From assembly GCF_038404985.1 (NCBI RefSeq), contig NZ_JBBKBA010000001.1:896001-960000 (forward strand): a stretch of DNA of 64,000 nucleotides. Reading direction: 5' to 3'. Below, piece after piece: positions 1-64,000 of this stretch. How positions within the stretch are numbered: the first letter of the stretch is position 1; every line of letters starts with the position of its first letter. Both the position numbers and the translations under genes were made by a program. Origin of the DNA: Ferrovibrio sp. MS7. Its GTDB lineage: Bacteria; Pseudomonadota; Alphaproteobacteria; Ferrovibrionales; Ferrovibrionaceae. The notes under the pieces are model-generated. The model saw only the letters and a list, made by a program, of their open reading frames with translations, was not told the origin of the DNA and ran no database searches.

Positions 1-1193
1 GTGGCGGCGGCTTTCACCACGCCCTGCGTCTTCCAGCCCCAGCCGGTGTTTTCCTCGTCGAACTTCATGCCGGCTTCCAGCGGGCCGAAGGAAGCGATTT
101 CCAGATCCTGCAACAACTGGTGGTCAGTCGCGCGCATCTCCGCTGGCTGGCCGTAAAGCGTGCGGTAGCGCATGCCTTCCAATGCTGCCGCCACGCGTTT
201 CGGTTCGGTGCTGCCGGCCTTGACGATGGCGGCATCCAGCATGTCCATCAGGGCGCGGATACGCGGCACGTTGAAGCTGCCGCCGAAGCGGGCGCGGTAG
301 GCGGTCTCGATGCCGTCGCGGTCGGCCTCCGGGTGATTGGCATGGCCTTCGATGCTGGCGAACACGCGGTGCGTCAGGCCGGTCTGGCGGATCGCGGTCG
401 GGCTGCCGATGCCGCTGGCGTAATAGGTGTACCAGTCGACCTGCAGGCCGGCATCGGCGGCGGCTTTCAGCAGCAGCGCCAGATCCGAGCCCCAGTTGCC
501 GGTGATCACGCTGTCGGCGCCACTGGCCTTGATCTTCGCCACATAGGGCGCGAAATCAGTGATCTTGGCCATCGGGTGCAGTTCATCGCCAACGATCTGC
601 AAGTCAGGCCGCTTGGCCTGCAGCATGTCGAGCGCTGATTTGCGCACCGCCTGACCGAAGGAATAATCCTGGTTGATCAGGTAGAGCTTGCGCGCCTGCG
701 GCCGTGCCTTGATGAAGTCGGTCAACGCCTGCATCTTCATGTCGGCATGGGCATCCCAGCGGAAATGCCAGGGGCTGCATTTGTCGTTGGTCAGCGCCGG
801 ATCAATCGCCGCGTAGTTCAGCAGCAAGGCCTGCCGGTTCGGGTTGCGCTCGTTATGCTTGTCCAGGAAATCCACCAGGGCGGCGGCAACGGCCGACGAA
901 TTGCCCTGGGCGATAAAGCGGATGCCGGCATCGATCGCCTTCTGCGCCGCGACGATGCTTTCCTGCGGGCTCAACTTGTTGTCGTAGGCAACGATCTCGT
1001 AGCTGCGCGTGCCGCTGCTCAGGCGCTCGGCCATGAAGCGGAAATGATTGAGGCCGTTCTGCGTTACGGCAGCGGCGCCACCGGACAGCGGATCGATGAA
1101 GGCAACACGGACCGGCTCCGCTGCCTGCGCGGCAGCAGCAACGCAGAACAGCAGCGCCGCAACAAGAAAGCCACGCATGGTCAGCCTGGGCAT
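1..1193 (-). CDS. ABC transporter substrate-binding protein (branched-chain amino acid type), partial
   Basis: This is an open reading frame that runs off the left edge, so about 397 N-terminal codons are present and the C-terminus is missing. Translation from the ATG at 1193 gives a short basic start, a hydrophobic stretch (residues about 7-20) and an A-Q-A signal-peptidase-like site near residue 23-26. It is followed by a mature start of the type V-R-V-A-F-I-D-P-L-S-G, typical of the Peripla_BP_6 (LivJ-like) family. A second in-frame ATG at 1178 is an alternative start. The gene begins 2 bases after the stop of the adenosine kinase gene, so the two are probably co-transcribed. Any permease and ATPase genes would lie beyond the left edge. 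The substrate cannot be told from sequence. Confidence 0.85.
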   Translation of the reverse strand, partial: MPRLTMRGFLVAALLFCVAAAAQAAEPVRVAFIDPLSGGAAAVTQNGLNHFRFMAERLSSGTRSYEIVAYDNKLSPQESIVAAQKAIDAGIRFIAQGNSSAVAAALVDFLDKHNERNPNRQALLLNYAAIDPALTNDKCSPWHFRWDAHADMKMQALTDFIKARPQARKLYLINQDYSFGQAVRKSALDMLQAKRPDLQIVGDELHPMAKITDFAPYVAKIKASGADSVITGNWGSDLALLLKAAADAGLQVDWYTYYASGIGSPTAIRQTGLTHRVFASIEGHANHPEADRDGIETAYRARFGGSFNVPRIRALMDMLDAAIVKAGSTEPKRVAAALEGMRYRTLYGQPAEMRATDHQLLQDLEIASFGPLEAGMKFDEENTGWGWKTQGVVKAAA

Positions 1194-1195
1194 GA

Positions 1196-2194
1196 TCAAC
1201 CGGCACGCGCCTGCTGCACGAAGGGCTTGAGGTCGATCAGCGGCCGGGCGCCGACATGGCTGATCACTTCCGCCGCGCAGAGGCTGCCAAGCCGGCCGCT
1301 GGCATGCAGGTCGAGGCCGGCGGTATAGCCATGCAGGAAGCCGGCGGCATAGAGATCGCCGGCGCCGGTGGTGTCCTTCACGCTCACGCCCTTCACCGCG
1401 TCGATGATATGCACGGTCTCGCCGGCCAGGATCACCGAGCCCTTTTCCGAGCGCGTCAGCGCCGCCACATCGACATGATGGCGCACATGCTGCAAGGCAC
1501 CGTCGAAATCGCTGCTCTGGTAGAGCGAGATGATCTCGCTCTCATTGGCAAACAGGATGTCCACCGCGTGCTCGACGAGATACTGGAATTCGGCGCGGTG
1601 GCGTTCGACGCAGAAGGCATCCGAAAGCGTCAGCGCCACCTTGTTGCCGGCTTCATGCGCCAGCCGCATCGCCTTGCGCATGGCTTCCTTGGCGCGCGGC
1701 TGGTCCCACAGATAGCCTTCGAGATAGGTCACCTTGGCACCGGCGACGGCGGCGGCGCTCACATCGTCGGGCGTCATCTCGGCGCAGGCGCCGAGATAGG
1801 TGTTCATGGTGCGCTGGGCATCGGGGGTCACCAGGATCAGGCAGCGCGCCGTGGCCGGGCCATCGGTTGCCGCCTTGGTATCGAAGCCGACGCCGATCTT
1901 GCGGATATCATGGCTGAAGGCATCGCCGAGTTCGTCGTTGCGCACGCGGCCGACGAAGCTGACCGAACCGCCGAGCATGGCGATGCCGGCGGCGGTATTG
2001 GCGGCCGAGCCACCAGACATGCGGGTCTTCTGTGCCGGCATGGCGCCGTAGATCGCCTCGGCGCGGGCGGCGTCGATCAGGGTCATGTGGCCCTTGGCCA
2101 TGCCATGCTGGGCGATGAAGGCATCATCCACCTCGGCGAGCACATCGACGATGGCATTGCCAACGGCAAGGACGGCGGTTTTCTGACCTGACAT
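1196..2194 (-). CDS. PfkB-family adenosine/carbohydrate kinase
   Basis: The 332-residue product belongs to the PfkB (ribokinase-like) sugar kinase family and most resembles bacterial adenosine kinases. The glycine-rich substrate motif GGSAANT lies at residues 61-67. The C-terminal anion-hole/catalytic motif GAGD is at 277-280, with Asp280 as the expected catalytic base, followed by LYAAGFLHG. The likely reaction is ATP-dependent phosphorylation of adenosine or a related ribonucleoside in the cytoplasm. The start at 2194 gives full family length. The binding-protein gene downstream follows almost without a gap. Adenosine as substrate is inferred from overall family resemblance; another nucleoside or sugar is possible. 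Confidence 0.88.
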   Translation of the reverse strand: MSGQKTAVLAVGNAIVDVLAEVDDAFIAQHGMAKGHMTLIDAARAEAIYGAMPAQKTRMSGGSAANTAAGIAMLGGSVSFVGRVRNDELGDAFSHDIRKIGVGFDTKAATDGPATARCLILVTPDAQRTMNTYLGACAEMTPDDVSAAAVAGAKVTYLEGYLWDQPRAKEAMRKAMRLAHEAGNKVALTLSDAFCVERHRAEFQYLVEHAVDILFANESEIISLYQSSDFDGALQHVRHHVDVAALTRSEKGSVILAGETVHIIDAVKGVSVKDTTGAGDLYAAGFLHGYTAGLDLHASGRLGSLCAAEVISHVGARPLIDLKPFVQQARAG

Positions 2195-2280
2195 GGAAGC
2201 CTACCCGGGAAAAGTGATTGCAGCTACTCTCCCTTACCCTGGTCACGAAAAGAACGCAATTCGGTGGAGGATTCGAGAGC

Positions 2281-3717
2281 ATGAATGACCTGATCAAGCT
2301 GACCGCGCGCCAGGCGGTGGAGCTGTTGCGCAAGGGCGAGGTTTCGCCGCTGGAGCTGATCGATGCCGCCGAAGCGCGCATCAACGAGGTCGATGGCAAG
2401 GTCAACGCGGTGCCGACCCGCTGTTTCGAGCGGGCGCGGGCGGTTGCCTCCCGGCTGGAGCATCCCGAGCGTCCTGGCCCCGGCTATCTCTACGGCCTGC
2501 CCATGGTGATCAAGGATCTGGTGGAAGTGGCCGGCGTGCGTACCACCTGGGGCAGCCGCGCCTTCGAGAACCACATTTCCACCACCTCGGACTGGTCGGT
2601 GGAGCGGCTGGAGCGCAAGGGTGCGCTGATCGTCGGTAAAGCCAATACGCCGGAATTCGGTGCCGGTGCCCAGACCTTCAACGAGGTGTTCGGCACCACC
2701 ACCAATCCGTGGAACACGGCGCTGACGCCGGGCGGCTCGTCCGGCGGCTCGGCAGTGGCGGTGGCGACCGGCGAGGTCTGGCTCGCCGATGGCTCCGATC
2801 TCGGCGGCTCTCTGCGTATCCCGGCCAGCTTTGCCGGCGTGGTCGGCCTGCGCCCCTCGCCGGGCCGGGTTGGCCTAGGCCCGCGCGGCCTGCCCTTCGA
2901 CACCCTGGCGGTGAACGGCCCGATGGGCCGCACGGTCGGCGATGTCGCCTTGCTGCTGGATGCGCAATCCGGCCTCGATACCCGCGACCCGCTGAGCCTG
3001 CCCGCACCTGATGAAAGTTTTGTCTCGGCGGTGGACCGCCAGATGGCACTGGGCCGGCTGCCGAGCCGCTTCGCCGGTGGCTGCCGCATCGCCTTCAGCC
3101 CTGATCTCGGCCTCTGCCCGGTGGATGCGGAAGTGGTGTCGATCTGCGCAGCCGCGATGCAGCGGCTGGAAAAGCTCGGCGCCCGCGTCGACGACAAGGC
3201 GCCGGATTTCTCCGGTTCGGAAGAATGCTTCCAGGTGCTCCGCGCGATCAACTTCGCCGCCACGGTGTGGCCGCGCATCCAGGGCAAGCTCGACGTGGTG
3301 AAAAAGGAAGTGATCTGGAATGCCGAAAAGGGCCTCAAGCATACGGGGCCGGAAATCGCCGAGGCGCGGCGCCAGCAGGGCCTGCTCTACAACCGCATCG
3401 CGGCCTTCTTCGAGCATCACGATTTCCTGGCCTTGCCGACCGTGGTGGCGCCGCCCTTCGATCACCGCACGCGCTATCTCGAAGAGGTCAATGGCCGCAA
3501 GTTCGACACCTACATAAGCTGGCTGATCCTCACCTTCGCCGTCACGCTCACCGGCACGCCGGCGATCTCGGTGCCGGCCGGCTTCACGCGCAGCGGCCTG
3601 CCGGTCGGCCTGCAGATCGTGGCGCGGCCGCGCGGCGATGCCGAATTGCTGGCGCTTTCGGCCTTGCTGGAAGCGGATCTCAACCTCGGCACGCATAACC
3701 CGGTGACGCCGAAATAA
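2281..3717 (+). CDS. amidase (amidase signature family)
   Basis: The 478-residue product is an amidase-signature hydrolase. The Ser-cisSer-Lys triad is readable: Lys78 in VIKD, the GGSSGGS segment near residues 151-157, and the nucleophile Ser177 in DLGGSLR. The reading frame extends upstream to 2218, but the ATG at 2281 is preceded by GGAGG at 2266-2270 with ten bases of spacing and gives the normal family N-terminus, so it is preferred. The enzyme hydrolyses an amide bond; the substrate cannot be assigned. There are no gatB or gatC neighbours, so it is unlikely to be GatA. It is divergent from the adenosine kinase gene. Confidence 0.92.
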   Translation: MNDLIKLTARQAVELLRKGEVSPLELIDAAEARINEVDGKVNAVPTRCFERARAVASRLEHPERPGPGYLYGLPMVIKDLVEVAGVRTTWGSRAFENHISTTSDWSVERLERKGALIVGKANTPEFGAGAQTFNEVFGTTTNPWNTALTPGGSSGGSAVAVATGEVWLADGSDLGGSLRIPASFAGVVGLRPSPGRVGLGPRGLPFDTLAVNGPMGRTVGDVALLLDAQSGLDTRDPLSLPAPDESFVSAVDRQMALGRLPSRFAGGCRIAFSPDLGLCPVDAEVVSICAAAMQRLEKLGARVDDKAPDFSGSEECFQVLRAINFAATVWPRIQGKLDVVKKEVIWNAEKGLKHTGPEIAEARRQQGLLYNRIAAFFEHHDFLALPTVVAPPFDHRTRYLEEVNGRKFDTYISWLILTFAVTLTGTPAISVPAGFTRSGLPVGLQIVARPRGDAELLALSALLEADLNLGTHNPVTPK

Positions 3718-3732
3718 CACAGGAATCCCGCC

Positions 3733-4410
3733 GTGATTTTCGCCTCGCTCCGCCTTGCCCTGCAGCAATTGCCCGATCCAACCTTCCGGCAAGTGCTGCT
3801 GCGCGGGCTGGGCGTGGCGGTGGTGATCTTCCTGCTGCTCAGTGTCGGCTTCGGCTATGGCATCACGGAAATTCCCTCCACCGGCACCGGCTGGCTCGAC
3901 AGCCTGATCGCGGTCAGCTCAGGGCTGGGGTTGTTCTTCCTCAAGCTGCTGCTGTTCCCCCTGGTGCTCACCGCCGCCATCGGCCTGTTCCTGGATGATG
4001 TCGCGGCGGCAGTGGAGCAGCGCTATTACCCGGCCGATCTGCCAGGCCAGCCGCTCAGCACCACCGCCTCGCTGCTGCAGGCGGCGCGGTTCCTGCTGGT
4101 GGTTTTGCTGCTGAATGCTGCATTACTGCCGGTTTATTTGCTGCTGCTGTTTTTCCCGCCGCTGAAGCTGGCGCTGTTTTTCACGGTGAACGGCTATCTG
4201 GTCAGCCGCGAATATTTCGAACAGGTGGCGGGCCGCTACCGTTCGCGCGCCGAGGTTGATGCCATGCGCCTGCGCCATCGCGGCGATCTGTGGCTGGCCG
4301 GCGTGGTTATTGTCCTTCTGTTAACCATTCCCCTGGTAAATCTGATCGTGCCGATCGTCGCCACGGCCTTCATGGTCCATATCTTCAAGCGTTTGCCGCG
4401 TGCGGCCTGA
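3733..4410 (+). CDS. EI24 domain-containing membrane protein
   Basis: A 225-residue integral membrane protein with about five or six hydrophobic segments (near 27-43, 60-90, 113-140, 145-160 and 185-215). It resembles the EI24/CysZ-like family: a long inner helical hairpin, an amphipathic central part with SREYFEQVAGR, and an M-R-L-R-H-R motif before the last membrane pair. The start is a GTG at 3733, 15 bases after the amidase stop, so the two may be co-transcribed. EI24-type proteins in alphaproteobacteria are mostly uncharacterised. A sulfate uptake role as in CysZ should not be assumed, because no cysteine biosynthesis genes are nearby. Confidence 0.8.
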   Translation: MIFASLRLALQQLPDPTFRQVLLRGLGVAVVIFLLLSVGFGYGITEIPSTGTGWLDSLIAVSSGLGLFFLKLLLFPLVLTAAIGLFLDDVAAAVEQRYYPADLPGQPLSTTASLLQAARFLLVVLLLNAALLPVYLLLLFFPPLKLALFFTVNGYLVSREYFEQVAGRYRSRAEVDAMRLRHRGDLWLAGVVIVLLLTIPLVNLIVPIVATAFMVHIFKRLPRAA

Positions 4411-4499
4411 CAGGAGCCGCCGCAGCACCGGATAGGGAACCCCAGGATCGCGGCGCAACACAGATTGTGGCGCAGAGCATTAGGGATGAGGGGTACCGC

Positions 4500-5297
4500 A
4501 TGTTTGGTCGCAAGAAGCCCAGTGAAGAAGCCGCCAATTTGCCGCCGGCACCACCGCCGAAACCGCCGGTAGCCGTGCTGGAACCGCAGGCCGCTGTTGC
4601 GGTGCCGGTGAAAAACACCGAGGATGGCAAGACCGCCAGCGAAGATTTGCCGCCGCTGCCGCTGCACATGCAGCGCTTCGGCAAGCCCAGCCTGCCTGCC
4701 AATAGCCAGGCGCCGACCATTTCCACCAACCCGACTGCTTCTGCCAACCCCACCATTTCTGCCAATCAGGGATCGACCATGAGCGACAATCCGTCCAGCA
4801 CCCCGACCTTCCGTCCCGAGATCGCCAAGCGCCCGGCGATGGATCTTGGCGCGAAGCCGGCGGCCCCCGCCGCGCCGGCGATGCCGGCGATTGCTTCGGT
4901 GGTTGCCACCAGCAACAGCACCAGTTCGCGCAGCGAATCGCCGGAGCCGAAGGTGCTGATCATCGGCCGCGAAATCAGCCTCACCGGCCAGATCACCGCC
5001 TGCGACAAGGTAGTGGTCGAGGGCAAGGTGGAAGCCACTCTCACCGACAGCCGTTTTGTCGAGATCGCCGAGACCGGCCAGTTCAAGGGTTCGGCCGAGA
5101 TCGAGGAAGCTGAAGTGCGCGGCAAGTTCGAAGGCAAGCTCTCCGTGCGCGGCCGTCTGCTGATCCGCGGCACCGGCAAGGTGATGGGCGAGATCGCCTA
5201 TGGCCAGATCGAAGTGGAATGCGGCGGTGAGCTGAGCGGCACGGTGCAGACCGTGGCGGCCGGCAACCGTCTGTCTTCCTCGGTCGCCGCCGAGTAA
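4500..5297 (+). CDS. bactofilin (polymer-forming cytoskeletal protein)
   Basis: The 265-residue product has a bactofilin beta-helix domain at about residues 150-250, with the typical repeated pattern of I-x-G-x-I/V strands (for example ISLTGQI, VVVEGKV, FKGSAEI, GEIAYGQI). The N-terminal 145 residues are a disordered Pro/Ala/Ser-rich tail with short N-P-T-x-S-A-N repeats around residues 75-95. The frame is open from 4290, but the ATG at 4500 has a GAGGGG ribosome site just upstream and begins MFGRKK, as many bactofilins do. Bactofilins form nucleotide-independent filaments at the inner membrane and help organise cell shape or wall enzymes. The following lipoprotein gene begins 9 bases downstream. 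Confidence 0.93.
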   Translation: MFGRKKPSEEAANLPPAPPPKPPVAVLEPQAAVAVPVKNTEDGKTASEDLPPLPLHMQRFGKPSLPANSQAPTISTNPTASANPTISANQGSTMSDNPSSTPTFRPEIAKRPAMDLGAKPAAPAAPAMPAIASVVATSNSTSSRSESPEPKVLIIGREISLTGQITACDKVVVEGKVEATLTDSRFVEIAETGQFKGSAEIEEAEVRGKFEGKLSVRGRLLIRGTGKVMGEIAYGQIEVECGGELSGTVQTVAAGNRLSSSVAAE

Positions 5298-5305
5298 TCC
5301 AGCCT

Positions 5306-5773
5306 ATGCGTTCCGTGGCGCGCGGCATCGTTGCCGCGCTGCTTCTCGCGGTTCTCTCGGCCTGCGGCGGCGCTAAGCCACCGCAGGCCGAAGCCGTGTC
5401 TGCGCCGCAGCCGGCGCTATCGCCCGCCGACACCCTTAATCTCGCCCTGGTGCCGCCGCCCAGCGTGCCAGGCGAAGCGCCGCGCCGCGCCGTCAGCAGC
5501 GATGCCATCGGCAAGAACGCGACCGAACTGCGCGCCCTGTTCGGCCAGCCGGCGCAATTGCGCCGCGAAGCCCCGGCCGAGGTCTGGCAGTATCTCGCCG
5601 AGACGCCCGCCTGCGTGCTGCTGTTCGTGCTTTACCCAACGGAAACGCCGGGCGTGCAGCGGGTGCAGCATGCCGAAGCCCTGCCGCGCCGCCGCGGCAG
5701 CCAGATCAGCGACGCCGATTGCGTCGCCGCCCTCTTGAAAACCAGCCCCGCCCCGGGCAAACCTGTTTCATAA
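5306..5773 (+). CDS. small lipoprotein of unknown function
   Basis: The 155-residue product starts with a classic lipoprotein signal: a basic N-terminus, a hydrophobic core and the lipobox LSAC, with the lipidated Cys near residue 20. The mature part is Pro/Ala-rich to about residue 65, then has a compact domain with LRALFGQPAQLRREAPAEVWQY. That segment resembles the small BamE/SmpA-like fold found in many envelope lipoproteins (a stretch of the form L-x-x-L-x-G-x-P). It follows the bactofilin gene by 9 bases, which suggests co-expression and an envelope role. The BamE-like resemblance is my inference; no function is assigned. Confidence 0.8.
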   Translation: MRSVARGIVAALLLAVLSACGGAKPPQAEAVSAPQPALSPADTLNLALVPPPSVPGEAPRRAVSSDAIGKNATELRALFGQPAQLRREAPAEVWQYLAETPACVLLFVLYPTETPGVQRVQHAEALPRRRGSQISDADCVAALLKTSPAPGKPVS

Positions 5774-5796
5774 ACCAACCCGGGGAAGGATGCGCC

Positions 5797-6705
5797 ATGG
5801 TCATGGACGAGGTGGTGCTGCGCATCGACAGCACCGGTCAAACCGTGCTTGGCGTCGTGCTGGCGCTGATCATGTTCGGTGTCGCGCTTGATCTGCGGCT
5901 CTCCGATTTCGCCGCCGTGCTGAAAAAGCCCTTCGCGCCGGTGCTCGGCATGCTGGCCCAGGTGCTGCTGCTGCCAGCGGCAAGCTGGGCGCTGACCATG
6001 CTGCTCAAGCCGCATCCAAGCATCGCACTCGGCATGATCATCGTCGGTGCCTGTCCGGGCGGCAATCTCTCCAACCTGATCACCCATCTCGGGCGTGGCA
6101 ATACCGCGCTCTCGGTCTGTGTCACCGGACTCTCATCGGTGCTGGCGGTGATCTCGACGCCGCTCAATATCCTGTTCTGGGCCGGGCTCAATCCCGAAAC
6201 CGCCACTTTGCTGCGCCAGGTGAATATCGAACCGGTGCCGTTCCTGCTCTCCACCGCCGCCGTGCTCGGCCTGCCGATGGCTGCCGGCATGTTGATCGCG
6301 CATCACCTGCCCGCTCTGGCTGCCCGGCTGCGCAAGCCGTTCCAGGCCGGCTCGTTCCTGTTCCTGATCCTGTTCATCGGCGCGGCGGCGATTGCCAATG
6401 GCAAATACTTCCTCGGCTTCATCGGCATCATCCTGCCGCTGGTGGCTGTGCATAACGCACTCGCGCTCAGTGTCGGCTATGGCACGGCGAAACTCGCCGG
6501 CCTGAATGTGCCCGATACCCGCGCCATTACCATCGAGGTCGGGATGCAGAATTCCGGTCTCGGCCTGGCGCTGATCCTCAATCATTTCGATGCCATCGGC
6601 GGCGCCGCGCTGATCGCCGCCGGCTGGGGCGTGTGGCATATCGTGTCGGGCTGGACGCTGGCTTCGATCTGGCGCCGGCAGGACAGGAAACGGGAAGCCG
6701 CATGA
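5797..6705 (+). CDS. BASS-family bile acid:sodium symporter-like transporter
   Basis: A 302-residue integral membrane protein with about nine hydrophobic helices. It carries BASS family hallmarks: GACPGGNLSN near residues 83-92 and the E-V-G-M-Q-N-S-G-L motif near 247-255, which matches the second Na+-site helix. The ATG at 5797 has the strong site GGGGAAGGA at 5782-5790. The stop codon overlaps the next start (ATGA at 6702-6705), so it is translationally coupled to the epimerase. BASS proteins import organic anions such as bile acids, pyruvate or pantothenate with sodium; the substrate is unknown here. Confidence 0.9.
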   Translation: MVMDEVVLRIDSTGQTVLGVVLALIMFGVALDLRLSDFAAVLKKPFAPVLGMLAQVLLLPAASWALTMLLKPHPSIALGMIIVGACPGGNLSNLITHLGRGNTALSVCVTGLSSVLAVISTPLNILFWAGLNPETATLLRQVNIEPVPFLLSTAAVLGLPMAAGMLIAHHLPALAARLRKPFQAGSFLFLILFIGAAAIANGKYFLGFIGIILPLVAVHNALALSVGYGTAKLAGLNVPDTRAITIEVGMQNSGLGLALILNHFDAIGGAALIAAGWGVWHIVSGWTLASIWRRQDRKREAA

Positions 6706-7625
6706 CGATCCTGGTCACCGGCGCCGCCGGCTTCATTGGTGCTGTGTTGCTGCGGCGTCTGGCGGGCGAGAGCATCATCGGCCTTGATCTGCGCGCACCT
6801 GCGCAGCCCGTGCCCAGCGTCGATTACCGCCAGGGCGATATCCGCGACCGCGCCGCGCTGGTTGCGCTGATGCAGAGCGTGAGGCCGCGTGTGGTGGTGC
6901 ATCTGGCTTCCGTGGTCGCCGCCGGCGGCGATGCGGCGCTGGATCATGCCATCGATGTCGGCGGCACGGAGAATGTATTGATCGCCTGCAAGGAAGCCGG
7001 TGTGCGCCGCCTGGTCGTCACCTCCTCGGGTGCCGCCTATGGCTATCATGCCGACAACCCGGTGCCCTTGACTGAAACCGATGCGTTGCGCGGCAACGAG
7101 GATTTTCCCTATGCGCGCAACAAAAGATTGGTCGAGGAAATGCTGGCACGCTGGCGCGACCTCTACCCGCAGCTCGAGCAGGTGGTGTTCCGGCCCTGCA
7201 CCGTGCTGGCGCCGGGCTTGAAGAACCAGATCACCGCCATCTTCGAGCGGCCGATGATCACCGGGCTGGCCGGGGCCACCACGCCGTTCAGCTTCATCGC
7301 CGACAGCGATGTCGCCGCCGCATTGGCGCGCGCCGCGACGGATGGCCCGGCCGGCATCTACAATCTCGCTGGCGATGGCGCGCTCAGCCTGCGCCAGATT
7401 GCAGCGCGTATCGGTAAGACCTATCTGGCTATTCCGCCCGGGCTGATGCGTGGCGCGCTGTTTGCCGCCAACCGCTTGGGCTTGACCAAACTCGGCCCGA
7501 CTCAGGTATTGTTCCTGCAATACCGCCCGGTGCTGGATAATACGCGGCTCAAGACCGTGTTCGGCTATGTGCCGGCGTTTGACTCAGCCGGCGCCTTCGC
7601 GCGCTACTGGCAGGGTGTGGCATGA
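6702..7625 (+). CDS. NAD-dependent epimerase/dehydratase family protein
   Basis: The 307-residue product is an extended short-chain dehydrogenase. The N-terminal nucleotide-binding motif is TGAAGFIG (residues 6-13). A catalytic S-S-G-A-A-Y-G stretch comes next, with the Y-x3-K motif as Y-A-R-N-K near residues 128-132. The last third (K-T-Y-L-A-I-P and so on) is typical of NAD-dependent sugar or steroid epimerase/dehydratase proteins. It is coupled by 4-base ATGA overlaps to the BASS transporter upstream and the flavin monooxygenase downstream, so all three are almost certainly one transcript. The substrate is unknown; the partners suggest uptake and oxidation of a hydrophobic organic compound. 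Confidence 0.9.
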   Translation: MTILVTGAAGFIGAVLLRRLAGESIIGLDLRAPAQPVPSVDYRQGDIRDRAALVALMQSVRPRVVVHLASVVAAGGDAALDHAIDVGGTENVLIACKEAGVRRLVVTSSGAAYGYHADNPVPLTETDALRGNEDFPYARNKRLVEEMLARWRDLYPQLEQVVFRPCTVLAPGLKNQITAIFERPMITGLAGATTPFSFIADSDVAAALARAATDGPAGIYNLAGDGALSLRQIAARIGKTYLAIPPGLMRGALFAANRLGLTKLGPTQVLFLQYRPVLDNTRLKTVFGYVPAFDSAGAFARYWQGVA

Positions 7626-8881
7626 CCTATCTGATCATCGGTGCCGGCCCGGCCGGGCTCGCGGCGGCCAAGACCTTCAAGCAGGCCGGCCTCGATTTCG
7701 TTGTCGCCGAGCGCCATGGCGATATCGGCGGACAATGGCTCTATGGCGCGGAAGGCAGCGCGGTCTATGCCTCGACACATTTGATCTCGTCCAAGGGCAC
7801 CACGGCCTTCACCGAACTGCCGATGGCCGATGACCTGCCAGCTTATCCGCGCCACGATCAGGTGCGCGGCTACCTGCACAAGTTCGCGCATCATTTCGGC
7901 CTCTACGAGCATATCCGGCTCAATACCGGCGTGCTCAGTCTGGCGCGCGAAGGCGATGCCTGGCGGGCCGCTTTCTCGGATGGCAGCACGGCGCTCTATG
8001 AGGGCGTGGTGATCGCCAACGGGCATCTGAGCGATCCGAATATCCCGAGTTTCCCCGGCACGTTCTCGGGCGAGATATTCCATTCCAAGCGTTACAAGAC
8101 GCCGGAGATTTTCGACGGCAAGCGCGTGTTGATCGTCGGCGCCGGCAATACCGGCTGCGATATCGTGGTGGATGCGGTGCATCGCGCCACGGCGGTCGGC
8201 TGGAGCCTGCGCGGCGGAAATCATTTCGTGCCGAAATTCGTTGCCGGCAGGCCCGCCGATGCCGGCAACCATAACCGTCGCTTCGTGCTGCCGCGCAATC
8301 TGCGCTCGTTCATTCATGGTCTGGCGATCCGCATCCTGGTCGGCCCACCGGAACGCTTCGGCCTGCCGAAGCCGCGCCACCGGCTTTATGACCGCACGCC
8401 CATCGTCAATTCCCTGGTGCTGCAGCATCTGGGCCAGGGCGATGTGCGGGTGCATAAGCCGATCGAACGCTTCGATGGCCGCGTGGTGCATTTCAAGGAT
8501 GGCGTCAGTACCGAGTATGACTTGATCATCCTCGCCACCGGTTATCGCACCACGTTTCCGTTCCTGGATCTGAAATGGCTGAACTGGCGCGAGCCGGCGC
8601 CGCATCTCTATCTCAATATCTTTCCGCCGGGCGATAATGGCCTCTATGTCTGTGGCCTGCTGGAAGGCGCGGGCATCGGCTGGCCCGGCCGCATGCTGCA
8701 GGCGGAATTGATCGCCGCCTATATCGCGGCCAGGGCCAAGCCGGCCGGCGAGGCCTTCCGCCGCCGCATCGACGCCTATTGCGCCGGGCCGCGGCCTCGG
8801 GACGCCGGCGAACACGGCATCTTCGTCGATTTTCTGGAATACAAGCGGGATGCGCGCAAGGCGATTGAAGGGCTGGTATAG
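7622..8881 (+). CDS. flavin-containing monooxygenase (class B)
   Basis: The 419-residue product has an N-terminal FAD motif GAGPAGLAA (residues 7-15) and a second NADPH motif GAGNTG near 168-173. Between them is the FMO fingerprint F-x-G-x3-H-x3-Y, read here as FSGEIFHSKRY. A typical A-T-G-Y motif near residue 303 marks the C-terminal FMO/BVMO core. The family oxygenates soft nucleophiles (N or S) or carries out Baeyer-Villiger reactions; the substrate is not predictable. The start at 7622 overlaps the epimerase stop, so it is the third gene of the BASS-epimerase-monooxygenase unit. Its stop at 8881 lies 2 bases from the end of the convergent PIN gene. Confidence 0.92.
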   Translation: MTYLIIGAGPAGLAAAKTFKQAGLDFVVAERHGDIGGQWLYGAEGSAVYASTHLISSKGTTAFTELPMADDLPAYPRHDQVRGYLHKFAHHFGLYEHIRLNTGVLSLAREGDAWRAAFSDGSTALYEGVVIANGHLSDPNIPSFPGTFSGEIFHSKRYKTPEIFDGKRVLIVGAGNTGCDIVVDAVHRATAVGWSLRGGNHFVPKFVAGRPADAGNHNRRFVLPRNLRSFIHGLAIRILVGPPERFGLPKPRHRLYDRTPIVNSLVLQHLGQGDVRVHKPIERFDGRVVHFKDGVSTEYDLIILATGYRTTFPFLDLKWLNWREPAPHLYLNIFPPGDNGLYVCGLLEGAGIGWPGRMLQAELIAAYIAARAKPAGEAFRRRIDAYCAGPRPRDAGEHGIFVDFLEYKRDARKAIEGLV

Positions 8882-8883
8882 CC

Positions 8884-9234
8884 TTACAACAGCGCCCTGA
8901 ACTCCGCATAGCGCAGCGCATCCAGCGCCTTGTCATCGCTGACCAGGCGGGCACCTTCGGCCTCGGCCTGGGCCAGCAGAAGATGGTCGGCGCTTTTCAT
9001 GCTGGCATCGGGAGGGCTGAGGCGGCGGCTCTGCAATTCGTAATACAGCGCCATCAGATCGGCCTGGCGGTACATGTCAGGCACCTTGCGCAATTCAGCG
9101 AGCACCACCGGGCTGGCCAGGATCTCGATCCGGCCGTCATCCAGCGCTGCCAGAATCTGCTCGGCATCGTCATGCTGCAGCACGGCGTCATAGGCGTTGC
9201 TGTCCAGCACCAGCCGGATCACTTCAGTCGACAT
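8884..9234 (-). CDS. PIN domain-containing protein
   Basis: A 116-residue PIN-like protein with the expected acidic pattern: VLDSNAYD at the N-terminus, VLAELRK in the middle, and KSADHLLLAQA...VSDDKAL near the C-terminus. PIN domains are metal-dependent RNases. The start at 9234 (MSTEVIRL) overlaps the end of nth by 11 bases, so it is translated from the same message as endonuclease III. No antitoxin-like gene is adjacent, so a VapC-type toxin role is not supported. A role as a stand-alone putative nuclease is more cautious. Confidence 0.8.
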   Translation of the reverse strand: MSTEVIRLVLDSNAYDAVLQHDDAEQILAALDDGRIEILASPVVLAELRKVPDMYRQADLMALYYELQSRRLSPPDASMKSADHLLLAQAEAEGARLVSDDKALDALRYAEFRALL

Positions 9235-9919
9235 CGGGAGTCTTTTCCGGAAAAGCGCAGAGGTCGCGGATGATGCAGCGCGGGCAGGCCGGCTGCCGCG
9301 CCTTGCAGATATAGCGGCCATGCAGGATCAGCCAGTGATGCGCGTGTTGTATGTAATCCGCTGGTACGATCTTCTCCAGCCCCAGTTCGACGGCCAGCGG
9401 CGTCTTGCCCGGCGCCAGGCCGATGCGGTTGGAAACCCGGAAGATATGGGTATCGACAGCGATCGTCGGTTCGCCCCATAGCACGTTCAGCACCACATTC
9501 GCTGTCTTGCGCCCGACGCCAGGCAATGCCTGCAGTGCATCGCGGTCGCGTGGCACGTCGCCGCCATGCTGCTCCAGCAGCAGGCGTGACAGCGCGATCA
9601 CGTTCTTGGTCTTGGCGTTGAACAGGCCGATGGTCTTGATATGCTCTTTCAAGCCGGCCTCGCCAAGCTTCAGCATTGCCGCCGGATCCTGTACCCGCTC
9701 GAACAGTTTCTTTGTCGCCTTGTTGACGCCGACATCGGTGGCCTGCGCCGACAGCACCACGGCGACCAGCAGGGTATAGGCGTTGACGTAGTTGAGTTCG
9801 GTCTTGGGCGCCGGCTCGGCGGCAGCGAAGCGGGCGAAGATTTCGCGCACGGCCTCGGGCGCCAGGGCTTTGGGCTTGCGGGTCTTCGGTTTGCGGGGCG
9901 GCTTATTCGCGGCGGGCAT
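9224..9919 (-). CDS. nth: endonuclease III (base-excision DNA glycosylase/AP lyase)
   Basis: The 231-residue product is a full-length endonuclease III. The helix-hairpin-helix is LPGVGRKTANVVL near residues 136-148 and includes the catalytic Lys. The catalytic Asp is in VDTHIFRV near 160. Four cysteines with C-x6-C-x2-C-x5-C spacing at the C-terminus form the iron-sulfur loop. The enzyme removes oxidised pyrimidines and cuts abasic sites. The frame is open further upstream, but the ATG at 9919 gives the family N-terminus with a short Lys/Arg/Pro-rich tail. The PIN gene overlaps its 3' end. RNase T2 is divergent, 56 bases away. Confidence 0.96.
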   Translation of the reverse strand: MPAANKPPRKPKTRKPKALAPEAVREIFARFAAAEPAPKTELNYVNAYTLLVAVVLSAQATDVGVNKATKKLFERVQDPAAMLKLGEAGLKEHIKTIGLFNAKTKNVIALSRLLLEQHGGDVPRDRDALQALPGVGRKTANVVLNVLWGEPTIAVDTHIFRVSNRIGLAPGKTPLAVELGLEKIVPADYIQHAHHWLILHGRYICKARQPACPRCIIRDLCAFPEKTPDVD

Positions 9920-9975
9920 GGCCTGAATCGGGGCGGGGCTTGCTTGCTGGCTCTCTCTCCCTGATCTTGTAGCCC

Positions 9976-10683
9976 ATGATCCGCCTGCTTGTCGCCCTTC
10001 TGCTCCTGTTCGCCGCTGCTCCTGACACGCTCGTGACCGGCGCCTGGGCGCAATCCTGCCGCCTGCCCGAGCGCGTGGAAAGCCGCGCCTGTGCTGCCCA
10101 GGGCCCGGCGCGCGGCACGCCCGGCCAGTTCGACTATTATGTGCTGGCCTTGAGCTGGTCGCCGGCCTTCTGTGCCGATGCCGGCCGTGCACGCGCCAAC
10201 CGGCTGCAATGCGCCGACAATAATTTCGGCTTCGTCCTGCATGGCCTGTGGCCGCAATACCGTGGTGCAACAAAAGGCGAGCCAGCCTGGCCGCAATATT
10301 GCCGTCGTGTCGAGGCGCTACCAGATGCCTTGCTGCGCCGCCATCTCTGCCAGCAGCCCAGCGCTGTGTTGATGAATTGCGAATGGGCCAAGCATGGCAC
10401 CTGCACCGGCCTTGATGCGGAAGGCTACTTCGCCGCCGCCGAGCGGCTGATGCAGCGCCTGCAACTGCCAGACCTGCGGCGCGGCGAGCTGCAGGTCGGC
10501 GATCTGATCAAGGCGATACAGGCTGTAAATACGGGCATAAAGCCTGAACATATCGCGGTGATTGTGAGGGATGGGGCGTTAAGCGAAGTAAGACTGTGCT
10601 ACAGCCGGAATTTGACGGAATACGTTGCCTGTGACCCGGCTGTCGGCGGCTCCAGGCCGAGCCGTCGCTTGCGGGTGCAATGA
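9976..10683 (+). CDS. ribonuclease T2 family protein
   Basis: The 235-residue secreted RNase has a hydrophobic signal peptide ending near A-W-A-Q (residue about 25). Both family signatures are intact: CAS1 as FVLHGLWPQ (residues about 85-93) and CAS2 as EWAKHGTC (about 136-143), each with its catalytic His. Several Cys residues (at C27, C39, C61 and further on) would form disulfides. It is expected in the periplasm or medium, degrading RNA to nucleotides through a 2',3'-cyclic intermediate. It stands alone, divergent from nth. Confidence 0.94.
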   Translation: MIRLLVALLLLFAAAPDTLVTGAWAQSCRLPERVESRACAAQGPARGTPGQFDYYVLALSWSPAFCADAGRARANRLQCADNNFGFVLHGLWPQYRGATKGEPAWPQYCRRVEALPDALLRRHLCQQPSAVLMNCEWAKHGTCTGLDAEGYFAAAERLMQRLQLPDLRRGELQVGDLIKAIQAVNTGIKPEHIAVIVRDGALSEVRLCYSRNLTEYVACDPAVGGSRPSRRLRVQ

Positions 10684-10792
10684 AGGGGCGGCAGGCTTGC
10701 CAATCCCTGCCACCTAAACGATGATCCGCCCGCATCGACTACACAATAGATAGGCCGGGCTGCTGCAGCATTCGGCCGGCGGAGATTTCATC

Positions 10793-12961
10793 ATGATCCT
10801 GCAACGCTCCATCGGCGCGCGCATCGTCGCCGCCATGCTTGCCGCCACCTTCCTCGGCATCTTCATCGTCGCCGCCTACATGGTGGCCGATAATCTTCGC
10901 GGCGCGCAGGATGATATCGACCAGCAGATGCGCGATTACTACGGCGATGTGCAGGATGGCGTGACCCAGGAGCAGCGCACGCTGGAAGCGGTGAGCAATA
11001 CCGTTGCGGGTCTGCGCCCGGTGCAGGAAGCGGTGGCACGCGGCGACCGTGCCGCTGCCCTGGCCTTGCTGGCCGAGACGATGAAGTTCCTCACCGAGCG
11101 CCAGGGCATCGGCCTGATCACGATTCAATCGCCCGATGGCGTGGCGTTCATGCGCTCGCATAATCCCACCGCGTTCGGCGACAATGTGCTGGCGCGGCGC
11201 CAGACCGTGAAGGCGGCGATTGAGACCGGCCGCACCCATGGCGGCATCGAGCCGGGCCGCGACAACCTCTCGATCTTCGCCAGCGTACCGATGCGCCTCG
11301 AGGGCAAGCTGATTGGCATTGTCGATACCGGCGCCGTGCTGGGCGAGGAATTTGTCAAGCGCATGAAGGCGCGCAGCCGCATCGACGTGGCGGTCTACCT
11401 GCCCGATGGCGACAACTTCAAGCTCTACGCCACGACGCAGAAGGTCGATGCCGTGCCGCAGGAAGCGCTCAAGGCGGCGATGGCCGGCGAGGTTCGCACC
11501 GGCCGCGCCAAACGCGGCACCATGGAACTGGCCCTGCTTACCGCGCCCATGAACAATTTCTCCGGCAAGCCGATAGCGGTGGTGGAGATCATCGCCGATA
11601 TCAGCGCCCAGGCCGCCGAAGCACAGCGCGACCTGATCATCCTGCTGGCCATCGCGGCGGCCACGCTGGCATTGACTGCCGTGCTGGCGGTGCTGCTGGC
11701 GCGCGGCATCAGCCGCCCCATCGTGGCGGTGACCGGCGCAATGCAGCAGATCGCCGATGGCGCGCTGGATACCGTGATCCCTGCCGAGGGCCGCGCCGAC
11801 GAGATCGGCCGCATGGCGGCGGCGCTGGGTGTGTTCAAGCGCAACGCGCAGGAGAACCGCCGCTTGGCGGCAGAGCAGGAAAGCCAGCGCGCCGCCTTCG
11901 AGACCGAGCGGCGCGAACAGGAAGCGATGCTCGACCGTGCCATGGGCCAGGTGGTGCAGGCAGCCGCCAGCGGCGACCTGACGCGGCGCATCGACACGGC
12001 GGAACTCGATGGCGTGATGAAAACACTGGGCGATGGCGTCAACCGCCTGGTCGCCACCACCGATGGCGCGTTGCGTGAACTATCGACGGTGCTCGGCAAG
12101 CTCGCCGATGGCGATCTCGGCGCGCGCATGCAGGGCAGCCATCATGGCGTATTCGCCGAATTGCAGCAGGACGCCAACCGCATGGCGACCAAGCTGACCG
12201 AGATCGTGCAGCAGCTTGGCACCGCCACCCATGCGGTGCGCGATGCGGCGCATGAAATCTCTGCCGGCAGCCATGATCTTGCCGGCCGCACCGAGCAGCA
12301 GGCCGCCAGCCTGGAAGAGACGGCAGCGTCGATGCATGAGATCACCGCCACGGTGAAGCAGAATGCCGACAATGCCCAGGCCGCCAACCAGTTGAGTCAG
12401 GCGGCGCGTGATACCGCCAATCGCGGCGGCAGCGTGGTGCAGGATGCGGTAGCGGCGGTGGCCCGTATCGAGGATAGTGCGCGCAAGATTTCCGATATCG
12501 TCGGCCTGATTGATGAAATCGCCTTCCAGACCAACCTGCTGGCGCTGAACGCTTCCGTCGAAGCAGCCCGCGCCGGCGAAGCCGGCAAGGGTTTCGCCGT
12601 GGTGGCGCAGGAAGTGCGCAGCCTGGCGCAGCGTTCGGCCAATGCCTCGAAGGAGATCAAGGCGCTGATCGTCGAATCCAACAACCAGGTGCGCAGCGGC
12701 GCGGCCTTGGTGAACCAGACCGGCAAGTCGCTGGAGGAGATCGTCGCGGCGATCAAGAAAGTGTCGGATATCGTCGCCGAAATCGCCGCCGCTTCCGCCG
12801 AACAATCGACCGGCCTGGAAGAAGTCAATGTCGCCGTCGGCAACATGGACGAGATGACGCAGCGCAACGGCGCCCTGGTGGAGCAGACCAATGCCGCGGC
12901 GCAGTCGCTGGCCGGCCAGGCCGACCAGCTCGCCACGGCGGTGGGCTTCTTCCGGCTGTAA
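10793..12961 (+). CDS. methyl-accepting chemotaxis protein
   Basis: A 722-residue transmembrane chemoreceptor. TM1 is at about 9-31. A periplasmic sensor domain of some 245 residues looks Cache-like (I-Q-S-P-D-G-V-A and L-I-G-I-V-D-T-G-A segments). TM2 is at about 280-302, followed by a HAMP at about 303-356 and a second HAMP-like segment around 385-470. The signalling hairpin has its conserved tip [12 protein letters not shown] near residue 572. No CheR-docking pentapeptide is visible at the C-terminus (ends FFRL). No che genes are nearby, so it is an orphan receptor feeding a distant array. The ligand is unknown. Confidence 0.95.
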
Positions 12962-12977
12962 GGCTGGCGCCTCTAGG

Positions 12978-13526
12978 CTAGATGAGCGGCGCGCCGCCGT
13001 TGCGGGCGGCGCGCAGTTTCAGCACCAGCAGCAGGGTGCGGCCCAGCATCAGGCCAGCCAGCAGGCCGCCGAGCCCGGCCTCCGCCAGCAGGTAGCCATG
13101 GTCGCGCAGCAGGGCCGGCTCGCGCGCAAAGCTGACGGCGAAGAAATACTTGGCCGAAAAGCTGAAGACATAGATCGCCAGCGGCCAGGGGCTGCCTTCC
13201 AGCATCAGTTTGTCGCTGCCGGGGATGCGGGTGACGCCCAGCTTATGCACGACCCGACCGCCGATGAAGCCACCCGCCGCGCAGGCCAGTGCCCATACCG
13301 CCGGCATCCATACCGTCAGATCCTCGGCACCGGCCGGCGGATGCAGCGCACGCTGGATCACGCTGGGCAGGGTGATGGTGATCAGGATCAGCGGGCCGAG
13401 CAGCATCTGGCCCAGTTTCAGCGGCCGTGGCCGCATGCGGCGGATGCCGAGGAAGACCAGCACCGCGAACAGGGCGAAGACCCAGAGCGGGGTATGGCTG
13501 AGTATCGCGCGCAGGCTGTCGAACAT
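12978..13526 (-). CDS. DUF6622-like small membrane protein
   Basis: A 182-residue membrane protein starting MFDSLRAILSHTPLWVF at 13526. It has four to five hydrophobic helices. The opening I-x-S-H-T-P-x-W-V followed by G-I-R-R-M-R-P-R-P resembles the DUF6622 family, which is uncharacterised. The frame stays open upstream, but the ATG at 13526 gives the family-like N-terminus. It is convergent with the chemoreceptor gene (16 bases apart). Function unknown; the family call is by eye. Confidence 0.7.
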   Translation of the reverse strand: MFDSLRAILSHTPLWVFALFAVLVFLGIRRMRPRPLKLGQMLLGPLILITITLPSVIQRALHPPAGAEDLTVWMPAVWALACAAGGFIGGRVVHKLGVTRIPGSDKLMLEGSPWPLAIYVFSFSAKYFFAVSFAREPALLRDHGYLLAEAGLGGLLAGLMLGRTLLLVLKLRAARNGGAPLI

Positions 13527-13651
13527 CGCTATTAGGCTTATCTCCCGGCGAGATGCCGGGCAAGCATAAATTGCGACGGATTCAGACAGGTGTGTGCAGA
13601 TAAGGCCGAGCGGCTTTTCCGGGTATGCAGCCTTGGCTAGACTGCGCGCCA

Positions 13652-14836
13652 ATGGATAACGCGAAAGAAAAATTTCTCTCGACGCTGAATTCCAGCACGT
13701 CGCGCGTCTATGCCACGCTGCTGTTCACGCGTGGGCTGGAAACCGCGCAGCAGCCGCAGCCCGGCGCCGAGGCCGGCCCGCCGCAATTGCTGTTCGCCAA
13801 TGCGCGGTTGAACCGCTGTTTCGTGGTCAAGGAAACCACCACGCGCGTTTCCGATTTCTCGCTCGGCAATTACACCGAAACCAAGATCGTGATTCCCTAT
13901 AACCCGGATCAGCTCGGCGATGGCGCGGTTTCCTACATGCCGAAGATGCGCGGCGGCTGGCGCGCGCTGCAGGATGCCGGCCTGCTCTCCGAGACCCATG
14001 ACGATCCGCGCCGCATCCGCGACCAGGCGATCATCGATGCCTTCTGCTCGATCCCGTCCTATGCCCCCTTCCTGGTGAAGGACCGGCTGCAAAGCAAGGG
14101 CATTCAGGCCGACGATGCCTATTTCGCCATCACGCCGCAGGAATACGAGGCGGTGCGCGCCTTCATCAACCAGCGTTTCGACAAGATGGTGCAGACGCTG
14201 ATCCCGCCCAATGCACCGGACCGCGATGGTCGCGTCGAGAAGCTGACCCACAAGCTGTGGTTCCTCGACGATCTCGATGCGCTGCAGGATATTGCCCGCG
14301 CCTTCTCGATCCCGAAGGACCGCACCTTCGAGGTATTCTACGGCTGGAAGGGCATTTCCTATTTCGAATATGAATATGCCCGCATCAAGCAGCGGCTGAT
14401 GGACCTCGTCACTTGGCTGGCAAGCGAAAGCGAGCCGGTGGATTACGTGCCGAAGGATCTGCGCAAGGATTTCGATGCCGACCGCGATGGCGTTGCCAAG
14501 GGCATGGTCTATGCCACGCGCATCATCCATTCGCTGCTCAAGCAGTATAACGACAGCTTCGACAAGCTGTTCGTGCACCAGACCGGCTCGGCCGATTTCG
14601 TCGAATTCCTGATCACCGCGAATGAGAAATTCTGGCAGCTCGGCGAGAATATCTCCAAGATCGAGCATGCACTCAGCGTCATCGATTCCTATATCGAACG
14701 GCTCAAGACGCGGCGCTTCCAGTTCGTGCATCTTTCCGAAATCATCGCCGCCCAGCGTGCCGTGTTCGCCATGCCGGAACGTCCGGCCGGCGAGGTCGAT
14801 ACTGATGCCGACGACAGCGGGTTTATTACCGGTTGA
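13652..14836 (+). CDS. conserved-looking cytoplasmic protein of unknown function
   Basis: A 394-residue soluble protein that I do not recognise. It has no signal peptide or membrane segment. The sequence is rich in aromatic and charged residues with a normal globular composition. Local features include S-L-G-N-Y-T-E-T-K and Y-N-P-D-Q-L-G-D-G near residues 75-95, and helical segments over the C-terminal half with the appearance of a helical bundle. The last 15 residues are acidic. Codon use matches the neighbours, so it is native rather than recently acquired. The ATG at 13652 is preferred over an in-frame upstream codon at 13625. Its neighbours give no clue. Confidence 0.75.
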   Translation: MDNAKEKFLSTLNSSTSRVYATLLFTRGLETAQQPQPGAEAGPPQLLFANARLNRCFVVKETTTRVSDFSLGNYTETKIVIPYNPDQLGDGAVSYMPKMRGGWRALQDAGLLSETHDDPRRIRDQAIIDAFCSIPSYAPFLVKDRLQSKGIQADDAYFAITPQEYEAVRAFINQRFDKMVQTLIPPNAPDRDGRVEKLTHKLWFLDDLDALQDIARAFSIPKDRTFEVFYGWKGISYFEYEYARIKQRLMDLVTWLASESEPVDYVPKDLRKDFDADRDGVAKGMVYATRIIHSLLKQYNDSFDKLFVHQTGSADFVEFLITANEKFWQLGENISKIEHALSVIDSYIERLKTRRFQFVHLSEIIAAQRAVFAMPERPAGEVDTDADDSGFITG

Positions 14837-14854
14837 TGCTCACTAAATGCTCTC

Positions 14855-14881
14855 GTCATGCCCGGGCTTGACCCGGGCATC
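14855..14881. repeat. dispersed palindromic repeat, half unit
   Basis: This is an intergenic hairpin beginning GTCATGCCCGGG and ending CCCGGGCATC around a TTGA loop. The same 27-base unit occurs at 34631-34657, where it is paired with a second hairpin. It lies between the 394-residue unknown gene and the FAD monooxygenase. Confidence 0.75.
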
Positions 14882-14923
14882 TCGTCGTTGTCTACAAAGA
14901 CCAAGGACAGCGGGGAGGCAGAC

Positions 14924-16093
14924 ATGACGATCCTGGTGGCGGGCGGTGGTATCGGCGGCCTGGCGGCGGCGCTCTCGCTGGCCAATCGCGGCTTCAACGT
15001 CACGGTGCTGGAACAGGCATCCAGCCTCGGTGAAATCGGCGCCGGTATCCAGATCGGGCCGAATGCCTTCCATGCGCTCGATCATCTCGGCGTCGGCCCG
15101 GCGGCGCGCGCCAAGGCGGTCTATGTCGATGGCCTGGTGCTGATGGATGCGATCTCGGATGAGCGCGTCTGCACTATTCCCCTGGACCAGCCATTCCGCG
15201 ACCGCTACCGTAACCCTTACGCCGTGATCCACCGCGCCGATCTGCATGGCGTGCTGCTGGAGGGCTGCCGCCAGCATGCCGGCATTACCCTGCGCACCGC
15301 CACCCGGGTGGTGGATTACGAGAATACCGGCAGCGGTGTCGTGGCGATCACGCAGCATGGCGAAAGGCTGCAGGCCCGCGCGCTGATCGGCGCCGATGGC
15401 CTGCGCTCCCTGGTGCGGGCACGGCTGGTCGGCGATGGCGAGCCGGTGGTTTCAGGCCACACGACCTATCGCTCGGTGATCCCCACCGAGCAGATGCCGG
15501 AAGAATTGCGCTGGAATGCCGCGACGCTCTGGGCCGGGCCGAAATGCCATATCGTGCATTACCCTTTGCAGGGCTGGAAAGTGTTCAACCTGGTTGCCAC
15601 GGTGCATACCGATGCCAGGGAAGCCGTCGCCGGCGAGCCGGTGCCGACCGACCTGGTGCGCAGCAGTTTCGCCCATGTCGCGGCGCGGCCGCAGCGCATT
15701 ATTCAGGCGGCGGAAAGCTGGAAACGCTGGGTGCTATGCGACCGCGAGCCGCAGGAAACCTGGATCGACGGCCATGCCGCGCTGCTTGGCGATGCGGCGC
15801 ATCCGATGCTGCAATACATGGCGCAAGGCGCCTGCATGGCCATGGAGGATGCGGTTTCCTTGGGCCGCGCGCTGGCTGAAGCCGGCGACGACATTCCAGT
15901 CGGCCTCGAAGCCTATCGCCGCGAAAGATTGCCGCGTACCACGCGGTTGCAGCTCGCTTCGCGGGCCATGGGTGAATATGTCTATCATCCCGATGGCGCG
16001 CGGCGGCTGGCGCGCAATGCCTGGCTCGGCGCCAAGTCGCCTGCCGATTTCTACACCAGCCTCGACTGGCTCTACGGTTTCGGCGCGGTTTAA
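14924..16093 (+). CDS. FAD-dependent aromatic-ring monooxygenase (3-hydroxybenzoate 6-hydroxylase-like)
   Basis: The 389-residue group A flavoprotein monooxygenase has the N-terminal GxGxxG motif (AGGGIGGLAAA), the D-G motif IGADGLRSLVR near residue 155, and the G-D motif LLGDAAHPM near residue 288. Its C-terminal helix pattern matches salicylate or 3-hydroxybenzoate hydroxylases. It would hydroxylate a phenolic acid using NAD(P)H and O2 in the cytoplasm. The ATG at 14924 follows GGGGAGGCAGAC, a strong ribosome site. No ring-cleavage genes are adjacent, so the exact substrate is open. Confidence 0.88.
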   Translation: MTILVAGGGIGGLAAALSLANRGFNVTVLEQASSLGEIGAGIQIGPNAFHALDHLGVGPAARAKAVYVDGLVLMDAISDERVCTIPLDQPFRDRYRNPYAVIHRADLHGVLLEGCRQHAGITLRTATRVVDYENTGSGVVAITQHGERLQARALIGADGLRSLVRARLVGDGEPVVSGHTTYRSVIPTEQMPEELRWNAATLWAGPKCHIVHYPLQGWKVFNLVATVHTDAREAVAGEPVPTDLVRSSFAHVAARPQRIIQAAESWKRWVLCDREPQETWIDGHAALLGDAAHPMLQYMAQGACMAMEDAVSLGRALAEAGDDIPVGLEAYRRERLPRTTRLQLASRAMGEYVYHPDGARRLARNAWLGAKSPADFYTSLDWLYGFGAV

Positions 16094-16097
16094 GGAC

Positions 16098-16115
16098 GTG
16101 AGGCTGGCGCCTCAC
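16098..16115. terminator. hairpin after the monooxygenase gene
   Basis: A 7-bp perfect stem (GTGAGGC / GCCTCAC) with a TGGC loop starts 5 bases after the stop codon. No strong T-run follows, so terminator activity is only likely. It sits in a short convergent intergenic region. Confidence 0.45.
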
Positions 16116-16124
16116 GCACTTCTT

Positions 16125-16191
16125 GTCACCCTCGCGAATGCGAGGGTCCCATTGCCATTTAAAATGGGATTCTCGCTTTCGCGAGAATGAC
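16125..16191. repeat. composite intergenic palindromic repeat with GTCA/TGAC ends
   Basis: A 67-base element begins GTCACCCTCGCG and ends CGCGAGAATGAC. It contains three short hairpins: one with CCTCGC arms, a central CCCATT/AAATGGG pair, and one with TTCTCGC arms. It resembles REP-type mosaic repeats of alphaproteobacteria. It lies between convergent genes and may double as a bidirectional terminator. Confidence 0.65.
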
Positions 16192-16205
16192 GAAAAGCAA
16201 GAAGC

Positions 16206-17036
16206 CTAATTCGCCAAGGCCTGTTTGATCCAGGCGGCGATTTCCTCGCGGGAGGATTGCAGCACGCTGACATGGGTGCCCTTGATCGTCTGATAGACGC
16301 TCTTCGGGCTAGGCGGCAGGCGGTCGAAGATGTAGCTCTTGGCCACCGTGGTCAGCGGATCATCATCGCCGATGATCAGCAGGCTCGGGGTGCCGGCCGG
16401 CACTTTCTTCGCCATCTCGCCCATCTCGGCTTCGCCATCGGGATCGAAATAGCTCAAATACTGCGCGGCGGTGAGGCGCACGGAAAGCGCCTTGCCCTGG
16501 TTGTTGTCCTTGAAGTCGCGCTTGGTATCGCCCTGGCCGGCCGCGACCAGGGCGCGGGCTTCATCAATGCTGGCGCGCACGGCGCCATTCGGCCCTTGCT
16601 GTTGCGCGTTGTAGTAATAGTAGGGCACATGGCCCGGTGCCATCAGCACCAGGGCATCGACGCCGCCGCGTGTCGCGGCAAAGCTCAGCGCACCAGCACA
16701 GCCAATCGAATGGCCCAGTACCACGATTTTTGTCGCGCCCGCCGAGCGCAGGGCGTCGATGTTGCTCTTGATCTCGCCCATCGCCTTGGCCCAGTCGCCA
16801 TCGATATAGCGGTTGGCCGACCACGGCATGTCCGGCACGCGCACGCGCATGCCATCGGCTTCCAGCTTGGTGCGGATAGATTGCAACCCGGGATTCTGCG
16901 GGCTGCCCGGATTCTTGCCATGCAGCAGCAGCACGCCGATGGTTTCGGCGGCAAAAGACGGGGCGGCAGCGAACAACAGCGCCAGACCCAGGACCAGACA
17001 GGGAGCCAGGCGACACAGCACTAAACGACACAACAT
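16206..17036 (-). CDS. periplasmic alpha/beta hydrolase
   Basis: The 276-residue product has a cleavable signal peptide (hydrophobic to about residue 27, site near S-F-A-A). It has an alpha/beta-hydrolase fold: an L-L-H-G oxyanion strand, the nucleophile elbow GHSIG near residues 109-113, Asp in G-D-D-D-P, and His in G-T-H-V-S-V near 254. A GAGGAA ribosome site precedes the ATG at 17036. It lies 42 bases downstream of the peptide-binding ABC protein, on the same strand, so the two are probably one operon. The substrate is unknown; an exported esterase or peptidase-like role would fit the neighbour. Confidence 0.85.
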   Translation of the reverse strand: MLCRLVLCRLAPCLVLGLALLFAAAPSFAAETIGVLLLHGKNPGSPQNPGLQSIRTKLEADGMRVRVPDMPWSANRYIDGDWAKAMGEIKSNIDALRSAGATKIVVLGHSIGCAGALSFAATRGGVDALVLMAPGHVPYYYYNAQQQGPNGAVRASIDEARALVAAGQGDTKRDFKDNNQGKALSVRLTAAQYLSYFDPDGEAEMGEMAKKVPAGTPSLLIIGDDDPLTTVAKSYIFDRLPPSPKSVYQTIKGTHVSVLQSSREEIAAWIKQALAN

Positions 17037-17078
17037 CAGACGTTCCTCTTACTTTTTTTGCGACTCAGGTTTTTAGAC

Positions 17079-18698
17079 TTAGGCTTTCTTTTGCGACAGC
17101 ATCAGCGCATTGAAGCGGCGCAGCGGGCTGCTTTCCACCACCAAATCCTTGCGCGCGGCGAATTGCCAGTTCGGGTGGAACACCGGAATGAAGGCCTGTT
17201 CCTCAATGGTGAGTTCGAGTGCCTGCTGGGTCAGCGCGGTGCGCTTCGCCGGATCCATTTCCACCGCCGCCTTCTGGATTACAGCATCAATCGCCGGATT
17301 GGAATGCTTGGTACGGTTGGCGGTGCCCATGCCGCGCGCCGGATCGACAGTGTGAATCAGCGCACGCGGGCCGATCAGCGCTTCCTCAGTGCCGTATTGC
17401 GCGATGAAGGCGGAATATTTCTGCGTGCTGGCCTGGCCGAAGAATACCGTGCCCGGCACCGCCTCGATCGCCACCTGCAGGCCGAGGCGGGTCCAGGTCT
17501 GGCCGATGGCCTGGGCGATATCGCGATCCTTCGGATAGCGGTCGTTGGTGGCGTGCAGGGTGATCTTGAAGCCTTCCCCGTAGCCGGCTTCGGCCAGCAG
17601 CTTCTTGGCCTGGTCCGGATCGAAGGCATGCGGTTTCAGCTTCTGGCTGGTGCCCTCGAAGGTGGAAGGCATGAATTGCGAGGCCGGCGATACCGAGCCA
17701 TCCATCAGGCGGCTGGCCATCAATTCGCGATTGATCGCCAATGAGAGCGCGCGGCGCACCCGCTTGTCCTTCAGCGGATTGCCTTTCAGCGGCGGCTGGC
17801 CGTCCTTCGGGCCGATGAACGGGCTGTCATCGCGGTCGGAATCGAGCGCGATGTAATGCACCACCGAACTCGGGCCGCTGTAGAGGGCATAGCGGGCATC
17901 CTCGCGGAAACGCGGGATGTCACCCGGCGGCACTTCGTCGATGGCATCCACCTGGCCGGAAAGCAGATTGGCGATGCGGGTCGGATCGCTCTTGATCACC
18001 TTCTCCACCACCTTGCCCCAGGCCGGCTTGCCGCCCCAGTAATTCGGGTTGGCTTCCAGCACCAGGCGGTCGCCGTTCACCCATTCCACCACCTTGTAGG
18101 GGCCGGTGCCGATGCAGAAGGCGCTGCCGGTGTTGAAATCCGCCGTGGTGGCATTGGCCAGGGCGGCGGGAATGATGAACACGCGCGAGAGATCGGCCGG
18201 CAGGGTCGGATTCGGTTCCTTGGTGTGGAAGCGGATCACGTGATCGTTCACCACCTCCATGCGGTCGATCGACTTGGTGAACTGGCTGAACAGGTTCGGG
18301 CTGTTCGGCACATTCGGCACGCGGTTATAGGTCGCCACCACATCGGCGGCGGTGAAGGCAGCACCATTGTGGTACTTCACGTCGCGGCGCAGGGTGAATT
18401 CCCACACCAGCTCGCTCACCAGCTTGTAGCCGGTGGCCAGGCCCGGCTGGACGCGCAGGCTGTTATCCAGGGTCATCAGCGCATCGAAAATCAGGCTGTG
18501 GCTGGAGCCTTGCGGGAAGCCGTTGAAGAAATGCGGATCGAGGGTATTCAGCTCCAGCTTGGTGCCGAGCGTCAGGGTACCGGGCACCACGGTGGCCTGA
18601 CTCGGCGCCTGGGCCAGGGCATGTACCGCCAGACCGGGGCCGACCAGACCGATGGCGGTGCCGCCCAGAATCAGTTCACGCCGGTTGATGTGATGCAT
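17079..18698 (-). CDS. peptide/nickel-type ABC transporter substrate-binding protein (SBP_bac_5), Tat-exported
   Basis: The 539-residue product belongs to the DppA/OppA family. A twin-arginine signal (N-R-R-E-L-I-L followed by a Gly/Ala hydrophobic stretch) is at residues 5-30, suggesting export by the Tat route. Family segments include N-T-L-D-P-H, L-R-R-D-V-K-Y-H-N-G and G-T-G-P-Y-K-V. The ATG at 18698 is 5 bases after GGAGGGG; the frame itself is open upstream to 18968 inside the divergent gene. It is divergent from an MlrC-family peptidase, a pairing that suggests peptide or oligoamide uptake and processing. No permease genes are in the window. Confidence 0.92.
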   Translation of the reverse strand: MHHINRRELILGGTAIGLVGPGLAVHALAQAPSQATVVPGTLTLGTKLELNTLDPHFFNGFPQGSSHSLIFDALMTLDNSLRVQPGLATGYKLVSELVWEFTLRRDVKYHNGAAFTAADVVATYNRVPNVPNSPNLFSQFTKSIDRMEVVNDHVIRFHTKEPNPTLPADLSRVFIIPAALANATTADFNTGSAFCIGTGPYKVVEWVNGDRLVLEANPNYWGGKPAWGKVVEKVIKSDPTRIANLLSGQVDAIDEVPPGDIPRFREDARYALYSGPSSVVHYIALDSDRDDSPFIGPKDGQPPLKGNPLKDKRVRRALSLAINRELMASRLMDGSVSPASQFMPSTFEGTSQKLKPHAFDPDQAKKLLAEAGYGEGFKITLHATNDRYPKDRDIAQAIGQTWTRLGLQVAIEAVPGTVFFGQASTQKYSAFIAQYGTEEALIGPRALIHTVDPARGMGTANRTKHSNPAIDAVIQKAAVEMDPAKRTALTQQALELTIEEQAFIPVFHPNWQFAARKDLVVESSPLRRFNALMLSQKKA

Positions 18699-18773
18699 TG
18701 CCCCCTCCGTGTTGCATTCATTAGTATGAGAACGATCTTCCCCCTTGCTGTCAAACGGTAACGCCGCAAAACC

Positions 18774-20321
18774 ATGACCAAACAGCCCAGCGTCTCGAAA
18801 CTGCCGCGCATCGCCTTCGGCGGCTTCATGCTCGAAAGCAACAATCATTCGCCGGTCGCCACCGAGGCCGAATTCCGCGATGCAGTGCTGCTCGAGGCCG
18901 GCGAATTGCTGGCCGATATCGCCAAGCCGGCGCCGGCAGTGCCGCCCACCGTTACCGGCTTCACCCATGCCATGGATGGTTTTGGTCCTTGGCAGAAGCT
19001 ACCGCTGATCATGGCCGCCGTCGGTGCCTCGGGTCCGGTGGACCAGCCGTTCTTTGAGTGGGTGGTGCGGCGCATGGTGGAAGAACTCGAGCGCCATATC
19101 CGCGAGGGCGGGCCACTGGATGCTGTGTTCCTGTCGCAGCATGGCGCGGCAATCGCCACGGGCGATATTGATCCGGACGGCACGCTGTTCCGCGCCGTGC
19201 GGGCGGTGATCGGCCCGGATGTGCCGCTGCTCTGCACGCTCGACCTGCATGCCAATGTCAACCAGACGATGGTTGACCTGACCCAGGTGATGGTGAGCTA
19301 TCGCTGCAATCCGCATACCGACATGGCGGATCGCGGCGCCGATTGCGCCCGGCATCTGCAACGGCTGCTGGCCGGCGAGCGTCCAGCACGCGGCTTCCAG
19401 AAACTGCCCTTCATTCCGCCTTCCACGTCGCAGAACACCAAGGCCGGCCCCTATGCCGACCTGATCGCCTTCGGACAGCAATATGTTGGTGGCGAGGTCT
19501 GGGACGTATCGATCAATTCCGGCTTCTCGCTCGGCGATACGCCGAAGAACGGCATGTCGGTGATCGTCACGGCGAACACGCAGGACCGCGCCGACCAGGT
19601 GGCGCGCGAAGTGGCAGCGCAGGCCTGGGCGACGCGGCATAATTTCGTCGCCAGGCTCACCAGCATCGAGGATTGCGCCGCCATGGCCGTGGCCGCCTCG
19701 CGCGATCCGGCCAAGCCGGCTTTGCTGTTCGCGGATGTCGCCGATAATCCGGGTGGCGGCGGCGGCGGCAATACGCCCTATCTGCTCGAAGCCTTCCACA
19801 AGGCCGGCGTCGAGGGCTGCGCGCTCGGGCCATTCTTTGATCCCGAACTGGCGGCTGAAGCACACCGTTTAGGGGAAGGCGTGCAATTCCCGGCCACCTT
19901 CAATCGCAAGCCTTCCACGGATTTTTCCGGCACCATCACCCTGCCCGGCCGGGTGGTGAAACTCTCCGATGGTCTGTTCGTCGGCCGCCGTGGCATGGCC
20001 GCCGGGCGGCAGATGGATATGGGCAAGGCGGCGGCGATCCAGGTCGGCGGCATCACCGTGGTCGTCACCACCTACCGTCACCAGGCGCTGGATCCGATGT
20101 TCTTCGAAAGCCTCGGCATTGATTTGCGCAAATTGCGCAGTTTGATCGTGAAATCGCGCGGCCATTTCCGTGCCGGCTTCGACGATATCTTCAGCGACGC
20201 GCAGATCATCGAGGCCGATGCGCCGGGCCTGACCACGCCGATGCTGCAGCGGGTGCCGTGGCGCGAAGTGCCGCGTCCGATCTTCCCGCTCGATCCGGAG
20301 ATGGAATGGGCACCCGCTTAA
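18774..20321 (+). CDS. M81-family metallopeptidase (MlrC/microcystinase C-like)
   Basis: The 515-residue product matches the MlrC N- and C-terminal domains. Conserved metal-site segments are readable: the G-F-x-x-E-S-N-x-H opening near residues 17-26, S-Q-H-G-A-A near 122-127, and D-L-H-A-N near 159-163, all expected for a zinc peptidase. It is cytoplasmic and has no signal peptide. The classic member, MlrC, cleaves linearised microcystin products, but most homologues have unknown peptide or hydantoin-like substrates. It is transcribed away from the Tat-exported peptide-binding protein with 75 bases between starts. Confidence 0.9.
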   Translation: MTKQPSVSKLPRIAFGGFMLESNNHSPVATEAEFRDAVLLEAGELLADIAKPAPAVPPTVTGFTHAMDGFGPWQKLPLIMAAVGASGPVDQPFFEWVVRRMVEELERHIREGGPLDAVFLSQHGAAIATGDIDPDGTLFRAVRAVIGPDVPLLCTLDLHANVNQTMVDLTQVMVSYRCNPHTDMADRGADCARHLQRLLAGERPARGFQKLPFIPPSTSQNTKAGPYADLIAFGQQYVGGEVWDVSINSGFSLGDTPKNGMSVIVTANTQDRADQVAREVAAQAWATRHNFVARLTSIEDCAAMAVAASRDPAKPALLFADVADNPGGGGGGNTPYLLEAFHKAGVEGCALGPFFDPELAAEAHRLGEGVQFPATFNRKPSTDFSGTITLPGRVVKLSDGLFVGRRGMAAGRQMDMGKAAAIQVGGITVVVTTYRHQALDPMFFESLGIDLRKLRSLIVKSRGHFRAGFDDIFSDAQIIEADAPGLTTPMLQRVPWREVPRPIFPLDPEMEWAPA

Positions 20322-20337
20322 TGTTCGATATTGCCTG

Positions 20338-21537
20338 ATGTATGACGCCATCATTCTCGGCGCCGGCGGCGCCGGGCTGATGTGCGCGGCGGTGGCCGGT
20401 CAGCGCGGCCTCAGTGTGCTGGTGCTGGATCATGCCGAGACGCCGGGCGAGAAAATCCGCATCTCCGGCGGTGGCCGCTGCAACTTCACCAACCTGCATG
20501 CCGCGCCAGCCAATTTCCTCTCACGGAACCCGCGCTTCTGCATCTCGGCCTTGAGCCGCTATACACCGCGTGACTTCATTGCCCTGGTCGATGCCCATGG
20601 TATCGCCTGGCATGAAAAGACGCTGGGGCAATTATTCTGCGATGGCTCGGCGCGGCAGATCGTGCAGATGTTGCTGGATGAATGTGCCAAGGGTGGCGTA
20701 GCGTTGCGCTTCGGCGAAAGCATTACTGGCGTCGTCCATGATGACTCCGGTTTCCGCGTCGATACTCAGGCCGGCCGTTATCAGGCGGCACAGCTCGTCG
20801 TCGCCACCGGCGGCTTGTCGATCCCGAAAATCGGCGCCACGGATTTCGGTCATCGCCTGGCGCGGCAATTCGGGCTGAATATCATCCCGACGCGGCCCGG
20901 CCTGGTGCCACTCACCTTTGCCCCCGACCTGCTCAAGGATCTCGCGCCGCTGGCTGGTCTTTCCGTGCCGCAAGTGGAGGCCAGCGTTGAGTCGAAGGCG
21001 GGCGGCAAGGCAAAATTCCGCGAGGCGTTGCTGTTCACCCATCGCGGCTTGAGCGGCCCGGCGATCCTGCAGATTTCATCCTACTGGCGCGAGGGCGAGG
21101 CCATCGCGCTGAACCTGGTGCCCGATACGGATGTATTCGCCGCCCTCAAGGCGGCCCGCATTGCCAATCCGCGCCAGGAATTCGCCACCGCGCTCGGGGC
21201 TTGGCTGCCGAAGCGGCTGGCACAGCTGCTGGCGGGCGAGGATGCCATGCGACGGCTGGCGGATTTGAACGACAGCCGTTTGCGTGCTACCGCCGATCTG
21301 GTGCGTAACTGGCGGCTGGTGCCCGCGGGCAGCGAAGGTTATCGCACGGCGGAAGTGACGCTCGGCGGGGTCGATACCGATGACTTGTCGTCACAGACCC
21401 TGGCGGCCAAAGCGGTGCCGGGGCTCTATTTCATCGGCGAGGTGGTGGATGTCACCGGCCATCTCGGCGGCTTCAATTTCCAATGGGCCTGGGCCTCGGC
21501 GCAGGCAGCGGGCAAGGCGCTGCACAAGGCCGCGTAA
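20338..21537 (+). CDS. BaiN/RdsA-family NAD(P)/FAD-dependent oxidoreductase (HI0933-like)
   Basis: The 399-residue flavoprotein has an N-terminal G-A-G-G-A-G-L-M FAD motif (residues 8-15). It also has the family-typical ISGGGRCNFTN near 41-51, G-G-L-S-I-P-K-I-G-A-T near 160-170, and a C-terminal GLYFIGEVVDVTGHLGG segment near 361-377. HI0933/YhiN proteins are widespread, and biochemical roles are known for few of them (for example BaiN in bile acid metabolism). It starts 16 bases after the MlrC gene and may be co-transcribed, although no good ribosome site is seen. Confidence 0.92.
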   Translation: MYDAIILGAGGAGLMCAAVAGQRGLSVLVLDHAETPGEKIRISGGGRCNFTNLHAAPANFLSRNPRFCISALSRYTPRDFIALVDAHGIAWHEKTLGQLFCDGSARQIVQMLLDECAKGGVALRFGESITGVVHDDSGFRVDTQAGRYQAAQLVVATGGLSIPKIGATDFGHRLARQFGLNIIPTRPGLVPLTFAPDLLKDLAPLAGLSVPQVEASVESKAGGKAKFREALLFTHRGLSGPAILQISSYWREGEAIALNLVPDTDVFAALKAARIANPRQEFATALGAWLPKRLAQLLAGEDAMRRLADLNDSRLRATADLVRNWRLVPAGSEGYRTAEVTLGGVDTDDLSSQTLAAKAVPGLYFIGEVVDVTGHLGGFNFQWAWASAQAAGKALHKAA

Positions 21538-21602
21538 TATCTCGGCTTGCACCCGCTGGGTTGCGCGCGTAGCGTGCGGATACTGGGTGCGGCGGAGTGG
21601 AA

Positions 21603-22391
21603 ATGGCGAAGGGCTTGGGGTTTTTGTGCGCGATGCTTGCGGCCCTGCTGGCTGCGTCCGCGTTGCCGGCCCAAACCCGTCCGGCAGAGTCCCGCCCGCC
21701 AGAGGCAAACCAGCTTGAATCGCCAGAGCCGAACAAGCTTGAATCGGTCGTCTTGGGCATGGGGGCCTTTCCGCCCTATCTGGTCTATGGCGAGGCCGGA
21801 CCGACCGGCCTGGCGGTCAGTCTGGCAGCCGACCTGTTCCCCGAAATCGGCCTGCGCCTGGTGCTGCGCGATATGCCGTTTGCCCGCGCCCTGCAGGAAG
21901 CGCGCAGCGGCGGCGTCGAAGGCCTGCTGCTGGCCTCGCGGCTGCCCGAGCGCGAGGCCTATCTCGCCTTCACGCCGCCGGTGTTTTGCGAATACCGCGA
22001 CCTGTTCGTGCGCCGGGGCGAGGAATTCGACTGGCGCCAGACCATCGCCGGCAAGACCATCGGCGTCGGCCAGGGGCTGAATTACGGCCCGATGTTCCAG
22101 AGCTGGATCGATGCGCGGCTGATCACGCCGGTGTCGCTGTCGAACATGTCGCAATTGCTCGAGGTGCTGGCCCGTGGTCGCTTCGATGCGGCGCTGATCT
22201 CACGCTCGGAGGCCGATGTGCTGCTGGCGTTGCAGCCGGAACTGGCCCGGCTGGTGCTGCCGCTGGAACCGCATATCACCGTGGCGCCGCTGAGCTTCGC
22301 CTTCGCCCGCGCCCATGATGGCGCCGCCCGTGCCGAAAAGCTCACCGCGCTGCTGCGCCGGCGCGGCATGATAAAAGAGTGCAATCAGTGA
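21603..22391 (+). CDS. periplasmic solute-binding protein (SBP_bac_3 type)
   Basis: The 262-residue product has a signal peptide (hydrophobic to about residue 22, cleaved near A-L-P-A-Q). A short Pro/Glu/Ser linker follows, with two P-E-x-N-x-L-E-S-like repeats. The rest is a small amino-acid-type binding domain: M-G-A-F-P-P-Y, G-L-A-V-S-L-A-A-D-L-F, and G-K-T-I-G-V-G. The ATG at 21603 is chosen over a GTG at 21597. No permease is adjacent, so it may act as a stand-alone binding or sensing protein. The ligand is unknown. Confidence 0.83.
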   Translation: MAKGLGFLCAMLAALLAASALPAQTRPAESRPPEANQLESPEPNKLESVVLGMGAFPPYLVYGEAGPTGLAVSLAADLFPEIGLRLVLRDMPFARALQEARSGGVEGLLLASRLPEREAYLAFTPPVFCEYRDLFVRRGEEFDWRQTIAGKTIGVGQGLNYGPMFQSWIDARLITPVSLSNMSQLLEVLARGRFDAALISRSEADVLLALQPELARLVLPLEPHITVAPLSFAFARAHDGAARAEKLTALLRRRGMIKECNQ

Positions 22392-22401
22392 CGGGGCCAC
22401 G

Positions 22402-22803
22402 GTGACTGAGCAGTGGAATCTCACCCAGACCTGGGCCTGGATCCGCTGGCGCGACAGGGCGAAGGTAGCGGCCTTCCAGGCGGAAGGCCATATCGGCCTG
22501 GCCGAAGCGATGATGTTTCCCGATGGCAGCCGCATCATCGAGGAGAATCACCGCGCCGCCCTGCTCGAAGCCCTGCGCGCCGGCCGCATCACCACGCAAG
22601 GCCAGGAAACCACGGCTGCCGCCCTGGTGCCGATTGCGCCCGCCGACTGGCAGCGCATCGAACCGGTGGCGCCGTCCCAGGCCCGCCATGCCGTCGCCGG
22701 CAACCGCCGCGTCGCCTGGCATGGCCTGCGTTTCGATGCCACGGTGGCGATGCGGCTATGGCCGCCGCTGCCGCCGCCTGGTGGGCTGTCGCTGCGGGCT
22801 TAG
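22402..22803 (+). CDS. hypothetical protein
   Basis: A 133-residue soluble protein with a GTG start 11 bases after the binding-protein stop. Its composition and G+C match the host. The N-terminal part has an aromatic motif W-A-W-I-R-W-R-D, and the middle is amphipathic (H-R-A-A-L-L-E-A-L-R-A-G-R-I). I do not recognise a family. It is the last host-like gene before an A+T-rich segment. Confidence 0.65.
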   Translation: MTEQWNLTQTWAWIRWRDRAKVAAFQAEGHIGLAEAMMFPDGSRIIEENHRAALLEALRAGRITTQGQETTAAALVPIAPADWQRIEPVAPSQARHAVAGNRRVAWHGLRFDATVAMRLWPPLPPPGGLSLRA

Positions 22804-22854
22804 TGCTTCTTTATAAGTGCCGACAGATAGATTTTTATGCATGCCCTGTCTGGT

Positions 22855-23652
22855 CTATTCATCAATTAATAATGGGCGTTTTTTTCTAAAACTCTCCATG
22901 TGCTCCTTACTGGGTGTTATGTGAACTCTTTTTATCATCTGCAATTTTGGTTGAATGTCATTTTGATTTTCTGCTGACACAGGTAATGCTTCAAATGAGC
23001 GAGCTTGTACAAAGTTTAGCGGTACTTCAAGCAAATCAAAATCTTCTGGATGTTTTTGTCTCAGTGCGGCGACCCTTTCTTTCAGTTGCTTGGGTGTTTT
23101 GGGAAGTTCAATCGTTTTAATCTCTATGGAGGACAGCAAAAATTTGATCTCTTCCTCACTTAGATCTTTTTGGATTTTATATAACTCGCCCAGGATTTTA
23201 TTTAATTCGATCTCGACATCCTGCGAGTTCATACCCCCCATGCGGTCTTTTAATTTTTCTACCCGATTGATAATGCGATGAATTTTCCCCGGTGTTTTTA
23301 GCCGTCTCTCTGTTCTATAAATTTGTGGGGGCGTTGCATTTATTTCCGGTAAAAAATCATCAAGTATGGAATCACTAAACTCTCTGGCATCTTTAACAAG
23401 CTCGGTAATGCTTTTTTTAAATTCAGAATAAACAGCTATACCGTGATAAGCTGCCCCTAGCACACCGAATACGGTCAGCCATATTTTTAATGACCCTTCT
23501 TCAATTCGAATCTCTAGATCAACTGGCTCAGTATAGAGGCCAGCAATTATTGGTCGGGCAATGCGTTCAGCACGTTCTTGGATTTCGTTTAAATATGATG
23601 TCGTGTACTGGTAATGTCTGAGATGAATATATGCTTCTGCTAATGCAGTCAT
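22855..23652 (-). CDS. A+T-rich orphan protein of unknown function, likely horizontally acquired
   Basis: The 265-residue product is encoded by DNA far poorer in G+C than its surroundings: three lines counted by hand gave 32, 35 and 45 percent, against 63 percent in a neighbouring host gene. The ATG at 23652 follows a GGGGG site. The N-terminal 50 residues are charged, with E-I-R-I-E-E-G-S-L before a single hydrophobic segment (about 57-75). The rest is helical, Lys/Glu-rich and probably coiled-coil-like (about 125-200). There is no signal peptide. No integrase, transposase or att repeat is seen beside it. I do not assign a function; a single-membrane-pass accessory protein is the best description. 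Confidence 0.75.
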   Translation of the reverse strand: MTALAEAYIHLRHYQYTTSYLNEIQERAERIARPIIAGLYTEPVDLEIRIEEGSLKIWLTVFGVLGAAYHGIAVYSEFKKSITELVKDAREFSDSILDDFLPEINATPPQIYRTERRLKTPGKIHRIINRVEKLKDRMGGMNSQDVEIELNKILGELYKIQKDLSEEEIKFLLSSIEIKTIELPKTPKQLKERVAALRQKHPEDFDLLEVPLNFVQARSFEALPVSAENQNDIQPKLQMIKRVHITPSKEHMESFRKKRPLLIDE

Positions 23653-23785
23653 TGAACCCCCAAATTTAACCCCTATTTCTGCATTCGATTAATATTATGC
23701 ATAATTAAAAATTGCTCAACCAGAAATATAAATCCACCAAGTCTTGTTCCAAGAAGGCTATACAATAAAACCAAGCTGCTTCTCG

Positions 23786-24685
23786 TTATGTGCCTCTGCC
23801 CCACAGGCCGCAATAGCGCCGCGCCACGAAGGGCAGGTTGCTGGCATAGCCGGGCCAGCTTTCGTATTGCGGCAGCTTGAAGTCGCGCTCCGCCGTATCC
23901 CAGCATTTGCCGTCCTGCGCCAGGATCTTCATGGCCGCCGACGCGTCTTCGAGGAATTTGAGCTGGGCGCGCACATCATCCTTGGTGCCGAGCCGGTCAT
24001 TCGGGCCGGGATGGCCGGGGATCAGGCGGTCCCAGTCCATTTTCAGCACCTTTTTCATAAAGGCTTCGGTTTCCAGTGGATGGAAGTCGATCATGCCGCG
24101 CCCCGGCACGCTGCCCACCGGGATGGTATCGACGATAAAGACAATCCGTTCCTTCGGTAGCCGCATCACCAGGGTCGAGTCGGAATGATTGAGGCCGTGA
24201 TAGCTCAGTTCCAGCACAGTGCCGCCGAGCGTGATGGTGCGGCCCTTGTCGCTCACCACCTCATCGGGCAGCACGGTATGCGGATCGCGCAGCTTGGCCA
24301 GCCGGGTCTTGGCCTTGTGATGCGCCACGAAGATCGCGCCGGCTTCCTTGAAGGCCTTGCCGCCGGCAATGTGGTCGTAATGGTGATGGCTGTAGATCAC
24401 GTATTTCACCGGCTTGTCGGTGACCTTGCGGATCTCATCGAGATATTGCTGACCGCCGAACGGCTTGCCATAGGCCACCGGATCGGTGGCGATCACGCCA
24501 TCCGAAGTCACCACGAACATCGCCTGATGGCCGCCATTGCGGAACACATAGACATTGTCGGTGCCATCCACCTTGGTGGTCTGGATCGCGGGCCGAGCTG
24601 GCTGCTGTTGGGCCGGCTGGGCCTGCGCGTTGCTGCTGAACAAGGCTGCCGCGCCAAGCAGCGCAGCGATCATGACACGGATCAT
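23786..24685 (-). CDS. periplasmic metallo-beta-lactamase fold hydrolase
   Basis: The 299-residue product has a signal peptide (cleavage near A-Q-A-Q, residue about 22). Its metallo-beta-lactamase domain has intact zinc ligands: SHHHYDH near residues 103-109, N-H-S-D near 167-170, Asp in F-I-V-D-T, and His in I-P-G-H-P. The domain arrangement is like quinoprotein-relay or glyoxalase-II-like periplasmic MBL proteins. The C-terminal 60 residues are helical. It is transcribed toward the A+T-rich segment, which separates it from the previous genes. The substrate is unknown. Confidence 0.88.
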   Translation of the reverse strand: MIRVMIAALLGAAALFSSNAQAQPAQQQPARPAIQTTKVDGTDNVYVFRNGGHQAMFVVTSDGVIATDPVAYGKPFGGQQYLDEIRKVTDKPVKYVIYSHHHYDHIAGGKAFKEAGAIFVAHHKAKTRLAKLRDPHTVLPDEVVSDKGRTITLGGTVLELSYHGLNHSDSTLVMRLPKERIVFIVDTIPVGSVPGRGMIDFHPLETEAFMKKVLKMDWDRLIPGHPGPNDRLGTKDDVRAQLKFLEDASAAMKILAQDGKCWDTAERDFKLPQYESWPGYASNLPFVARRYCGLWGRGT

Positions 24686-24760
24686 TGCTGTTTCCCCCAG
24701 GTTGTCGTTACGCGAACTCTAGGGGCGCTATCGCGATAGCGGCAATAAACCTTTCCGTGA

Positions 24761-25393
24761 TTACCAGCGCAGCAGCCTGTGTCCCAGCAGGGCACCGAGG
24801 CCGGTGACGATAACGCCGCTCAGGCCATACCAGGTGAGCACGAAAAGCGGCGAATCATCCGGGCAATGCAGGGCATAGAAGCTGGCGGCGATGCCGGCTG
24901 AGGCCAGCCCGGCCAGCGCGCCGGCCTGGGCGGCATGGCGCGGGGCGCCGGCGCGCAGGGCATAGAGCAGGGCGGCCAGCGGCGCCAGCGAGAGCAGCGG
25001 GATCGCCACCATGCACACGGCGGCATTGCGCCCCACTAGGCGCGGCAGCCAGGCCTCGCGCGGCAGCAGCAGCAATTCCGCCAGCACGGCCAGCCCGAGC
25101 AATGCCAGCACGGCCAGCAGCGGCGCCAGGCGCGGCGCCGCCTGGGGCCGGTAGAGGCTGATGGCCTGGCGCAAAGCCAGCAAAGCCAGCATCGCCGCCA
25201 CCGCCAGTTTCAGCAGGAAGCGCCATGTGCCGGCGGCAGCCGCGATATCGCCGCGCACACCAAGCTCGATCAGCATCGCCGCCAGCGCCACGACAATGCC
25301 TAAGGCCGGCAGCAGCCACAGCCGCAGCCAGGCCTTCGGCGGCTTGGTGGCGGCATCGGCGGCCAGCGCATTGATCAGATCGTCGGTTTTCAT
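24761..25393 (-). CDS. nrsF: NrsF (DUF1109) anti-sigma factor
   Basis: A 210-residue protein with six hydrophobic helices and a short cytosolic N-terminus (MKTDDLINALAAD), as in the DUF1109/NrsF family. In Caulobacter, NrsF is the membrane anti-sigma factor for SigF. Conserved Cys residues sit in A-V-C-M-V-A-I and L-H-C-P-D-D. The ATG at 25393 is preceded by AAGGAGAAGGTG, and the gene begins 10 bases after the sigma factor stop, so both are in one operon. The divergent bufferin operon carries the same promoter element. Assignment rests on topology, the N-terminal motif and context. Confidence 0.88.
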   Translation of the reverse strand: MKTDDLINALAADAATKPPKAWLRLWLLPALGIVVALAAMLIELGVRGDIAAAAGTWRFLLKLAVAAMLALLALRQAISLYRPQAAPRLAPLLAVLALLGLAVLAELLLLPREAWLPRLVGRNAAVCMVAIPLLSLAPLAALLYALRAGAPRHAAQAGALAGLASAGIAASFYALHCPDDSPLFVLTWYGLSGVIVTGLGALLGHRLLRW

Positions 25394-25403
25394 CACCTTC
25401 TCC

Positions 25404-25949
25404 TTATCGCCGCGCCAGGCTGGCAAGGTGGCGCAGCGCGCGGTGCAGGGTCACGCGCACGGCACCATCGCTCATGCCAAGCTGGCGGCCCAGGTCATTG
25501 GCGCTGCGGCCTTCCATTGCCATGCCGGCAACGATGGCGCGCTGCCTTTCGGGCAGGCTTTGCAGCAGCGTATCGGCGTCGATGGCATGATCAGCCTCGG
25601 CTGCCGCGTCGCCGGGCGCCGCCAGTTCCTCGATCTCATCCAGCGGCAGATGCTGGCGGAAGCCGCCACGGCGCAAGGCATCCACCAGCTTGTGATGCGC
25701 GATGGCGCCGAGCCAGGGCCGCAAAGGTTGCGCCTGGTCCCAGGTATGGCGTTTGAGATGCAAAGCCAGCAGCGTCTCCTGCACGATATCCTCGCATTCC
25801 GCATCGGGCCGTCCGGCACGCGCCAGGCCGCGCCGCACCATCGGGCGCAGCTTCACCGCCGCCGCCTGCAGGAACAGGCGGTATGCGGCTTCGTCGCCGC
25901 CATTGGCCGCGCGCAGCAGGTCGTCCAGTTCTGTCTCCCGTTCCGCCAC
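25404..25949 (-). CDS. sigF: SigF-type ECF RNA polymerase sigma factor
   Basis: The 181-residue product is an ECF sigma factor with regions 2 and 4 only. Region 2 includes E-D-I-V-Q-E-T-L-L-A-L-H and the linker P-W-L-G-A-I-A-H-H-K-L-V-D. Region 4 has L-P-E-R-Q-R-A-I and a helix-turn-helix with G-M-S-D-G-A-V-R-V-T-L-H-R-A. The GTG at 25949 follows AGGA and lies just downstream of a SigF-like promoter (25966-25991), so it is likely autoregulated. It is followed by nrsF and divergent from bufA1. In Caulobacter the SigF/NrsF pair controls copper- and chromate-responsive genes including bufferin operons. Confidence 0.93.
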   Translation of the reverse strand: MAERETELDDLLRAANGGDEAAYRLFLQAAAVKLRPMVRRGLARAGRPDAECEDIVQETLLALHLKRHTWDQAQPLRPWLGAIAHHKLVDALRRGGFRQHLPLDEIEELAAPGDAAAEADHAIDADTLLQSLPERQRAIVAGMAMEGRSANDLGRQLGMSDGAVRVTLHRALRHLASLARR

Positions 25950-25965
25950 GCGGTCCTATTCCTGT

Positions 25966-25991
25966 TTCGCAGCGCCAGGGCCAAACGTTAC
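25966..25991 (-). promoter_or_regulatory. SigF-type promoter of sigF-nrsF
   Basis: On the minus strand the sequence reads GTAACG, 16 bases, then CGAA. It is identical in boxes and spacing to the element upstream of bufA1 on the other strand, and close to the GTAACC-N16-CGAA element reported for Caulobacter SigF (recalled). The -10 box ends 16 bases before the GTG, so the leader is very short. Confidence 0.85.
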
Positions 25992-26046
25992 AGCCCCGCC
26001 GCCTAAAAAAACCAGACCACATTATGCAACACGAAAGCGTGAGCCT

Positions 26047-26072
26047 GTAACGCCGGTGCATCGGGCCGCGAA
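26047..26072 (+). promoter_or_regulatory. SigF-type promoter of the bufferin operon
   Basis: The plus strand reads GTAACG at 26047-26052, 16 bases, then CGAA at 26069-26072, facing bufA1. The box sequences and spacing match the divergent sigF promoter exactly. A start point near 26080 would give a leader of roughly 68 bases. Confidence 0.87.
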
Positions 26073-26086
26073 TACCTCCTTAGCAA

Positions 26087-26133
26087 GCCAAGCCCGGCTT
26101 GCGCATCAGGCCAAGCTAGACTTGCCCATCAGG
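26087..26133 (+). repeat. imperfect 24-base tandem repeat in the bufA1 leader
   Basis: Two copies (26087-26110 and 26110-26133) begin GCCAAGC and end CATCAGG, with 20 of 24 positions identical and sharing one G. The second copy overlaps the ribosome binding site (AGGAGAGAG). Stems between CTTG and CAAG segments are possible, so the repeat may affect translation of bufA1. Confidence 0.7.
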
Positions 26134-26147
26134 AGAGAGACCCCACC

Positions 26148-26453
26148 ATGTCCCACCGCACCCTCGGCTTCGCCATCGCCGCCACGCTCGCCACCGCCGT
26201 CAGCACCGCCGCGCTGCTGTCCTCCCCCGCCCAGGCCCAGACCTCGGGCGACAAGGAGCGCTGCTACGGCATCTCGATGGCCGGCAAGAATGACTGCGCC
26301 TCCACTGGCAACAATTCCTGCGCCGGCACCGCCAAGATGGATTATGAGAAGGCGGCCTGGAAGTATGTCGCCAAGGGCACCTGCGCCAGCATGCAGGTGC
26401 AGCTGAAAGATGGCAGCAAGCGCATGGGCTCACTCGAGCCGGTGAAGGGCTAA
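26148..26453 (+). CDS. bufA1: BufA1-family bufferin metallophore precursor (DUF2282)
   Basis: The 101-residue precursor has a signal peptide (cleavage near A-Q-A-Q, residue 30) and a small Cys-containing core. Four cysteines at residues 39, 50, 58 and 79 lie in E-R-C-Y-G, N-D-C-A-S, N-S-C-A-G and G-T-C-A-S contexts, typical of DUF2282/BufA1. Bufferins are periplasmic ribosomally made peptides whose cysteines are modified by the MNIO enzyme encoded next door (reported as thiooxazoles) and which sequester copper. An AGGAGAGAG ribosome site precedes the ATG. It is the first gene of a four-gene operon under a SigF-type promoter. The metal specificity here is inferred from the family. Confidence 0.92.
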   Translation: MSHRTLGFAIAATLATAVSTAALLSSPAQAQTSGDKERCYGISMAGKNDCASTGNNSCAGTAKMDYEKAAWKYVAKGTCASMQVQLKDGSKRMGSLEPVKG

Positions 26454-26460
26454 GCCCGCC

Positions 26461-27369
26461 ATGCTGGTGGACCGCTCGCGCGACCGGCTGCCGTTCATCC
26501 GGCCGCGCTGCGCCCTGCCTTGCCGCGCTGGTGTCGGGCTCAAGCCCGAACATTACGCGGCAATTCTGGCAGAGCCGCTGGCGCCGGATTGCGGCGTCGG
26601 CTGGTTCGAGCTGCATCCTGAGAATTATCTCGGCGCGGGCGGTCCACCGCATTACTTCCTCGAACGCATCCGCGATCGCTATCCGCTGTCCTTTCACGGC
26701 GTCGGGCTGTCGATCGGCGGTGCCGGCCCGCTGGATAAAGCGCATCTCGGCGAGCTGCGCCGCCTGGTGGATCGCTATCAGCCGGCGCAATTCTCCGAGC
26801 ATCTCGCCTGGTCCAGCCATGGCGGCGCGTATCTGAATGATCTGCTACCGCTGCCATACACCAAGCAAACCCTGGCGCTGGTTGCCGATCATGTCGATCA
26901 GGCGCAGCAGGCTTTGGGCCGCCGCATGCTGATCGAGAACCCGGCTACCTATCTCGGCTTCGCCGCGTCGACGATGCCGGAAATCGATTTCCTGGCACAG
27001 CTTTCGCTGCGCAGCGGCTGTGGCCTGCTGCTCGATGTCAACAATGTTTGTGTCTCGGCTGCCAATCATGGCTTCAGCGCGGAAAGCTATATCGACCGCT
27101 TTCCGATCTCGCTGGTCGGCGAAGTGCATCTCGCCGGCCATGCCGTGCTGGAGGATGGTGGCGATAGCGTGCTGATCGACAGCCATGACCGCCCGGTCGG
27201 CGATGCGGTCTGGTCGCTCTATGACCGGCTGTTGCGGCGCGGCTGCACGACGCCGGTGTTGATCGAATGGGATGGCGATATTCCTGCCTGGTCGCGGCTG
27301 CAGGCGGAAGCACGCCGCGCCGGCGCAATGCTGGTGCAGCATGGCCAGGCCTTCGCCGAGGCAAGCTGA
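26461..27369 (+). CDS. bufB: BufB, MNIO-family (DUF692) peptide-modifying iron enzyme
   Basis: The 302-residue product is a DUF692 multinuclear non-heme iron oxidative enzyme. Candidate metal ligands are readable in a TIM-barrel-like order: E50/H52/E54 (F-E-L-H-P-E-N-Y), H79 (S-F-H-G-V), E113/H114 (S-E-H-L-A), E159 (I-E-N-P), D192 (L-D-V-N-N), H203, E221/H223/H227 (E-V-H-L-A-G-H), D240/H242 and E269/D271. It would convert BufA1 cysteines to heterocycles in the cytoplasm before export. It follows bufA1 by 7 bases and precedes bufC by one base. The ligand list is by eye from family pattern. Confidence 0.94.
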   Translation: MLVDRSRDRLPFIRPRCALPCRAGVGLKPEHYAAILAEPLAPDCGVGWFELHPENYLGAGGPPHYFLERIRDRYPLSFHGVGLSIGGAGPLDKAHLGELRRLVDRYQPAQFSEHLAWSSHGGAYLNDLLPLPYTKQTLALVADHVDQAQQALGRRMLIENPATYLGFAASTMPEIDFLAQLSLRSGCGLLLDVNNVCVSAANHGFSAESYIDRFPISLVGEVHLAGHAVLEDGGDSVLIDSHDRPVGDAVWSLYDRLLRRGCTTPVLIEWDGDIPAWSRLQAEARRAGAMLVQHGQAFAEAS

Positions 27370-27370
27370 G

Positions 27371-28114
27371 ATGAACGCCGCGCTTCATGCCCTGCAGGCG
27401 TCCTTCGCTGCTGCCCTGCTCGATCCCGATGCGGCAGCGCCAGCGGGCGTTGCCGGTCGCCGCTTCACGATCTACCGCAACAACGTGCAGGCCAGCCTGG
27501 CAGCGGCTTTGGAAGCGCGTTTCCCGGTGATCCGCCGTCTGGTCGGGGATGAATTCTGCCGCGCGCTGATGCTCAGCTTTCTGCGTGCGGCACCGCCCAG
27601 CGGTCCGGTGCTGGCGCGCTATGGCGCCGGGCTTGGCGATTTCCTGGAGGGTTTCGCTCCCGCCGCCACGCTGCCGTATCTCGCCGATATGGCGCGGCTG
27701 GAATGGGCGCGCAGCGAGGCCTATCACGCCGCCGATGCGCCGGTGGTGCAGATTGATGCTCTCGCGTTACTCCCGCAAGACCAGCTGCCAGCCGCGCGGC
27801 TGCTGCTGCATCCGGCCCTGCGCCTGGTGGCCTCGGCTTATCCCATCGTGTCGCTGTGGCACACCAATGCCCATGACGCGGAAGTACGCCCGTTGAGCGA
27901 TGCCCTGCCCGGCGAAGCCGCACTGATCACGCGGCCGCATCTTGAAGTGCTGGTCACGCCTTTGCCTGGGAGCGGTGCGGCTTTGGTTGCCGCCTTGCTG
28001 GATGGCGCGGATTTTGCCGAGGCCGCAGAAGCGGCCGGCACGCAAGCGGATCTGCCGCGCCTGCTGGCCCTGCTGTTCGATGCCGGCGCCATAGCCGGCG
28101 TTTCAGTTGCCTGA
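27371..28114 (+). CDS. bufC: BufC, MNIO partner protein (DUF2063 N-terminal domain)
   Basis: The 247-residue product has the DUF2063 N-terminal helical domain: F-A-A-A-L-L-D-P-D near residues 12-20, the F-T-I-Y-R-N-N-V-Q-A-S-L-x-x-A-L-E motif near 33-49, and F-P-V-I-R-R-L-V-G-D-E-F. A variable C-terminal domain rich in Leu/Ala follows. Proteins of this type partner MNIO enzymes and probably bind the precursor peptide. The ATG at 27371 follows the bufB stop by one base, so the genes are translationally coupled. Confidence 0.92.
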   Translation: MNAALHALQASFAAALLDPDAAAPAGVAGRRFTIYRNNVQASLAAALEARFPVIRRLVGDEFCRALMLSFLRAAPPSGPVLARYGAGLGDFLEGFAPAATLPYLADMARLEWARSEAYHAADAPVVQIDALALLPQDQLPAARLLLHPALRLVASAYPIVSLWHTNAHDAEVRPLSDALPGEAALITRPHLEVLVTPLPGSGAALVAALLDGADFAEAAEAAGTQADLPRLLALLFDAGAIAGVSVA

Positions 28115-28129
28115 ACCAAAGAGGAAACC

Positions 28130-28558
28130 ATGACGATTGCCCTCGCGCCGCTGCTGGCGCTGTTCCAGCGCATCCCGCATGACCTGATCGCGCTGCTGGC
28201 GCGCATTGGCATCGGCGCCGTGTTCCTGCGTTCCGGCCTGCTGAAATGGGATGGCTGGGCCGATGGCACCACGCTGGCGCTGTTCCGCGAGGAATACCGC
28301 CTGCCGTTGCTGCCGCCGGAGATCGCAGCACCCTTGGCGATGGCGGCTGAATTATCGCTGCCGCCGCTTTTGCTGCTCGGCCTGGCGACGCGCTTTGCCG
28401 CTTTGGGCCTGCTCGGCATGACCCTGGTGATCCAGGTCTTCGTCTATCCCAATGCCTTCGATACCCATGCCACCTGGGCCGTGGCTTTGCTCTACCTGAT
28501 CAGGCAGGGCGCGGGCGTGGTGTCAGTGGATCGGCTGCTCGGCGGCCGGCTGGGCTGA
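28130..28558 (+). CDS. DoxX family membrane protein
   Basis: The 142-residue product has four hydrophobic helices and the DoxX features L-L-A-R-I-G-I-G-A-V-F-L-R-S-G near residues 21-35 and F-V-Y-P-N-A-F near 101-107. AGAGGAAACC precedes the ATG. It lies 15 bases after bufC and is probably the last gene of the bufferin operon, where DoxX is a frequent partner. Its role there is unproven; a redox or electron-transfer function in maturation or metal handling is speculation. Confidence 0.9.
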   Translation: MTIALAPLLALFQRIPHDLIALLARIGIGAVFLRSGLLKWDGWADGTTLALFREEYRLPLLPPEIAAPLAMAAELSLPPLLLLGLATRFAALGLLGMTLVIQVFVYPNAFDTHATWAVALLYLIRQGAGVVSVDRLLGGRLG

Positions 28559-28564
28559 AGCCGT

Positions 28565-30172
28565 TCAGCTTTCCTTGCCCAGCACGCGGTGCAGCTTGCG
28601 CAGCAGGCGGCGCCGTTCCGGATCGCTGCCGGCGCGGCGGAGTTGCTGCTGCACCTGCAGCATGAGCTGCGCATAGTCGTTATGCCAGTCATGCCCGGCC
28701 ATGGCCTCGGCTTCGGCATAGCGGTCGAGCCGCTTGCGCGCCACGCCGGCTTTCAGCAGGCGCGGATGCGGCGCTGTCAGGTCGTAATATTCATCCAGCT
28801 TCGGCACCGTTACCATCGGCGCCTGTTCGCCCCAGCCGGCTATGGCGCTGCGCAATGCCGCGATGGCATCGGCCTCGCCATGGGTCAGCAGCAGGCCGCG
28901 CCGCACCGGCAGCCGGTCGCGCAGCCAATCGAGCAATTCATCATGGTCGGCATGGCCGGAATAGATTTCCAGCTTGCGGATGCTGGCCCGCACCTGCACT
29001 TCGTCGCCCTGGATGCGCACCGGGTTGGTGCCCTGTTCCAGCAGCGCGCCGAGCGTGCCGGCGGCCTGATAGCCGATCAGCAGCACGGTGGCATTGGCCC
29101 GCCACAGATTGTTCTTCAGGTGATGCCGGATGCGGCCGGCCTCGCACATGCCGGAAGCGGCGATGATGATGGCGCCGCCGCTCACCTGCTCGATCTGCAT
29201 GCTTTCCTGCACGCTGCGGGTGAAATGCAGGCTGCCGCCCTGGAAGGGCTGGCGCTCGCTGCTCTGCACGCCATTGGTCTTGTGCAGGTAGCGCGCGAAG
29301 ACATTCGTGATATTGGTCGCCAGCGGTGAATCGACAAAGACCGGCACGCGTTTCACCGCGCCTTCCGCCATCAGCCGCGTCAGGTCGGCGAGCAATTCCT
29401 GGGTCCGCTCCACGGCAAAGGCCGGGATCACCAGGTTGCCGCCGGCGGCGAGCGCGGTATTCACCTCGGCGGCCAGGGCGGCGCGGCGGCCGGCATCGTC
29501 CAGCTTCGGCCGTGGCCGGCCGCCATAGGTCGATTCCATCACCACCACATCCAGCGCCTTGGGCGCTTCGGCGATTTCCTGCAAGGCCTTGTGTTCCGGG
29601 CCAATATCGCCGGAGAACAGCAACCGCAGGGTTTCGCCGCCGCTTTCCGCTTCCAGTTCGATGGAGGTGGCGCCGAGAATATGGCCGGCATTCCAGAACC
29701 GGGCCCGCAGCCCAGGCACCACTTCGAACCAGGTGTTGTAGTCGCGCGGCAGCAGCAATTGCAGGCTGGCCTCGGCGTCGTCCACGGTATAGATCGGCTG
29801 CACGATGCCGAGGCCGCGGCGCTGATTACGGCGGTTCAGCCGCTCCACTTCCATTTCCTGGATGCCGCCGGAATCCGGCAGCATGAAGCGCAGCAGGTCG
29901 ACCGTGCCGGGCGTGGCATAGATCGGGCCGCCATAGCCGGCCTTGGTCAGTTTCGGCACCAGGCCGCTATGGTCGGTATGGGCATGGGTCAGCAGCACGG
30001 CGGCGATGTGGCGCGGATCGAACGGCCAGGCTTCGTAATTCATCTGCTTCAGGGTCTTGTCGCCCTGGAACATGCCGCAATCGATCAGCACCGCCTGGTT
30101 GCCGATTTCCAGCCGGTAGCAGGAGCCGGTAACGGTGCCGGCGGCACCATGCACGCCAAGACGCAGACTCAT
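28565..30172 (-). CDS. metallo-beta-lactamase/beta-CASP RNA-processing-type hydrolase
   Basis: The 535-residue product has an N-terminal metallo-beta-lactamase domain with HAHTDH at residues 63-68, a beta-CASP insert, and the C-terminal RMMBL motif Y-S-G-H-A-D-H-D. This is the architecture of CPSF-73-like RNases. It carries a basic Arg-rich C-terminal tail. It would cleave or trim RNA in the cytoplasm. Its start overlaps the stop of the phosphorylase gene (ATGA at 30169-30172), so it is translationally coupled, which links an RNase to nucleotide phosphorolysis. Confidence 0.92.
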   Translation of the reverse strand: MSLRLGVHGAAGTVTGSCYRLEIGNQAVLIDCGMFQGDKTLKQMNYEAWPFDPRHIAAVLLTHAHTDHSGLVPKLTKAGYGGPIYATPGTVDLLRFMLPDSGGIQEMEVERLNRRNQRRGLGIVQPIYTVDDAEASLQLLLPRDYNTWFEVVPGLRARFWNAGHILGATSIELEAESGGETLRLLFSGDIGPEHKALQEIAEAPKALDVVVMESTYGGRPRPKLDDAGRRAALAAEVNTALAAGGNLVIPAFAVERTQELLADLTRLMAEGAVKRVPVFVDSPLATNITNVFARYLHKTNGVQSSERQPFQGGSLHFTRSVQESMQIEQVSGGAIIIAASGMCEAGRIRHHLKNNLWRANATVLLIGYQAAGTLGALLEQGTNPVRIQGDEVQVRASIRKLEIYSGHADHDELLDWLRDRLPVRRGLLLTHGEADAIAALRSAIAGWGEQAPMVTVPKLDEYYDLTAPHPRLLKAGVARKRLDRYAEAEAMAGHDWHNDYAQLMLQVQQQLRRAGSDPERRRLLRKLHRVLGKES

Positions 30173-31683
30173 GGTGCATTCTCCCTGCCGGCGGTGCCGT
30201 TGATATGGTAGCCGTTATCCTGCTGCGCCAGTTCGGCAGCGAAACCGAGATCGGCATCCAGCCCGGCATGGATGCGGTAGAGCGGTTCGCCCTGGCGCAC
30301 CGGTTCGCCGATCTTGCGCAGCAGGTCAACGCCGGCATGCTTGAAGGCCGGCGCCCCGGCCATGCGCGCCACCCGGGCGATACGCAGGCAGTCGATGCCG
30401 CTGACCACGCCGCTGGCCGGAGCGAATACCTCGCGGCTGGTGCTGCTGGGCGCCGGGATGCCGGCACTCGCGCCCTGTGCCTCGATCAGCCGTTCCATGG
30501 CGCGCAAGGCGGCGCCGCTTTCCAGCAACTCGCGGGCGCGGCGGATGCCCTGGCCGCCCTTCACCGCCGCATCGGCCTCGATCAGCGCGCCGGCCAGCAG
30601 CAGGGCGCGCTCGCGCAGATCGGCCGGTGCCGTCGCCTCGTTGCGCAGCACCGCCATCACGTCGCGCGCCTCCAGCACCGGGCCGACGCCGCGGCCGATC
30701 GGCTGGCTGCCATCGGTGATGCGGATATCCAGCGACAGGCCGATGGCGCCGCCGACATATTCAAACAGCTTGCGCAGCCGCACTGCATCGGCCTGGCTGC
30801 GCAGCTTGGCGCTGGGGCCCACCGGCAGGTCGAGTACCAGGTGGCGCGAGCCGGCGGTCAGCTTCTTCGACAGGATCGATGCCACCATCTGCTCGCGCGT
30901 ATCGATGCCGAGCGGCCGCTCCACGGTGATCATCACGTCATCGGCCGGCGACAGATTGACCCGCCCGCCCCAGACCAGGCAGCCGCCGATGCGGTCGACG
31001 ATGGCGCGCATCTCATCGGTGCCGATATCCACGCGGGCCAGCACTTCCATGGTATCGGCAGTGCCGGCCGGCGAAGTGATGGCGCGCGACGAGGTTTTCG
31101 GAATCGTCAGGCCATGGGCCATCGCCAGCGGCACCACGATCATCGAGGTGCGGTTGCCGGGAATGCCGCCGATGCAATGCTTGTCCACCACCAGCCGTCC
31201 GCCCCAATCCAGCCGGCGCCCGACATTGGCCATGGCACGGGTGAGGCGCAGCACTTCCTCCACGGTCATGAAGCCGGCGCAGCCGACCAGGAAGGCGGCC
31301 ACTTCCATCTTGCTGTAGCGCGAGGCGGCGATATCGCCGATCACCGCCGCGTATTCGGCATCGCTCAGCTCATGGCCCTCGATCTTGCGCCGCAATGCCT
31401 CCAGGCTGTCCACCGGGCGCGGATGCGCGATGCGCACCGAACTGCCGGCGGCGATGCCGAAAACCCGGAAGGCTTCTTCCGAAAGCCCCAGCTCATCGCC
31501 CTGCAGCAGCGCGGGATCGTCAACGATATTCAGCGTCGCCAGCAGGCAGGAGCCACCCGCCGCGCGGATTTCGATCTTGCCCAGCGCCTGGAATTCATCG
31601 GCACGGTAATGGCTGCAGGCACGGCTGAGATAGGCGATGCTTTCGCGGTGGGTGTCGATGGCGATGCGTTTCAGCTTCAGCAT
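30169..31683 (-). CDS. AMP/thymidine phosphorylase family protein (long DeoA-like)
   Basis: The 504-residue product is longer than E. coli DeoA and has an N-terminal extension domain, as in archaeal AMP phosphorylases. Core motifs are D-K-H-x-I-G-G-I-P-G-N-R-T-S, with phosphate- and nucleoside-binding residues, and T-S-S-R-A-I-T-S-P-A-G-T-A-D-T-M-E. The reaction is phosphorolysis of a (deoxy)nucleoside or nucleoside monophosphate. The ATG at 31683 (MLKLKRIAID) is chosen over an upstream codon at 31725. It is divergent from the PRPP synthetase gene and translationally coupled to the RNase-like gene. The AMP or CMP preference is inferred from length and context. Confidence 0.9.
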   Translation of the reverse strand: MLKLKRIAIDTHRESIAYLSRACSHYRADEFQALGKIEIRAAGGSCLLATLNIVDDPALLQGDELGLSEEAFRVFGIAAGSSVRIAHPRPVDSLEALRRKIEGHELSDAEYAAVIGDIAASRYSKMEVAAFLVGCAGFMTVEEVLRLTRAMANVGRRLDWGGRLVVDKHCIGGIPGNRTSMIVVPLAMAHGLTIPKTSSRAITSPAGTADTMEVLARVDIGTDEMRAIVDRIGGCLVWGGRVNLSPADDVMITVERPLGIDTREQMVASILSKKLTAGSRHLVLDLPVGPSAKLRSQADAVRLRKLFEYVGGAIGLSLDIRITDGSQPIGRGVGPVLEARDVMAVLRNEATAPADLRERALLLAGALIEADAAVKGGQGIRRARELLESGAALRAMERLIEAQGASAGIPAPSSTSREVFAPASGVVSGIDCLRIARVARMAGAPAFKHAGVDLLRKIGEPVRQGEPLYRIHAGLDADLGFAAELAQQDNGYHINGTAGRENAP

Positions 31684-31800
31684 GATACGGTGCGGGATTA
31701 GTTTTCTGTGGTATTTGCCTGTCACCCGGTCGCCAGTCTAACCTCGCCATCGCCGCCGGGCCAGCCACGGCGCCCCGTGAAGCGCCACAGGGAGGAAAGC

Positions 31801-32667
31801 ATGCGCCTGCTGCTGCCGCTGCCAGGAAACCAGGCCCTCGCCGCCGAACTGGCGCGGCTGGGTGCCGGCCCCTGCGGCGAGGTCGAAACGCGGCATTTTC
31901 CCGATGGCGAAAGCTATGTGCGGCTGCATGGCGATCTGCAAGGGCGCGAGGCGGTGCTGATCTGCACGCTCGCGGCGCCCGATCCGCTGTTGCTGCCGCT
32001 GGTCTTCGCCGCCGATGCGGCGCGCGAGCTTGGCGCCAGCCGGGTCACGCTGCTGGCGCCTTATCTCGCCTATATGCGGCAGGACAAGCGCTTTCAGCCC
32101 GGCGAGGCGGTGTCGTCGAAAAGCTTCGCCGCCATCCTGTCGCGGCATGTCGACCGCCTGATCACCGTCGATCCGCATCTGCATCGCTATCCCGCGCTCG
32201 ATGCGCTCTACACCATTCCGGCCCAGGCGCTGCATGCCGCACCGCTGCTGGCCGACTGGATCGCCGCCGCCGTGCCCGATGCGCTGCTGCTCGGGCCGGA
32301 TGCCGAAAGCGAGCAATGGGTGGCCGCAGTGGCGGCGCGGGCCGGGGCGCCGCATGCCGTGCTGGCCAAGACCCGCCATGGCGACCGTGATGTCGAAATC
32401 GCCTTGCCCGATCTTTCCGCCTATCGCGGCCGCCAGCCGGTGCTGGTGGATGATATCGCCTCCTCGGGCCGCACGCTGATGCAGGCGGCGCGGCTGCTGG
32501 TGGCGCAAGGCCTGCCCAAGCCGGTCTGCGCCGTGGTGCATGCGCTGTTCGCCGGCGATGCCTATGCCGCCTTGCAGCCGCTGGCCAGCCGCATCGTCTC
32601 CTGCGATAGCGTGCCGCATCCCAGCAACGCCATCAGCCTGGCGCCGCTGCTGGCGGCGGCGCTGTAG
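31801..32667 (+). CDS. prs: ribose-phosphate diphosphokinase (PRPP synthetase), short form
   Basis: The 288-residue product has both PRPP synthetase hallmarks: V-D-P-H-L-H-R near residues 122-128 and the PRPP loop V-D-D-I-A-S-S-G-R-T near 216-225. It is shorter than the housekeeping enzyme (about 310 residues) and lacks the usual VV-PD-GG pattern in full, so it is probably a divergent paralogue. The frame is open from 31708, but GGGAGGAAAGC before the ATG at 31801 supports that start. It is divergent from the phosphorylase. It may convert ribose 5-phosphate to PRPP, closing a nucleotide salvage loop. Confidence 0.9.
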   Translation: MRLLLPLPGNQALAAELARLGAGPCGEVETRHFPDGESYVRLHGDLQGREAVLICTLAAPDPLLLPLVFAADAARELGASRVTLLAPYLAYMRQDKRFQPGEAVSSKSFAAILSRHVDRLITVDPHLHRYPALDALYTIPAQALHAAPLLADWIAAAVPDALLLGPDAESEQWVAAVAARAGAPHAVLAKTRHGDRDVEIALPDLSAYRGRQPVLVDDIASSGRTLMQAARLLVAQGLPKPVCAVVHALFAGDAYAALQPLASRIVSCDSVPHPSNAISLAPLLAAAL

Positions 32668-32759
32668 GGCCGGTCGCGGCCTCACTATACTTTAAGGGAA
32701 CATGACAAGAACGTGGGCCGGGCCAGGGCAACCAGGGCCGGGCAGCGGAAGGGCTGGAT

Positions 32760-32835
32760 TGGTGGAGCCGAGGGGAATCGAACCCCTGACCTCCTCATTG
32801 CGAACGAGGCGCTCTCCCATCTGAGCTACGGCCCC
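32760..32835 (-). tRNA. tRNA-Ala (anticodon CGC)
   Basis: The minus strand folds as a 76-base tRNA with the 3' CCA encoded. The 7-bp acceptor stem pairs GGGGCCG with CGGCTCC. The anticodon loop reads TTCGCAA on a 5-bp stem, giving CGC (codon GCG). The T arm has the usual GTTCGATTC loop. It is a single gene between the PRPP synthetase gene and yggT, with no integrase nearby. Confidence 0.96.
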
Positions 32836-33058
32836 AGTCCGTTCCGGCCCGCTTACGCAATCTCGCGGGCGGCATGCTTGTAGCCAAGGCGGCCCGGTTT
32901 GTCCACACCCCTCTAGCGGCTTTTTCCGGCCCTGGCGGCGTTCCCCGGGTGTCTGGCGCGGCGTTCGGGCGGGCCATTCCGGCCCTGTTATTGCCAAGCC
33001 GGGCGGCAGCCGGTATCAAGGGCCATCCTGTCCCCGCCGCTCTTTTCGAGGAACCGCG

Positions 33059-33349
33059 ATGTATGCGCTGATCTGGCTGATCGACACCTTGATCGGTCTC
33101 TATATCTGGCTGCTGATCGCCTCGGCCATCCTGAGCTGGCTGGTCGCCTTCAATGTCATCAACACCCGCAACCGCTTCGTCTACCTGGTCGGCGATTTCC
33201 TCTACCGCGTCACCGAGCCGGCGTTGCGGCCGATCCGCCGCGTGGTGCCCAATCTCGGCGGCCTGGATATTTCGCCGGTGCTGCTGATCCTGCTGCTGAT
33301 GTTCGTGCAGCGGCTGCTGGTGCAGGATCTGGCCCGCCTGCTGCTCTGA
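33059..33349 (+). CDS. yggT: YggT family protein
   Basis: A 96-residue membrane protein with two hydrophobic regions (about 5-32 and 72-93) separated by a conserved loop, [15 protein letters not shown] near residues 51-65. The ATG follows a GAGGAACC ribosome site. YggT proteins are often encoded with DUF167 proteins, as here, and are proposed to have roles in osmotic or cell-division related membrane processes; the function is not established. Confidence 0.93.
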
Positions 33350-33392
33350 CGACGGCTGCTGCCCTGACGACGGTGCTGCCCTGAAGCCTTAC

Positions 33393-33707
33393 GTGGAAAT
33401 CGGTGGCGGCCTGCGGCTGCTGGTGCGGCTGACGCCGAAGGCATCGCGCGATGGCGTGCTGGGCCTGAAGCCTGCCGCCAAGGGCGGCGTGGAACTGGCC
33501 ATCGGCGTCACCGCCGTGCCGGAGAAGGGCAAGGCCAATGCCGCCCTGCTGCGGCTGCTGGCAAAGGAACTAGGCGTGGCGGGCCGCGATTTGAGCCTCG
33601 CTGCCGGCGAGACCGACCGGCACAAGCAGGTGGCGCTGGACGGCGATGTGACGATGTGGCGGGCGCGGCTCGATGCCTGGCTTGCCGGGTTTAAGATGAA
33701 GGATTAG
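33393..33707 (+). CDS. DUF167 (YggU) family protein
   Basis: The 104-residue product matches DUF167: L[12 protein letters not shown] near residues 10-22 and [10 protein letters not shown] near 49-58, ending in a short basic helix. The start is a GTG at 33393. It lies between yggT and folD, and folD starts 4 bases later, so the three may be transcribed together. The function is unknown in the family. Confidence 0.92.
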
Positions 33708-33711
33708 TGCA

Positions 33712-34596
33712 ATGACCGCCAAGCTGATCGAAGGCAAGCCCATCGCCGCCGAATTGCGTGCCGAGGTGGCGGCGAAGGTGCCGCTGTTCCAGGCCCGCAC
33801 GGGCCGCGTGCCCGGCCTTACTGTGGTGCTGGTGGGCGAGGACCCGGCGAGCCAGGTCTATGTCCGCAACAAGGGCGTGCTGACCCGCGAGGCCGGCATG
33901 GTCTCCGACGAGATCAAGCTGCCGGCCAGCACCAGCCAGGCCGAATTGCTCGGCGTCGTGGCGCGGCTCAATGCCGATGAGCGTGTCGATGGCATTCTGG
34001 TACAGATGCCGCTGCCCGGCCATATCGATACCCAGAAGATCATCGAAGCCATCGACCCGGCCAAGGATGTGGATGGCCTGCATCCGGTGAATGCCGGCAT
34101 GCTGGCGCAGGGCATGGAAGCCCTGGTGCCCTGCACGCCGAAGGGCTGCATGATCATGCTGGAAAAGATCGGCGCCGAGGTGGCCGGTGCCTATGCGCTG
34201 GTGATCGGCCGCTCGATCCTGGTCGGCCGCCCGATGGCGGCGTTGCTGATCGGCGCCTCGGCCACCGTCACTGTGGCGCATTCGCGCAGCCGCGACCTGC
34301 CGTCGCTCTGCAAGGCCGCCGACATCGTGGTCGCCGCCGTTGGCCGGCCCGAAATGGTGCGCGGCGAGTGGCTCAAGCGTGGTGCCATCGTCATCGATGT
34401 CGGCATCAACCGCATCCCGAAGGAAGACGGCAAGACCAGACTGGTCGGCGATGTGCATTTCGCTTCCGCCGTGGAAGTCGCCGGCGCCATCACCCCGGTG
34501 CCCGGCGGCGTCGGCCTGATGACCACCGCCTGCCTGCTCGGCAACACGCTCACCGCCGCCTGCCGCCGCGCCGGGATCGATCCCGGCGCGCTGTAA
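33712..34596 (+). CDS. folD: bifunctional methylenetetrahydrofolate dehydrogenase/cyclohydrolase
   Basis: The 294-residue FolD enzyme has its conserved tetrahydrofolate-site motifs [14 protein letters not shown], with the catalytic Lys near residue 56. It also has V-Q-M-P-L-P near 99-104, a Rossmann segment with [11 protein letters not shown] near 164-174, and P-V-P-G-G-V-G near 262-268. It interconverts methylene-, methenyl- and formyl-tetrahydrofolate in the cytoplasm. It follows the DUF167 gene by 4 bases. Confidence 0.97.
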
Positions 34597-34630
34597 GACC
34601 TGGGCGGGGATCGAATTGTAATTCCCATGC

Positions 34631-34701
34631 GTCATGCCCGGGCTTGACCCGGGCATCTTTCTCCATTGGCACGAGATGCCCGCATCAAGTGCGGGCATGA
34701 C
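34631..34701. repeat. composite palindromic repeat (two hairpins)
   Basis: A 71-base element carries two hairpins facing each other. The first is GTCATGCCCGGG...CCCGGGCATC and the second GATGCCCGCA...TGCGGGCATGAC, separated by 17 bases. It is the full version of half units at 14855-14881 and 40504-40530, and its ends are GTCAT and ATGAC. Confidence 0.8.
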
Positions 34702-34788
34702 GACGTATCGTTGGGGCAGCCCTCCCCGATGCCGGCCCTTCCCCCACGACAGGCTTTCGCTTCGCCTGAATCCGGCTAAGCTGGCGGC

Positions 34789-35727
34789 ATGGGGAAACGC
34801 CTGCCGCCTTTGCTCGCGCTTGAAGCCTTTGATGCCGCCGCCCGCCATATGAGCTTCAAGGCGGCAGCCGGCGAACTCAACCTCACGCCCTCTGCGATTA
34901 GCCACCGGGTCAAGGCGCTGGAGCGCCATCTCGGCCTGCCGCTGTTCCGCCGGCTCAACCGCGAGATCCGCTTCACTGAAGCGGGCCAGGATTATTTCGG
35001 CAGCGTGCGCCGGGCGCTGGACGAAGTGGCGCGCGCCTCGCAGCGGCTGCAGGCGCCAAGCCAGGGCGACGAGCTGCGTGTCTCCGCCGTGCCCTTCATC
35101 GCCGCCGCCTGGCTGATCCCCAATCTCGAAAGCTTTCTCGATAGCCAGCCCGGCCTGCGGCTCTATGTCGAATCGACCCAGCGCAACGCCGATTTCGCCC
35201 GCGATCCGGTCGATGCCGCGATCCGCTGGGGCCATGGCCGCTGGCCCGGCCTGTCCTCGACGCGGCTCGCCAGCATTTCGGTAACGCCGGTGGCCTCGCC
35301 CAAACTGATGCAGGGCAGGGGCGCCTTGCGCGCGCTGACCCGGCCGCGCGACCTGCGCGACCATACGCTGATCCACCTGTCTTACTTACCGAAAGCCTGG
35401 GACCGCTGGCTGGCGGCGGCGGGTGTTGCCGGCCTCAAGCCGAAGCGCGAAATCTGGGTCGACAACATGCAGCAGGCGATTGATGCCGCCGAACGCGGCA
35501 TCGGCATCACGCTCGGCGTCACGCCGCTCTTGGCGCCGCGCCTGCTGGAACAGCGGCTGGTGATGCCGTTCGGCCTCGAATTGTCGGAGAATTATGCCTA
35601 CTGGTTTGTCTGCCGTCGCGCCGAGGCCGACCGGCCGAGGCTCAAGGCATTGCGCGACTGGCTGGTGCAGCTTCTGGCCCAGGCCGATGTCCAGATGAAG
35701 CTGCTTCAGGCGAAGCGGCCATTTTAG
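34789..35727 (+). CDS. LysR-family transcriptional regulator (GcvA type)
   Basis: The 312-residue regulator has an N-terminal winged helix-turn-helix with L-E-A-F-D-A-A-A-R-H-M-S-F-K-A-A-A and L-T-P-S-A-I-S-H-R-V-K-x-L-E, the GcvA subgroup pattern. It ends with a LysR substrate-binding domain. Its usual partner gene is not adjacent: a hydrolase follows in the same direction 38 bases later, and a dispersed repeat precedes it. The target and effector are unknown. Confidence 0.92.
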   Translation: MGKRLPPLLALEAFDAAARHMSFKAAAGELNLTPSAISHRVKALERHLGLPLFRRLNREIRFTEAGQDYFGSVRRALDEVARASQRLQAPSQGDELRVSAVPFIAAAWLIPNLESFLDSQPGLRLYVESTQRNADFARDPVDAAIRWGHGRWPGLSSTRLASISVTPVASPKLMQGRGALRALTRPRDLRDHTLIHLSYLPKAWDRWLAAAGVAGLKPKREIWVDNMQQAIDAAERGIGITLGVTPLLAPRLLEQRLVMPFGLELSENYAYWFVCRRAEADRPRLKALRDWLVQLLAQADVQMKLLQAKRPF

Positions 35728-35765
35728 CGGTTGTCTCTGCCCTGGCCTGGCGCCATGGTCGCGCC

Positions 35766-36644
35766 ATGACGCAGATACCCGAACCGGAAAGCATCAGCCT
35801 CACCGCCGCCGATGGCCGCCGCCTCGCCGCGACCTATTACGCCCCGCTTGGCGATGCCGGCCTGAGCCTGCAGATCAATTCCGCCACCGCCGTGCCGCGC
35901 CGCTACTACGATGCCTTCGCCCGCCACATGGCGGCACGCGGCATCGCGGTGCTGACTTTCGATTACCGTGGCATTGGTGAGTCGCGCGGCGGGCCGGCCG
36001 AGGCTATGGAGCATTGGGGCGCGCTGGATGCCGTGGCGGCGACCGACTGGCTGCTGGCGCAGCGGCCCAATGCCGGGCTGGCTTTGCTTGGCCATTCCTT
36101 CGGTGGTCAGGTGCTTGGCCTCTCGCCGCATATCGGCAAATTCAAGGCTGTCATGCTGGTCGGCTCGCAAAGCGGCTACTGGCGCCACTGGCCCGGCCTG
36201 CGGGCGAAACTGCGCATGCTGGCGCTGTGGTATCTGCTGATCCCGGTGCTGACCCGGCTGCAGGGCCAGATGCCCGGCGCGATCTTTGGTGGCGAGCCGC
36301 TGCCGCGCGGCGTGGCTTTGCAATGGGCGCGCTGGGGCCGCTCACGGCATTATATCTCGGATGAACAGGGCCAGCCGCTCCGGCCCTATAATCACCTGCT
36401 GCGCTCAGCCCTGCTCAGCCTCAGTTTCAGCGATGATACGATTGCGCCGCGCCAGGCCGCCGATGCGCTGATGGACTATTACCCGCAGGCGCAGGTCGAA
36501 CGCCGCCATGTCGCGCCGGGTGATTGGGGCCTGCAACAGATCGGCCATTTCGGTTTTTTCCGCCGCGCCATGCCGGTGCAATACTGGGACATGGCCGCCG
36601 ACTGGCTGTTGCACCAGTCCGGAGCGATGACGCGCGCCGCCTGA
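35766..36644 (+). CDS. alpha/beta hydrolase family protein
   Basis: The 292-residue product has an alpha/beta-hydrolase fold. The nucleophile elbow is GHSFGGQ near residues 102-108, an oxyanion strand V-L-T-F-D-Y-R-G is near 61-68, and a Y-G-I-G-E-S-R-G-like cap residue pattern follows. Asp in S-D-D-T-I near 225-229 and His in G-H-F-G near 258-261 complete the likely triad. There is no signal peptide. The substrate is unknown. Confidence 0.85.
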   Translation: MTQIPEPESISLTAADGRRLAATYYAPLGDAGLSLQINSATAVPRRYYDAFARHMAARGIAVLTFDYRGIGESRGGPAEAMEHWGALDAVAATDWLLAQRPNAGLALLGHSFGGQVLGLSPHIGKFKAVMLVGSQSGYWRHWPGLRAKLRMLALWYLLIPVLTRLQGQMPGAIFGGEPLPRGVALQWARWGRSRHYISDEQGQPLRPYNHLLRSALLSLSFSDDTIAPRQAADALMDYYPQAQVERRHVAPGDWGLQQIGHFGFFRRAMPVQYWDMAADWLLHQSGAMTRAA

Positions 36645-36662
36645 TCCACTATATCCGCATCC

Positions 36663-37565
36663 ATGCGGATCGAGCCGATATGGATTGGTATAAGCGCCGG
36701 CCTCGGCGCCGGCGCGCTCTGGGGCCTCACCTTCATCGTGCCGTTGCTGGTGCCGCAATTCGGCGCCGTCACGATCACGGCGGCGCGCTATCTGGTTTAT
36801 GGCCTGCTGTCGCTGCTGCTGCTCAGCCGCCGGCCGCTGCGCGATCTGCTGCGCCGCCACTGGCGCGCGCTGCTCGGCCTCGCCGTGCTGGGCAATCTCG
36901 GCTATTCGGTGCTGATGGTTTTGGCCGTGCAGCGCACCGGCGCGGCGCTCACCGCCTTGATCATCGGCTGCCTGCCGATCGTGGTGCCGCTCTCGGTGGC
37001 CTGGCGCGATGCCGCCTTGCTGCGCCGCCTCAGCCTGCCGCTGGCGCTGATCCTCGCCGGCCTGCTGCTGCAACAGACGCCACAGTTGGATGGCCGGCTC
37101 GACTGGCTCGGCATTGGCGCCGCGCTCGGCGCGCTGGCGGTGTGGAATATCTATGCCCTGCTCAATGCCCGGCATCTGGCGCGGCATCCAGACCTCGACG
37201 CCGCCGACTGGTCGTCGCTGATCGGGCTTGGCTGTCTGCTCGGCCTGCCGTTGCTGCTGCCGCTGTTCCCGCTCTTCGATGGCAGTCTGCCGGATGTGCC
37301 GGCAACAGCCTGGTGGCTGCTTGGCGGCACGGCCTTGCTTACCGGGCTCGGTTCCGCCTGGGCCGCCACCTGGGCCTGGAATGTCGCTTCACGGCGCCTG
37401 CCGGTGGCGCTGGCCGGGCAATTGATCGTGTCGGAAACCCTGTTCGCTTTGCTCTACGCCTTCCTGCATGAAGGGCGTGGGCCGGATGGCCGTGAATTGC
37501 TGGCGATGCTGCTGGTGATCGGCGGCGTCAGCCTCGGCGTGCGGGTGCTGCACCCGAAACAGTAA
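36663..37565 (+). CDS. DMT superfamily transporter (EamA family)
   Basis: A 300-residue membrane protein with ten hydrophobic helices in two five-helix repeats. The first helix carries W-G-L-T-F-I-V-P, and the EamA-type A-A-R-Y-L-V-Y and A-L-T-A-L-I-I-G-C-L-P segments are visible. Such transporters export or exchange small metabolites. It starts 18 bases after the hydrolase stop, so they may share a transcript. Confidence 0.9.
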   Translation: MRIEPIWIGISAGLGAGALWGLTFIVPLLVPQFGAVTITAARYLVYGLLSLLLLSRRPLRDLLRRHWRALLGLAVLGNLGYSVLMVLAVQRTGAALTALIIGCLPIVVPLSVAWRDAALLRRLSLPLALILAGLLLQQTPQLDGRLDWLGIGAALGALAVWNIYALLNARHLARHPDLDAADWSSLIGLGCLLGLPLLLPLFPLFDGSLPDVPATAWWLLGGTALLTGLGSAWAATWAWNVASRRLPVALAGQLIVSETLFALLYAFLHEGRGPDGRELLAMLLVIGGVSLGVRVLHPKQ

Positions 37566-37602
37566 CTGTGGCAGTATCCTCCCAATCCGGGAGGAACCAG
37601 CC

Positions 37603-38019
37603 ATGCCGCTGCCGCAGCCGATCCATGACCGCATTCAGAATCTGCTGATCAATTCACCGCTCGGCAGCCGGCTCGGCCTGCAACTGCTCGAAGCCGAGCC
37701 CGACCGCGTATTGCTCGGCCTGCCGTTCCAGCCCGGCAATGTCACCGTCGGCAGCATGGTGCATGGCGGCGCCATCGCCACGCTGATCGACGTGTCGGGC
37801 ATGGCCGCCGCCGTGTCCAATGCGCCGCCGGAAAGCCAGCACCGCGCCGCCACCGCTTCCCTGGTGGTGAATTATCTTGGGCCGGCGAATGGCGTGGAAA
37901 TCCGCGCCGAAGCCCAAGTGCTGAAACGCGGCAAATCGCTGGTGGTCAGCCGCATCACGGTGCGCGACGCTGCCGGCAACCTGGTCGCCGATGGCACGGT
38001 GACAAGTAAATTGGGCTAG
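37603..38019 (+). CDS. PaaI family hotdog thioesterase
   Basis: The 138-residue product has the hotdog thioesterase motif M-V-H-G-G-A-I-A-T-L-I-D, with the catalytic region near residues 47-60, and ends V-A-D-G-T-V-T-S-K. It would hydrolyse acyl-CoA or related thioesters in the cytoplasm. A GGGAGGAACC ribosome site precedes the ATG. It lies between the EamA transporter and the ECF41 promoter. Confidence 0.93.
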   Translation: MPLPQPIHDRIQNLLINSPLGSRLGLQLLEAEPDRVLLGLPFQPGNVTVGSMVHGGAIATLIDVSGMAAAVSNAPPESQHRAATASLVVNYLGPANGVEIRAEAQVLKRGKSLVVSRITVRDAAGNLVADGTVTSKLG

Positions 38020-38022
38020 GCC

Positions 38023-38049
38023 TGTCACAGAATGGCGGCCCGCCACGTC
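38023..38049 (+). promoter_or_regulatory. ECF41-type promoter
   Basis: TGTCACA at 38023-38029, 16 bases, then CGTC at 38046-38049 lies 29 bases before the start of the carboxymuconolactone-decarboxylase-like gene. It matches the TGTCACA-N15/16-CGTC element described for ECF41 sigma factors (recalled), which control their own operons. Confidence 0.85.
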
Positions 38050-38077
38050 TTGGGGGTATCGCAACAGGAGATCCGCC

Positions 38078-38611
38078 ATGAACCATGCCCTGACTGAAAA
38101 ACTCGCCCGCGTCGAAGCCTCGGAAGCCCGGCTTGGCGGCGTCCGCCTGGATTACATGCGCGAGATGGCGGCGCTTGGCTCCGCCGTGTTCGAGCGCATG
38201 GAGGCATTCGGCGCGCTCGCCCATCAACAGGGCATGCTCAAGCCAGAACAGGCGGCGATCATCCGCTTTGCCACGCTCGGTGCCATCCAGGCCGATGATT
38301 GCGGTGAATGTGTGCAGATCCATGTCAATCTCGACCGCGCCGCCGGCACCGATCCCGCCCTGTTGCGCCTCGCCCTGGCGCGGCAACCGGAAAAACTTCC
38401 GCCCGCCTATGGCCTGGCCTGGCGCTTCGGCCAGGCGGTGGCACGGAATGCCGACGACATGGAAGAACTGCGCCAGGAACTGGAAGCCATCATCGGCCGC
38501 GCTGCCATGTTCGAACTCGGCTTCGCGCTGGCCTGCATGCGGGTCTACCCGACACTGAAGCGCGCCACCGGCTATGCCTTGAGCTGCAGCAAGGTGGAAA
38601 TCGCGGCATGA
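38078..38611 (+). CDS. carboxymuconolactone decarboxylase-family (AhpD-like) protein
   Basis: The 177-residue helical product carries the CxxC-x3-H motif of the CMD/AhpD family (C75, C78, H82 in D-D-C-G-E-C-V-Q-I-H). It is likely a redox-active enzyme. CAGGAGATCC precedes the ATG. Its stop overlaps the ECF41 sigma factor start (ATGA at 38608), so they are coupled. ECF41 sigma factors are known to pair with CMD-type or other redox enzymes (the COE set). The substrate is unknown. Confidence 0.9.
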   Translation: MNHALTEKLARVEASEARLGGVRLDYMREMAALGSAVFERMEAFGALAHQQGMLKPEQAAIIRFATLGAIQADDCGECVQIHVNLDRAAGTDPALLRLALARQPEKLPPAYGLAWRFGQAVARNADDMEELRQELEAIIGRAAMFELGFALACMRVYPTLKRATGYALSCSKVEIAA

Positions 38612-39471
38612 ATTCTCACGCCGACATCTTCGAGCGCCACCGCCGCCGCCTGCAGGCGCTGGCCTACCGCATGCTCGGCAGCCTCGGCGAGGCCGAGGAT
38701 GCGGTGCAGGACACGTATCTGCGCTGGCATAACCAGGAGGTCGCCGCTTTGCGCAGCCCGGAAGCCTGGCTGGTCACCGCCTGCACCCGGCTTTGCATCG
38801 ACCGCCTGCGCGCCGCGAAAGTCGAGCGCGAAGCCTATACCGGCCCGTGGCTGCCGGAACCGGTGGTGTCCCCCGATGCCGGCTTCGAGGTCGAGCTGGC
38901 GGAAAGCCTTTCCATGGCTTTCCTGCTGGTGCTGGAGCGATTGTCGCCACCGGAGCGCGCCGCCTATCTGCTGCGCCAGGCTTTCGATTACGAGTATCCG
39001 CAGATCGCCGAGATCCTCGGCAAGTCGGAAGCCGCGTGCCGGCAACTGGTCAGCCGCGCCGAGAAGCATCTGCGCGAGGAACGGCCACGCTTCGGCGCCG
39101 ATGCCGCTGCCGCGCGCGACCTGGCGAAACGGTTCGCGGCCGCCACCGAGAGCGGTGATCCGGCAGCGTTTGCTGGATTGCTGGCGGAAGATGCCCTGAT
39201 CTGGTCGGATGGTGGCGGCAAGGCGCAGGCGGCGCTGAACGTGATCCACGGCGCCGACCGCTGCGCCCGCTTCTTCGCCGGCATCGCGCGCAAGCGCCGC
39301 GCGGGCCATGAACGGCGGCTCTGCCGCGTCAACGGCCAGCCCGGCTTTGTCGTGTTCGAGAACGGGATGCCGGTCTCGGTATTCACGTTTGAAATCGTCG
39401 AGAACCGTATCCGCAGCATCTTCGTGGTGCGCAACCCGGACAAGCTGGCGCGGCTGGAGTTGCTACACTAA
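38608..39471 (+). CDS. ECF41-family RNA polymerase sigma factor with SnoaL-like C-terminal domain
   Basis: The 287-residue product has sigma regions 2 and 4 and a C-terminal SnoaL-like extension. The three ECF41 signature motifs are intact: W-L-P-E-P at residues 81-85 in the linker, D-G-G-G-K at 201-205, and N-P-D-K-L at 276-280. In this family the extension acts as a built-in regulator instead of a separate anti-sigma factor. It is coupled to the CMD gene and preceded by a matching ECF41 promoter, so it is probably autoregulated. Its 3' end overlaps a convergent gene by 9 bases. Confidence 0.95.
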   Translation: MNSHADIFERHRRRLQALAYRMLGSLGEAEDAVQDTYLRWHNQEVAALRSPEAWLVTACTRLCIDRLRAAKVEREAYTGPWLPEPVVSPDAGFEVELAESLSMAFLLVLERLSPPERAAYLLRQAFDYEYPQIAEILGKSEAACRQLVSRAEKHLREERPRFGADAAAARDLAKRFAAATESGDPAAFAGLLAEDALIWSDGGGKAQAALNVIHGADRCARFFAGIARKRRAGHERRLCRVNGQPGFVVFENGMPVSVFTFEIVENRIRSIFVVRNPDKLARLELLH

Positions 39472-40272
39472 ACCCAGCCGCAGCAGGCGGCCGAAGCCCG
39501 GTACTGCCTCCTCGACGCCACCAAGCCGCAGGCAATGCCAGGCCAGAGCCTGGTTGCTGGTGACGATGGGTTTGCCGATCTCCTGCTCCAGCGCCTCGAT
39601 ATGCGGCACCAGGCGGAGAGCCGTGCAGGAAACGAATACCGCATCGGTGTCAGGCGCGGCGCGGCAAAGGTCGCGCACCGCCTGCACGGCGGTATCCGGC
39701 GTCACGCGGTTCACCATGCCGCCATTGGCGATGTTCCAGGAGGCCATCGCCGGCACCGCGAAACCCTGCTCGATCAAATAGCCGCGCATGGCGCGGTTCA
39801 CGTCATCCTGATAGGGCGAGAGGAAAGCCAGGCGGTGCGCACCGAGCCGGCGCAGCGCCAGGCAGCCGGCTTCCATCGGCGTGGTGCAATGGATGTCCGG
39901 GCGGGTCTGGCGCAGCAATGCATGCACGCGCGGAATGCCGATGCTGAGCGAACCCGAGGTGCAGCCGAATGCCATCACTTCCAGCCGCAGGCCGGGCAGC
40001 AGCAGGGCTGCGGCATCGCTCAAACCGCCTTCCATGCGGCGCAGGGTTTCCAGGTTCACATTGCCGGCATGGTGCAGGATGCGGGTGACGTAATGCGCCA
40101 CGCCGGGTTGGTCCCAGATGCGGCGGCATTCTTCTTCGATGGTCTGGTCGCCAGACAGCGCGATCAGGCCGATACGCAGCCGCGGTCCCATGCCGGCATC
40201 CAGCTCATAGGGCAGGTTCTGCAGGTCAATGGCCAGTGTGGAATCAGACGCGGGGATGGGGGCGGCAGACAT
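39463..40272 (-). CDS. Asp/Glu racemase-superfamily enzyme (maleate isomerase/arylmalonate decarboxylase-like)
   Basis: The 269-residue product has the superfamily's two catalytic-type cysteines: Cys104 in F-G-C-T-S-G and Cys216 in V-S-C-T-A-L-R, spaced as in maleate cis-trans isomerase, arylmalonate decarboxylase and EutA. A S-P-Y-Q-D-D-V-N-R motif lies between. The ATG at 40272 is chosen over an upstream codon at 40317. No ectoine genes are nearby, so EutA is only one option. It is convergent with the ECF41 gene. Confidence 0.85.
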   Translation of the reverse strand: MSAAPIPASDSTLAIDLQNLPYELDAGMGPRLRIGLIALSGDQTIEEECRRIWDQPGVAHYVTRILHHAGNVNLETLRRMEGGLSDAAALLLPGLRLEVMAFGCTSGSLSIGIPRVHALLRQTRPDIHCTTPMEAGCLALRRLGAHRLAFLSPYQDDVNRAMRGYLIEQGFAVPAMASWNIANGGMVNRVTPDTAVQAVRDLCRAAPDTDAVFVSCTALRLVPHIEALEQEIGKPIVTSNQALAWHCLRLGGVEEAVPGFGRLLRLGLV

Positions 40273-40442
40273 GGCAAGGCTCCTTCTGGCGCCAGCCTGC
40301 CACAATTGCCACGTCAAGGAAACCGTAATTGACTAAATCGTCAATAACGCGCGGTGCTGGAAAGAGATTCGTGCTGCCGCGAGAGCGGTGGCGAAAATAT
40401 AAAGTTGTCATTGCCGCCGGGCCCTACGGGCCTGTGCGCCCA

Positions 40443-40461
40443 CGAACGCCTCTGGCGTTCG
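40443..40461. repeat. short perfect hairpin
   Basis: CGAACGCC and GGCGTTCG pair across a TCT loop, in the spacer between the racemase-like gene and gshB. It lies close to a half unit of the palindromic repeat at 40504-40530. Confidence 0.6.
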
Positions 40462-40503
40462 CGCGCTTACAGTGATCCGGCGATCTTGGCCCACCTGGCA
40501 TGA

Positions 40504-40530
40504 GATGCCCGCATCAAGTGCGGGCATGAC
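40504..40530. repeat. dispersed palindromic repeat, half unit
   Basis: GATGCCCGCA...TGCGGGCATGAC is the right-hand half of the composite element at 34631-34701. It ends 15 bases before the end of gshB and may act as its terminator. Confidence 0.75.
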
Positions 40531-40545
40531 GCATTTTGGTCGGGC

Positions 40546-41502
40546 CTAAGCCATTGCGCGGCGGGAGAGCGCGTCCTCGATGGCATTCCAGATTTCCGCC
40601 TCGATCTTGGTGCCGTTGAAGCGGTTGATCTGCTGGATGCCGGTGGGCGAGGTGACATTGATCTCGGTGAGATAGTCGCCGATCACGTCGATGCCGACGA
40701 AGATCAGGCCGTCGCGCTTGAGATGCGGGCCGATCATCTCGCAGATTTCTTCCTCGCGCTTGGTCAGCGCGGTCTTTTTCGGCTGGCCGCCGACATGCAT
40801 GTTGGAACGCGCCTCGCCTTCCGCCGGCACGCGGTTCACCGCACCTGCCGGGCGGCCATCCACCAGGATGATGCGCTTGTCGCCGGCGCGCACTTCCGGC
40901 AGGTAGCGTTGCACGATCACCGGTTCGCGGCTCAACTTGGTGAACATCTCATAGAGCGAGCCGAGATTCTCGTCGCCGGGCTTCAAGTGGAACACGCCGG
41001 CGCCGCCATTGCCGAACAGCGGCTTGAGGATGATGTCCTTGTGTTCGGCGCGGAATTCCTTGATCGCCTCGAAGTCGGAGGAAATCAGCGTCGGCGGCAG
41101 CAGGCCGTCGAAATGCGTCACGTAGAGCTTTTCCGGCGCATTGCGCACGGCGACCGGGTTGTTCACCACCAGGGTATGCGGATGGACATGCTCCAGCAGA
41201 TGCGTGGCGGTGATATAGGCCATGTCGAAGGGCGGATCCTGGCGCATCAGCACCACGTCCATGTCGATCAGGTCGATCAGTTCCGGGGCGCCGAGCGTGA
41301 AATGGTTGCCGCGCTCATGGCGCAGCCGCAGCGGGCGGGCGCGGGCCAGCACGCGGCGGTCATGGAAGCTCAGGTCCTTGGGCAGGTAATGCCACAACGT
41401 ATAGCCGCGCGCCTCGGCCTCCAGGCCGAGCACGAAGGTGCTGTCGCCATCGAAATCAATACTTTCGATGGGGTCCATCTGGATCGCCACCTTCAACGCC
41501 AT
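40546..41502 (-). CDS. gshB: glutathione synthetase
   Basis: The 318-residue product is a bacterial GshB of the ATP-grasp type. It begins [12 protein letters not shown] and has M-R-Q-D-P-P-F near residue 86, the N-N-P near 113-115, and the grasp loop G-N-G-G-A-G-V near 162-168. It also has A-G-D-K-R near 206-210 and S-P-T-G-I-Q near 296-301. It joins gamma-glutamylcysteine and glycine using ATP. It lies downstream of the sirB1-like gene by 21 bases on the same strand. Confidence 0.96.
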
Positions 41503-41523
41503 GGCCTTACCCTCTTGCTGGTT

Positions 41524-42354
41524 CTAGTTAAGCTGACGGCGAATGTGGTGCAGAAAGGCCTGCGCCTCAAGGCTTGCGCCTTCACTTCCCGACAGCACCA
41601 GGAAACGTTCGGTGGCGGCGATGGATTGCCGGATGCGGCCGCGCTTCTCCTCCACCAGGCCCAGTTCGCGCCAGGCCGGGGCGAATTCCGGCGCCAGCAT
41701 CAGCATGCGTTCCAGCATGGTGGCGGCGCGGTCGGTGTCGCCGGCCTTCCAGGCCCGCGACTTGATGTTGTTGGCCAGGCGCAGCAGCACTTCGCGCGCC
41801 TTCATCGGCCGCACATGTTCGGGCCGCAATTCCTGCTCGCCGCTGATGCGGCGCAGCAATTCGTTCATGATCGGCGGATCGGCGATGCGGCCGAGATGGA
41901 AGGGATCCAGCACCAGGCTGCCATCGTCGCCTTCGACGCGGATCAGGAAATGGCCGGGAAAATCCAGGCCGTCGACGCGCCAGCCTTGCGCGCGGCCGGC
42001 ATGGATATAGAGGATGCCAAGCGCGACGGGCAGGCCGAGCCGGCGCTCGATCACCCGCATCAGGTCGGCATTGGCCGGATCGTCGTAGGTTTCGTTGTCG
42101 CCGCGATAGCCGAACTCCGCCGCGATCACGGCGGAAAGCGCCAGCGCGCGGGCGCCGGCCTCACTCCCGGCCTCGGCAGCGGCAACGGTGGTGACAAGGT
42201 CGCCGAGATGGCGGCGATAAGGCGCGAGGTCGGCGCCGGGGCGGTCCAGCGCCGCCAGCAGCAGGGCGGCTTCCGCGATATCAAGCTGATCGTCCGGCAC
42301 GGCGCCCAGCGACTTGAGCGCTGTTTCGATCGCCTCCGTGCCGGTCGCGGTCAT
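41524..42354 (-). CDS. SirB1-family protein (transglutaminase-like with TPR-like tail)
   Basis: The 276-residue product is a SirB1 homologue: E-F-G-Y-R-G-D-N-E-T-Y-D-D-P-x-N-A, R-x-G-L-P-V-A-L-G-I-L-Y, and G-W-R-V-D-G-L-D-F-P-G-H-F-L-I-R are its core motifs. A helical repeat-like C-terminus follows. The usual catalytic Cys of transglutaminases is not evident, as is common in this family. Its role is unknown. It lies between the BON lipoprotein gene and gshB on the minus strand. Confidence 0.9.
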   Translation of the reverse strand: MTATGTEAIETALKSLGAVPDDQLDIAEAALLLAALDRPGADLAPYRRHLGDLVTTVAAAEAGSEAGARALALSAVIAAEFGYRGDNETYDDPANADLMRVIERRLGLPVALGILYIHAGRAQGWRVDGLDFPGHFLIRVEGDDGSLVLDPFHLGRIADPPIMNELLRRISGEQELRPEHVRPMKAREVLLRLANNIKSRAWKAGDTDRAATMLERMLMLAPEFAPAWRELGLVEEKRGRIRQSIAATERFLVLSGSEGASLEAQAFLHHIRRQLN

Positions 42355-42362
42355 CTGCGGTT

Positions 42363-42977
42363 CTACACCGGCCGGCGGCGCGGATCGTTTTTCAAATACA
42401 CATGGCTGACCACGCGGCGCACCCCCTTGATGGTGCGGGCATGATCGGTCACGCGCGTCAGCTCGGCCTCGCTCTGCGCCAGGCCCATCAGGTAGATCAC
42501 GCCATTCACCGTGTCGATGCTGTAGTTGATATCCACCACAGAGGAATCGCCGGTCAGCTTGATGCGGAGCTGGCTGGTGATCCAGGTGTCGTTGGCGGAA
42601 TCGATCAGGCTGCCGCTCGGCGCGATCACCAGTTCGTTGATCACTTCCACGGCGCGGCCCTGACTCCAGGCGAGGCGCTCGGCCTCGTCGCGGTCTTCCT
42701 GCTTCTGCACCACGCCGGTCAGCAGCACGCGGCCTTCATACACCGTCACGCTCACCTTGCCGAACAAGCCAAGATCCTTCTGGAACATGCGCTCGTTGAT
42801 GGCGAGCTGGATGCCCTTGTCGTTGGCGGCATTCTTGGCGCCGCGCTCCTCGGAAGCGGCAATGCCTGCCGTGGCACCGGCGCCGACGGCAACGCCGACG
42901 CAGCCTTGCAGGACCGGCATGGCCCCGAGCAGCAGCAGCATGGGAAGCAGGCGGATCGCGGAAGCGTTACGGGTCAC
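42363..42977 (-). CDS. BON-domain lipoprotein
   Basis: The 204-residue product starts at a GTG (42977) preceded by AAGGAGA. It has a lipoprotein signal with lipobox L-Q-G-C near residue 26. Two BON domains follow, with V-L-L-T-G-V-V near residue 86 and G-V-I-Y-L-M-G-L-A near 165. Such proteins (OsmY/DolP-like) act in the periplasm on outer-membrane integrity. It lies between yraN and the sirB1-like gene in the rsmI operon. Confidence 0.92.
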   Translation of the reverse strand: MTRNASAIRLLPMLLLLGAMPVLQGCVGVAVGAGATAGIAASEERGAKNAANDKGIQLAINERMFQKDLGLFGKVSVTVYEGRVLLTGVVQKQEDRDEAERLAWSQGRAVEVINELVIAPSGSLIDSANDTWITSQLRIKLTGDSSVVDINYSIDTVNGVIYLMGLAQSEAELTRVTDHARTIKGVRRVVSHVYLKNDPRRRPV

Positions 42978-43029
42978 GCGGACTCTCCTTAGGATGAAGC
43001 AAAGCAATAATGAAGTTGCGGCGACCGGA

Positions 43030-43401
43030 TCAGGCTCCGGGCCGCCAGGCATCCGGGATATGGTGTGGCAGCCGCCAGGGCGCAAGCAGCAGCGCGTCGA
43101 AGCGCAGCACCACCTGATCATGGTCGGGCAGCCTTGCCCAGAATACCGAAGCGGCCCGCGCAATGCGATGTTTTTGCCGGGCCTGCACCGCTTCCGCCGC
43201 CTCTGCTTGGCTCAGCCGCCATTTTACTTCCACTGCCGCGAGTACGGCGCCGCGCCGGGCAAGAATATCCACCTCGCCGCTGCCATGGCGGAAGTTGCGG
43301 GCCACGATCCTGTAGCCTTTCAAGCGCAGCCACCAGGCCGCCAATGCCTCGGCGCGGCGCCCGGCCTGCTGCCGGCTGCGGCGCGCGGAACCGGCCTTCA
43401 T
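43030..43401 (-). CDS. yraN: YraN family protein (UPF0102)
   Basis: The 123-residue product has the YraN nuclease-like core: G-S-G-E-V-D-I-L near residues 40-47 and A-A-V-E-V-K-W-R near 54-62, an Asp-Glu-Val-Lys arrangement like restriction-type nucleases. It starts with a basic R-R-S-R-Q-Q-A-G-R-R-A-E-A helix. Its start overlaps the rsmI stop by 4 bases. The rsmI-yraN pairing is very common. Confidence 0.93.
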   Translation of the reverse strand: MKAGSARRSRQQAGRRAEALAAWWLRLKGYRIVARNFRHGSGEVDILARRGAVLAAVEVKWRLSQAEAAEAVQARQKHRIARAASVFWARLPDHDQVVLRFDALLLAPWRLPHHIPDAWRPGA

Positions 43402-44357
43402 TTGCCGGCTTGGGCGAGTTCTAGCGCCCTGGCATAGACGGCGCGTTTGCGCTGGCCGGTGGCCGTCGCCACGGTGGCCGCCGCCTCGCTCACCGAGAGA
43501 TGGCGCAAAGCCTCACGCAAGCGGGTATCGAGATCGGCTTCCGCCGCCGCCAGGGCCTCCGCCGCCGGCGGGCCGATGATCAGCGTCACCTCGCCCTTGG
43601 GCGGGCCGGCTTCGGCATAATGTGCCGCCAGCTCGGCCAGCGGCCCCCGGCGCACTTCCTCGAATTTCTTGGTCAGTTCGCGCGCCACCGCTGCCTCGCG
43701 GCTGCCGCCCAGGGCCTCGGCCAGCCTTTTAAGCGATTCCGGCAGCCTTGAGGCCGCCTCCAGCAGCACCAGGGTGGCTGGGATGGCGGCCAGTTCCTGG
43801 GCCCAGGCGGTGGCTGCCCCGGCCTTGGCCGGCGGGAAGCCGGCGAACAGGAAGCGGTCGGTCGGCAGTCCGGCCAGGCAGAGGCCGGCCAGCACCGAGG
43901 ACGGGCCGGGCAGGGCGGTGACCGCCAGGCCGGCCGCCACCGCCTCGCGCACCAGCTTGTAGCCGGGATCGGAAACCAGGGGGGTTCCGGCATCGGAAAT
44001 CAGCGCCACCACCTGGCCCTGGGCCACCCGGCGGAGGATTTCGGGCCGCATTTCGGCGGCATTATGCTCATGGTAGGGCAGCAGTTTCGCCCGAATGCCA
44101 TAGCGGCTGAGCAAAGCGCCGCTGACCCTGGTATCCTCGCAGGCGATCAGGTTGGCGCGGGCCAGCAGGGCGAGCGCGCGCACGGTGATATCGGCGGCGT
44201 TGCCGATGGGCGTGGCCACCAGATATAAGCCTGGGGTGAAGCTGTCCTGCCGGCCCAGGGCCGAAAGGGCGGCAGCGAGCAGGGTGGATTGGCTGGTCCC
44301 GGTCGTATCGGTGGCAATATCGGGGCCGGTAGCAGTGTCAGAATCGGCCGGCGGCAT
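43398..44357 (-). CDS. rsmI: 16S rRNA (cytidine(1402)-2'-O)-methyltransferase
   Basis: The 319-residue product is RsmI (SIRV/YabC type). Its motifs are T-P-I-G-N-A-A-D-I-T near residues 48-57, the acidic loop E-D-T-R, S-D-A-G-T-P-L-V-S-D-P-G near 116-127, and G-P-S-S-V near 141-145. A 30-residue low-complexity Thr/Asp-rich extension precedes the core. It methylates C1402 of 16S rRNA in the decoding centre. It is divergent from the LpoA-like lipoprotein gene with 23 bases between starts. Confidence 0.94.
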   Translation of the reverse strand: MPPADSDTATGPDIATDTTGTSQSTLLAAALSALGRQDSFTPGLYLVATPIGNAADITVRALALLARANLIACEDTRVSGALLSRYGIRAKLLPYHEHNAAEMRPEILRRVAQGQVVALISDAGTPLVSDPGYKLVREAVAAGLAVTALPGPSSVLAGLCLAGLPTDRFLFAGFPPAKAGAATAWAQELAAIPATLVLLEAASRLPESLKRLAEALGGSREAAVARELTKKFEEVRRGPLAELAAHYAEAGPPKGEVTLIIGPPAAEALAAAEADLDTRLREALRHLSVSEAAATVATATGQRKRAVYARALELAQAGK

Positions 44358-44380
44358 TAGGTCCTGGAAGCGAGCGAGTG

Positions 44381-45946
44381 ATGAAATCTTACCTTAAGGC
44401 CGGGTTCTGCGCGCTGGCAATGGCGGCCCTGGCGGCTTGCGAGAATCCGCCCACTAACTTCCCGGAATTGCTCGAAACTATTGTTTCCGGCCGGCCGACC
44501 CCGGTGGTGCGGCCCCAGACTCCCCCTCCCGGCCAGCAACAGACCCAGCGCCCCGGACAATCCCCTGCGCCGCAGCAGTCTACGGCCCAGCCGGTGCCGC
44601 AGCAGCCGGCGCCGCCTGCCAGCCCGTCGCGCGGTGTCGAGATGCAGGCTCTGCCGGCCACGCCCACGGGGCCGCAAGCCCCAGCAGCGGCTCCGGGCCA
44701 GATGACCCTGCCGGCCCCGGCCCTGGTGCCGCCGAGTGCGGCGGAAGGCGTGCGCATCGGTTTCCTGGTGCCGCTGTCCGGCCCCAGTGCGACGCTTGGC
44801 CGCGCCCTGCTGGATGCGGCGCAGATGGCCTTGTTCGATCTTGGCGACGACCGCCTCGCCTTGCTGCCGCGCGACACCGAGGGCCAGCCGGAAGCGGCGG
44901 CGCGGGCGGCGCAGAGCCTGCTCGCCGAGGGCGTCGATATCATCATCGGGCCGCTGTTTGCCTCGTCCGCCGCCGCCGTGGCGCCGCTGGCGCGCGAGCG
45001 CGGCGTCAAGGTGCTGAGCTTCTCCACCGATCGTGGCGTCGCCGGCAGCGGTGTCTATATCCTCGGCTTCACGCCGGACCAGCAGGTCGCCCGCGTGGTT
45101 GGCTATGCGCGCAGCAAGGGCATGAGCCGTTTCGCATTGCTGGCGCCGGATTCCGCCTACGGCCAGGCGGTGGCACAGGCGATGGAAATGGCGGTGGCGG
45201 CGCCGCGGGGTGAACAGCGCGAAGGCGCCAGGCTGCTGCGCCAGGACCGCTATCCCGCCGATGCGCCGGACCTGACGCCGACGGTGCGCCGCTTTGCCGC
45301 CGCCTTGCGCGGCCTCGCCATGCCGGAGCAGCCGGCCGGCCCCGATGGTGCGCCGGCCCCGGCCGCGCCGCTCTATGGCGCCGCCGGCGCTTTGGGCCAA
45401 AGCACCCAGCCCGGGGCGCAGAGCGTTGTTGCTGCCGCGCCGGTCGATGCGCTGCTGCTGCCCGAAGGCGGTGCGCGGCTGCGCGCCCTCGCGCCGCTGC
45501 TGCCGTATTTCGATATCGATCCGCGCGCGGTGCGCTTCATGGGCACCGGCCTGTGGGACGATCCCAGCTTGGGCAACGAGCCGGCGCTGATCGGCGGCTG
45601 GTTCGCCGGCCCGCCGCCGGAGGGCTTCGAGGAATTCCGCAAGCGTTTCGAGCAGAGCTATGGCCGCCGCCCGCCGCGTCTGGCCAGCCTGGCCTATGAT
45701 GCCACGGCGCTGGCCGGTGTGCTGTCGCGCACTGTTCTTGCGAATGAGGCGGCAGGTAGTGCTCCGGGCGGTTTGTTCGCGGATGCCGTGTTGAACAACC
45801 CGGACGGGTTCGCAGGCTACGATGGGTTGTTCCGTTTCCGCGCTGATGGCGTGGTCGAGCGCGGCCTTGCCGTACTCGAGGTGCAACGGCGCGGCATGCG
45901 GGTTGTCGATCCTGCCCCGCCTTCATTCCAAGTCACCGCGAATTAA
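44381..45946 (+). CDS. penicillin-binding protein activator-like lipoprotein (LpoA family)
   Basis: The 521-residue product has a lipoprotein signal with lipobox L-A-A-C near residue 20. About 100 residues of Pro/Gln-rich linker follow, then a LivJ-like periplasmic binding domain as found in the C-terminal part of LpoA (G-F-L-V-P-L-S-G-P-S-A-T, G-P-L-F-A-S-S-A-A-A). The start at 44381 follows a GTG at 44378; either is possible. LpoA proteins activate penicillin-binding protein 1A from the outer membrane. The domain pairing is clear; the activator role is inferred. Confidence 0.88.
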   Translation: MKSYLKAGFCALAMAALAACENPPTNFPELLETIVSGRPTPVVRPQTPPPGQQQTQRPGQSPAPQQSTAQPVPQQPAPPASPSRGVEMQALPATPTGPQAPAAAPGQMTLPAPALVPPSAAEGVRIGFLVPLSGPSATLGRALLDAAQMALFDLGDDRLALLPRDTEGQPEAAARAAQSLLAEGVDIIIGPLFASSAAAVAPLARERGVKVLSFSTDRGVAGSGVYILGFTPDQQVARVVGYARSKGMSRFALLAPDSAYGQAVAQAMEMAVAAPRGEQREGARLLRQDRYPADAPDLTPTVRRFAAALRGLAMPEQPAGPDGAPAPAAPLYGAAGALGQSTQPGAQSVVAAAPVDALLLPEGGARLRALAPLLPYFDIDPRAVRFMGTGLWDDPSLGNEPALIGGWFAGPPPEGFEEFRKRFEQSYGRRPPRLASLAYDATALAGVLSRTVLANEAAGSAPGGLFADAVLNNPDGFAGYDGLFRFRADGVVERGLAVLEVQRRGMRVVDPAPPSFQVTAN

Positions 45947-46163
45947 CGATAAATCTGACTAATTGCGTCTTGTGCGATGCTCACGATTCCGTCGATTGCA
46001 GAAATTCGACCCTTGCGTTCCAGCGCGCTTCCGTCGAAAAAGGATACAACAACTGCTACGAGTACATAGCGCGCGGCACAGTATGCTTGTGTGACAGGCA
46101 AACGTCGCCTAAACCTGACTTGGCGCCTGTCGATGCGCGGTGGACTTTAGAAGGTCGTTTCGC

Positions 46164-46670
46164 ATGAGTATGGAAAAGATCGACTTTTCCAAAATCAACT
46201 TCCTGATTGTCGATCCCAACCGTTTGATGGGCACGATGATTCGCGATGTGCTGATTACGCTTGAAGCGCACCATATCGATCGCGCCCGCAATTTCGAGGG
46301 CGCGGTGACGATCCTGCGCCAGGGCCGCATCGACGTGCTCATCACCGAGTGGGATTTGCAGGCGGAACAGAACGGCATGGATCTGGTGAGCTGGCTGCGC
46401 AACGACGCCGGCTCGCCCAACCGCATGATGCCCGTGATCATGATGACGGCGAATTCGGAAATCGAATACGTGGTACGCGCCCGCGATGCAGGCGTGAACG
46501 AATTCGTTGCCAAGCCCTATACGGTGCAGAGCTTCTACACCCGCCTTGCCGCTGCCATTGCGCGGCCGCGCCAGTTCGTGCGCGTGGACGGCTATTTCGG
46601 TCCCGACCGCCGCCGCAAGCGCGACGAAAACTACACCGGCCCTGAGCGCCGCACCGAACCCGATAAATAG
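46164..46670 (+). CDS. degenerate response-regulator receiver protein
   Basis: The 168-residue product is a receiver-fold protein, but the phospho-acceptor position is Glu62 (I-T-E-W-D-L) where an Asp is expected. The acidic pocket has one Asp (D17 in L-I-V-D-P). The switch Thr95 (M-M-T-A-N) and Lys117 (A-K-P-Y) are kept. A basic C-terminal tail contains a G-P-D-R-R-R-K...Y-T-G-P-E-R-R pattern. The Glu could mimic the phosphorylated state. It starts at 46164 and is followed 14 bases later by a degenerate HPt-like gene, suggesting a paired signalling module. The alignment of Glu62 to the acceptor Asp is by eye. Confidence 0.85.
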   Translation: MSMEKIDFSKINFLIVDPNRLMGTMIRDVLITLEAHHIDRARNFEGAVTILRQGRIDVLITEWDLQAEQNGMDLVSWLRNDAGSPNRMMPVIMMTANSEIEYVVRARDAGVNEFVAKPYTVQSFYTRLAAAIARPRQFVRVDGYFGPDRRRKRDENYTGPERRTEPDK

Positions 46671-46684
46671 GCGGGGCCGGAAAA

Positions 46685-47179
46685 ATGTCGAAGCGCCCCA
46701 CGTTCATCGCGCCGCCGCAGGAGTTGAAGCGTAAAGCTGTCAACTTCAAGCGCGGTTTCTCGCTCAAGCTCGAACCCGAGGTGATGAAGAAGCTTGAGCA
46801 GGTGGTGGAGAAGGCGACCGACAATTTCACCGTCGAGGTTGCCGACAAGCTGAAGCAGCTCCGGGCCGCCGTGAACCAGATGGCGGAGGGCGACCAGAAT
46901 ACCGTGCATTACATGCGCGAGATCCGCAGCCTGTCGCTCGATATCAAGGGCATGGGCGGCATGTTCAAGTATCCTTTGCTCACCGCCTTCGCCAAGTCGT
47001 TGAACGATTTCGTGCAAGGCATGCATGCGCCCACCGAAATCCAGCTCGATATCATCGGTGCGCAGATCGATGCGCTTTATGTCGTGATGGCGAACCGCAT
47101 CCAGGGCGGCGGCGGCCAGACCGAGCAGGAACTGCTCAACGTGCTGCACGTCGCGACGAAGAAATACAAGGATTCCTGA
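46685..47179 (+). CDS. HPt-like helical protein lacking the phospho-His
   Basis: The 164-residue helical protein has a segment like the HPt core: I-R-S-L-S-L-D-I-K-G-M-G-G-M-F at about residues 80-94. The usual H-x-x-K-G motif is L-x-x-K-G here (Leu85, Lys88, Gly89), so the phosphorylatable His is missing. The remainder is amphipathic helix with a Gly-rich turn near residues 140-145. It is paired with the degenerate receiver gene upstream. It probably binds a partner as a structural or dominant-negative element. This call rests on eye alignment and should be tested by structure prediction. Confidence 0.75.
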   Translation: MSKRPTFIAPPQELKRKAVNFKRGFSLKLEPEVMKKLEQVVEKATDNFTVEVADKLKQLRAAVNQMAEGDQNTVHYMREIRSLSLDIKGMGGMFKYPLLTAFAKSLNDFVQGMHAPTEIQLDIIGAQIDALYVVMANRIQGGGGQTEQELLNVLHVATKKYKDS

Positions 47180-47204
47180 GGCGGCGACGCCGTATGCGAA
47201 AAGT

Positions 47205-47238
47205 GGGGCGCGGTGCAAACCGCGCCCCGTTTCGTTTT
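47205..47238 (+). terminator. strong Rho-independent terminator
   Basis: A perfect 10-bp G+C stem (GGGGCGCGGT/ACCGCGCCCC) with loop GCAA is followed by a T-rich stretch (GTTTCGTTTT). It lies 26 bases after the degenerate HPt stop and 5 bases before the end of the convergent hupE gene, so it may serve both. Confidence 0.85.
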
Positions 47239-47243
47239 GGGCT

Positions 47244-47819
47244 TCAGATCACCAGCAGGGCCAGGCCGGCGGCGGCGGTGGCAGCGCCCGCCGCGCGCAG
47301 CAGCGGCAGCCTGGCATAGCGCGCCGCCAGCAGGCCGGCGCCATGCAGCAGGCCGGTGCCGAGCAGCATCCCGGCGGCATAGAGCAGAGCAGGAGCGCCC
47401 TCGGGCATTTCGGCGCCATGGGCATAGCCATGGCAAAGCGCGAACAGTGCCGTCACCGGCAGCGCCAGCCCAAGGCCGGGCTTCAGCGAGAGCGCGATGG
47501 CGAGGCCGAGCGCCAGCACCGACAAGGCGATGCCGGTTTCGGTATAGGGCAGGTCGATGCCGCCAAGGCCGAGGCTGAAGCCAAGGGCCATGCTGGCCAT
47601 GAAGGTGAGCGGCAGGGCATAGCGGGCGCGGCCGCCCTGCTGCAGCGCCCAGAGGCCGATGGCCACCATGGCGAGCAGATGGTCCAGGCCGCCGAAGGGA
47701 TGGGTGAAGCCGTGGGTAAAGCCATCGGCATGATTGCCGATATGGGCGAAGGCTGCGGGGCTGGCAAGCGCTACCGCCGCCGCAAACGCGGCGCCGGGCA
47801 GCAGTCGGGCGAAAACCAT
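47244..47819 (-). CDS. hupE: HupE/UreJ family metal transporter
   Basis: The 191-residue membrane protein has six hydrophobic helices and a signal-like start. Family metal-binding motifs are present: H-P-F-G-G-L-D-H near residues 39-46 and F-A-L-C-H-G-Y-A-H-G-A-E near 128-139. These proteins are secondary nickel/cobalt permeases. It is divergent from cobH with 98 bases between, so cobalt import for cobalamin synthesis is plausible. No cobalamin riboswitch was recognised in that spacer. Confidence 0.9.
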   Translation of the reverse strand: MVFARLLPGAAFAAAVALASPAAFAHIGNHADGFTHGFTHPFGGLDHLLAMVAIGLWALQQGGRARYALPLTFMASMALGFSLGLGGIDLPYTETGIALSVLALGLAIALSLKPGLGLALPVTALFALCHGYAHGAEMPEGAPALLYAAGMLLGTGLLHGAGLLAARYARLPLLRAAGAATAAAGLALLVI

Positions 47820-47917
47820 GGAGAGTGCCTCTTGCTTGTGATGTACCAACCCACCTGACACATTTGTGCCAAGCCGGCGGCGCTTTGACAAGCCGGGATG
47901 ATGCACTACAAGGCGTT

Positions 47918-48544
47918 ATGGCGCTCGACTATACCCGCGACCCTGACCGCATCCACCGCGAAAGCATCGCCCGCATCCGCGCGGCAGCCGATCTCGGCCA
48001 TCTGCCGGCGGGCATCGACGAGGTGGCGCTGCGGCTGATCTATGCCAGCGGCGAGCCGGATCTGGTGGCCGACCTTGCCTGGTCCGAGGACCTGGTGGCA
48101 GCGGTGCGCCGGGCGCTTGGCGCCGGTGCCGCGATCCTCACCGATGCCGACATGGTGGCGCATGGCCTGATCCGCTCCAGGCTCAGGCCGGAAAGCGCGG
48201 TGCATTGCTTCCTCAACGATCCGGAGGCCGCCGCCATCGGTCGCGCCGGCAATATCGCCCGCCCTGCTGCCGCCGTGGAATTGTGGCCGCCGCATCTTGG
48301 CAATGCCATCGTGGTGATCGGCGCCGCGCCGGTGGCGCTGTTCCGCCTGCTCGAACTGCTTGATGACGGCGCACCGAAGCCGGCGGCGATCCTGGCTTTC
48401 CCGGTCGGCTTCGTCGATGCGGTGGAGGCGAAGCGGGAATTGGCGCGTGATCCACGCGGCATTCCCTACCTGCTGTTGCATGGCCGGCGCGGCGGTGGCG
48501 CCATGGCGGTGGCGGCGCTGAATGCCCTGAGCGGAGCGGTGTAG
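47918..48544 (+). CDS. cobH: precorrin-8X methylmutase
   Basis: The 208-residue product is CobH/CbiC. It begins with the typical Y-T-R-D-P-D-x-I-H-R-E-S-x-x-R-I-R segment. It then has A-I-L-T-D-A-D-M-V-A-H-G near residues 67-78, P-P-H-L-G-N-A near 117-123, and G-G-G-A-M-A-V-A near 194-201. It catalyses the methyl shift from C11 to C12 in cobalamin synthesis. No other cob genes are in this window. The adjacent hupE suggests a cobalt supply link. Confidence 0.93.
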   Translation: MALDYTRDPDRIHRESIARIRAAADLGHLPAGIDEVALRLIYASGEPDLVADLAWSEDLVAAVRRALGAGAAILTDADMVAHGLIRSRLRPESAVHCFLNDPEAAAIGRAGNIARPAAAVELWPPHLGNAIVVIGAAPVALFRLLELLDDGAPKPAAILAFPVGFVDAVEAKRELARDPRGIPYLLLHGRRGGGAMAVAALNALSGAV

Positions 48545-48632
48545 AGAAAGCTGAGCGGATTGCCGCCGCAGGCCGATGAGGGATAGACTCGCACTTAACG
48601 ATTCGTTAGGGCCGCGAGCGTACACCCGCATC

Positions 48633-49334
48633 ATGTCTGCATTCTGTCTTCTGCCGTGGCGACGTGCCGCCCTGCTGGCTTGCATTGCCATGCTGTCTGG
48701 CGCGACGATGGCTGCTGACAAGCCGCCGGTTCCGCTCGATAAGCCAGCGCCTGCCGCCAAACCGGTGCAGCATGCCCCCAGTCAGCATGCCCCCAGTCAG
48801 CATGCCGCCGTGACGCCGCCGTCCGCGCCGCAGGCCGCTGCGGTTGCCGCCCCCGCCGCCGCGCCGGTGGCGCCATCGGCTGCAGCGTCGCGCCCCGACC
48901 TGCCGCAGAAGGGCGCCGATTCCGGCCTGCCGGTGCCACGCTTCGTCAGCCTCGCCGCCGACAAGGTGAATGCCCGCACCGGCCCCGGCTCGCGCTACCC
49001 CATTGCCTGGCAATACCAGCGCCGTGGCCTGCCGGTGGAAGTGGTGGGTGAATACGAATACTGGCGCCGCATCCGCGACCGCGACGGCACCGAGACCTGG
49101 GTGCACAAGAATCTCACGTCTGGCAAACGCTATGCCCTGGTGGATGGCACCATCCGCGAATTGTTCAAGAAGCCCGATCCGAACAGCGATGTGCTGCTCA
49201 CCGCCGAGCCCGGCGTGCAGGCACGCCTGCGCAAATGCCAAGATTCCTGGTGCCAGGTGGAGATCGCCGGGGCGCGCGGCTGGATCCCGCGCAATCACCT
49301 CTGGGGTATTTATGCCTCGGAGAGCTTCGAGTGA
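48633..49334 (+). CDS. secreted SH3-domain protein
   Basis: The 233-residue product has an N-terminal signal peptide (hydrophobic to about residue 26). A Pro/Ala-rich linker follows, with a tandem Q-H-A-P-S repeat near residues 47-58 encoded by a perfect 15-base duplication. Two bacterial SH3-like domains complete it: F-V-S-L-A-A-D-K-V-N-A-R-T-G-P-G near residue 103-118 and a second near 180-225. It probably binds peptidoglycan or an envelope partner. The start at 48633 is chosen over an upstream codon at 48576. It overlaps the convergent nsrR gene by 25 bases. Confidence 0.85.
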   Translation: MSAFCLLPWRRAALLACIAMLSGATMAADKPPVPLDKPAPAAKPVQHAPSQHAPSQHAAVTPPSAPQAAAVAAPAAAPVAPSAAASRPDLPQKGADSGLPVPRFVSLAADKVNARTGPGSRYPIAWQYQRRGLPVEVVGEYEYWRRIRDRDGTETWVHKNLTSGKRYALVDGTIRELFKKPDPNSDVLLTAEPGVQARLRKCQDSWCQVEIAGARGWIPRNHLWGIYASESFE

Positions 49335-49777
49335 CCGGGCAGTCCCAATAGTTTCCGCATCGAGCGCAGCGTGCCCGGATTGGCCAGCAGGTCGGCCAGG
49401 CTGTAGCGGTCCAGCACGCTGAGGAAAGCCCGCACGGCTTCGGCGAAAGGCTGCTTGAGCTGGCAGGCATTGGCAATCACGCAGGTATTGCCTGCGCGGT
49501 CGAAGCATTCCACCAGATTGAAATTGTCCTCGGTGGCGCGCACCACGGCGCCGACGCCGATCTCGGCTGCCGGCCGCGCCAGTTTCAGCCCGCCATTGCG
49601 GCCGCGCGCCGCATCCAGGAAGCCCTGCTGCGTCAGGGTCAGCGCCACTTTCATCAGGTGATTGCGCGAAATGCCGTAATGGCTGGCGATTTCCTCGATG
49701 GTGCAGCGGCGCTCCGGGTGCAGGCCCAGGAACATCAGGCTGCGCAGGGCGTAATCGGTATGCAGGGTCAGGTGCAT
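49310..49777 (-). CDS. nsrR: Rrf2-family nitric-oxide-sensitive regulator NsrR
   Basis: The 155-residue product is an Rrf2 winged-helix regulator. A conserved Glu/Arg-rich helix follows the first strand, and three cysteines at residues 91, 99 and 105 (E-C-F-D...T-C-V...A-C-Q-L-K) form the iron-sulfur site. The ATG at 49777 gives the NsrR family N-terminus M-H-L-T-L-H-T-D-Y-A-L. NsrR represses NO-detoxification genes until its cluster is nitrosylated. Two NsrR-like operators lie between it and the divergent membrane-protein gene. Confidence 0.92.
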   Translation of the reverse strand: MHLTLHTDYALRSLMFLGLHPERRCTIEEIASHYGISRNHLMKVALTLTQQGFLDAARGRNGGLKLARPAAEIGVGAVVRATEDNFNLVECFDRAGNTCVIANACQLKQPFAEAVRAFLSVLDRYSLADLLANPGTLRSMRKLLGLPGHSKLSEA

Positions 49778-49837
49778 GGCGGCTTCCGGGGTGCTGGTCG
49801 GGCCAGGGGGTTTTCGTGGCCAGGAGGGGTGCGACAA

Positions 49838-49860
49838 AAGATGCATTTATTTTACTTGTT
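49838..49860. promoter_or_regulatory. NsrR-like operator, site 1
   Basis: The 23-base element begins AAGATGCATTTA and ends TACTTGTT. It matches 17 of 23 positions of the consensus I recall for NsrR (AAGATGCATTTAAAATGCATCTT read as a palindrome), with a perfect left half. Confidence 0.6.
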
Positions 49861-49878
49861 TAATTTTGAGAAGTCCAT

Positions 49879-49901
49879 ATTATGCATTTCAGATGCTTCT
49901 T
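49879..49901. promoter_or_regulatory. NsrR-like operator, site 2
   Basis: The 23-base element has ATGCATTT and ATGCTTCTT halves and matches 18 of 23 positions of the recalled NsrR consensus. Its centre is 41 bases (about four helical turns) from site 1. It lies 54 bases before the membrane-protein start. Confidence 0.65.
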
Positions 49902-49955
49902 TAAGCCCGGCATATCGCTACGAAAGCAGGCATCTTGCTACGAAAGGAACGCGTC

Positions 49956-50411
49956 ATGCGTCACGACCCCGCCCTCCGCCAGACCATTCAGATGGCTGCC
50001 CTCCACACCACGGGGCTGCTGCCGCCGCACCGGCACAATGCCCCGGTCTATGACAACCTGCCGCTTGCTGCCTATGGCATCGTTGCGGCTGCCGGAGGTG
50101 CCAGCATGCTGGCCTATTGGCTCACCTTCATGGCGCAGAGCGAAGCTGCCTTCATGGTGGTGATCAGCACTGTGTATCTGGTCATGTATGCCGGCACGCC
50201 GGTGGTGCTGGCGCGGCTCGGCAGCGGCCTGCTGCGCGCCCGCCATGGCGGCCAGGCGGCCCCGAGCCTGGCGGATTTCCTGCGCGGCCGGATGGATACC
50301 TGGACCGGCAGCATTACTGGCGCCGCCGCGCTGGTGCAGGTGACGCTGATCCCGCTTGGCCTTGCCGTTGCCACCATTGGCATCTGCGTCGCGGTGATCC
50401 TTGCCCGCTAA
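49956..50411 (+). CDS. membrane protein of unknown function under likely NsrR control
   Basis: The 151-residue product has an N-terminal cytoplasmic segment of about 30 residues containing H-T-T-G and P-P-H-R-H motifs. Three or four hydrophobic helices follow (about 34-58, 62-80 and 115-150). The ATG at 49956 follows GAAAGGAACGCGTC. It is preceded by two NsrR-like sites and followed by a strong terminator, so it is probably an independent unit in a nitric oxide response. I do not recognise its family; the N-terminal His residues might bind metal. Confidence 0.75.
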   Translation: MRHDPALRQTIQMAALHTTGLLPPHRHNAPVYDNLPLAAYGIVAAAGGASMLAYWLTFMAQSEAAFMVVISTVYLVMYAGTPVVLARLGSGLLRARHGGQAAPSLADFLRGRMDTWTGSITGAAALVQVTLIPLGLAVATIGICVAVILAR

Positions 50412-50417
50412 TCCGCA

Positions 50418-50451
50418 GGCCGGGAGGCAATGCCTCCCGGCCTTTGCTTTT
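50418..50451 (+). terminator. strong Rho-independent terminator
   Basis: A perfect 11-bp stem (GGCCGGGAGGC/GCCTCCCGGCC) with loop AAT is followed by TTTGCTTTT. It begins 6 bases after the stop of the membrane-protein gene, so the globin gene downstream must have its own promoter or rely on read-through. Confidence 0.88.
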
Positions 50452-50478
50452 CCCGAGGCAATTCCTTAGATCAACGCC

Positions 50479-50976
50479 ATGGCCCATCACGACGAAACCG
50501 ACACCACCTATGCCGAACGCGCCGCGCGCCGCCAGGCGATTGCGCCCGGTGCCCAGGCTGGCATCGATGAAGCGCTGATCGAGCGCGTGGTGCGCGGCTT
50601 CTATGGCCGCATCCGCGCCGATGCGAAACTCGGCCCGATCTTCGCCGCCGAGATCGGCAGCGACTGGGAACCGCATCTGAAGAAGATGATGGATTTCTGG
50701 TCCTCGGTGCTGCTGATGACCGGCCGCTATGCCGGCCGCCCGATGCCGGCGCATATCCGGCTCGATGGTTCAGCCGGCAACGGCAAGGGCCTGGATGCAG
50801 GCGATTTCCAGCATTGGCTGACGCTGTTCGAGGCCACCCTGCGCGAGCTTTGCCCCGGAGAACCGGAAGCGCTGTTCCTGGATCGCGCCCGGCGCATCGC
50901 CGAGAGCTTCAAGCTGGGCATCCAGTTCCATCGCGGCCAGACGCCGGACTGGCTTGGCCCGGCCAGGAGTGTGTGA
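50479..50976 (+). CDS. group III truncated haemoglobin
   Basis: The 165-residue product is a group III truncated globin with H-L-K-K-M-M-D-F-W-S-S and Y-x-G-R-P-M-P-A-H near residues 65-95, then F-Q-H-W-L-T-L-F near 113-120. Such globins bind NO or O2, and several are NsrR-regulated NO detoxifiers. It has a 30-residue N-terminal extension. It lies beyond a terminator from the NsrR-controlled gene, and no NsrR site was seen directly upstream. Confidence 0.9.
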   Translation: MAHHDETDTTYAERAARRQAIAPGAQAGIDEALIERVVRGFYGRIRADAKLGPIFAAEIGSDWEPHLKKMMDFWSSVLLMTGRYAGRPMPAHIRLDGSAGNGKGLDAGDFQHWLTLFEATLRELCPGEPEALFLDRARRIAESFKLGIQFHRGQTPDWLGPARSV

Positions 50977-50982
50977 GGCCGC

Positions 50983-51591
50983 TCAGTAGAGCCGGCTCTT
51001 GTAGGCTTCTTCGATATTCCGCTCTGCCGCCTCGGCATCGACGCCGGCAATCTGGTCGGCGATGACGCGGCCCAAGCTCGGGAAGCCCGAGCGCGGCACC
51101 TGGCTTTCAGCCTGCCACAGTTTCGAGCGGATCATTGCCTTGCCGCAATGGAAGAAGACTTCGCGCACGCTGACTTCGAGCGCCGATGTCGGCAGCTTGC
51201 CTTGTGCCGCCAGCGGCGCCAGGCGGTCCGCGTCGGTGACGATGCGTGCCGTGCCATTGACACGCAGGGTTTCGTTGATGCCGGGCACCAGGAACAGCAG
51301 GCCGACATCCGGTGCGGCGACGACGTTGCGCAAGCTGTCGATCAGGTTGTTGCCGCGCCGGTCGGGCAGCAGCAGGGTGGCATCGTCCAGCACCTGCACG
51401 AAGCCCGGCGCATCGCCGCGCGGCGAGGCGTCAGCGCCGTCCGGCCCATGGGTCGCCAGCACCACGAAGGGCGACAGTGCAATGAAGGCGCGGGCATGCT
51501 GGTCGAGGCGGGCAAGAATCTTCTTCTGCACCACATCATTGGGCTGCTCGTAGCAGCCGCGCAACTCGGCTTCCGATTCCAGGATGGTCAT
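50983..51591 (-). CDS. FMN-binding pyridoxamine 5'-phosphate oxidase family protein
   Basis: The 202-residue product has a split-barrel flavin-binding core: L-S-P-F-V-V-L-A-T near residues 38-46, G-D-A-P-G-F-V near 58-64, and L-L-P-D-R-R-G-N-N near 73-81. It is like MSMEG_1061-type general oxidoreductases. It is convergent with the globin gene. The substrate is unknown; similar proteins reduce F420 or other cofactors in some bacteria. Confidence 0.88.
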   Translation of the reverse strand: MTILESEAELRGCYEQPNDVVQKKILARLDQHARAFIALSPFVVLATHGPDGADASPRGDAPGFVQVLDDATLLLPDRRGNNLIDSLRNVVAAPDVGLLFLVPGINETLRVNGTARIVTDADRLAPLAAQGKLPTSALEVSVREVFFHCGKAMIRSKLWQAESQVPRSGFPSLGRVIADQIAGVDAEAAERNIEEAYKSRLY

Positions 51592-51622
51592 GCTCGGGCT
51601 CCTCTCGGAGCCAGTATACTCT

Positions 51623-52051
51623 TTAGATCAGGCTCTGCAGCAATTCCCGCACGCCGCCGATCACGGCGAAAAGCTGCACCGCGTTCACCGCCATGCCGCC
51701 GACATGCAGGCGGCGCATGGTGCGCACCGCAGCGGCATCGCCGGCATCGCGGGCGCTGATGGCATCATCGAACTGCCGCAGGAACCAGCGCCGGGCGAAG
51801 AAGGCAAAGCTGGCGATCAGCGCCAGGCCGAGCGCCGAGGCGAGATGCGCCGTGCTGGCATGCACGGCGGCGGCCAGGGCGCCGACAACCACGACGACCA
51901 GGAAATAGCCGTTGAACATGATGCGCAGCAGCCGTGTCACCACCGGAATGCTCAGGCGCACGAACAGGAAGGCCGGCGAGGCCAGGAACAGATAGCCGAG
52001 CGGCAGCAGCATCACGATGGCGGCGAACAAGGCCATGGAATCGGGCGTCAT
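51623..52051 (-). CDS. small membrane protein of unknown function
   Basis: The 142-residue product has four hydrophobic helices (about 5-33, 42-62, 70-88 and 118-140) and a loop rich in Ala and Arg (D-A-I-S-A-R-D-A-G-D-A-A-A-V-R). I do not recognise a specific family. It lies 31 bases upstream of the FMN-binding protein gene on the same strand, so they may be co-transcribed. Confidence 0.7.
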   Translation of the reverse strand: MTPDSMALFAAIVMLLPLGYLFLASPAFLFVRLSIPVVTRLLRIMFNGYFLVVVVVGALAAAVHASTAHLASALGLALIASFAFFARRWFLRQFDDAISARDAGDAAAVRTMRRLHVGGMAVNAVQLFAVIGGVRELLQSLI

Positions 52052-52148
52052 GATGCATCCCCAGGGTCGGTTATGACGCCAATCCTAGCATGGGTCCGGA
52101 GCGGCCGGAATCATCCCTTGGTCGGAAGCCCGGACGGTATCCTGTCCT

Positions 52149-52745
52149 TCAGAGAAAATCCTTCGCCAGGGCGGCGCGGGTGTCCTCGTTCAGAATGGCG
52201 AGGTGGCCGTAATTCGGATGCTCGCAGCCGATCAGGATGCGGGCGCCGGGCTTGCGGAAAGCCTCGATCTGCTGCGGCGTCAGCGGGAAGCGCAGGAAAT
52301 GCACCGAGGAGGTCTTGCCGTCCTCGCGGTTGCGCTCGGCATCATCTTCGGGCACCGCCTGGGCGCGCAGCCCGTCCACCTCGATGAACAGTTTCTGGTC
52401 GACGCCGCCGAGGCTGCCGAGCACGCGGGCGCGGCGCACCGGCTCGTCGATCTCCAGCATGAAGGTGGCGACGAGTTCATTGCCCTTCGGCACCAGCGGC
52501 GCGTAGGCGGCGAGTTCATCGGCCACCTGTTCCTCGCCGCCTTTCTCGATGTAGAGCATTTCCTGGATCTGCCACCACATGGTTTCGAAATTCTCGAAAT
52601 AGAAGGTGGCATGCGGCCCGAGCGGAACGCGGCGGTTTTTCTTCAGCGCCACCACCTCGGCGCGCTTCTCCTTGCGGACGGCGATGAAGGCATCCATCGG
52701 CAGGATGTCGGTACGGGTCAACGACGTGCGGGGAGCCATGTACAT
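52149..52745 (-). CDS. DUF3501 family protein
   Basis: The 198-residue protein matches DUF3501: L-T-R-T-D-I-L-P near residues 9-16, G-P-H-A-T-F-Y-F-E-N-F-E-T-M near 43-56, and F-L-R-F-P-L-T-P near 150-157. It is encoded downstream of an Fe-S oxidoreductase and rubrerythrin, the usual context of this family. GGAG precedes the ATG at 52745. The function is unknown; a role in peroxide or oxidative stress is inferred from neighbours. Confidence 0.92.
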   Translation of the reverse strand: MYMAPRTSLTRTDILPMDAFIAVRKEKRAEVVALKKNRRVPLGPHATFYFENFETMWWQIQEMLYIEKGGEEQVADELAAYAPLVPKGNELVATFMLEIDEPVRRARVLGSLGGVDQKLFIEVDGLRAQAVPEDDAERNREDGKTSSVHFLRFPLTPQQIEAFRKPGARILIGCEHPNYGHLAILNEDTRAALAKDFL

Positions 52746-52766
52746 ACAGTCTCCTGATGCTTTGGG

Positions 52767-54131
52767 TTAGATCAGCCCGTAGGCACGGGCGAAGAGTTCC
52801 ACCGGATGCTCGGCTTTCTCAGGCAGCTTGAAGCCGTCCTTGTCCTTGCCCTCGGCTTCCATGCCCTGGCGGATATGGATGGCGGCGAGCGGGCATTCAG
52901 ACGCGATATGCGCCTTGTTCTCCTTCACGGCGCTGCGCATCACCGGCTTGCCGACCTTCATGCCGATCTCGAAGAATTCCTTGCGCACGCCCCAGGAGCC
53001 GCCATGGCCGGCGCAGCGTTCGATCACCGCCAGGTCCTTGCCCTGCTTCATCTCCGGGATCAGCTTGAGCATGTCGACCGCCTTGTTGCCCATGTTCTGG
53101 GCGCGGGCATGGCAGGCGAGATGCAGCGTCACGCCGCCTTCCAGCGGCTTCAGCCCGGGCGCCAGGCCATCCTTCTTGGCGATGTCGACAATGTATTCCG
53201 AGATGTCGAAGGTGGCCTGCGCCAGCTTCTTCACCAGCGGATCGTCGGGCAGGATCAGCGGCCACTCGAATTTCAGCATCAGCGCGCAGGATGGCACCAG
53301 GGCCACGATGTCGTAGCCCTCATCAATCAGCGGCGCATAGAATTCGGCCACCACGCGGGCCTTCGCCGCCACATCGGCGATGTCGCCCTGCTCAAGCCGC
53401 GGCATGCCGCAGCAGCCGGGATAATCGACGCGCAGCGCGACGCCGTTATGCGCCAGGATCTTCTGCGCGGCTATGCCGATATCGGGATTGTTGTAGTTGC
53501 CGAAGCAGGTGGCGTAGATCGCCGCCTTGCGCTTGCCGAAGCCCGGTGCCGCCGTGTTCACCACCGCCGGCTCGGCCTTGGCCAGCGCCACCAGGGTCTT
53601 TGAATTGAATTTTGGCAGCTCGGCATCGCGGTGGATGTCGGCCACCTTCTCCATGATCGGCCGCGTCAGGCCGTTCGAGCGGTCCGACGCCCAATTGGCG
53701 ATCGGCGCCACCAGGCCGGCGAGCTTGCCGTTGCGGTCGGTCTGGCTCAACTGGTCGCCAATGGCATCGACATGGCCCTGTTTCCGCTCGGCGGCGCGGT
53801 AGCGCAGCATCAGATGCGGGAAATCCAGGTTGAATTCATGCGGCGGCACATAGGGACACTTGGTCATGTAGCACAGGTCGCAGAGCGTGCAGGCATCCAC
53901 GACCGGCTTGAAATCCTTACTGTCGACGGTATCGAGTTCCTCGCTCGGCGCGGCATCCACCAGGTCGAACAGGCGGGGGAAGGAATCGCACAGATTGAAG
54001 CAGCGGCGGCAGCCGTGGCAGATGTCGAAGATGCGCCGCATCTCGGCGTCGATCTTCTCCATGTCGTAGAAATCGGGATTGTTCCAATCCAGCTTGTGGC
54101 GGATCGGCGCTTCCAGGCTGCCTTCGCGCAT
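52767..54131 (-). CDS. Fe-S oxidoreductase (GlpC/heterodisulfide reductase-like)
   Basis: The 454-residue product has two 4Fe-4S ferredoxin-like motifs (C-H-G-C-R-R-C-F-N-L-C and C-T-L-C-D-L-C-Y-M-T-K-C-P near residues 38-95). Two later Cys-rich motifs follow, Y-P-G-C-C-G near 240 and R-C-A-G-H-G-G near 385, as in HdrD/GlpC-type subunits. It would pass electrons between a quinone or ferredoxin partner and an unknown oxidant. It lies between DUF3501 and rubrerythrin in the same direction. In other bacteria this set is linked to peroxide or iron stress. Confidence 0.92.
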   Translation of the reverse strand: MREGSLEAPIRHKLDWNNPDFYDMEKIDAEMRRIFDICHGCRRCFNLCDSFPRLFDLVDAAPSEELDTVDSKDFKPVVDACTLCDLCYMTKCPYVPPHEFNLDFPHLMLRYRAAERKQGHVDAIGDQLSQTDRNGKLAGLVAPIANWASDRSNGLTRPIMEKVADIHRDAELPKFNSKTLVALAKAEPAVVNTAAPGFGKRKAAIYATCFGNYNNPDIGIAAQKILAHNGVALRVDYPGCCGMPRLEQGDIADVAAKARVVAEFYAPLIDEGYDIVALVPSCALMLKFEWPLILPDDPLVKKLAQATFDISEYIVDIAKKDGLAPGLKPLEGGVTLHLACHARAQNMGNKAVDMLKLIPEMKQGKDLAVIERCAGHGGSWGVRKEFFEIGMKVGKPVMRSAVKENKAHIASECPLAAIHIRQGMEAEGKDKDGFKLPEKAEHPVELFARAYGLI

Positions 54132-54189
54132 GCGCGGCTCTCCAGAATATAGGCTGGGTGCGTCTGACTTCGATAAGCCAAAGGTGATC

Positions 54190-54231
54190 CCGGACCAGCC
54201 CCTGCCTTACGAGAGGCTTGGGCTGATCCGG
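54190..54231. repeat. long hairpin between rubrerythrin and the Fe-S oxidoreductase
   Basis: The arms CCGGACCAGCCC and GGGCTGATCCGG pair at 11 of 12 positions around an 18-base loop. It lies in the 128-base spacer between the rubrerythrin stop and the next start, so it may attenuate or stabilise the downstream message. Confidence 0.6.
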
Positions 54232-54259
54232 AATGCAGTCACGTCACGAAACGTCTGGC

Positions 54260-54679
54260 TTAGGCCAGGCCGTCCAGCGCCTTCTGGAAGCGGCCGGCAT
54301 GGCTCTTTTCGGCCTTCGCCAGGGTCTCGAACCACTCGGCGATCTCGTCGAAGCCTTCCTCGCGGGCGGTCTTCGCCATGCCCGGGTACATGTCGGTGTA
54401 CTCGTGGGTCTCGCCGGCGATGGCAGCCTTCAGGTTCAGGTCGGTGCCGCCAATCGGCTCACCGGTGGCCGGGTCGCCCACTTCGGCGAGGAATTCGAGA
54501 TGGCCATGGGCATGGCCGGTCTCGCCCTCGGCGGTGGAGCGGAACACGGTGGCGACGTCGTTGTAGCCTTCAACGTCGGCCTTCTGGGCGAAATACAGGT
54601 AGCGGCGGTTGGCCTGGCTTTCGCCGGCAAACGCTTCCTTCAGGTTTCCATGGGTCTTGGTGCCACTGAGTGCGGGCAT
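54260..54679 (-). CDS. rubrerythrin-family protein without rubredoxin domain
   Basis: The 139-residue product has the four-helix di-iron core: [10 protein letters not shown] near residues 19-28, E-T-G-H-A-x-G-H near 49-56, G-E-T-H-E-Y near 85-90, and A-K-S-H-A-G-R near 125-131. The C-terminal rubredoxin domain of classic rubrerythrin is absent. It would reduce peroxide with electrons from a separate donor, perhaps the adjacent Fe-S oxidoreductase. The ATG at 54679 (MPALSGT) is chosen over an upstream codon. An Irr-like operator lies about 130 bases upstream. Confidence 0.94.
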
Positions 54680-54805
54680 GGTCTTATTCCTCCAGGCTGG
54701 TAAACAAGCCGTCCCGGAATTGGGGCCCGGGGCGGCAGGGGGCTCGCTGATACGGTCGCGAGGAACCACAGGATTATGAACCGGGTGCCCGTCCAGTCAA
54801 GGTAT

Positions 54806-54825
54806 TTTAGAAATATTCTAGAAAA
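54806..54825. promoter_or_regulatory. Irr/ICE-like operator upstream of rubrerythrin
   Basis: TTTAGAAATATTCTAGAAAA contains a perfect inverted repeat, TAGAA-ATA-TTCTA, in an A+T-rich island. It resembles the iron-control element recognised by Irr in Rhizobiales (recalled). It lies 127-147 bases upstream of the rubrerythrin start and just downstream of the irr stop. Confidence 0.65.
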
Positions 54826-54873
54826 CTCCGCCGGTCAGGCGCTGAAAGCCGCAACCGTCGAGGCGGACCCGGT

Positions 54874-55362
54874 TCAACCGTCCAGGCGGACGATCACGTC
54901 GACGCGGCTGATGCGCTGGCCCTCGGGCGCTGCCGGCAGGCTGGAAACCGCCACATCGGCTGCCGGAATATCGCGCAAATCCCCCGATTTCTCGTAGTAG
55001 AAATGGTGATGCGGGTCCAGGTTGGTATCGAAATAGGCGCGGCCCGAATCGACCGTCACGATGCGCAGCAGGCCGGCATTGGTGAACTGGTGCAGGCAGT
55101 TATAGACCGTGGCCAGCGACAGCCTTGTGCCCCGCGCGGCGGCGGCGGCGAACAGGCTTTCGGCCGTCACATGGCGGTCGCAGCCATCGGCGAACAGGAT
55201 TTCCGCCAAGGTCAGGCGTTGGCGCGTGGTGCGCAGGCCGGCCTGGCGCAGCCGCGCGGCCACATCTACCCCGCCAAGTGCCTCGGCCGGGGAGGTTTCC
55301 CTGTGATGCTGGGGGTGGCCCTGGTCGGAATGATCCTGGTTGGGCTTGCGCAACGTCGTCAT
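54874..55362 (-). CDS. irr: Irr, Fur-family iron/heme-responsive regulator
   Basis: The 162-residue Fur-family protein has a winged-helix core (T-R-Q-R-L-T-L-A-E-I-L and L-S-L-A-T-V-Y-N-C-L near residues 46-90). The Irr-specific H-H-H motif lies at 118-120 (D-P-H-H-H-F-Y-Y-E). The C-terminal Cys pairs of Fur and PerR are absent, as in Irr. The ATG at 55362 follows GGGGGC. It is divergent from fabA, a well-known arrangement in alphaproteobacteria, and upstream of rubrerythrin on the same strand. It probably represses the rubrerythrin-Fe-S-DUF3501 genes when iron is low. Confidence 0.93.
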   Translation of the reverse strand: MTTLRKPNQDHSDQGHPQHHRETSPAEALGGVDVAARLRQAGLRTTRQRLTLAEILFADGCDRHVTAESLFAAAAARGTRLSLATVYNCLHQFTNAGLLRIVTVDSGRAYFDTNLDPHHHFYYEKSGDLRDIPAADVAVSSLPAAPEGQRISRVDVIVRLDG

Positions 55363-55373
55363 GCCCCCAGATA

Positions 55374-55387
55374 TAACACAGGTGTTA
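55374..55387. promoter_or_regulatory. inverted repeat at the irr promoter
   Basis: TAACAC-AG-GTGTTA is a 14-base inverted repeat 12 bases before the irr ATG, overlapping a T-A-T-A-T-rich -10-like segment on the minus strand. It could be an autoregulatory operator for irr or a site affecting the divergent fabA promoter; the factor is unknown. Confidence 0.5.
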
Positions 55388-55538
55388 CAAAAGGAAACGA
55401 AACTGTTGCCCCCAGCGGGGCAATGACTAAAGTACCCCCGAATGTGGCCGGCGCCGCCCGGGCAGAGCGCAATAGTGGGGGAACGGCCCCAACCGCTGAA
55501 GGGCGGGTAATCGTTAAGAAAATCGAGGAATTCCGCCA

Positions 55539-56066
55539 GTGGAACGGAAGAGTAGCTACACCTACGAGGACCTGCTGGATTGCGCCCATGGCAAGCTGTT
55601 CGGCGAGGGCAATGCCCGCCTGCCGCTGCCGCCGATGCTGATGATCGACCGCATCGTGAAAATCGTCAGCGATGGCGGCAAGTACGGCAAGGGCGAGATC
55701 GAGGCCGAACTCGATATCAAGCCGAATCTCTGGTTCTTCCCCTGCCATTTTGAAAACGACCCGATCATGCCGGGCTGCCTCGGCCTGGATGGCATGTGGC
55801 AGCTGGTCGGCTTCTTCCTCGGCTGGACCAAGGCGCCGGGCCGTGGCCGCGCCTTGAGCGTCGGCGAGGTGAAGTTCTCCGATATGGTGACGCCGGCCGC
55901 CAAGAAGATCACCTACAAGATCGACATCAAGAAGCTGCTGCTGCGCAAGTTCGGCATCGCGATTGCCGACGGCACCATGTATATCGACGGCAAGCCGGCC
56001 TATGAGTGCAAGGACATGCGCGTCGGCGTGTTCCCGGACGGCATGACCGCTGCGGCTGGAGCCTGA
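55539..56066 (+). CDS. fabA: beta-hydroxydecanoyl-ACP dehydratase/isomerase
   Basis: The 175-residue product has the FabA active site F-F-P-C-H-F near residues 66-71 with His70, and Asp84 in G-L-D-G-M-W-Q-L. It starts at a GTG (55539) preceded by AGGA at 55528. FabA dehydrates and isomerises the 10-carbon acyl-ACP to make unsaturated fatty acids. It is divergent from irr and 3 bases upstream of fabB. Confidence 0.96.
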
Positions 56067-56069
56067 ACC

Positions 56070-57302
56070 ATGCGTCGCGTCGTCGTCACCGGCCTCGGCA
56101 TCACCTCCTCGATCGGCAACAATGCCGCCGAGGTCACCGAGAGCCTGAAGCTCGGCCGTTCCGGCATCGTCTTCTCCGAGGAATATGCCAAGCTCGGCTT
56201 CCGCAGCCAGGTCTATGGCACAGTGAAGATCGACCTCGAAGCCGCCGTCGACCGTCGCCAGAAGCGCTTCATGGGCGATGGCGCGGCCTATGCCTATCTC
56301 TCGATGGAACAGGCGCTGGCCGATAGCGGCCTGGAAGAGCGCGACATCATCAACGAGCGCACCGGCCTGATCGTCGGCTCCGGCGGCCCATCCACGCGCA
56401 ACCTGGTGCTGGCTGCCGATATCACCCGCGAGAAGGGTGGCCCGAAGCGCATCGGTCCCTTCATGGTGCCGCGCGCGATGTCGTCCACCTGCTCGGCGGT
56501 GCTCTCCACCGCCTTCAAGATCAAGGGCCTCAGCTACTCGATCTCGTCGGCCTGCTCGACCTCGGCGCATTGCATCGGCAACGCCGCCGAACTGATCCAG
56601 TTCGGCAAGCAGGACATCATGTTCGCTGGCGGCGGCGAGGAACTGGACTGGACGCTTTCCAACCTGTTCGACGCCATGCCGGCGATGTCTTCCGCCTACA
56701 ACGCCACGCCGGAGCGTGCCTCGCGCGCTTATGATAAGGACCGCGACGGTTTCGTCATCGCTGGCGGCGGTGGCATCGTGGTGCTGGAAGAGCTGGAGCA
56801 TGCCAAGGCGCGCGGTGCCAAGATCTATGGCGAACTGGTCGGCTATGGCGCCACTTCCGACGGCGCCGACATGGTCGCGCCGTCCGGCGAGGGTGCCGTG
56901 CGCTGCATGAAGCTGGCGCTGAACGAGGCCAACCGTGGCCATAACGCGCCGGTCGATTACCTCAACACCCATGGCACCTCGACGCCGGCCGGCGATATCA
57001 CCGAACTCAACGCCATCCGCGAAGTGTTTGGCGATGCGCCGCCGCCGATCAGCTCCACCAAGTCGCTCACCGGCCATTCGCTCGGTGCTGCCGGCGTGCA
57101 GGAGGCGATCTATTCGCTGCTGATGCTGCAGAACAACTTCATCGCCGCCTCGGCCAATATCGAGAATCTCGATCCCGGCGCCGAAGGCTTCCCGATCGTG
57201 CGCGAGCGTCGCGATGGCGTGACGCTGAACCGTGTGATGTCGAATTCCTTCGGCTTCGGCGGCACCAACGCGACGCTGCTCTTCCAACGCTACGACGCCT
57301 GA
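56070..57302 (+). CDS. fabB: 3-oxoacyl-ACP synthase I
   Basis: The 410-residue condensing enzyme has the Cys-His-His triad: Cys162 in S-S-A-C-S-T, His in T-H-G-T-S-T near 299 and His in T-G-H-S-L-G near 334. It acts with FabA in unsaturated fatty acid synthesis. It follows fabA by 3 bases and precedes fabI, a typical alphaproteobacterial fab cluster. Confidence 0.97.
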
Positions 57303-57339
57303 AACCGCAACCGGCAAACCAAGAAGAACCGGAAATAAC

Positions 57340-58155
57340 ATGTCGGATATTCGCGGCCTGATGGCCGGTAAACGCGGCCTGATCATGGGCGTCGCCAACG
57401 ATCACTCGATCGCCTGGGGCATCGCCACGATGCTGGCGCAGCATGGCGCCGAACTGGCTTTCACCTATCAGGGCGAAGCTTTCGAGCGCCGCGTGCGGCC
57501 GCTGGCCGAAAGCGTTGGTGCCAAGGCCGTGCTGCCCTGCGACGTGGAAGATGAGGCCAGCCTCAAGGGCGCCATCGATGGCGCCGCGGCGGCGCTTGGC
57601 GGCCGGCTCGATTTCGTGGTGCATGCCATCGCCTATTCCGACAAGGAAGAGCTGAAGGGCCGCTACCTCAACACCACGCGCAGCAACTTCAGCCGTTCGA
57701 TGCTGATCTCCTGCTATTCCTTCACCGAGGTGGCCCGCCTGGCGGTGCCGCATATGACGGAAGGCGGCGCCCTGATCACGCTGACCTATGAAGGCTCCAC
57801 CCGCGTGATGCCGAACTATAATGTGATGGGCGTGGCCAAGGCGGCGCTGGAGGCCAGCGTGCGCTATCTCGCGGTTGATCTCGGCCCGCAGAATATTCGC
57901 GTCAACGCCGTGTCGCCCGGCCCGATGCGCACGCTCGCCGGTTCGGCCATCGGCTCGGCCCGCGCCACCTTCAAGTTCACCGCCCAGCATAGCCCGCTGC
58001 GCCGCAATGCCTCGCTGGAGGAAGTCGGCGGCTCGGCGCTGTTCCTGCTCTCCGATCTGGGCAGCGGCGTTACCGGCGAAGTGATCCATGTCGATAGCGG
58101 CTTCCATGCCCTCGGCATGCCCAACCCGGCCGATCTCGCCGGCGGCGACGCTTAA
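57340..58155 (+). CDS. fabI: enoyl-ACP reductase
   Basis: The 271-residue product is a FabI-type short-chain reductase. It has G-V-A-N-D-H-S-I-A-W-G near residues 17-27 and the Y-N-V-M-G-V-A-K active-site segment (Y-x6-K) near 157-164. Its end (H-V-D-S-G-F-H-A-L-G-M) is the FabI C-terminus. It reduces enoyl-ACP with NADH in the fatty acid cycle. It follows fabB by 37 bases and is probably in the same operon. Confidence 0.97.
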   Translation: MSDIRGLMAGKRGLIMGVANDHSIAWGIATMLAQHGAELAFTYQGEAFERRVRPLAESVGAKAVLPCDVEDEASLKGAIDGAAAALGGRLDFVVHAIAYSDKEELKGRYLNTTRSNFSRSMLISCYSFTEVARLAVPHMTEGGALITLTYEGSTRVMPNYNVMGVAKAALEASVRYLAVDLGPQNIRVNAVSPGPMRTLAGSAIGSARATFKFTAQHSPLRRNASLEEVGGSALFLLSDLGSGVTGEVIHVDSGFHALGMPNPADLAGGDA

Positions 58156-58435
58156 GCGCACATCACCGACAACTCCCGGTTACGCCATTCCTGCGGCAAA
58201 AACTGCCACGGGACGTGTTTTGCCGTTAGCTTTTGCTCACTAGCTGCACGCTTAGCGGAAAATAACAAGGCTGGCGCCGCTACTCCCGGTATGTCTGCCA
58301 CCTGACAGGTGCAGCGCTGGTCCTGCAGCCCGTGGAAACATGTCATCCAGGGCGGGGCTGGTTCTGCCGGAACCATTCACAGGTACAGGCAGCGGCAGGC
58401 AGGCGGCTTCGGCGGCTGCGCCTGCAACAGACAAC

Positions 58436-60706
58436 ATGCCCTATTCTGATGTCGAATATCGGCGGCGATCCAAGCCGTTCCTGCCGTCAGCGGTGTTCTT
58501 CTGGATCACCATGACGCTGCCGGTATTGCTGTGCGTGGCCTTTGCCTGGTTGTTCATCGAACAGCAGCAATTGCAGGCCAGCGTCGATGAGCGCCGCGTC
58601 AGCCTGCAATACGCTGCCAACAATCTTACCGAAGGCCAGACGCAGCTCCTCAGCCTGGATGACCGCATCCAGCCATCGGATCGCGAGCGCATCAAGCTGC
58701 TGCTGCGCTATGGCCTCGAGGAACTCGAGCGCGCCCAGGTCCTGATGCGCAACGATCAGCCCATCGAAGTGCGCTCAATGGTGCGGATTCTGGAGCGCGA
58801 AACTTTCGCGCTGCGCACCGCCTTGCAGCATATCGAGCAAACGCCCGATGGCGACTGGCATAACGATATCCAATTGCAGACCGCCTTGCTGCGGGTGCAG
58901 CAGCAACAGGGCCTGCTGCGTGAGTTGATCCACCGCGAGCAGAAGCGGCGCCTCGATAGCCTGCAATACCGCCTCTATGCCACGATCATCGGCGCCCTCG
59001 CATTGCTGGCGGTGGTGGTGGTGCGGTTGCGGCGGTCGCTGCGTGCCGAAGCGGCCACGGTGAGTGATCTGATGGCTGCGGAAGCCGCCTTGCGTGAGAG
59101 TGATGGCCGCCTGCGAGCCCTGCTGCGCGCCGCGACAGAGAATGTCTGGCTCGCTGATGCGCGCTTCGAACGCTATCGTTTCAATCCGCCGCTGCGCATC
59201 GGCAAAAGGCCGGCGCAGGCAGAGTGGAGCGACCCGGAATGGGTTGAGATGGTGCATCCCGACGACCGCGCCATGGTGCGCAATACGGTACGTGCAGGCT
59301 TTCGCCGCCGCGAAGCGATCCGCTGGGAATTCCGTGTCAGCGATGGCGAAGGCGGCTGGCGCTGGATGGAGTCGCGCGCCGTGCCGGAATTGGATGCGGA
59401 AGGCAAGATCGTGCAATGGCTTGGCCTGTCGCTCGATACCACCGAGCGCCATACCGTGGCAGAGCAGTTGCACCACGCGCACAAGATGGAGGCCGTCGGC
59501 GCGCTGACTGGCGGCATCGCGCATGACTTCAACAACATGCTGGCGGTGATTCTCGGCAATATCGAATTGCTGCAGGAGCAGAACCTGACCGCGCCGCAAT
59601 CCAGCATGCTCAGCAGCGCCATGCGCGCCGCCGAGCGTGCCAGTGAATTGACTCATCGCCTGTTGGCCTTCGGTCGCCGCCAGAGCCTGCGCCCGACGGT
59701 TGTCGATCTGGCCGGGCATCTGCCGGGCCTGCTCAACATGCTGGTCCGCACGCTTGGCAGCAATATCGAGGTGGTGCCGGCTTATGACCGCTCGCCACTG
59801 CTGGTCAGGGTGGACGTGACGCAGCTCGACAATGCCATCCTCAATCTGGCGATCAATGCCCGCGATGCGATCGAGGGAGCCGGGCGCCTGACCCTGGCGC
59901 TCGACCGCGTCTATGGCCGCTTCGTCGATACTTTCGCGCTCGGCAACGAGGATGCGCATCCTGATCCTGACCGCATCTACGCCATGTTCGCGATTACCGA
60001 TACCGGCAGTGGCATGACTCCGGATGTGCTGGAGCGCGCCTTTGATCCGTTCTTCACCACCAAGCCGGTCGGCCAGGGCAGCGGGTTGGGCCTCAGCATG
60101 GTGCATGGCTTCGTGCGCCAGTCCCAGGGTTTCATCGGCGCGCAGAGCAGTCCCGGTGAAGGCACCACGATCCGCATCTTCCTGCCTGTCACCACTGAAG
60201 CGCCGGCCACGATCAATGCGCCCGCCGTGGCTGCGCCTGCCATCCCGGCTGCCATTTCGGACGTTGCTGTTGCGGATGTTGCTGTTCCGGCTGCCCCCGT
60301 TGCAGCCTCGCCCGACACCACCGCCGGCTATCGCATCCTGCTGGTGGATGACGACGACGATGTGCGCAGTGTCCTCGCCGGGATGCTCTCCGCGCTCGGC
60401 CATGTGGTGACCGAGACGAATAGCGGCCAGGCCACCGTGGACCTGCTGCAGGGCGGTGCCCGGTTCGACTTGATGATCACCGATATCCAGATGCCCGGCA
60501 GCCGCAGCGGCGTTGATCTGGCGCGTGAAGTGGTGCTGCGCCATTGGGTCGGCCGCGTCATCTTCGTTTCCGGCTCAGAACCGCCCGCCGATAGCCTGAA
60601 GCGGCTGTCCGGCCACGATCATCCATTCCTGCGGAAGCCGATCCGGCGGCAGGATCTTATCAATGCAATAGATGCCGTGATGGCAAAGCCCGAGGTATGG
60701 TTATGA
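58436..60706 (+). CDS. hybrid histidine kinase with receiver domain
   Basis: The 756-residue hybrid kinase has two transmembrane segments (about 18-40 and 180-198) around a periplasmic helical sensor of about 140 residues. A PAS domain (about 215-340) leads to HisKA with H in G-G-I-A-H-D-F-N-N near 362, and an ATPase with N, G1 and G2 boxes (L-N-L-A-I-N-A-R-D, D-T-G-S-G, G-S-G-L-G-L). A 45-residue Ala/Pro linker and a receiver with acceptor Asp in M-I-T-D-I-Q-M-P near residue 683 complete it. The start at 58436 is preferred over 58340. It is coupled to the response regulator by an ATGA overlap. The ligand is unknown. Confidence 0.92.
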   Translation: MPYSDVEYRRRSKPFLPSAVFFWITMTLPVLLCVAFAWLFIEQQQLQASVDERRVSLQYAANNLTEGQTQLLSLDDRIQPSDRERIKLLLRYGLEELERAQVLMRNDQPIEVRSMVRILERETFALRTALQHIEQTPDGDWHNDIQLQTALLRVQQQQGLLRELIHREQKRRLDSLQYRLYATIIGALALLAVVVVRLRRSLRAEAATVSDLMAAEAALRESDGRLRALLRAATENVWLADARFERYRFNPPLRIGKRPAQAEWSDPEWVEMVHPDDRAMVRNTVRAGFRRREAIRWEFRVSDGEGGWRWMESRAVPELDAEGKIVQWLGLSLDTTERHTVAEQLHHAHKMEAVGALTGGIAHDFNNMLAVILGNIELLQEQNLTAPQSSMLSSAMRAAERASELTHRLLAFGRRQSLRPTVVDLAGHLPGLLNMLVRTLGSNIEVVPAYDRSPLLVRVDVTQLDNAILNLAINARDAIEGAGRLTLALDRVYGRFVDTFALGNEDAHPDPDRIYAMFAITDTGSGMTPDVLERAFDPFFTTKPVGQGSGLGLSMVHGFVRQSQGFIGAQSSPGEGTTIRIFLPVTTEAPATINAPAVAAPAIPAAISDVAVADVAVPAAPVAASPDTTAGYRILLVDDDDDVRSVLAGMLSALGHVVTETNSGQATVDLLQGGARFDLMITDIQMPGSRSGVDLAREVVLRHWVGRVIFVSGSEPPADSLKRLSGHDHPFLRKPIRRQDLINAIDAVMAKPEVWL

Positions 60707-61065
60707 CTCATCTGATGGTCTGCGACGATGAAGCAGACATTTGCGCCCTGGTCGGCGAGGTCGGCAGGCAGCTCGGCTACACCGTCAGCCAGGTGCCGCG
60801 CTCGACCGATTTCAATGCGGCCTATATTCTGCAGAAACCCGATATCGTGGTGCTCGACATCGTGATGCCGGAGCGCGATGGCATCGAGATCGTGCTCTGG
60901 CTCGCCAACCAGGGGTATGACGGCAGGGTGTTGCTGATTTCCGGCTACGATCCGCAGCATGCGCATAATGCGCTACTGCTGGCGCAATGCCGCGGCCTCG
61001 ATATCGTCACCACCCTGCGCAAGCCGGTGCCGCTGCGCCTGTTGCGCGAAGCCCTGGCGGCTTGA
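60703..61065 (+). CDS. single-domain response regulator
   Basis: The 120-residue receiver has its acidic pocket (C-D-D-E), acceptor Asp in V-V-L-D-I-V-M-P near residue 50, Ser in L-L-I-S-G-Y and Lys in L-R-K-P-V. No output domain is present. It overlaps the hybrid kinase stop by 4 bases, so it is a dedicated partner, perhaps a phosphate sink or relay intermediate. The in-frame ATG at 60697 is an alternative start. Confidence 0.92.
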   Translation: MTHLMVCDDEADICALVGEVGRQLGYTVSQVPRSTDFNAAYILQKPDIVVLDIVMPERDGIEIVLWLANQGYDGRVLLISGYDPQHAHNALLLAQCRGLDIVTTLRKPVPLRLLREALAA

Positions 61066-61074
61066 GCCGCCGCT

Positions 61075-62049
61075 CTAGTCGGGCTGAATCTTCGCCGCCC
61101 GCACCACTTCGCCCCAGCGCTGCTTTTCACGCGCAATAAGCTGCGCGAAGGCTTCCGGTGTACCGGCGGCGGTGAGCGCGCCATCCTCGGTGATGCGGCG
61201 ATGGGCGTCGCCACTGCTCAGCGCCTTGGCGGCCTCCGCCTGCAGCAGGTCGATCACCGCCTTGGGAGTGCCGGCCGGCGCCATCAGTCCATACCATTGC
61301 GAGGTCTCGAAACCGGCAAAGCCGCTTTCGGCTATGGTTGGCACATCGGGCAGCGAGGAAACGCGCTTGGCCGAGCCGACGGCAAGCGGGCGCAGCTTGC
61401 CGGCCTTGATATGGCCGAGGATCGGCGGGATGCCGTTGAAGGTGAGTTGCACCTGACCGCCAAGCAGGTCGGTCAGCATCGGGCCGGTGCCGCGATAGGG
61501 GATATGCGCGATATCCACCTTGGACTGCAGCTTGAAATATTCCATTGCCAGATGGCCGGCGCTGCCATTGCCCGCCGTGCCGTAATTCAGCTTGCCGGGA
61601 TTGGCCTTGGCATAGGCGATCAGGTCGGCGAGGGTCTTCACCGGCAGGTCGGGATGCACCGCGATCACGTTCGGCACCAGGGCCAGCAGGGTGATCGGCG
61701 CGAAATCCTTTTCCGGGTCGTAAGGCAGTTTGGCGCCGAACATCGCCGGGTTCACCGCGAGCGTGCCGACATGGCCCAAGATCAGCGTGTAGCCATCGGC
61801 AGCGGCGCGCTTGGTTTCCTCCATGGCGATATTGCCGGCGCCGCCGGCCTTGTTCTCGACCACGAATTGCTGACCCAGGGCGCTGGAATAATGGTTCGCC
61901 AGCGAACGCGCGATGATGTCGGATGAGCCGCCCGACGCGAACGGCACCAGGAAACGCACCGGCTTTGCCGGATAGCTCTGCGCCTGGGCGCCGCTGATCA
62001 AAAGGCAGGTGGCGACAAGGGCGCCGGTGATGGCGGCAAGCAGCTTCAT
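61075..62049 (-). CDS. tripartite tricarboxylate transporter substrate-binding protein (TctC/Bug family)
   Basis: The 324-residue binding protein has a signal peptide (hydrophobic to about residue 22, A-Q-A-Q-S site). It carries Bug motifs Y-P-x-K-P-V-R-F-L-V-P-F-A-S-G near 26-40, V-E-N-K-A-G-G-A-G near 62-70, and G-T-A-G-N-G-S-A-G-H near 160-169. It binds a carboxylate such as citrate or tartrate for import. No TctA or TctB genes are adjacent. The ligand is not predictable. Confidence 0.92.
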   Translation of the reverse strand: MKLLAAITGALVATCLLISGAQAQSYPAKPVRFLVPFASGGSSDIIARSLANHYSSALGQQFVVENKAGGAGNIAMEETKRAAADGYTLILGHVGTLAVNPAMFGAKLPYDPEKDFAPITLLALVPNVIAVHPDLPVKTLADLIAYAKANPGKLNYGTAGNGSAGHLAMEYFKLQSKVDIAHIPYRGTGPMLTDLLGGQVQLTFNGIPPILGHIKAGKLRPLAVGSAKRVSSLPDVPTIAESGFAGFETSQWYGLMAPAGTPKAVIDLLQAEAAKALSSGDAHRRITEDGALTAAGTPEAFAQLIAREKQRWGEVVRAAKIQPD

Positions 62050-62232
62050 CTGTGTTTCCCCCGATTATTCCCCAAATATTTGTTGCCCCTACTATGCGCC
62101 CAGGCACTGTCTTTGGGGGAGCGAAAAATGCACCCCGACAATATTTCCATAAGGCAGGGCCTGGATCATCCTTGGGCCCCGGCGCAGAGTGCGGCCAAGC
62201 CACAAGCCATCTCCCCTTGCCAGCGTGCCGCC

Positions 62233-63129
62233 ATGTCGCTTCGCCATGTCCTGCTTGCCATCCTGATCATGGCGATCTGGGGCTTCAATTTCGTCGTCAT
62301 CCGCTTCGGGCTTGATGCCTTCCCGCCGCTGCTGTTCAACGGCCTGCGCTTCACCGTGGCGAGCCTGCCCTTCCTGTTATTCCTGCGCAGCCCAGGCGTG
62401 CCCTGGCGCTGGGTGCTGGGCACCGGCCTGGTGCTCGGCATCATGAAATTCAGCCTGCTGTTCCTGGCGATGAATAACGGCCTGCCGGCGGGGCTGGCTT
62501 CCGTGGTGATGCAGGCGCAGGCTTTGTTCAGCGTGGTGTTTGCCGCGCTGCTGCTCAGCGAACGGCCGGGGCCGCTGCAATGGGCGGGTTTGTCGATTGC
62601 CGCCCTCGGCCTCGGCGTCATCGGCATCGATATGGGGCTGGAAGCCAGCTTCGTGGCTTTCGCCATTGCCATTTGCGCTGCCGCCTGCTGGGGCTTTGCC
62701 AATATCCTGACGCGCAAGGCGGCGGCGCCGAATCCGCTCGCCTTCATGGTCTGGGTCGGCGCCGTGCCGCCGCTGCCGATGTTCGCGCTGTCATGGATTT
62801 TCGAGGGCGAGGCGCAGATCGCGGCGGCCCTAGGCAGCCTCGACCTGCGCGGCATCCTCTCGGTGCTCTATATCGGCCTGCTTTCCACCACGGCCTGCTT
62901 CGCTGCCTGGAGCCTGCTGCTGCGGCAGTATTCGGCATCTCTGGTGGCGCCGTTCACCCTGCTGGTGCCGGTTTTCGGCCTCGCCAGCGCCGGGCTGGTG
63001 CTCGGCGAGACACCCTCGGCGCTGAAATTCGCCGGCGCCGGGCTGATCCTGCTCGGGCTGATGGTGAATGCCGGGCTGCTGCGGCGCCTGCTGGGGCGCC
63101 TGTTCGCGCGCCGGCCGGCGGTGGCCTGA
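62233..63129 (+). CDS. DMT superfamily transporter (EamA family)
   Basis: The 298-residue membrane protein has ten hydrophobic helices in two repeats, beginning with W-G-F-N-F-V-V-I-R-F-G. It belongs to the EamA family, which exports metabolites or amino acids. The reading frame extends upstream to 62080, but the ATG at 62233 places the first helix at the N-terminus. Its stop is 3 bases from the end of a convergent small gene. Confidence 0.9.
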   Translation: MSLRHVLLAILIMAIWGFNFVVIRFGLDAFPPLLFNGLRFTVASLPFLLFLRSPGVPWRWVLGTGLVLGIMKFSLLFLAMNNGLPAGLASVVMQAQALFSVVFAALLLSERPGPLQWAGLSIAALGLGVIGIDMGLEASFVAFAIAICAAACWGFANILTRKAAAPNPLAFMVWVGAVPPLPMFALSWIFEGEAQIAAALGSLDLRGILSVLYIGLLSTTACFAAWSLLLRQYSASLVAPFTLLVPVFGLASAGLVLGETPSALKFAGAGLILLGLMVNAGLLRRLLGRLFARRPAVA

Positions 63130-63132
63130 GGG

Positions 63133-63285
63133 TTAGAGTTTCAGCGCCAGTTCGCGGATGGTGGCGCGGCAGGAATCCGCCGTGCGTTCCAGGTAGTCGC
63201 GTGCCTCGGGCCGCAGGTTGTCCTGCTGCAGTTGTTCATTGATCGAAGCCAGAATCGCCCGCAAGTGCCTGATCCGCACTGACAT
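63133..63285 (-). CDS. small 50-residue protein
   Basis: A 50-codon reading frame starts at ATG 63285, preceded by the ribosome site GAGGGGG at about 63294-63300. It encodes a charged, mostly helical peptide (begins M-S-V-R-I-R-H-L, ends L-A-L-K-L) with one Cys. It is too short for standard gene calling but has a good ribosome site and host-like composition. The function is unknown. Confidence 0.6.
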   Translation of the reverse strand: MSVRIRHLRAILASINEQLQQDNLRPEARDYLERTADSCRATIRELALKL

Positions 63286-63421
63286 ACTCTCATCCCCCTC
63301 AAGGTGTTCCATCGGGCGGAGCTTGGCTGATTCGTGGTTAATAAAGTTTATCCAACGGCGAGCTGATCCGGTTTTTACCCGACCAGAGCTTGCAGCGTGC
63401 TGGCGCTAGACCGTGACGCCT

Positions 63422-63718
63422 CTAGACCGTCACATCGGCGTTGCGGCCCATGCCACGCGGCCGGGGGCCGGCGCGGTCGGTGCGGGCCTCGGTGGCATTG
63501 GCATTGTTATCCGCGTTGCGGCCCTTGTCGCCGCGGCTGCCAGCCGAGCTGCCGGAATTGCCCGAGGCGGTGGCCGCCATACGGGTTTCCGTGCGCACGC
63601 CAAGCGCCGCCACGCCCGCAACCGCCTGGGCGGCGGCCGGGCCTTGGTTGGTGGTCGGCTGGCCCGGCGCGGTGGCGACGGTCGGCAGCAGGCCGGGGGC
63701 GGGGGCGATCAAGCTCAT
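63422..63718 (-). CDS. hypothetical low-complexity protein
   Basis: The 98-residue product is rich in Ala, Gly, Thr, Arg and Pro and ends R-G-M-G-R-N-A-D-V-T-V. It has no signal peptide or membrane segment and looks disordered. No ribosome site is obvious. A conserved C-terminal tail is possible, but coding status is uncertain. Confidence 0.45.
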   Translation of the reverse strand: MSLIAPAPGLLPTVATAPGQPTTNQGPAAAQAVAGVAALGVRTETRMAATASGNSGSSAGSRGDKGRNADNNANATEARTDRAGPRPRGMGRNADVTV

Positions 63719-63794
63719 AAGAGTAACCTAGGCCGATTTGGCGCAACCGCAAGAAGAAGGTTGCGAAAAATGCTGTGGCGCGCGAGGGTTAACC

Positions 63795-64000
63795 ATGAAA
63801 CCGCCGCAAAAGAAACCAGTGGGTGCATTGCAGCGCCTGGTGAACGCGCTTTTCGTGCCGGCAGCCAAGGCCAAGCCGCCGGCGAAGGCAGAGCCGACGG
63901 CTGCGCAGCGCAAGGGCGGCGACCCGCGTGCCGAACTGGCGCGGCTGATCCGCACCATCCGCGCCAAGATGGATCCGCGCCTGCTAAAATTAGCCGAGAA
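63795..64000 (+). CDS. hypothetical basic protein, partial at the right edge
   Basis: An open frame from the ATG at 63795 runs off the window edge after 68 codons. The encoded start is basic and Ala/Pro/Lys-rich (K-P-P-Q-K-K-P-V), and the later part is helical (R-A-E-L-A-R-L-I-R-T-I). The family is not recognised. Confidence 0.5.
   Translation, partial: MKPPQKKPVGALQRLVNALFVPAAKAKPPAKAEPTAAQRKGGDPRAELARLIRTIRAKMDPRLLKLAE

Follow-up and report, generated by a model that had tools for sequence, protein, structure and literature searches.

A Buf1-type bufferin locus with paired SigF-type promoters and a neighbouring palindrome in Ferrovibrio sp. MS7

Analysis of a 64,000-nucleotide stretch of the Ferrovibrio sp. 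MS7 genome (contig NZ_JBBKBA010000001.1, positions 896,001 to 960,000; hereafter the window) showed a locus that is very probably a standard SigF/NrsF-controlled Buf1 bufferin module. Its genes, their order, the promoter sequences, the conservation and the link to an adjacent sigF were established from the DNA, and in the sampled loci the paired promoters are tied to an adjacent sigF.

Genes and conserved cysteines of the locus

The features of the locus, by window position, are as follows.
24761..25393, minus strand: nrsF, NrsF-family anti-sigma factor, 210 aa, with Cys127 and Cys177 (Pfam PF06532, E 1.8e-49)
25404..25949, minus strand: sigF, ECF sigma factor, 181 aa, GTG start (Pfam sigma-70 r2/r4; NCBIfam PRK12512, 208.7 bits, cut-off 198)
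25966..25991, minus strand: SigF-type promoter of sigF-nrsF, GTAACG-N16-CGAA (pattern match; GTAAC-N17-CGAA exact in 7 genus loci)
26030..26044, plus strand: conserved palindromic element CACGAAAGCGTGAGC, possible operator, 2 bp upstream of the bufA -35 box
26047..26072, plus strand: SigF-type promoter of bufA-bufB-bufC-doxX, GTAACG-N16-CGAA (pattern match; GTAAC-N17-CGAA exact in 16 of 17 divergent loci)
26148..26453, plus strand: bufA, Buf1-type (DUF2282) bufferin precursor, 101 aa, with four cysteines at 39, 50, 58 and 79 (PF10048, E 4.1e-22)
26461..27369, plus strand: bufB, MNIO-family bufferin maturase (PF05114, E 1.7e-99; NCBIfam MNIO_BufB, 370.2 bits, cut-off 310)
27371..28114, plus strand: bufC, DUF2063/HvfC-like partner of the MNIO enzyme (PF09836, E 1e-23)
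28130..28558, plus strand: doxX, DoxX-family protein (PF07681, E 2.9e-18)

The reading frames of the window and the profile searches upheld all six gene identities and showed that sigF and nrsF are neighbours on the same strand, running in the opposite orientation to bufA-bufB-bufC-doxX with the promoter pair in between. An earlier note on this DNA was thus right on the gene identities and the divergent layout, by these profile matches, and on the SigF-type promoters, which fit the ECF16 consensus. The nrsF gene falls beyond the interval that the note had described (25404-28558).

The locus has the parts of a Buf1 cluster, namely a DUF2282 precursor with four cysteines, an adjacent BufB-type MNIO enzyme, a DUF2063 partner and a DoxX protein, the last being a frequent though not constant member of such clusters. 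BufA carries an apparent signal peptide, judged by eye from the translation, and its low score against the NCBIfam BufA2 model (24.7 bits, cut-off 60) is expected if it is a Buf1 and not a Buf2 protein. Three other products matched their Pfam families above the cut-offs and scored below the cut-offs of narrower models: NrsF (PF06532; NCBIfam NrsF equivalog, 95.7 bits, cut-off 300), BufC (PF09836; HvfC model, 60.4 bits, cut-off 142) and DoxX (PF07681; HvfX model, 51.1 bits, cut-off 80). The whole genome gave one DUF2282 match and three MNIO matches. The flanking genes for a metallo-beta-lactamase (23786-24685) and a beta-CASP protein (28565-30172) were considered as parts of the module and rejected, with no match in 43 other loci.

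Cysteine conservation was read from protein alignments in which the window's own sequence was counted twice. All 43 aligned NrsF rows have Cys127 and 35 of the 43 have Cys177, and all four BufA cysteines were present in 27 of 27 rows. The BufB alignment also held many invariant residues. In Caulobacter, substitution of two conserved NrsF cysteines is reported to raise SigF-dependent expression (PMC3511200), and we assume that Cys127 and Cys177 are the counterparts of Caulobacter C131 and C181.

The promoter pair and its recurrence with sigF

The two opposed GTAACG-N16-CGAA sites that the earlier note had described were present, with the same boxes and spacing. They were the only matches to GTAACG-N15-17-CGAA in the window, both with N16, when 0.06 matches were expected by chance, and none of 100 shuffled windows contained two such matches. 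The promoters diverge, and their -35 boxes are separated by 55 bp. The plus-strand site ends 75 nt ahead of bufA, for a predicted leader of about 68 nt, and the minus-strand site ends 16 nt ahead of the sigF GTG, which would leave a leader of about 10 nt, assuming a transcription start some 7 nt past the promoter. Both promoters read TGTAAC, in agreement with the ECF16 consensus (T/C)GTAAC-N17-CGAA as quoted in PMC8315932.

The genome scan for GTAACG-N16-CGAA that the earlier note had proposed was carried out and gave eight GTAACG-N15-17-CGAA sites; GTAAC-N17-CGAA occurred 11 times. The divergent twin pattern (30-60 bp between the sites) occurred once in the genome, between sigF and bufA. The nine GTAAC-N17-CGAA sites besides the pair were read by eye, and no promoter role could be supported for them. 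The gene of a CusF-like copper protein (named by eye; contig C2) was considered as a third SigF target and is not supported. An exact GTAACG-N16-CGAA starts 68 bp upstream of its start and lies within the last part of a short reading frame there; this site was exact at 0 of 12 other matched genus loci, with one mismatch in one genome (G001). The remaining sites fall within reading frames or directly border them, except for one (L041) that sits 2 bp ahead of a start codon; the placement of some is uncertain, with frames open on both strands.

The relatives search gave NrsF matches in 19 of its 61 genomes, and 80 of the 385 class genomes have one. Two genus genomes that are 83% and 87% complete (G003 and G007) gave no NrsF match, and the same-species genome (G397) lay outside the NrsF search. 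A sigF divergent from bufA was read at 34 loci, the window included, with two loci met twice each counted once (L143 is the same place as L091, and L173 as L095). Of the 385 class genomes, 10 carry the strict twin pattern (30-60 bp between), and the reversed control gave 0. In five of these (G000, G005, G006, G008 and G201) it lies between sigF and bufA, and in the other five it lies elsewhere. G026 and G160 have it between bufA and bufB. In G182 and G278, where no bufferin gene was found, it precedes sigF by more than 1 kb. G020 has it upstream of sigF; the 12.6 kb read there contained no bufferin gene, and after nrsF comes a methionine sulfoxide reductase-like gene (by eye), behind a third such site.

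A set of 44 loci was then compared, comprising the window, three loci from a BufB scan and 40 picked because they scored strongly for NrsF, came from kin or had given a twin-pattern hit. sigF was divergent from bufA in 17 of them. The bufA-side site was exact in 16 of these 17 and had one mismatch in the other, and the sigF-side site was exact in nine, deviated in six by a single mismatch or by one base less in the spacer, and was not found within these limits in two. Sequence constraint thus appears weaker on self-activation than on the activation of bufA. Among the nine divergent loci in which both sites are exact, six have the same sixth -35 base in the two sites and three do not. Because this base varies, the conserved core is GTAAC-N17-CGAA, and the boxes that the earlier note called identical are literally so here but represent the usual consensus only. 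All seven genus loci read had exact promoters on both sides. Variations on the layout were also seen: the pair is 68 bp apart in G110 (L089), and in two uncultured Erythrobacter contigs (L036 and L037) the twin promoters split bufA-doxX-sigF-nrsF from bufB-bufC. The clustered layout in which each side has its promoter thus occurs elsewhere in the genus and in other families and, by the published account, in Caulobacter; it is already known, and the present locus is another member, not the special copy that had been suggested.

The association of the promoters with sigF was examined at 73 bufA loci, from the order of G201 (70 of more than 100 matches) and the family of G197 (all 3). Forty of the 70 were hand-picked, in part to enrich sigF-linked copies, and the counts therefore describe association and not prevalence. 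With up to one mismatch, the sigF-adjacent loci (n = 19) had a bufA-side site in 18, an opposite site in 19 and both in 18, whereas the loci without sigF (none within 1 to 1.5 kb of upstream sequence, less at contig ends; n = 54) had them in 2, 7 and 0, respectively. Exact sites on the bufA side, the opposite side and both sides were found in 16, 6 and 5 of the 19 loci with sigF versus 1, 0 and 0 of the 54 without. The difference in both-sided promoters (18/19 versus 0/54) gave a Fisher p of about 3e-16, uncorrected for relatedness or hand-picking; such p-values are indicative only, since the loci are related and partly hand-picked. The SigF-bufferin circuit of Caulobacter thus recurs as a unit whose two-sided promoters accompany an adjacent sigF, in support of predicting the regulation of other bufferin clusters from the motif.

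Candidate circuit, alternatives and the palindrome

The mechanism is most likely that of Caulobacter. NrsF, presumably membrane-bound and carrying two conserved cysteines, would keep the ECF16-type SigF inactive until thiophilic metal or oxidant stress on these cysteines releases it. SigF-RNA polymerase would then initiate at the two divergent GTAAC-N17-CGAA promoters, by which BufA, BufB, BufC and DoxX would be made and sigF-nrsF topped up. BufB and BufC would modify the BufA cysteines, and the exported BufA may buffer copper or similar metals in the periplasm. We infer the NrsF sensing, SigF release, BufA modification and metal buffering by analogy with Caulobacter and other bacteria. SigF control and the metal signal being carried over in this way, the "direct evidence" for a self-contained metal-stress module that the earlier note had seen was overstated; the module is a fair inference by homology, and a matching promoter sequence does not show function directly. 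The proposal that the sigma factor drives both itself and the metallophore agrees with the matching promoter on each side, but strong self-activation is uncertain, as Caulobacter sigF is reported not to be strongly auto-regulated under chromium and cadmium despite its matching promoter, and was judged to have another, unknown regulator (PMC3511200).

A chance likeness of the twin sites, with the operon run by a housekeeping sigma factor, is extremely improbable. In its favour are the nine further genomic sites without a supported promoter role. The 0.06 matches expected in the window, the invariance of GTAAC and CGAA in the seven genus loci around a 17-bp spacer that is 42% identical, and the both-sided sites, seen in 18 of 19 sampled loci next to sigF and in none of the 54 where sigF was not found, all argue against it. 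Less easily dismissed, though still unlikely, is that the same circuit responds mainly to an oxidant (hypochlorite, peroxide or another thiol-oxidising agent) and not to a metal; BufA would then serve in part as a sacrificial thiol. The conserved NrsF cysteines would suit such a signal, as would the bufferin-free twin promoters of G020 with their methionine sulfoxide reductase-like neighbour; on the other hand, bufferins are reported to improve growth under copper stress (PMC12452194), and Caulobacter SigF-dependent genes to be induced by chromium and cadmium (PMC3511200) and by copper (PMC8224329).

The third alternative, which we regard as possible but doubtful, modifies the SigF/NrsF-controlled module by placing the bufA promoter under joint control of SigF and a second regulator at the palindrome (26030-26044). 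CACGAAAGCGTGAGC holds the inverted repeat CACG-N4-CGTG and is 93% identical over the seven genus loci, whereas identity is only 42% in the promoter spacer and 27% in the 24 bp that lie farther upstream. The pattern CACGAANNCGTGAGC, picked after the genus sequences had been seen, was found as one copy in each of 6 of 10 genus genomes, always at sigF-bufA, with 0 for the reversed-pattern control; G008 has a variant, and G003, G007 and G397 gave no match. Together with GTAAC-N17-CGAA, the palindrome occurred in 7 of 385 class genomes and in none of the reversed control, six times at sigF-bufA and once upstream of a DsbD-type gene (G374). A looser form was matched in 10 of 33 testable divergent loci, when base shuffles gave a mean of 0.02 loci; the remaining divergent locus (L178) has no bufA-side site and was hence left out. 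Matches included three loci from two families outside the genus's own.

Against joint control, the palindrome was unmatched in 23 of the 33 testable loci, indicating that the module in general does not need it, and in the order of G201 it was present in only 1 of 16 testable sigF-linked loci, which points to a lineage-specific element. In the genus it occurs once per genome, and no regulon of its own is visible. Caulobacter CC3254 was moreover judged to be solely SigF-regulated (PMC3511200). A full-text literature search of partial coverage with the 12-base core and its variant gave mostly microbiome surveys, judging by title, and no SigF or bufferin paper, and the motif may be printed differently. 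It is only tentatively suggested that CACGAA-NN-CGTGA is bound by a second regulatory protein in the genus and in a small number of other lineages, so that metallophore production would depend on, or be blocked by, a further signal besides SigF release. The extra palindrome is a concrete, testable lead on further control.

Comparison with known systems

The closest counterpart of the SigF/NrsF-controlled module is Caulobacter crescentus CC3252-CC3257, which has the same six gene families in the same order and SigF promoters on both units. CC3252 is described as following sigF (CC3253) in second place in its operon, and CC3254 heads the unit CC3254-CC3257 (DUF2282, DUF692, DUF2063 and DoxX). 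Mapping by 5' RACE gave the CC3254 start, and the sigF promoter was known from earlier work; both were lacZ-tested, and both were activated by SigF overproduction (PMC3511200). The comparison was made by papers and not by DNA, the divergence in Caulobacter being taken from locus numbering and the stated first genes; the BufB scan of genome contigs gave four loci, none from Caulobacter. The bufA leaders are of similar length, with the Caulobacter start at -61 and about 68 nt predicted here, and the sixth -35 base is C in the published Caulobacter consensus and G here. Copper induces the Caulobacter set, including sigF and nrsF, and a sigF mutant is copper-sensitive (PMC8224329). The Caulobacter regulon adds a second DUF2282/DUF692/DUF2063 operon and an msrPQ-like unit, whereas the present genome has a single DUF2282 match and no further SigF target that could be supported.

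The presence of sigF and nrsF agrees with the report that sigma factor and NrsF genes occur in Buf1, not Buf2, clusters (PMC12452194). In the gig cluster of Cupriavidus metallidurans, which is described as the same cluster as Caulobacter's and is induced by gold, silver and copper, no effect on copper resistance was reported, possibly masked by other copper determinants (PMC8224329); this likeness is by description and not by sequence. The bcrS-abcS/bcrXQP system of Brucella melitensis (ECF16) resembles the present locus in its NrsF-family anti-sigma factor, its adjacent target operon and its (T/C)GTAAC-N17-CGAA promoters, and in Brucella this pairing of ECF16 and NrsF-family anti-sigma factor with the same promoter type is reported to have a role in hypochlorite resistance (PMC8315932).

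Bufferin loci lacking an adjacent sigF

Among 73 bufferin loci sampled from the order of genome G201 (L144-L215) and the family of genome G197, which are related and partly hand-picked and thus indicate association rather than prevalence, 54 had no adjacent sigF within the 1 to 1.5 kb fetched upstream (less at contig ends). The bufA-side promoter, allowing at most one mismatch, was missing in 52 of these 54 loci. This pattern indicates that the sample includes a bufferin class under different regulation.

The bufA palindrome and SigF-type sites at other genes

Window 26030-26044: conserved palindrome CACGAAAGCGTGAGC, adjoining the bufA -35 box
Genome G374, L142 1501-2870: GTAAC-N17-CGAA site with a similar palindrome upstream
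Genome G020, L084 5331-7371: twin SigF-type promoters upstream of sigF-nrsF

The palindrome was retained in all 7 loci of the genus that were read and was also matched outside the genus, at three loci from two other families. Downstream of the G374 site come a gene of the DsbD type and one that by eye resembles a thioredoxin gene, and another sigma-70-family gene adjoins. In the stretch read around the twin-promoter sigF-nrsF of G020, no bufferin gene was found; a third SigF-type site follows nrsF and precedes a gene that, judged by eye, resembles one for a methionine sulfoxide reductase.

Further MNIO genes in the Ferrovibrio genome

Contig C1, ~1486-1489 kb (L034 210-3212): DUF3750 gene, followed by MNIO, HvfC-like, and HvfX-like genes
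Contig C1, ~427.6-429.9 kb (L032 26-2283): gene for a 477-aa protein

Inspection by eye of frames of at least 50 aa revealed no precursor gene between the DUF3750 and MNIO genes. The 477-aa protein returned no match in Pfam and NCBIfam searches, and its C-terminal part was judged by eye to be cysteine-rich. A BufB-type MNIO gene starts where the gene for this protein ends, and the protein could possibly be an unusual MNIO substrate.
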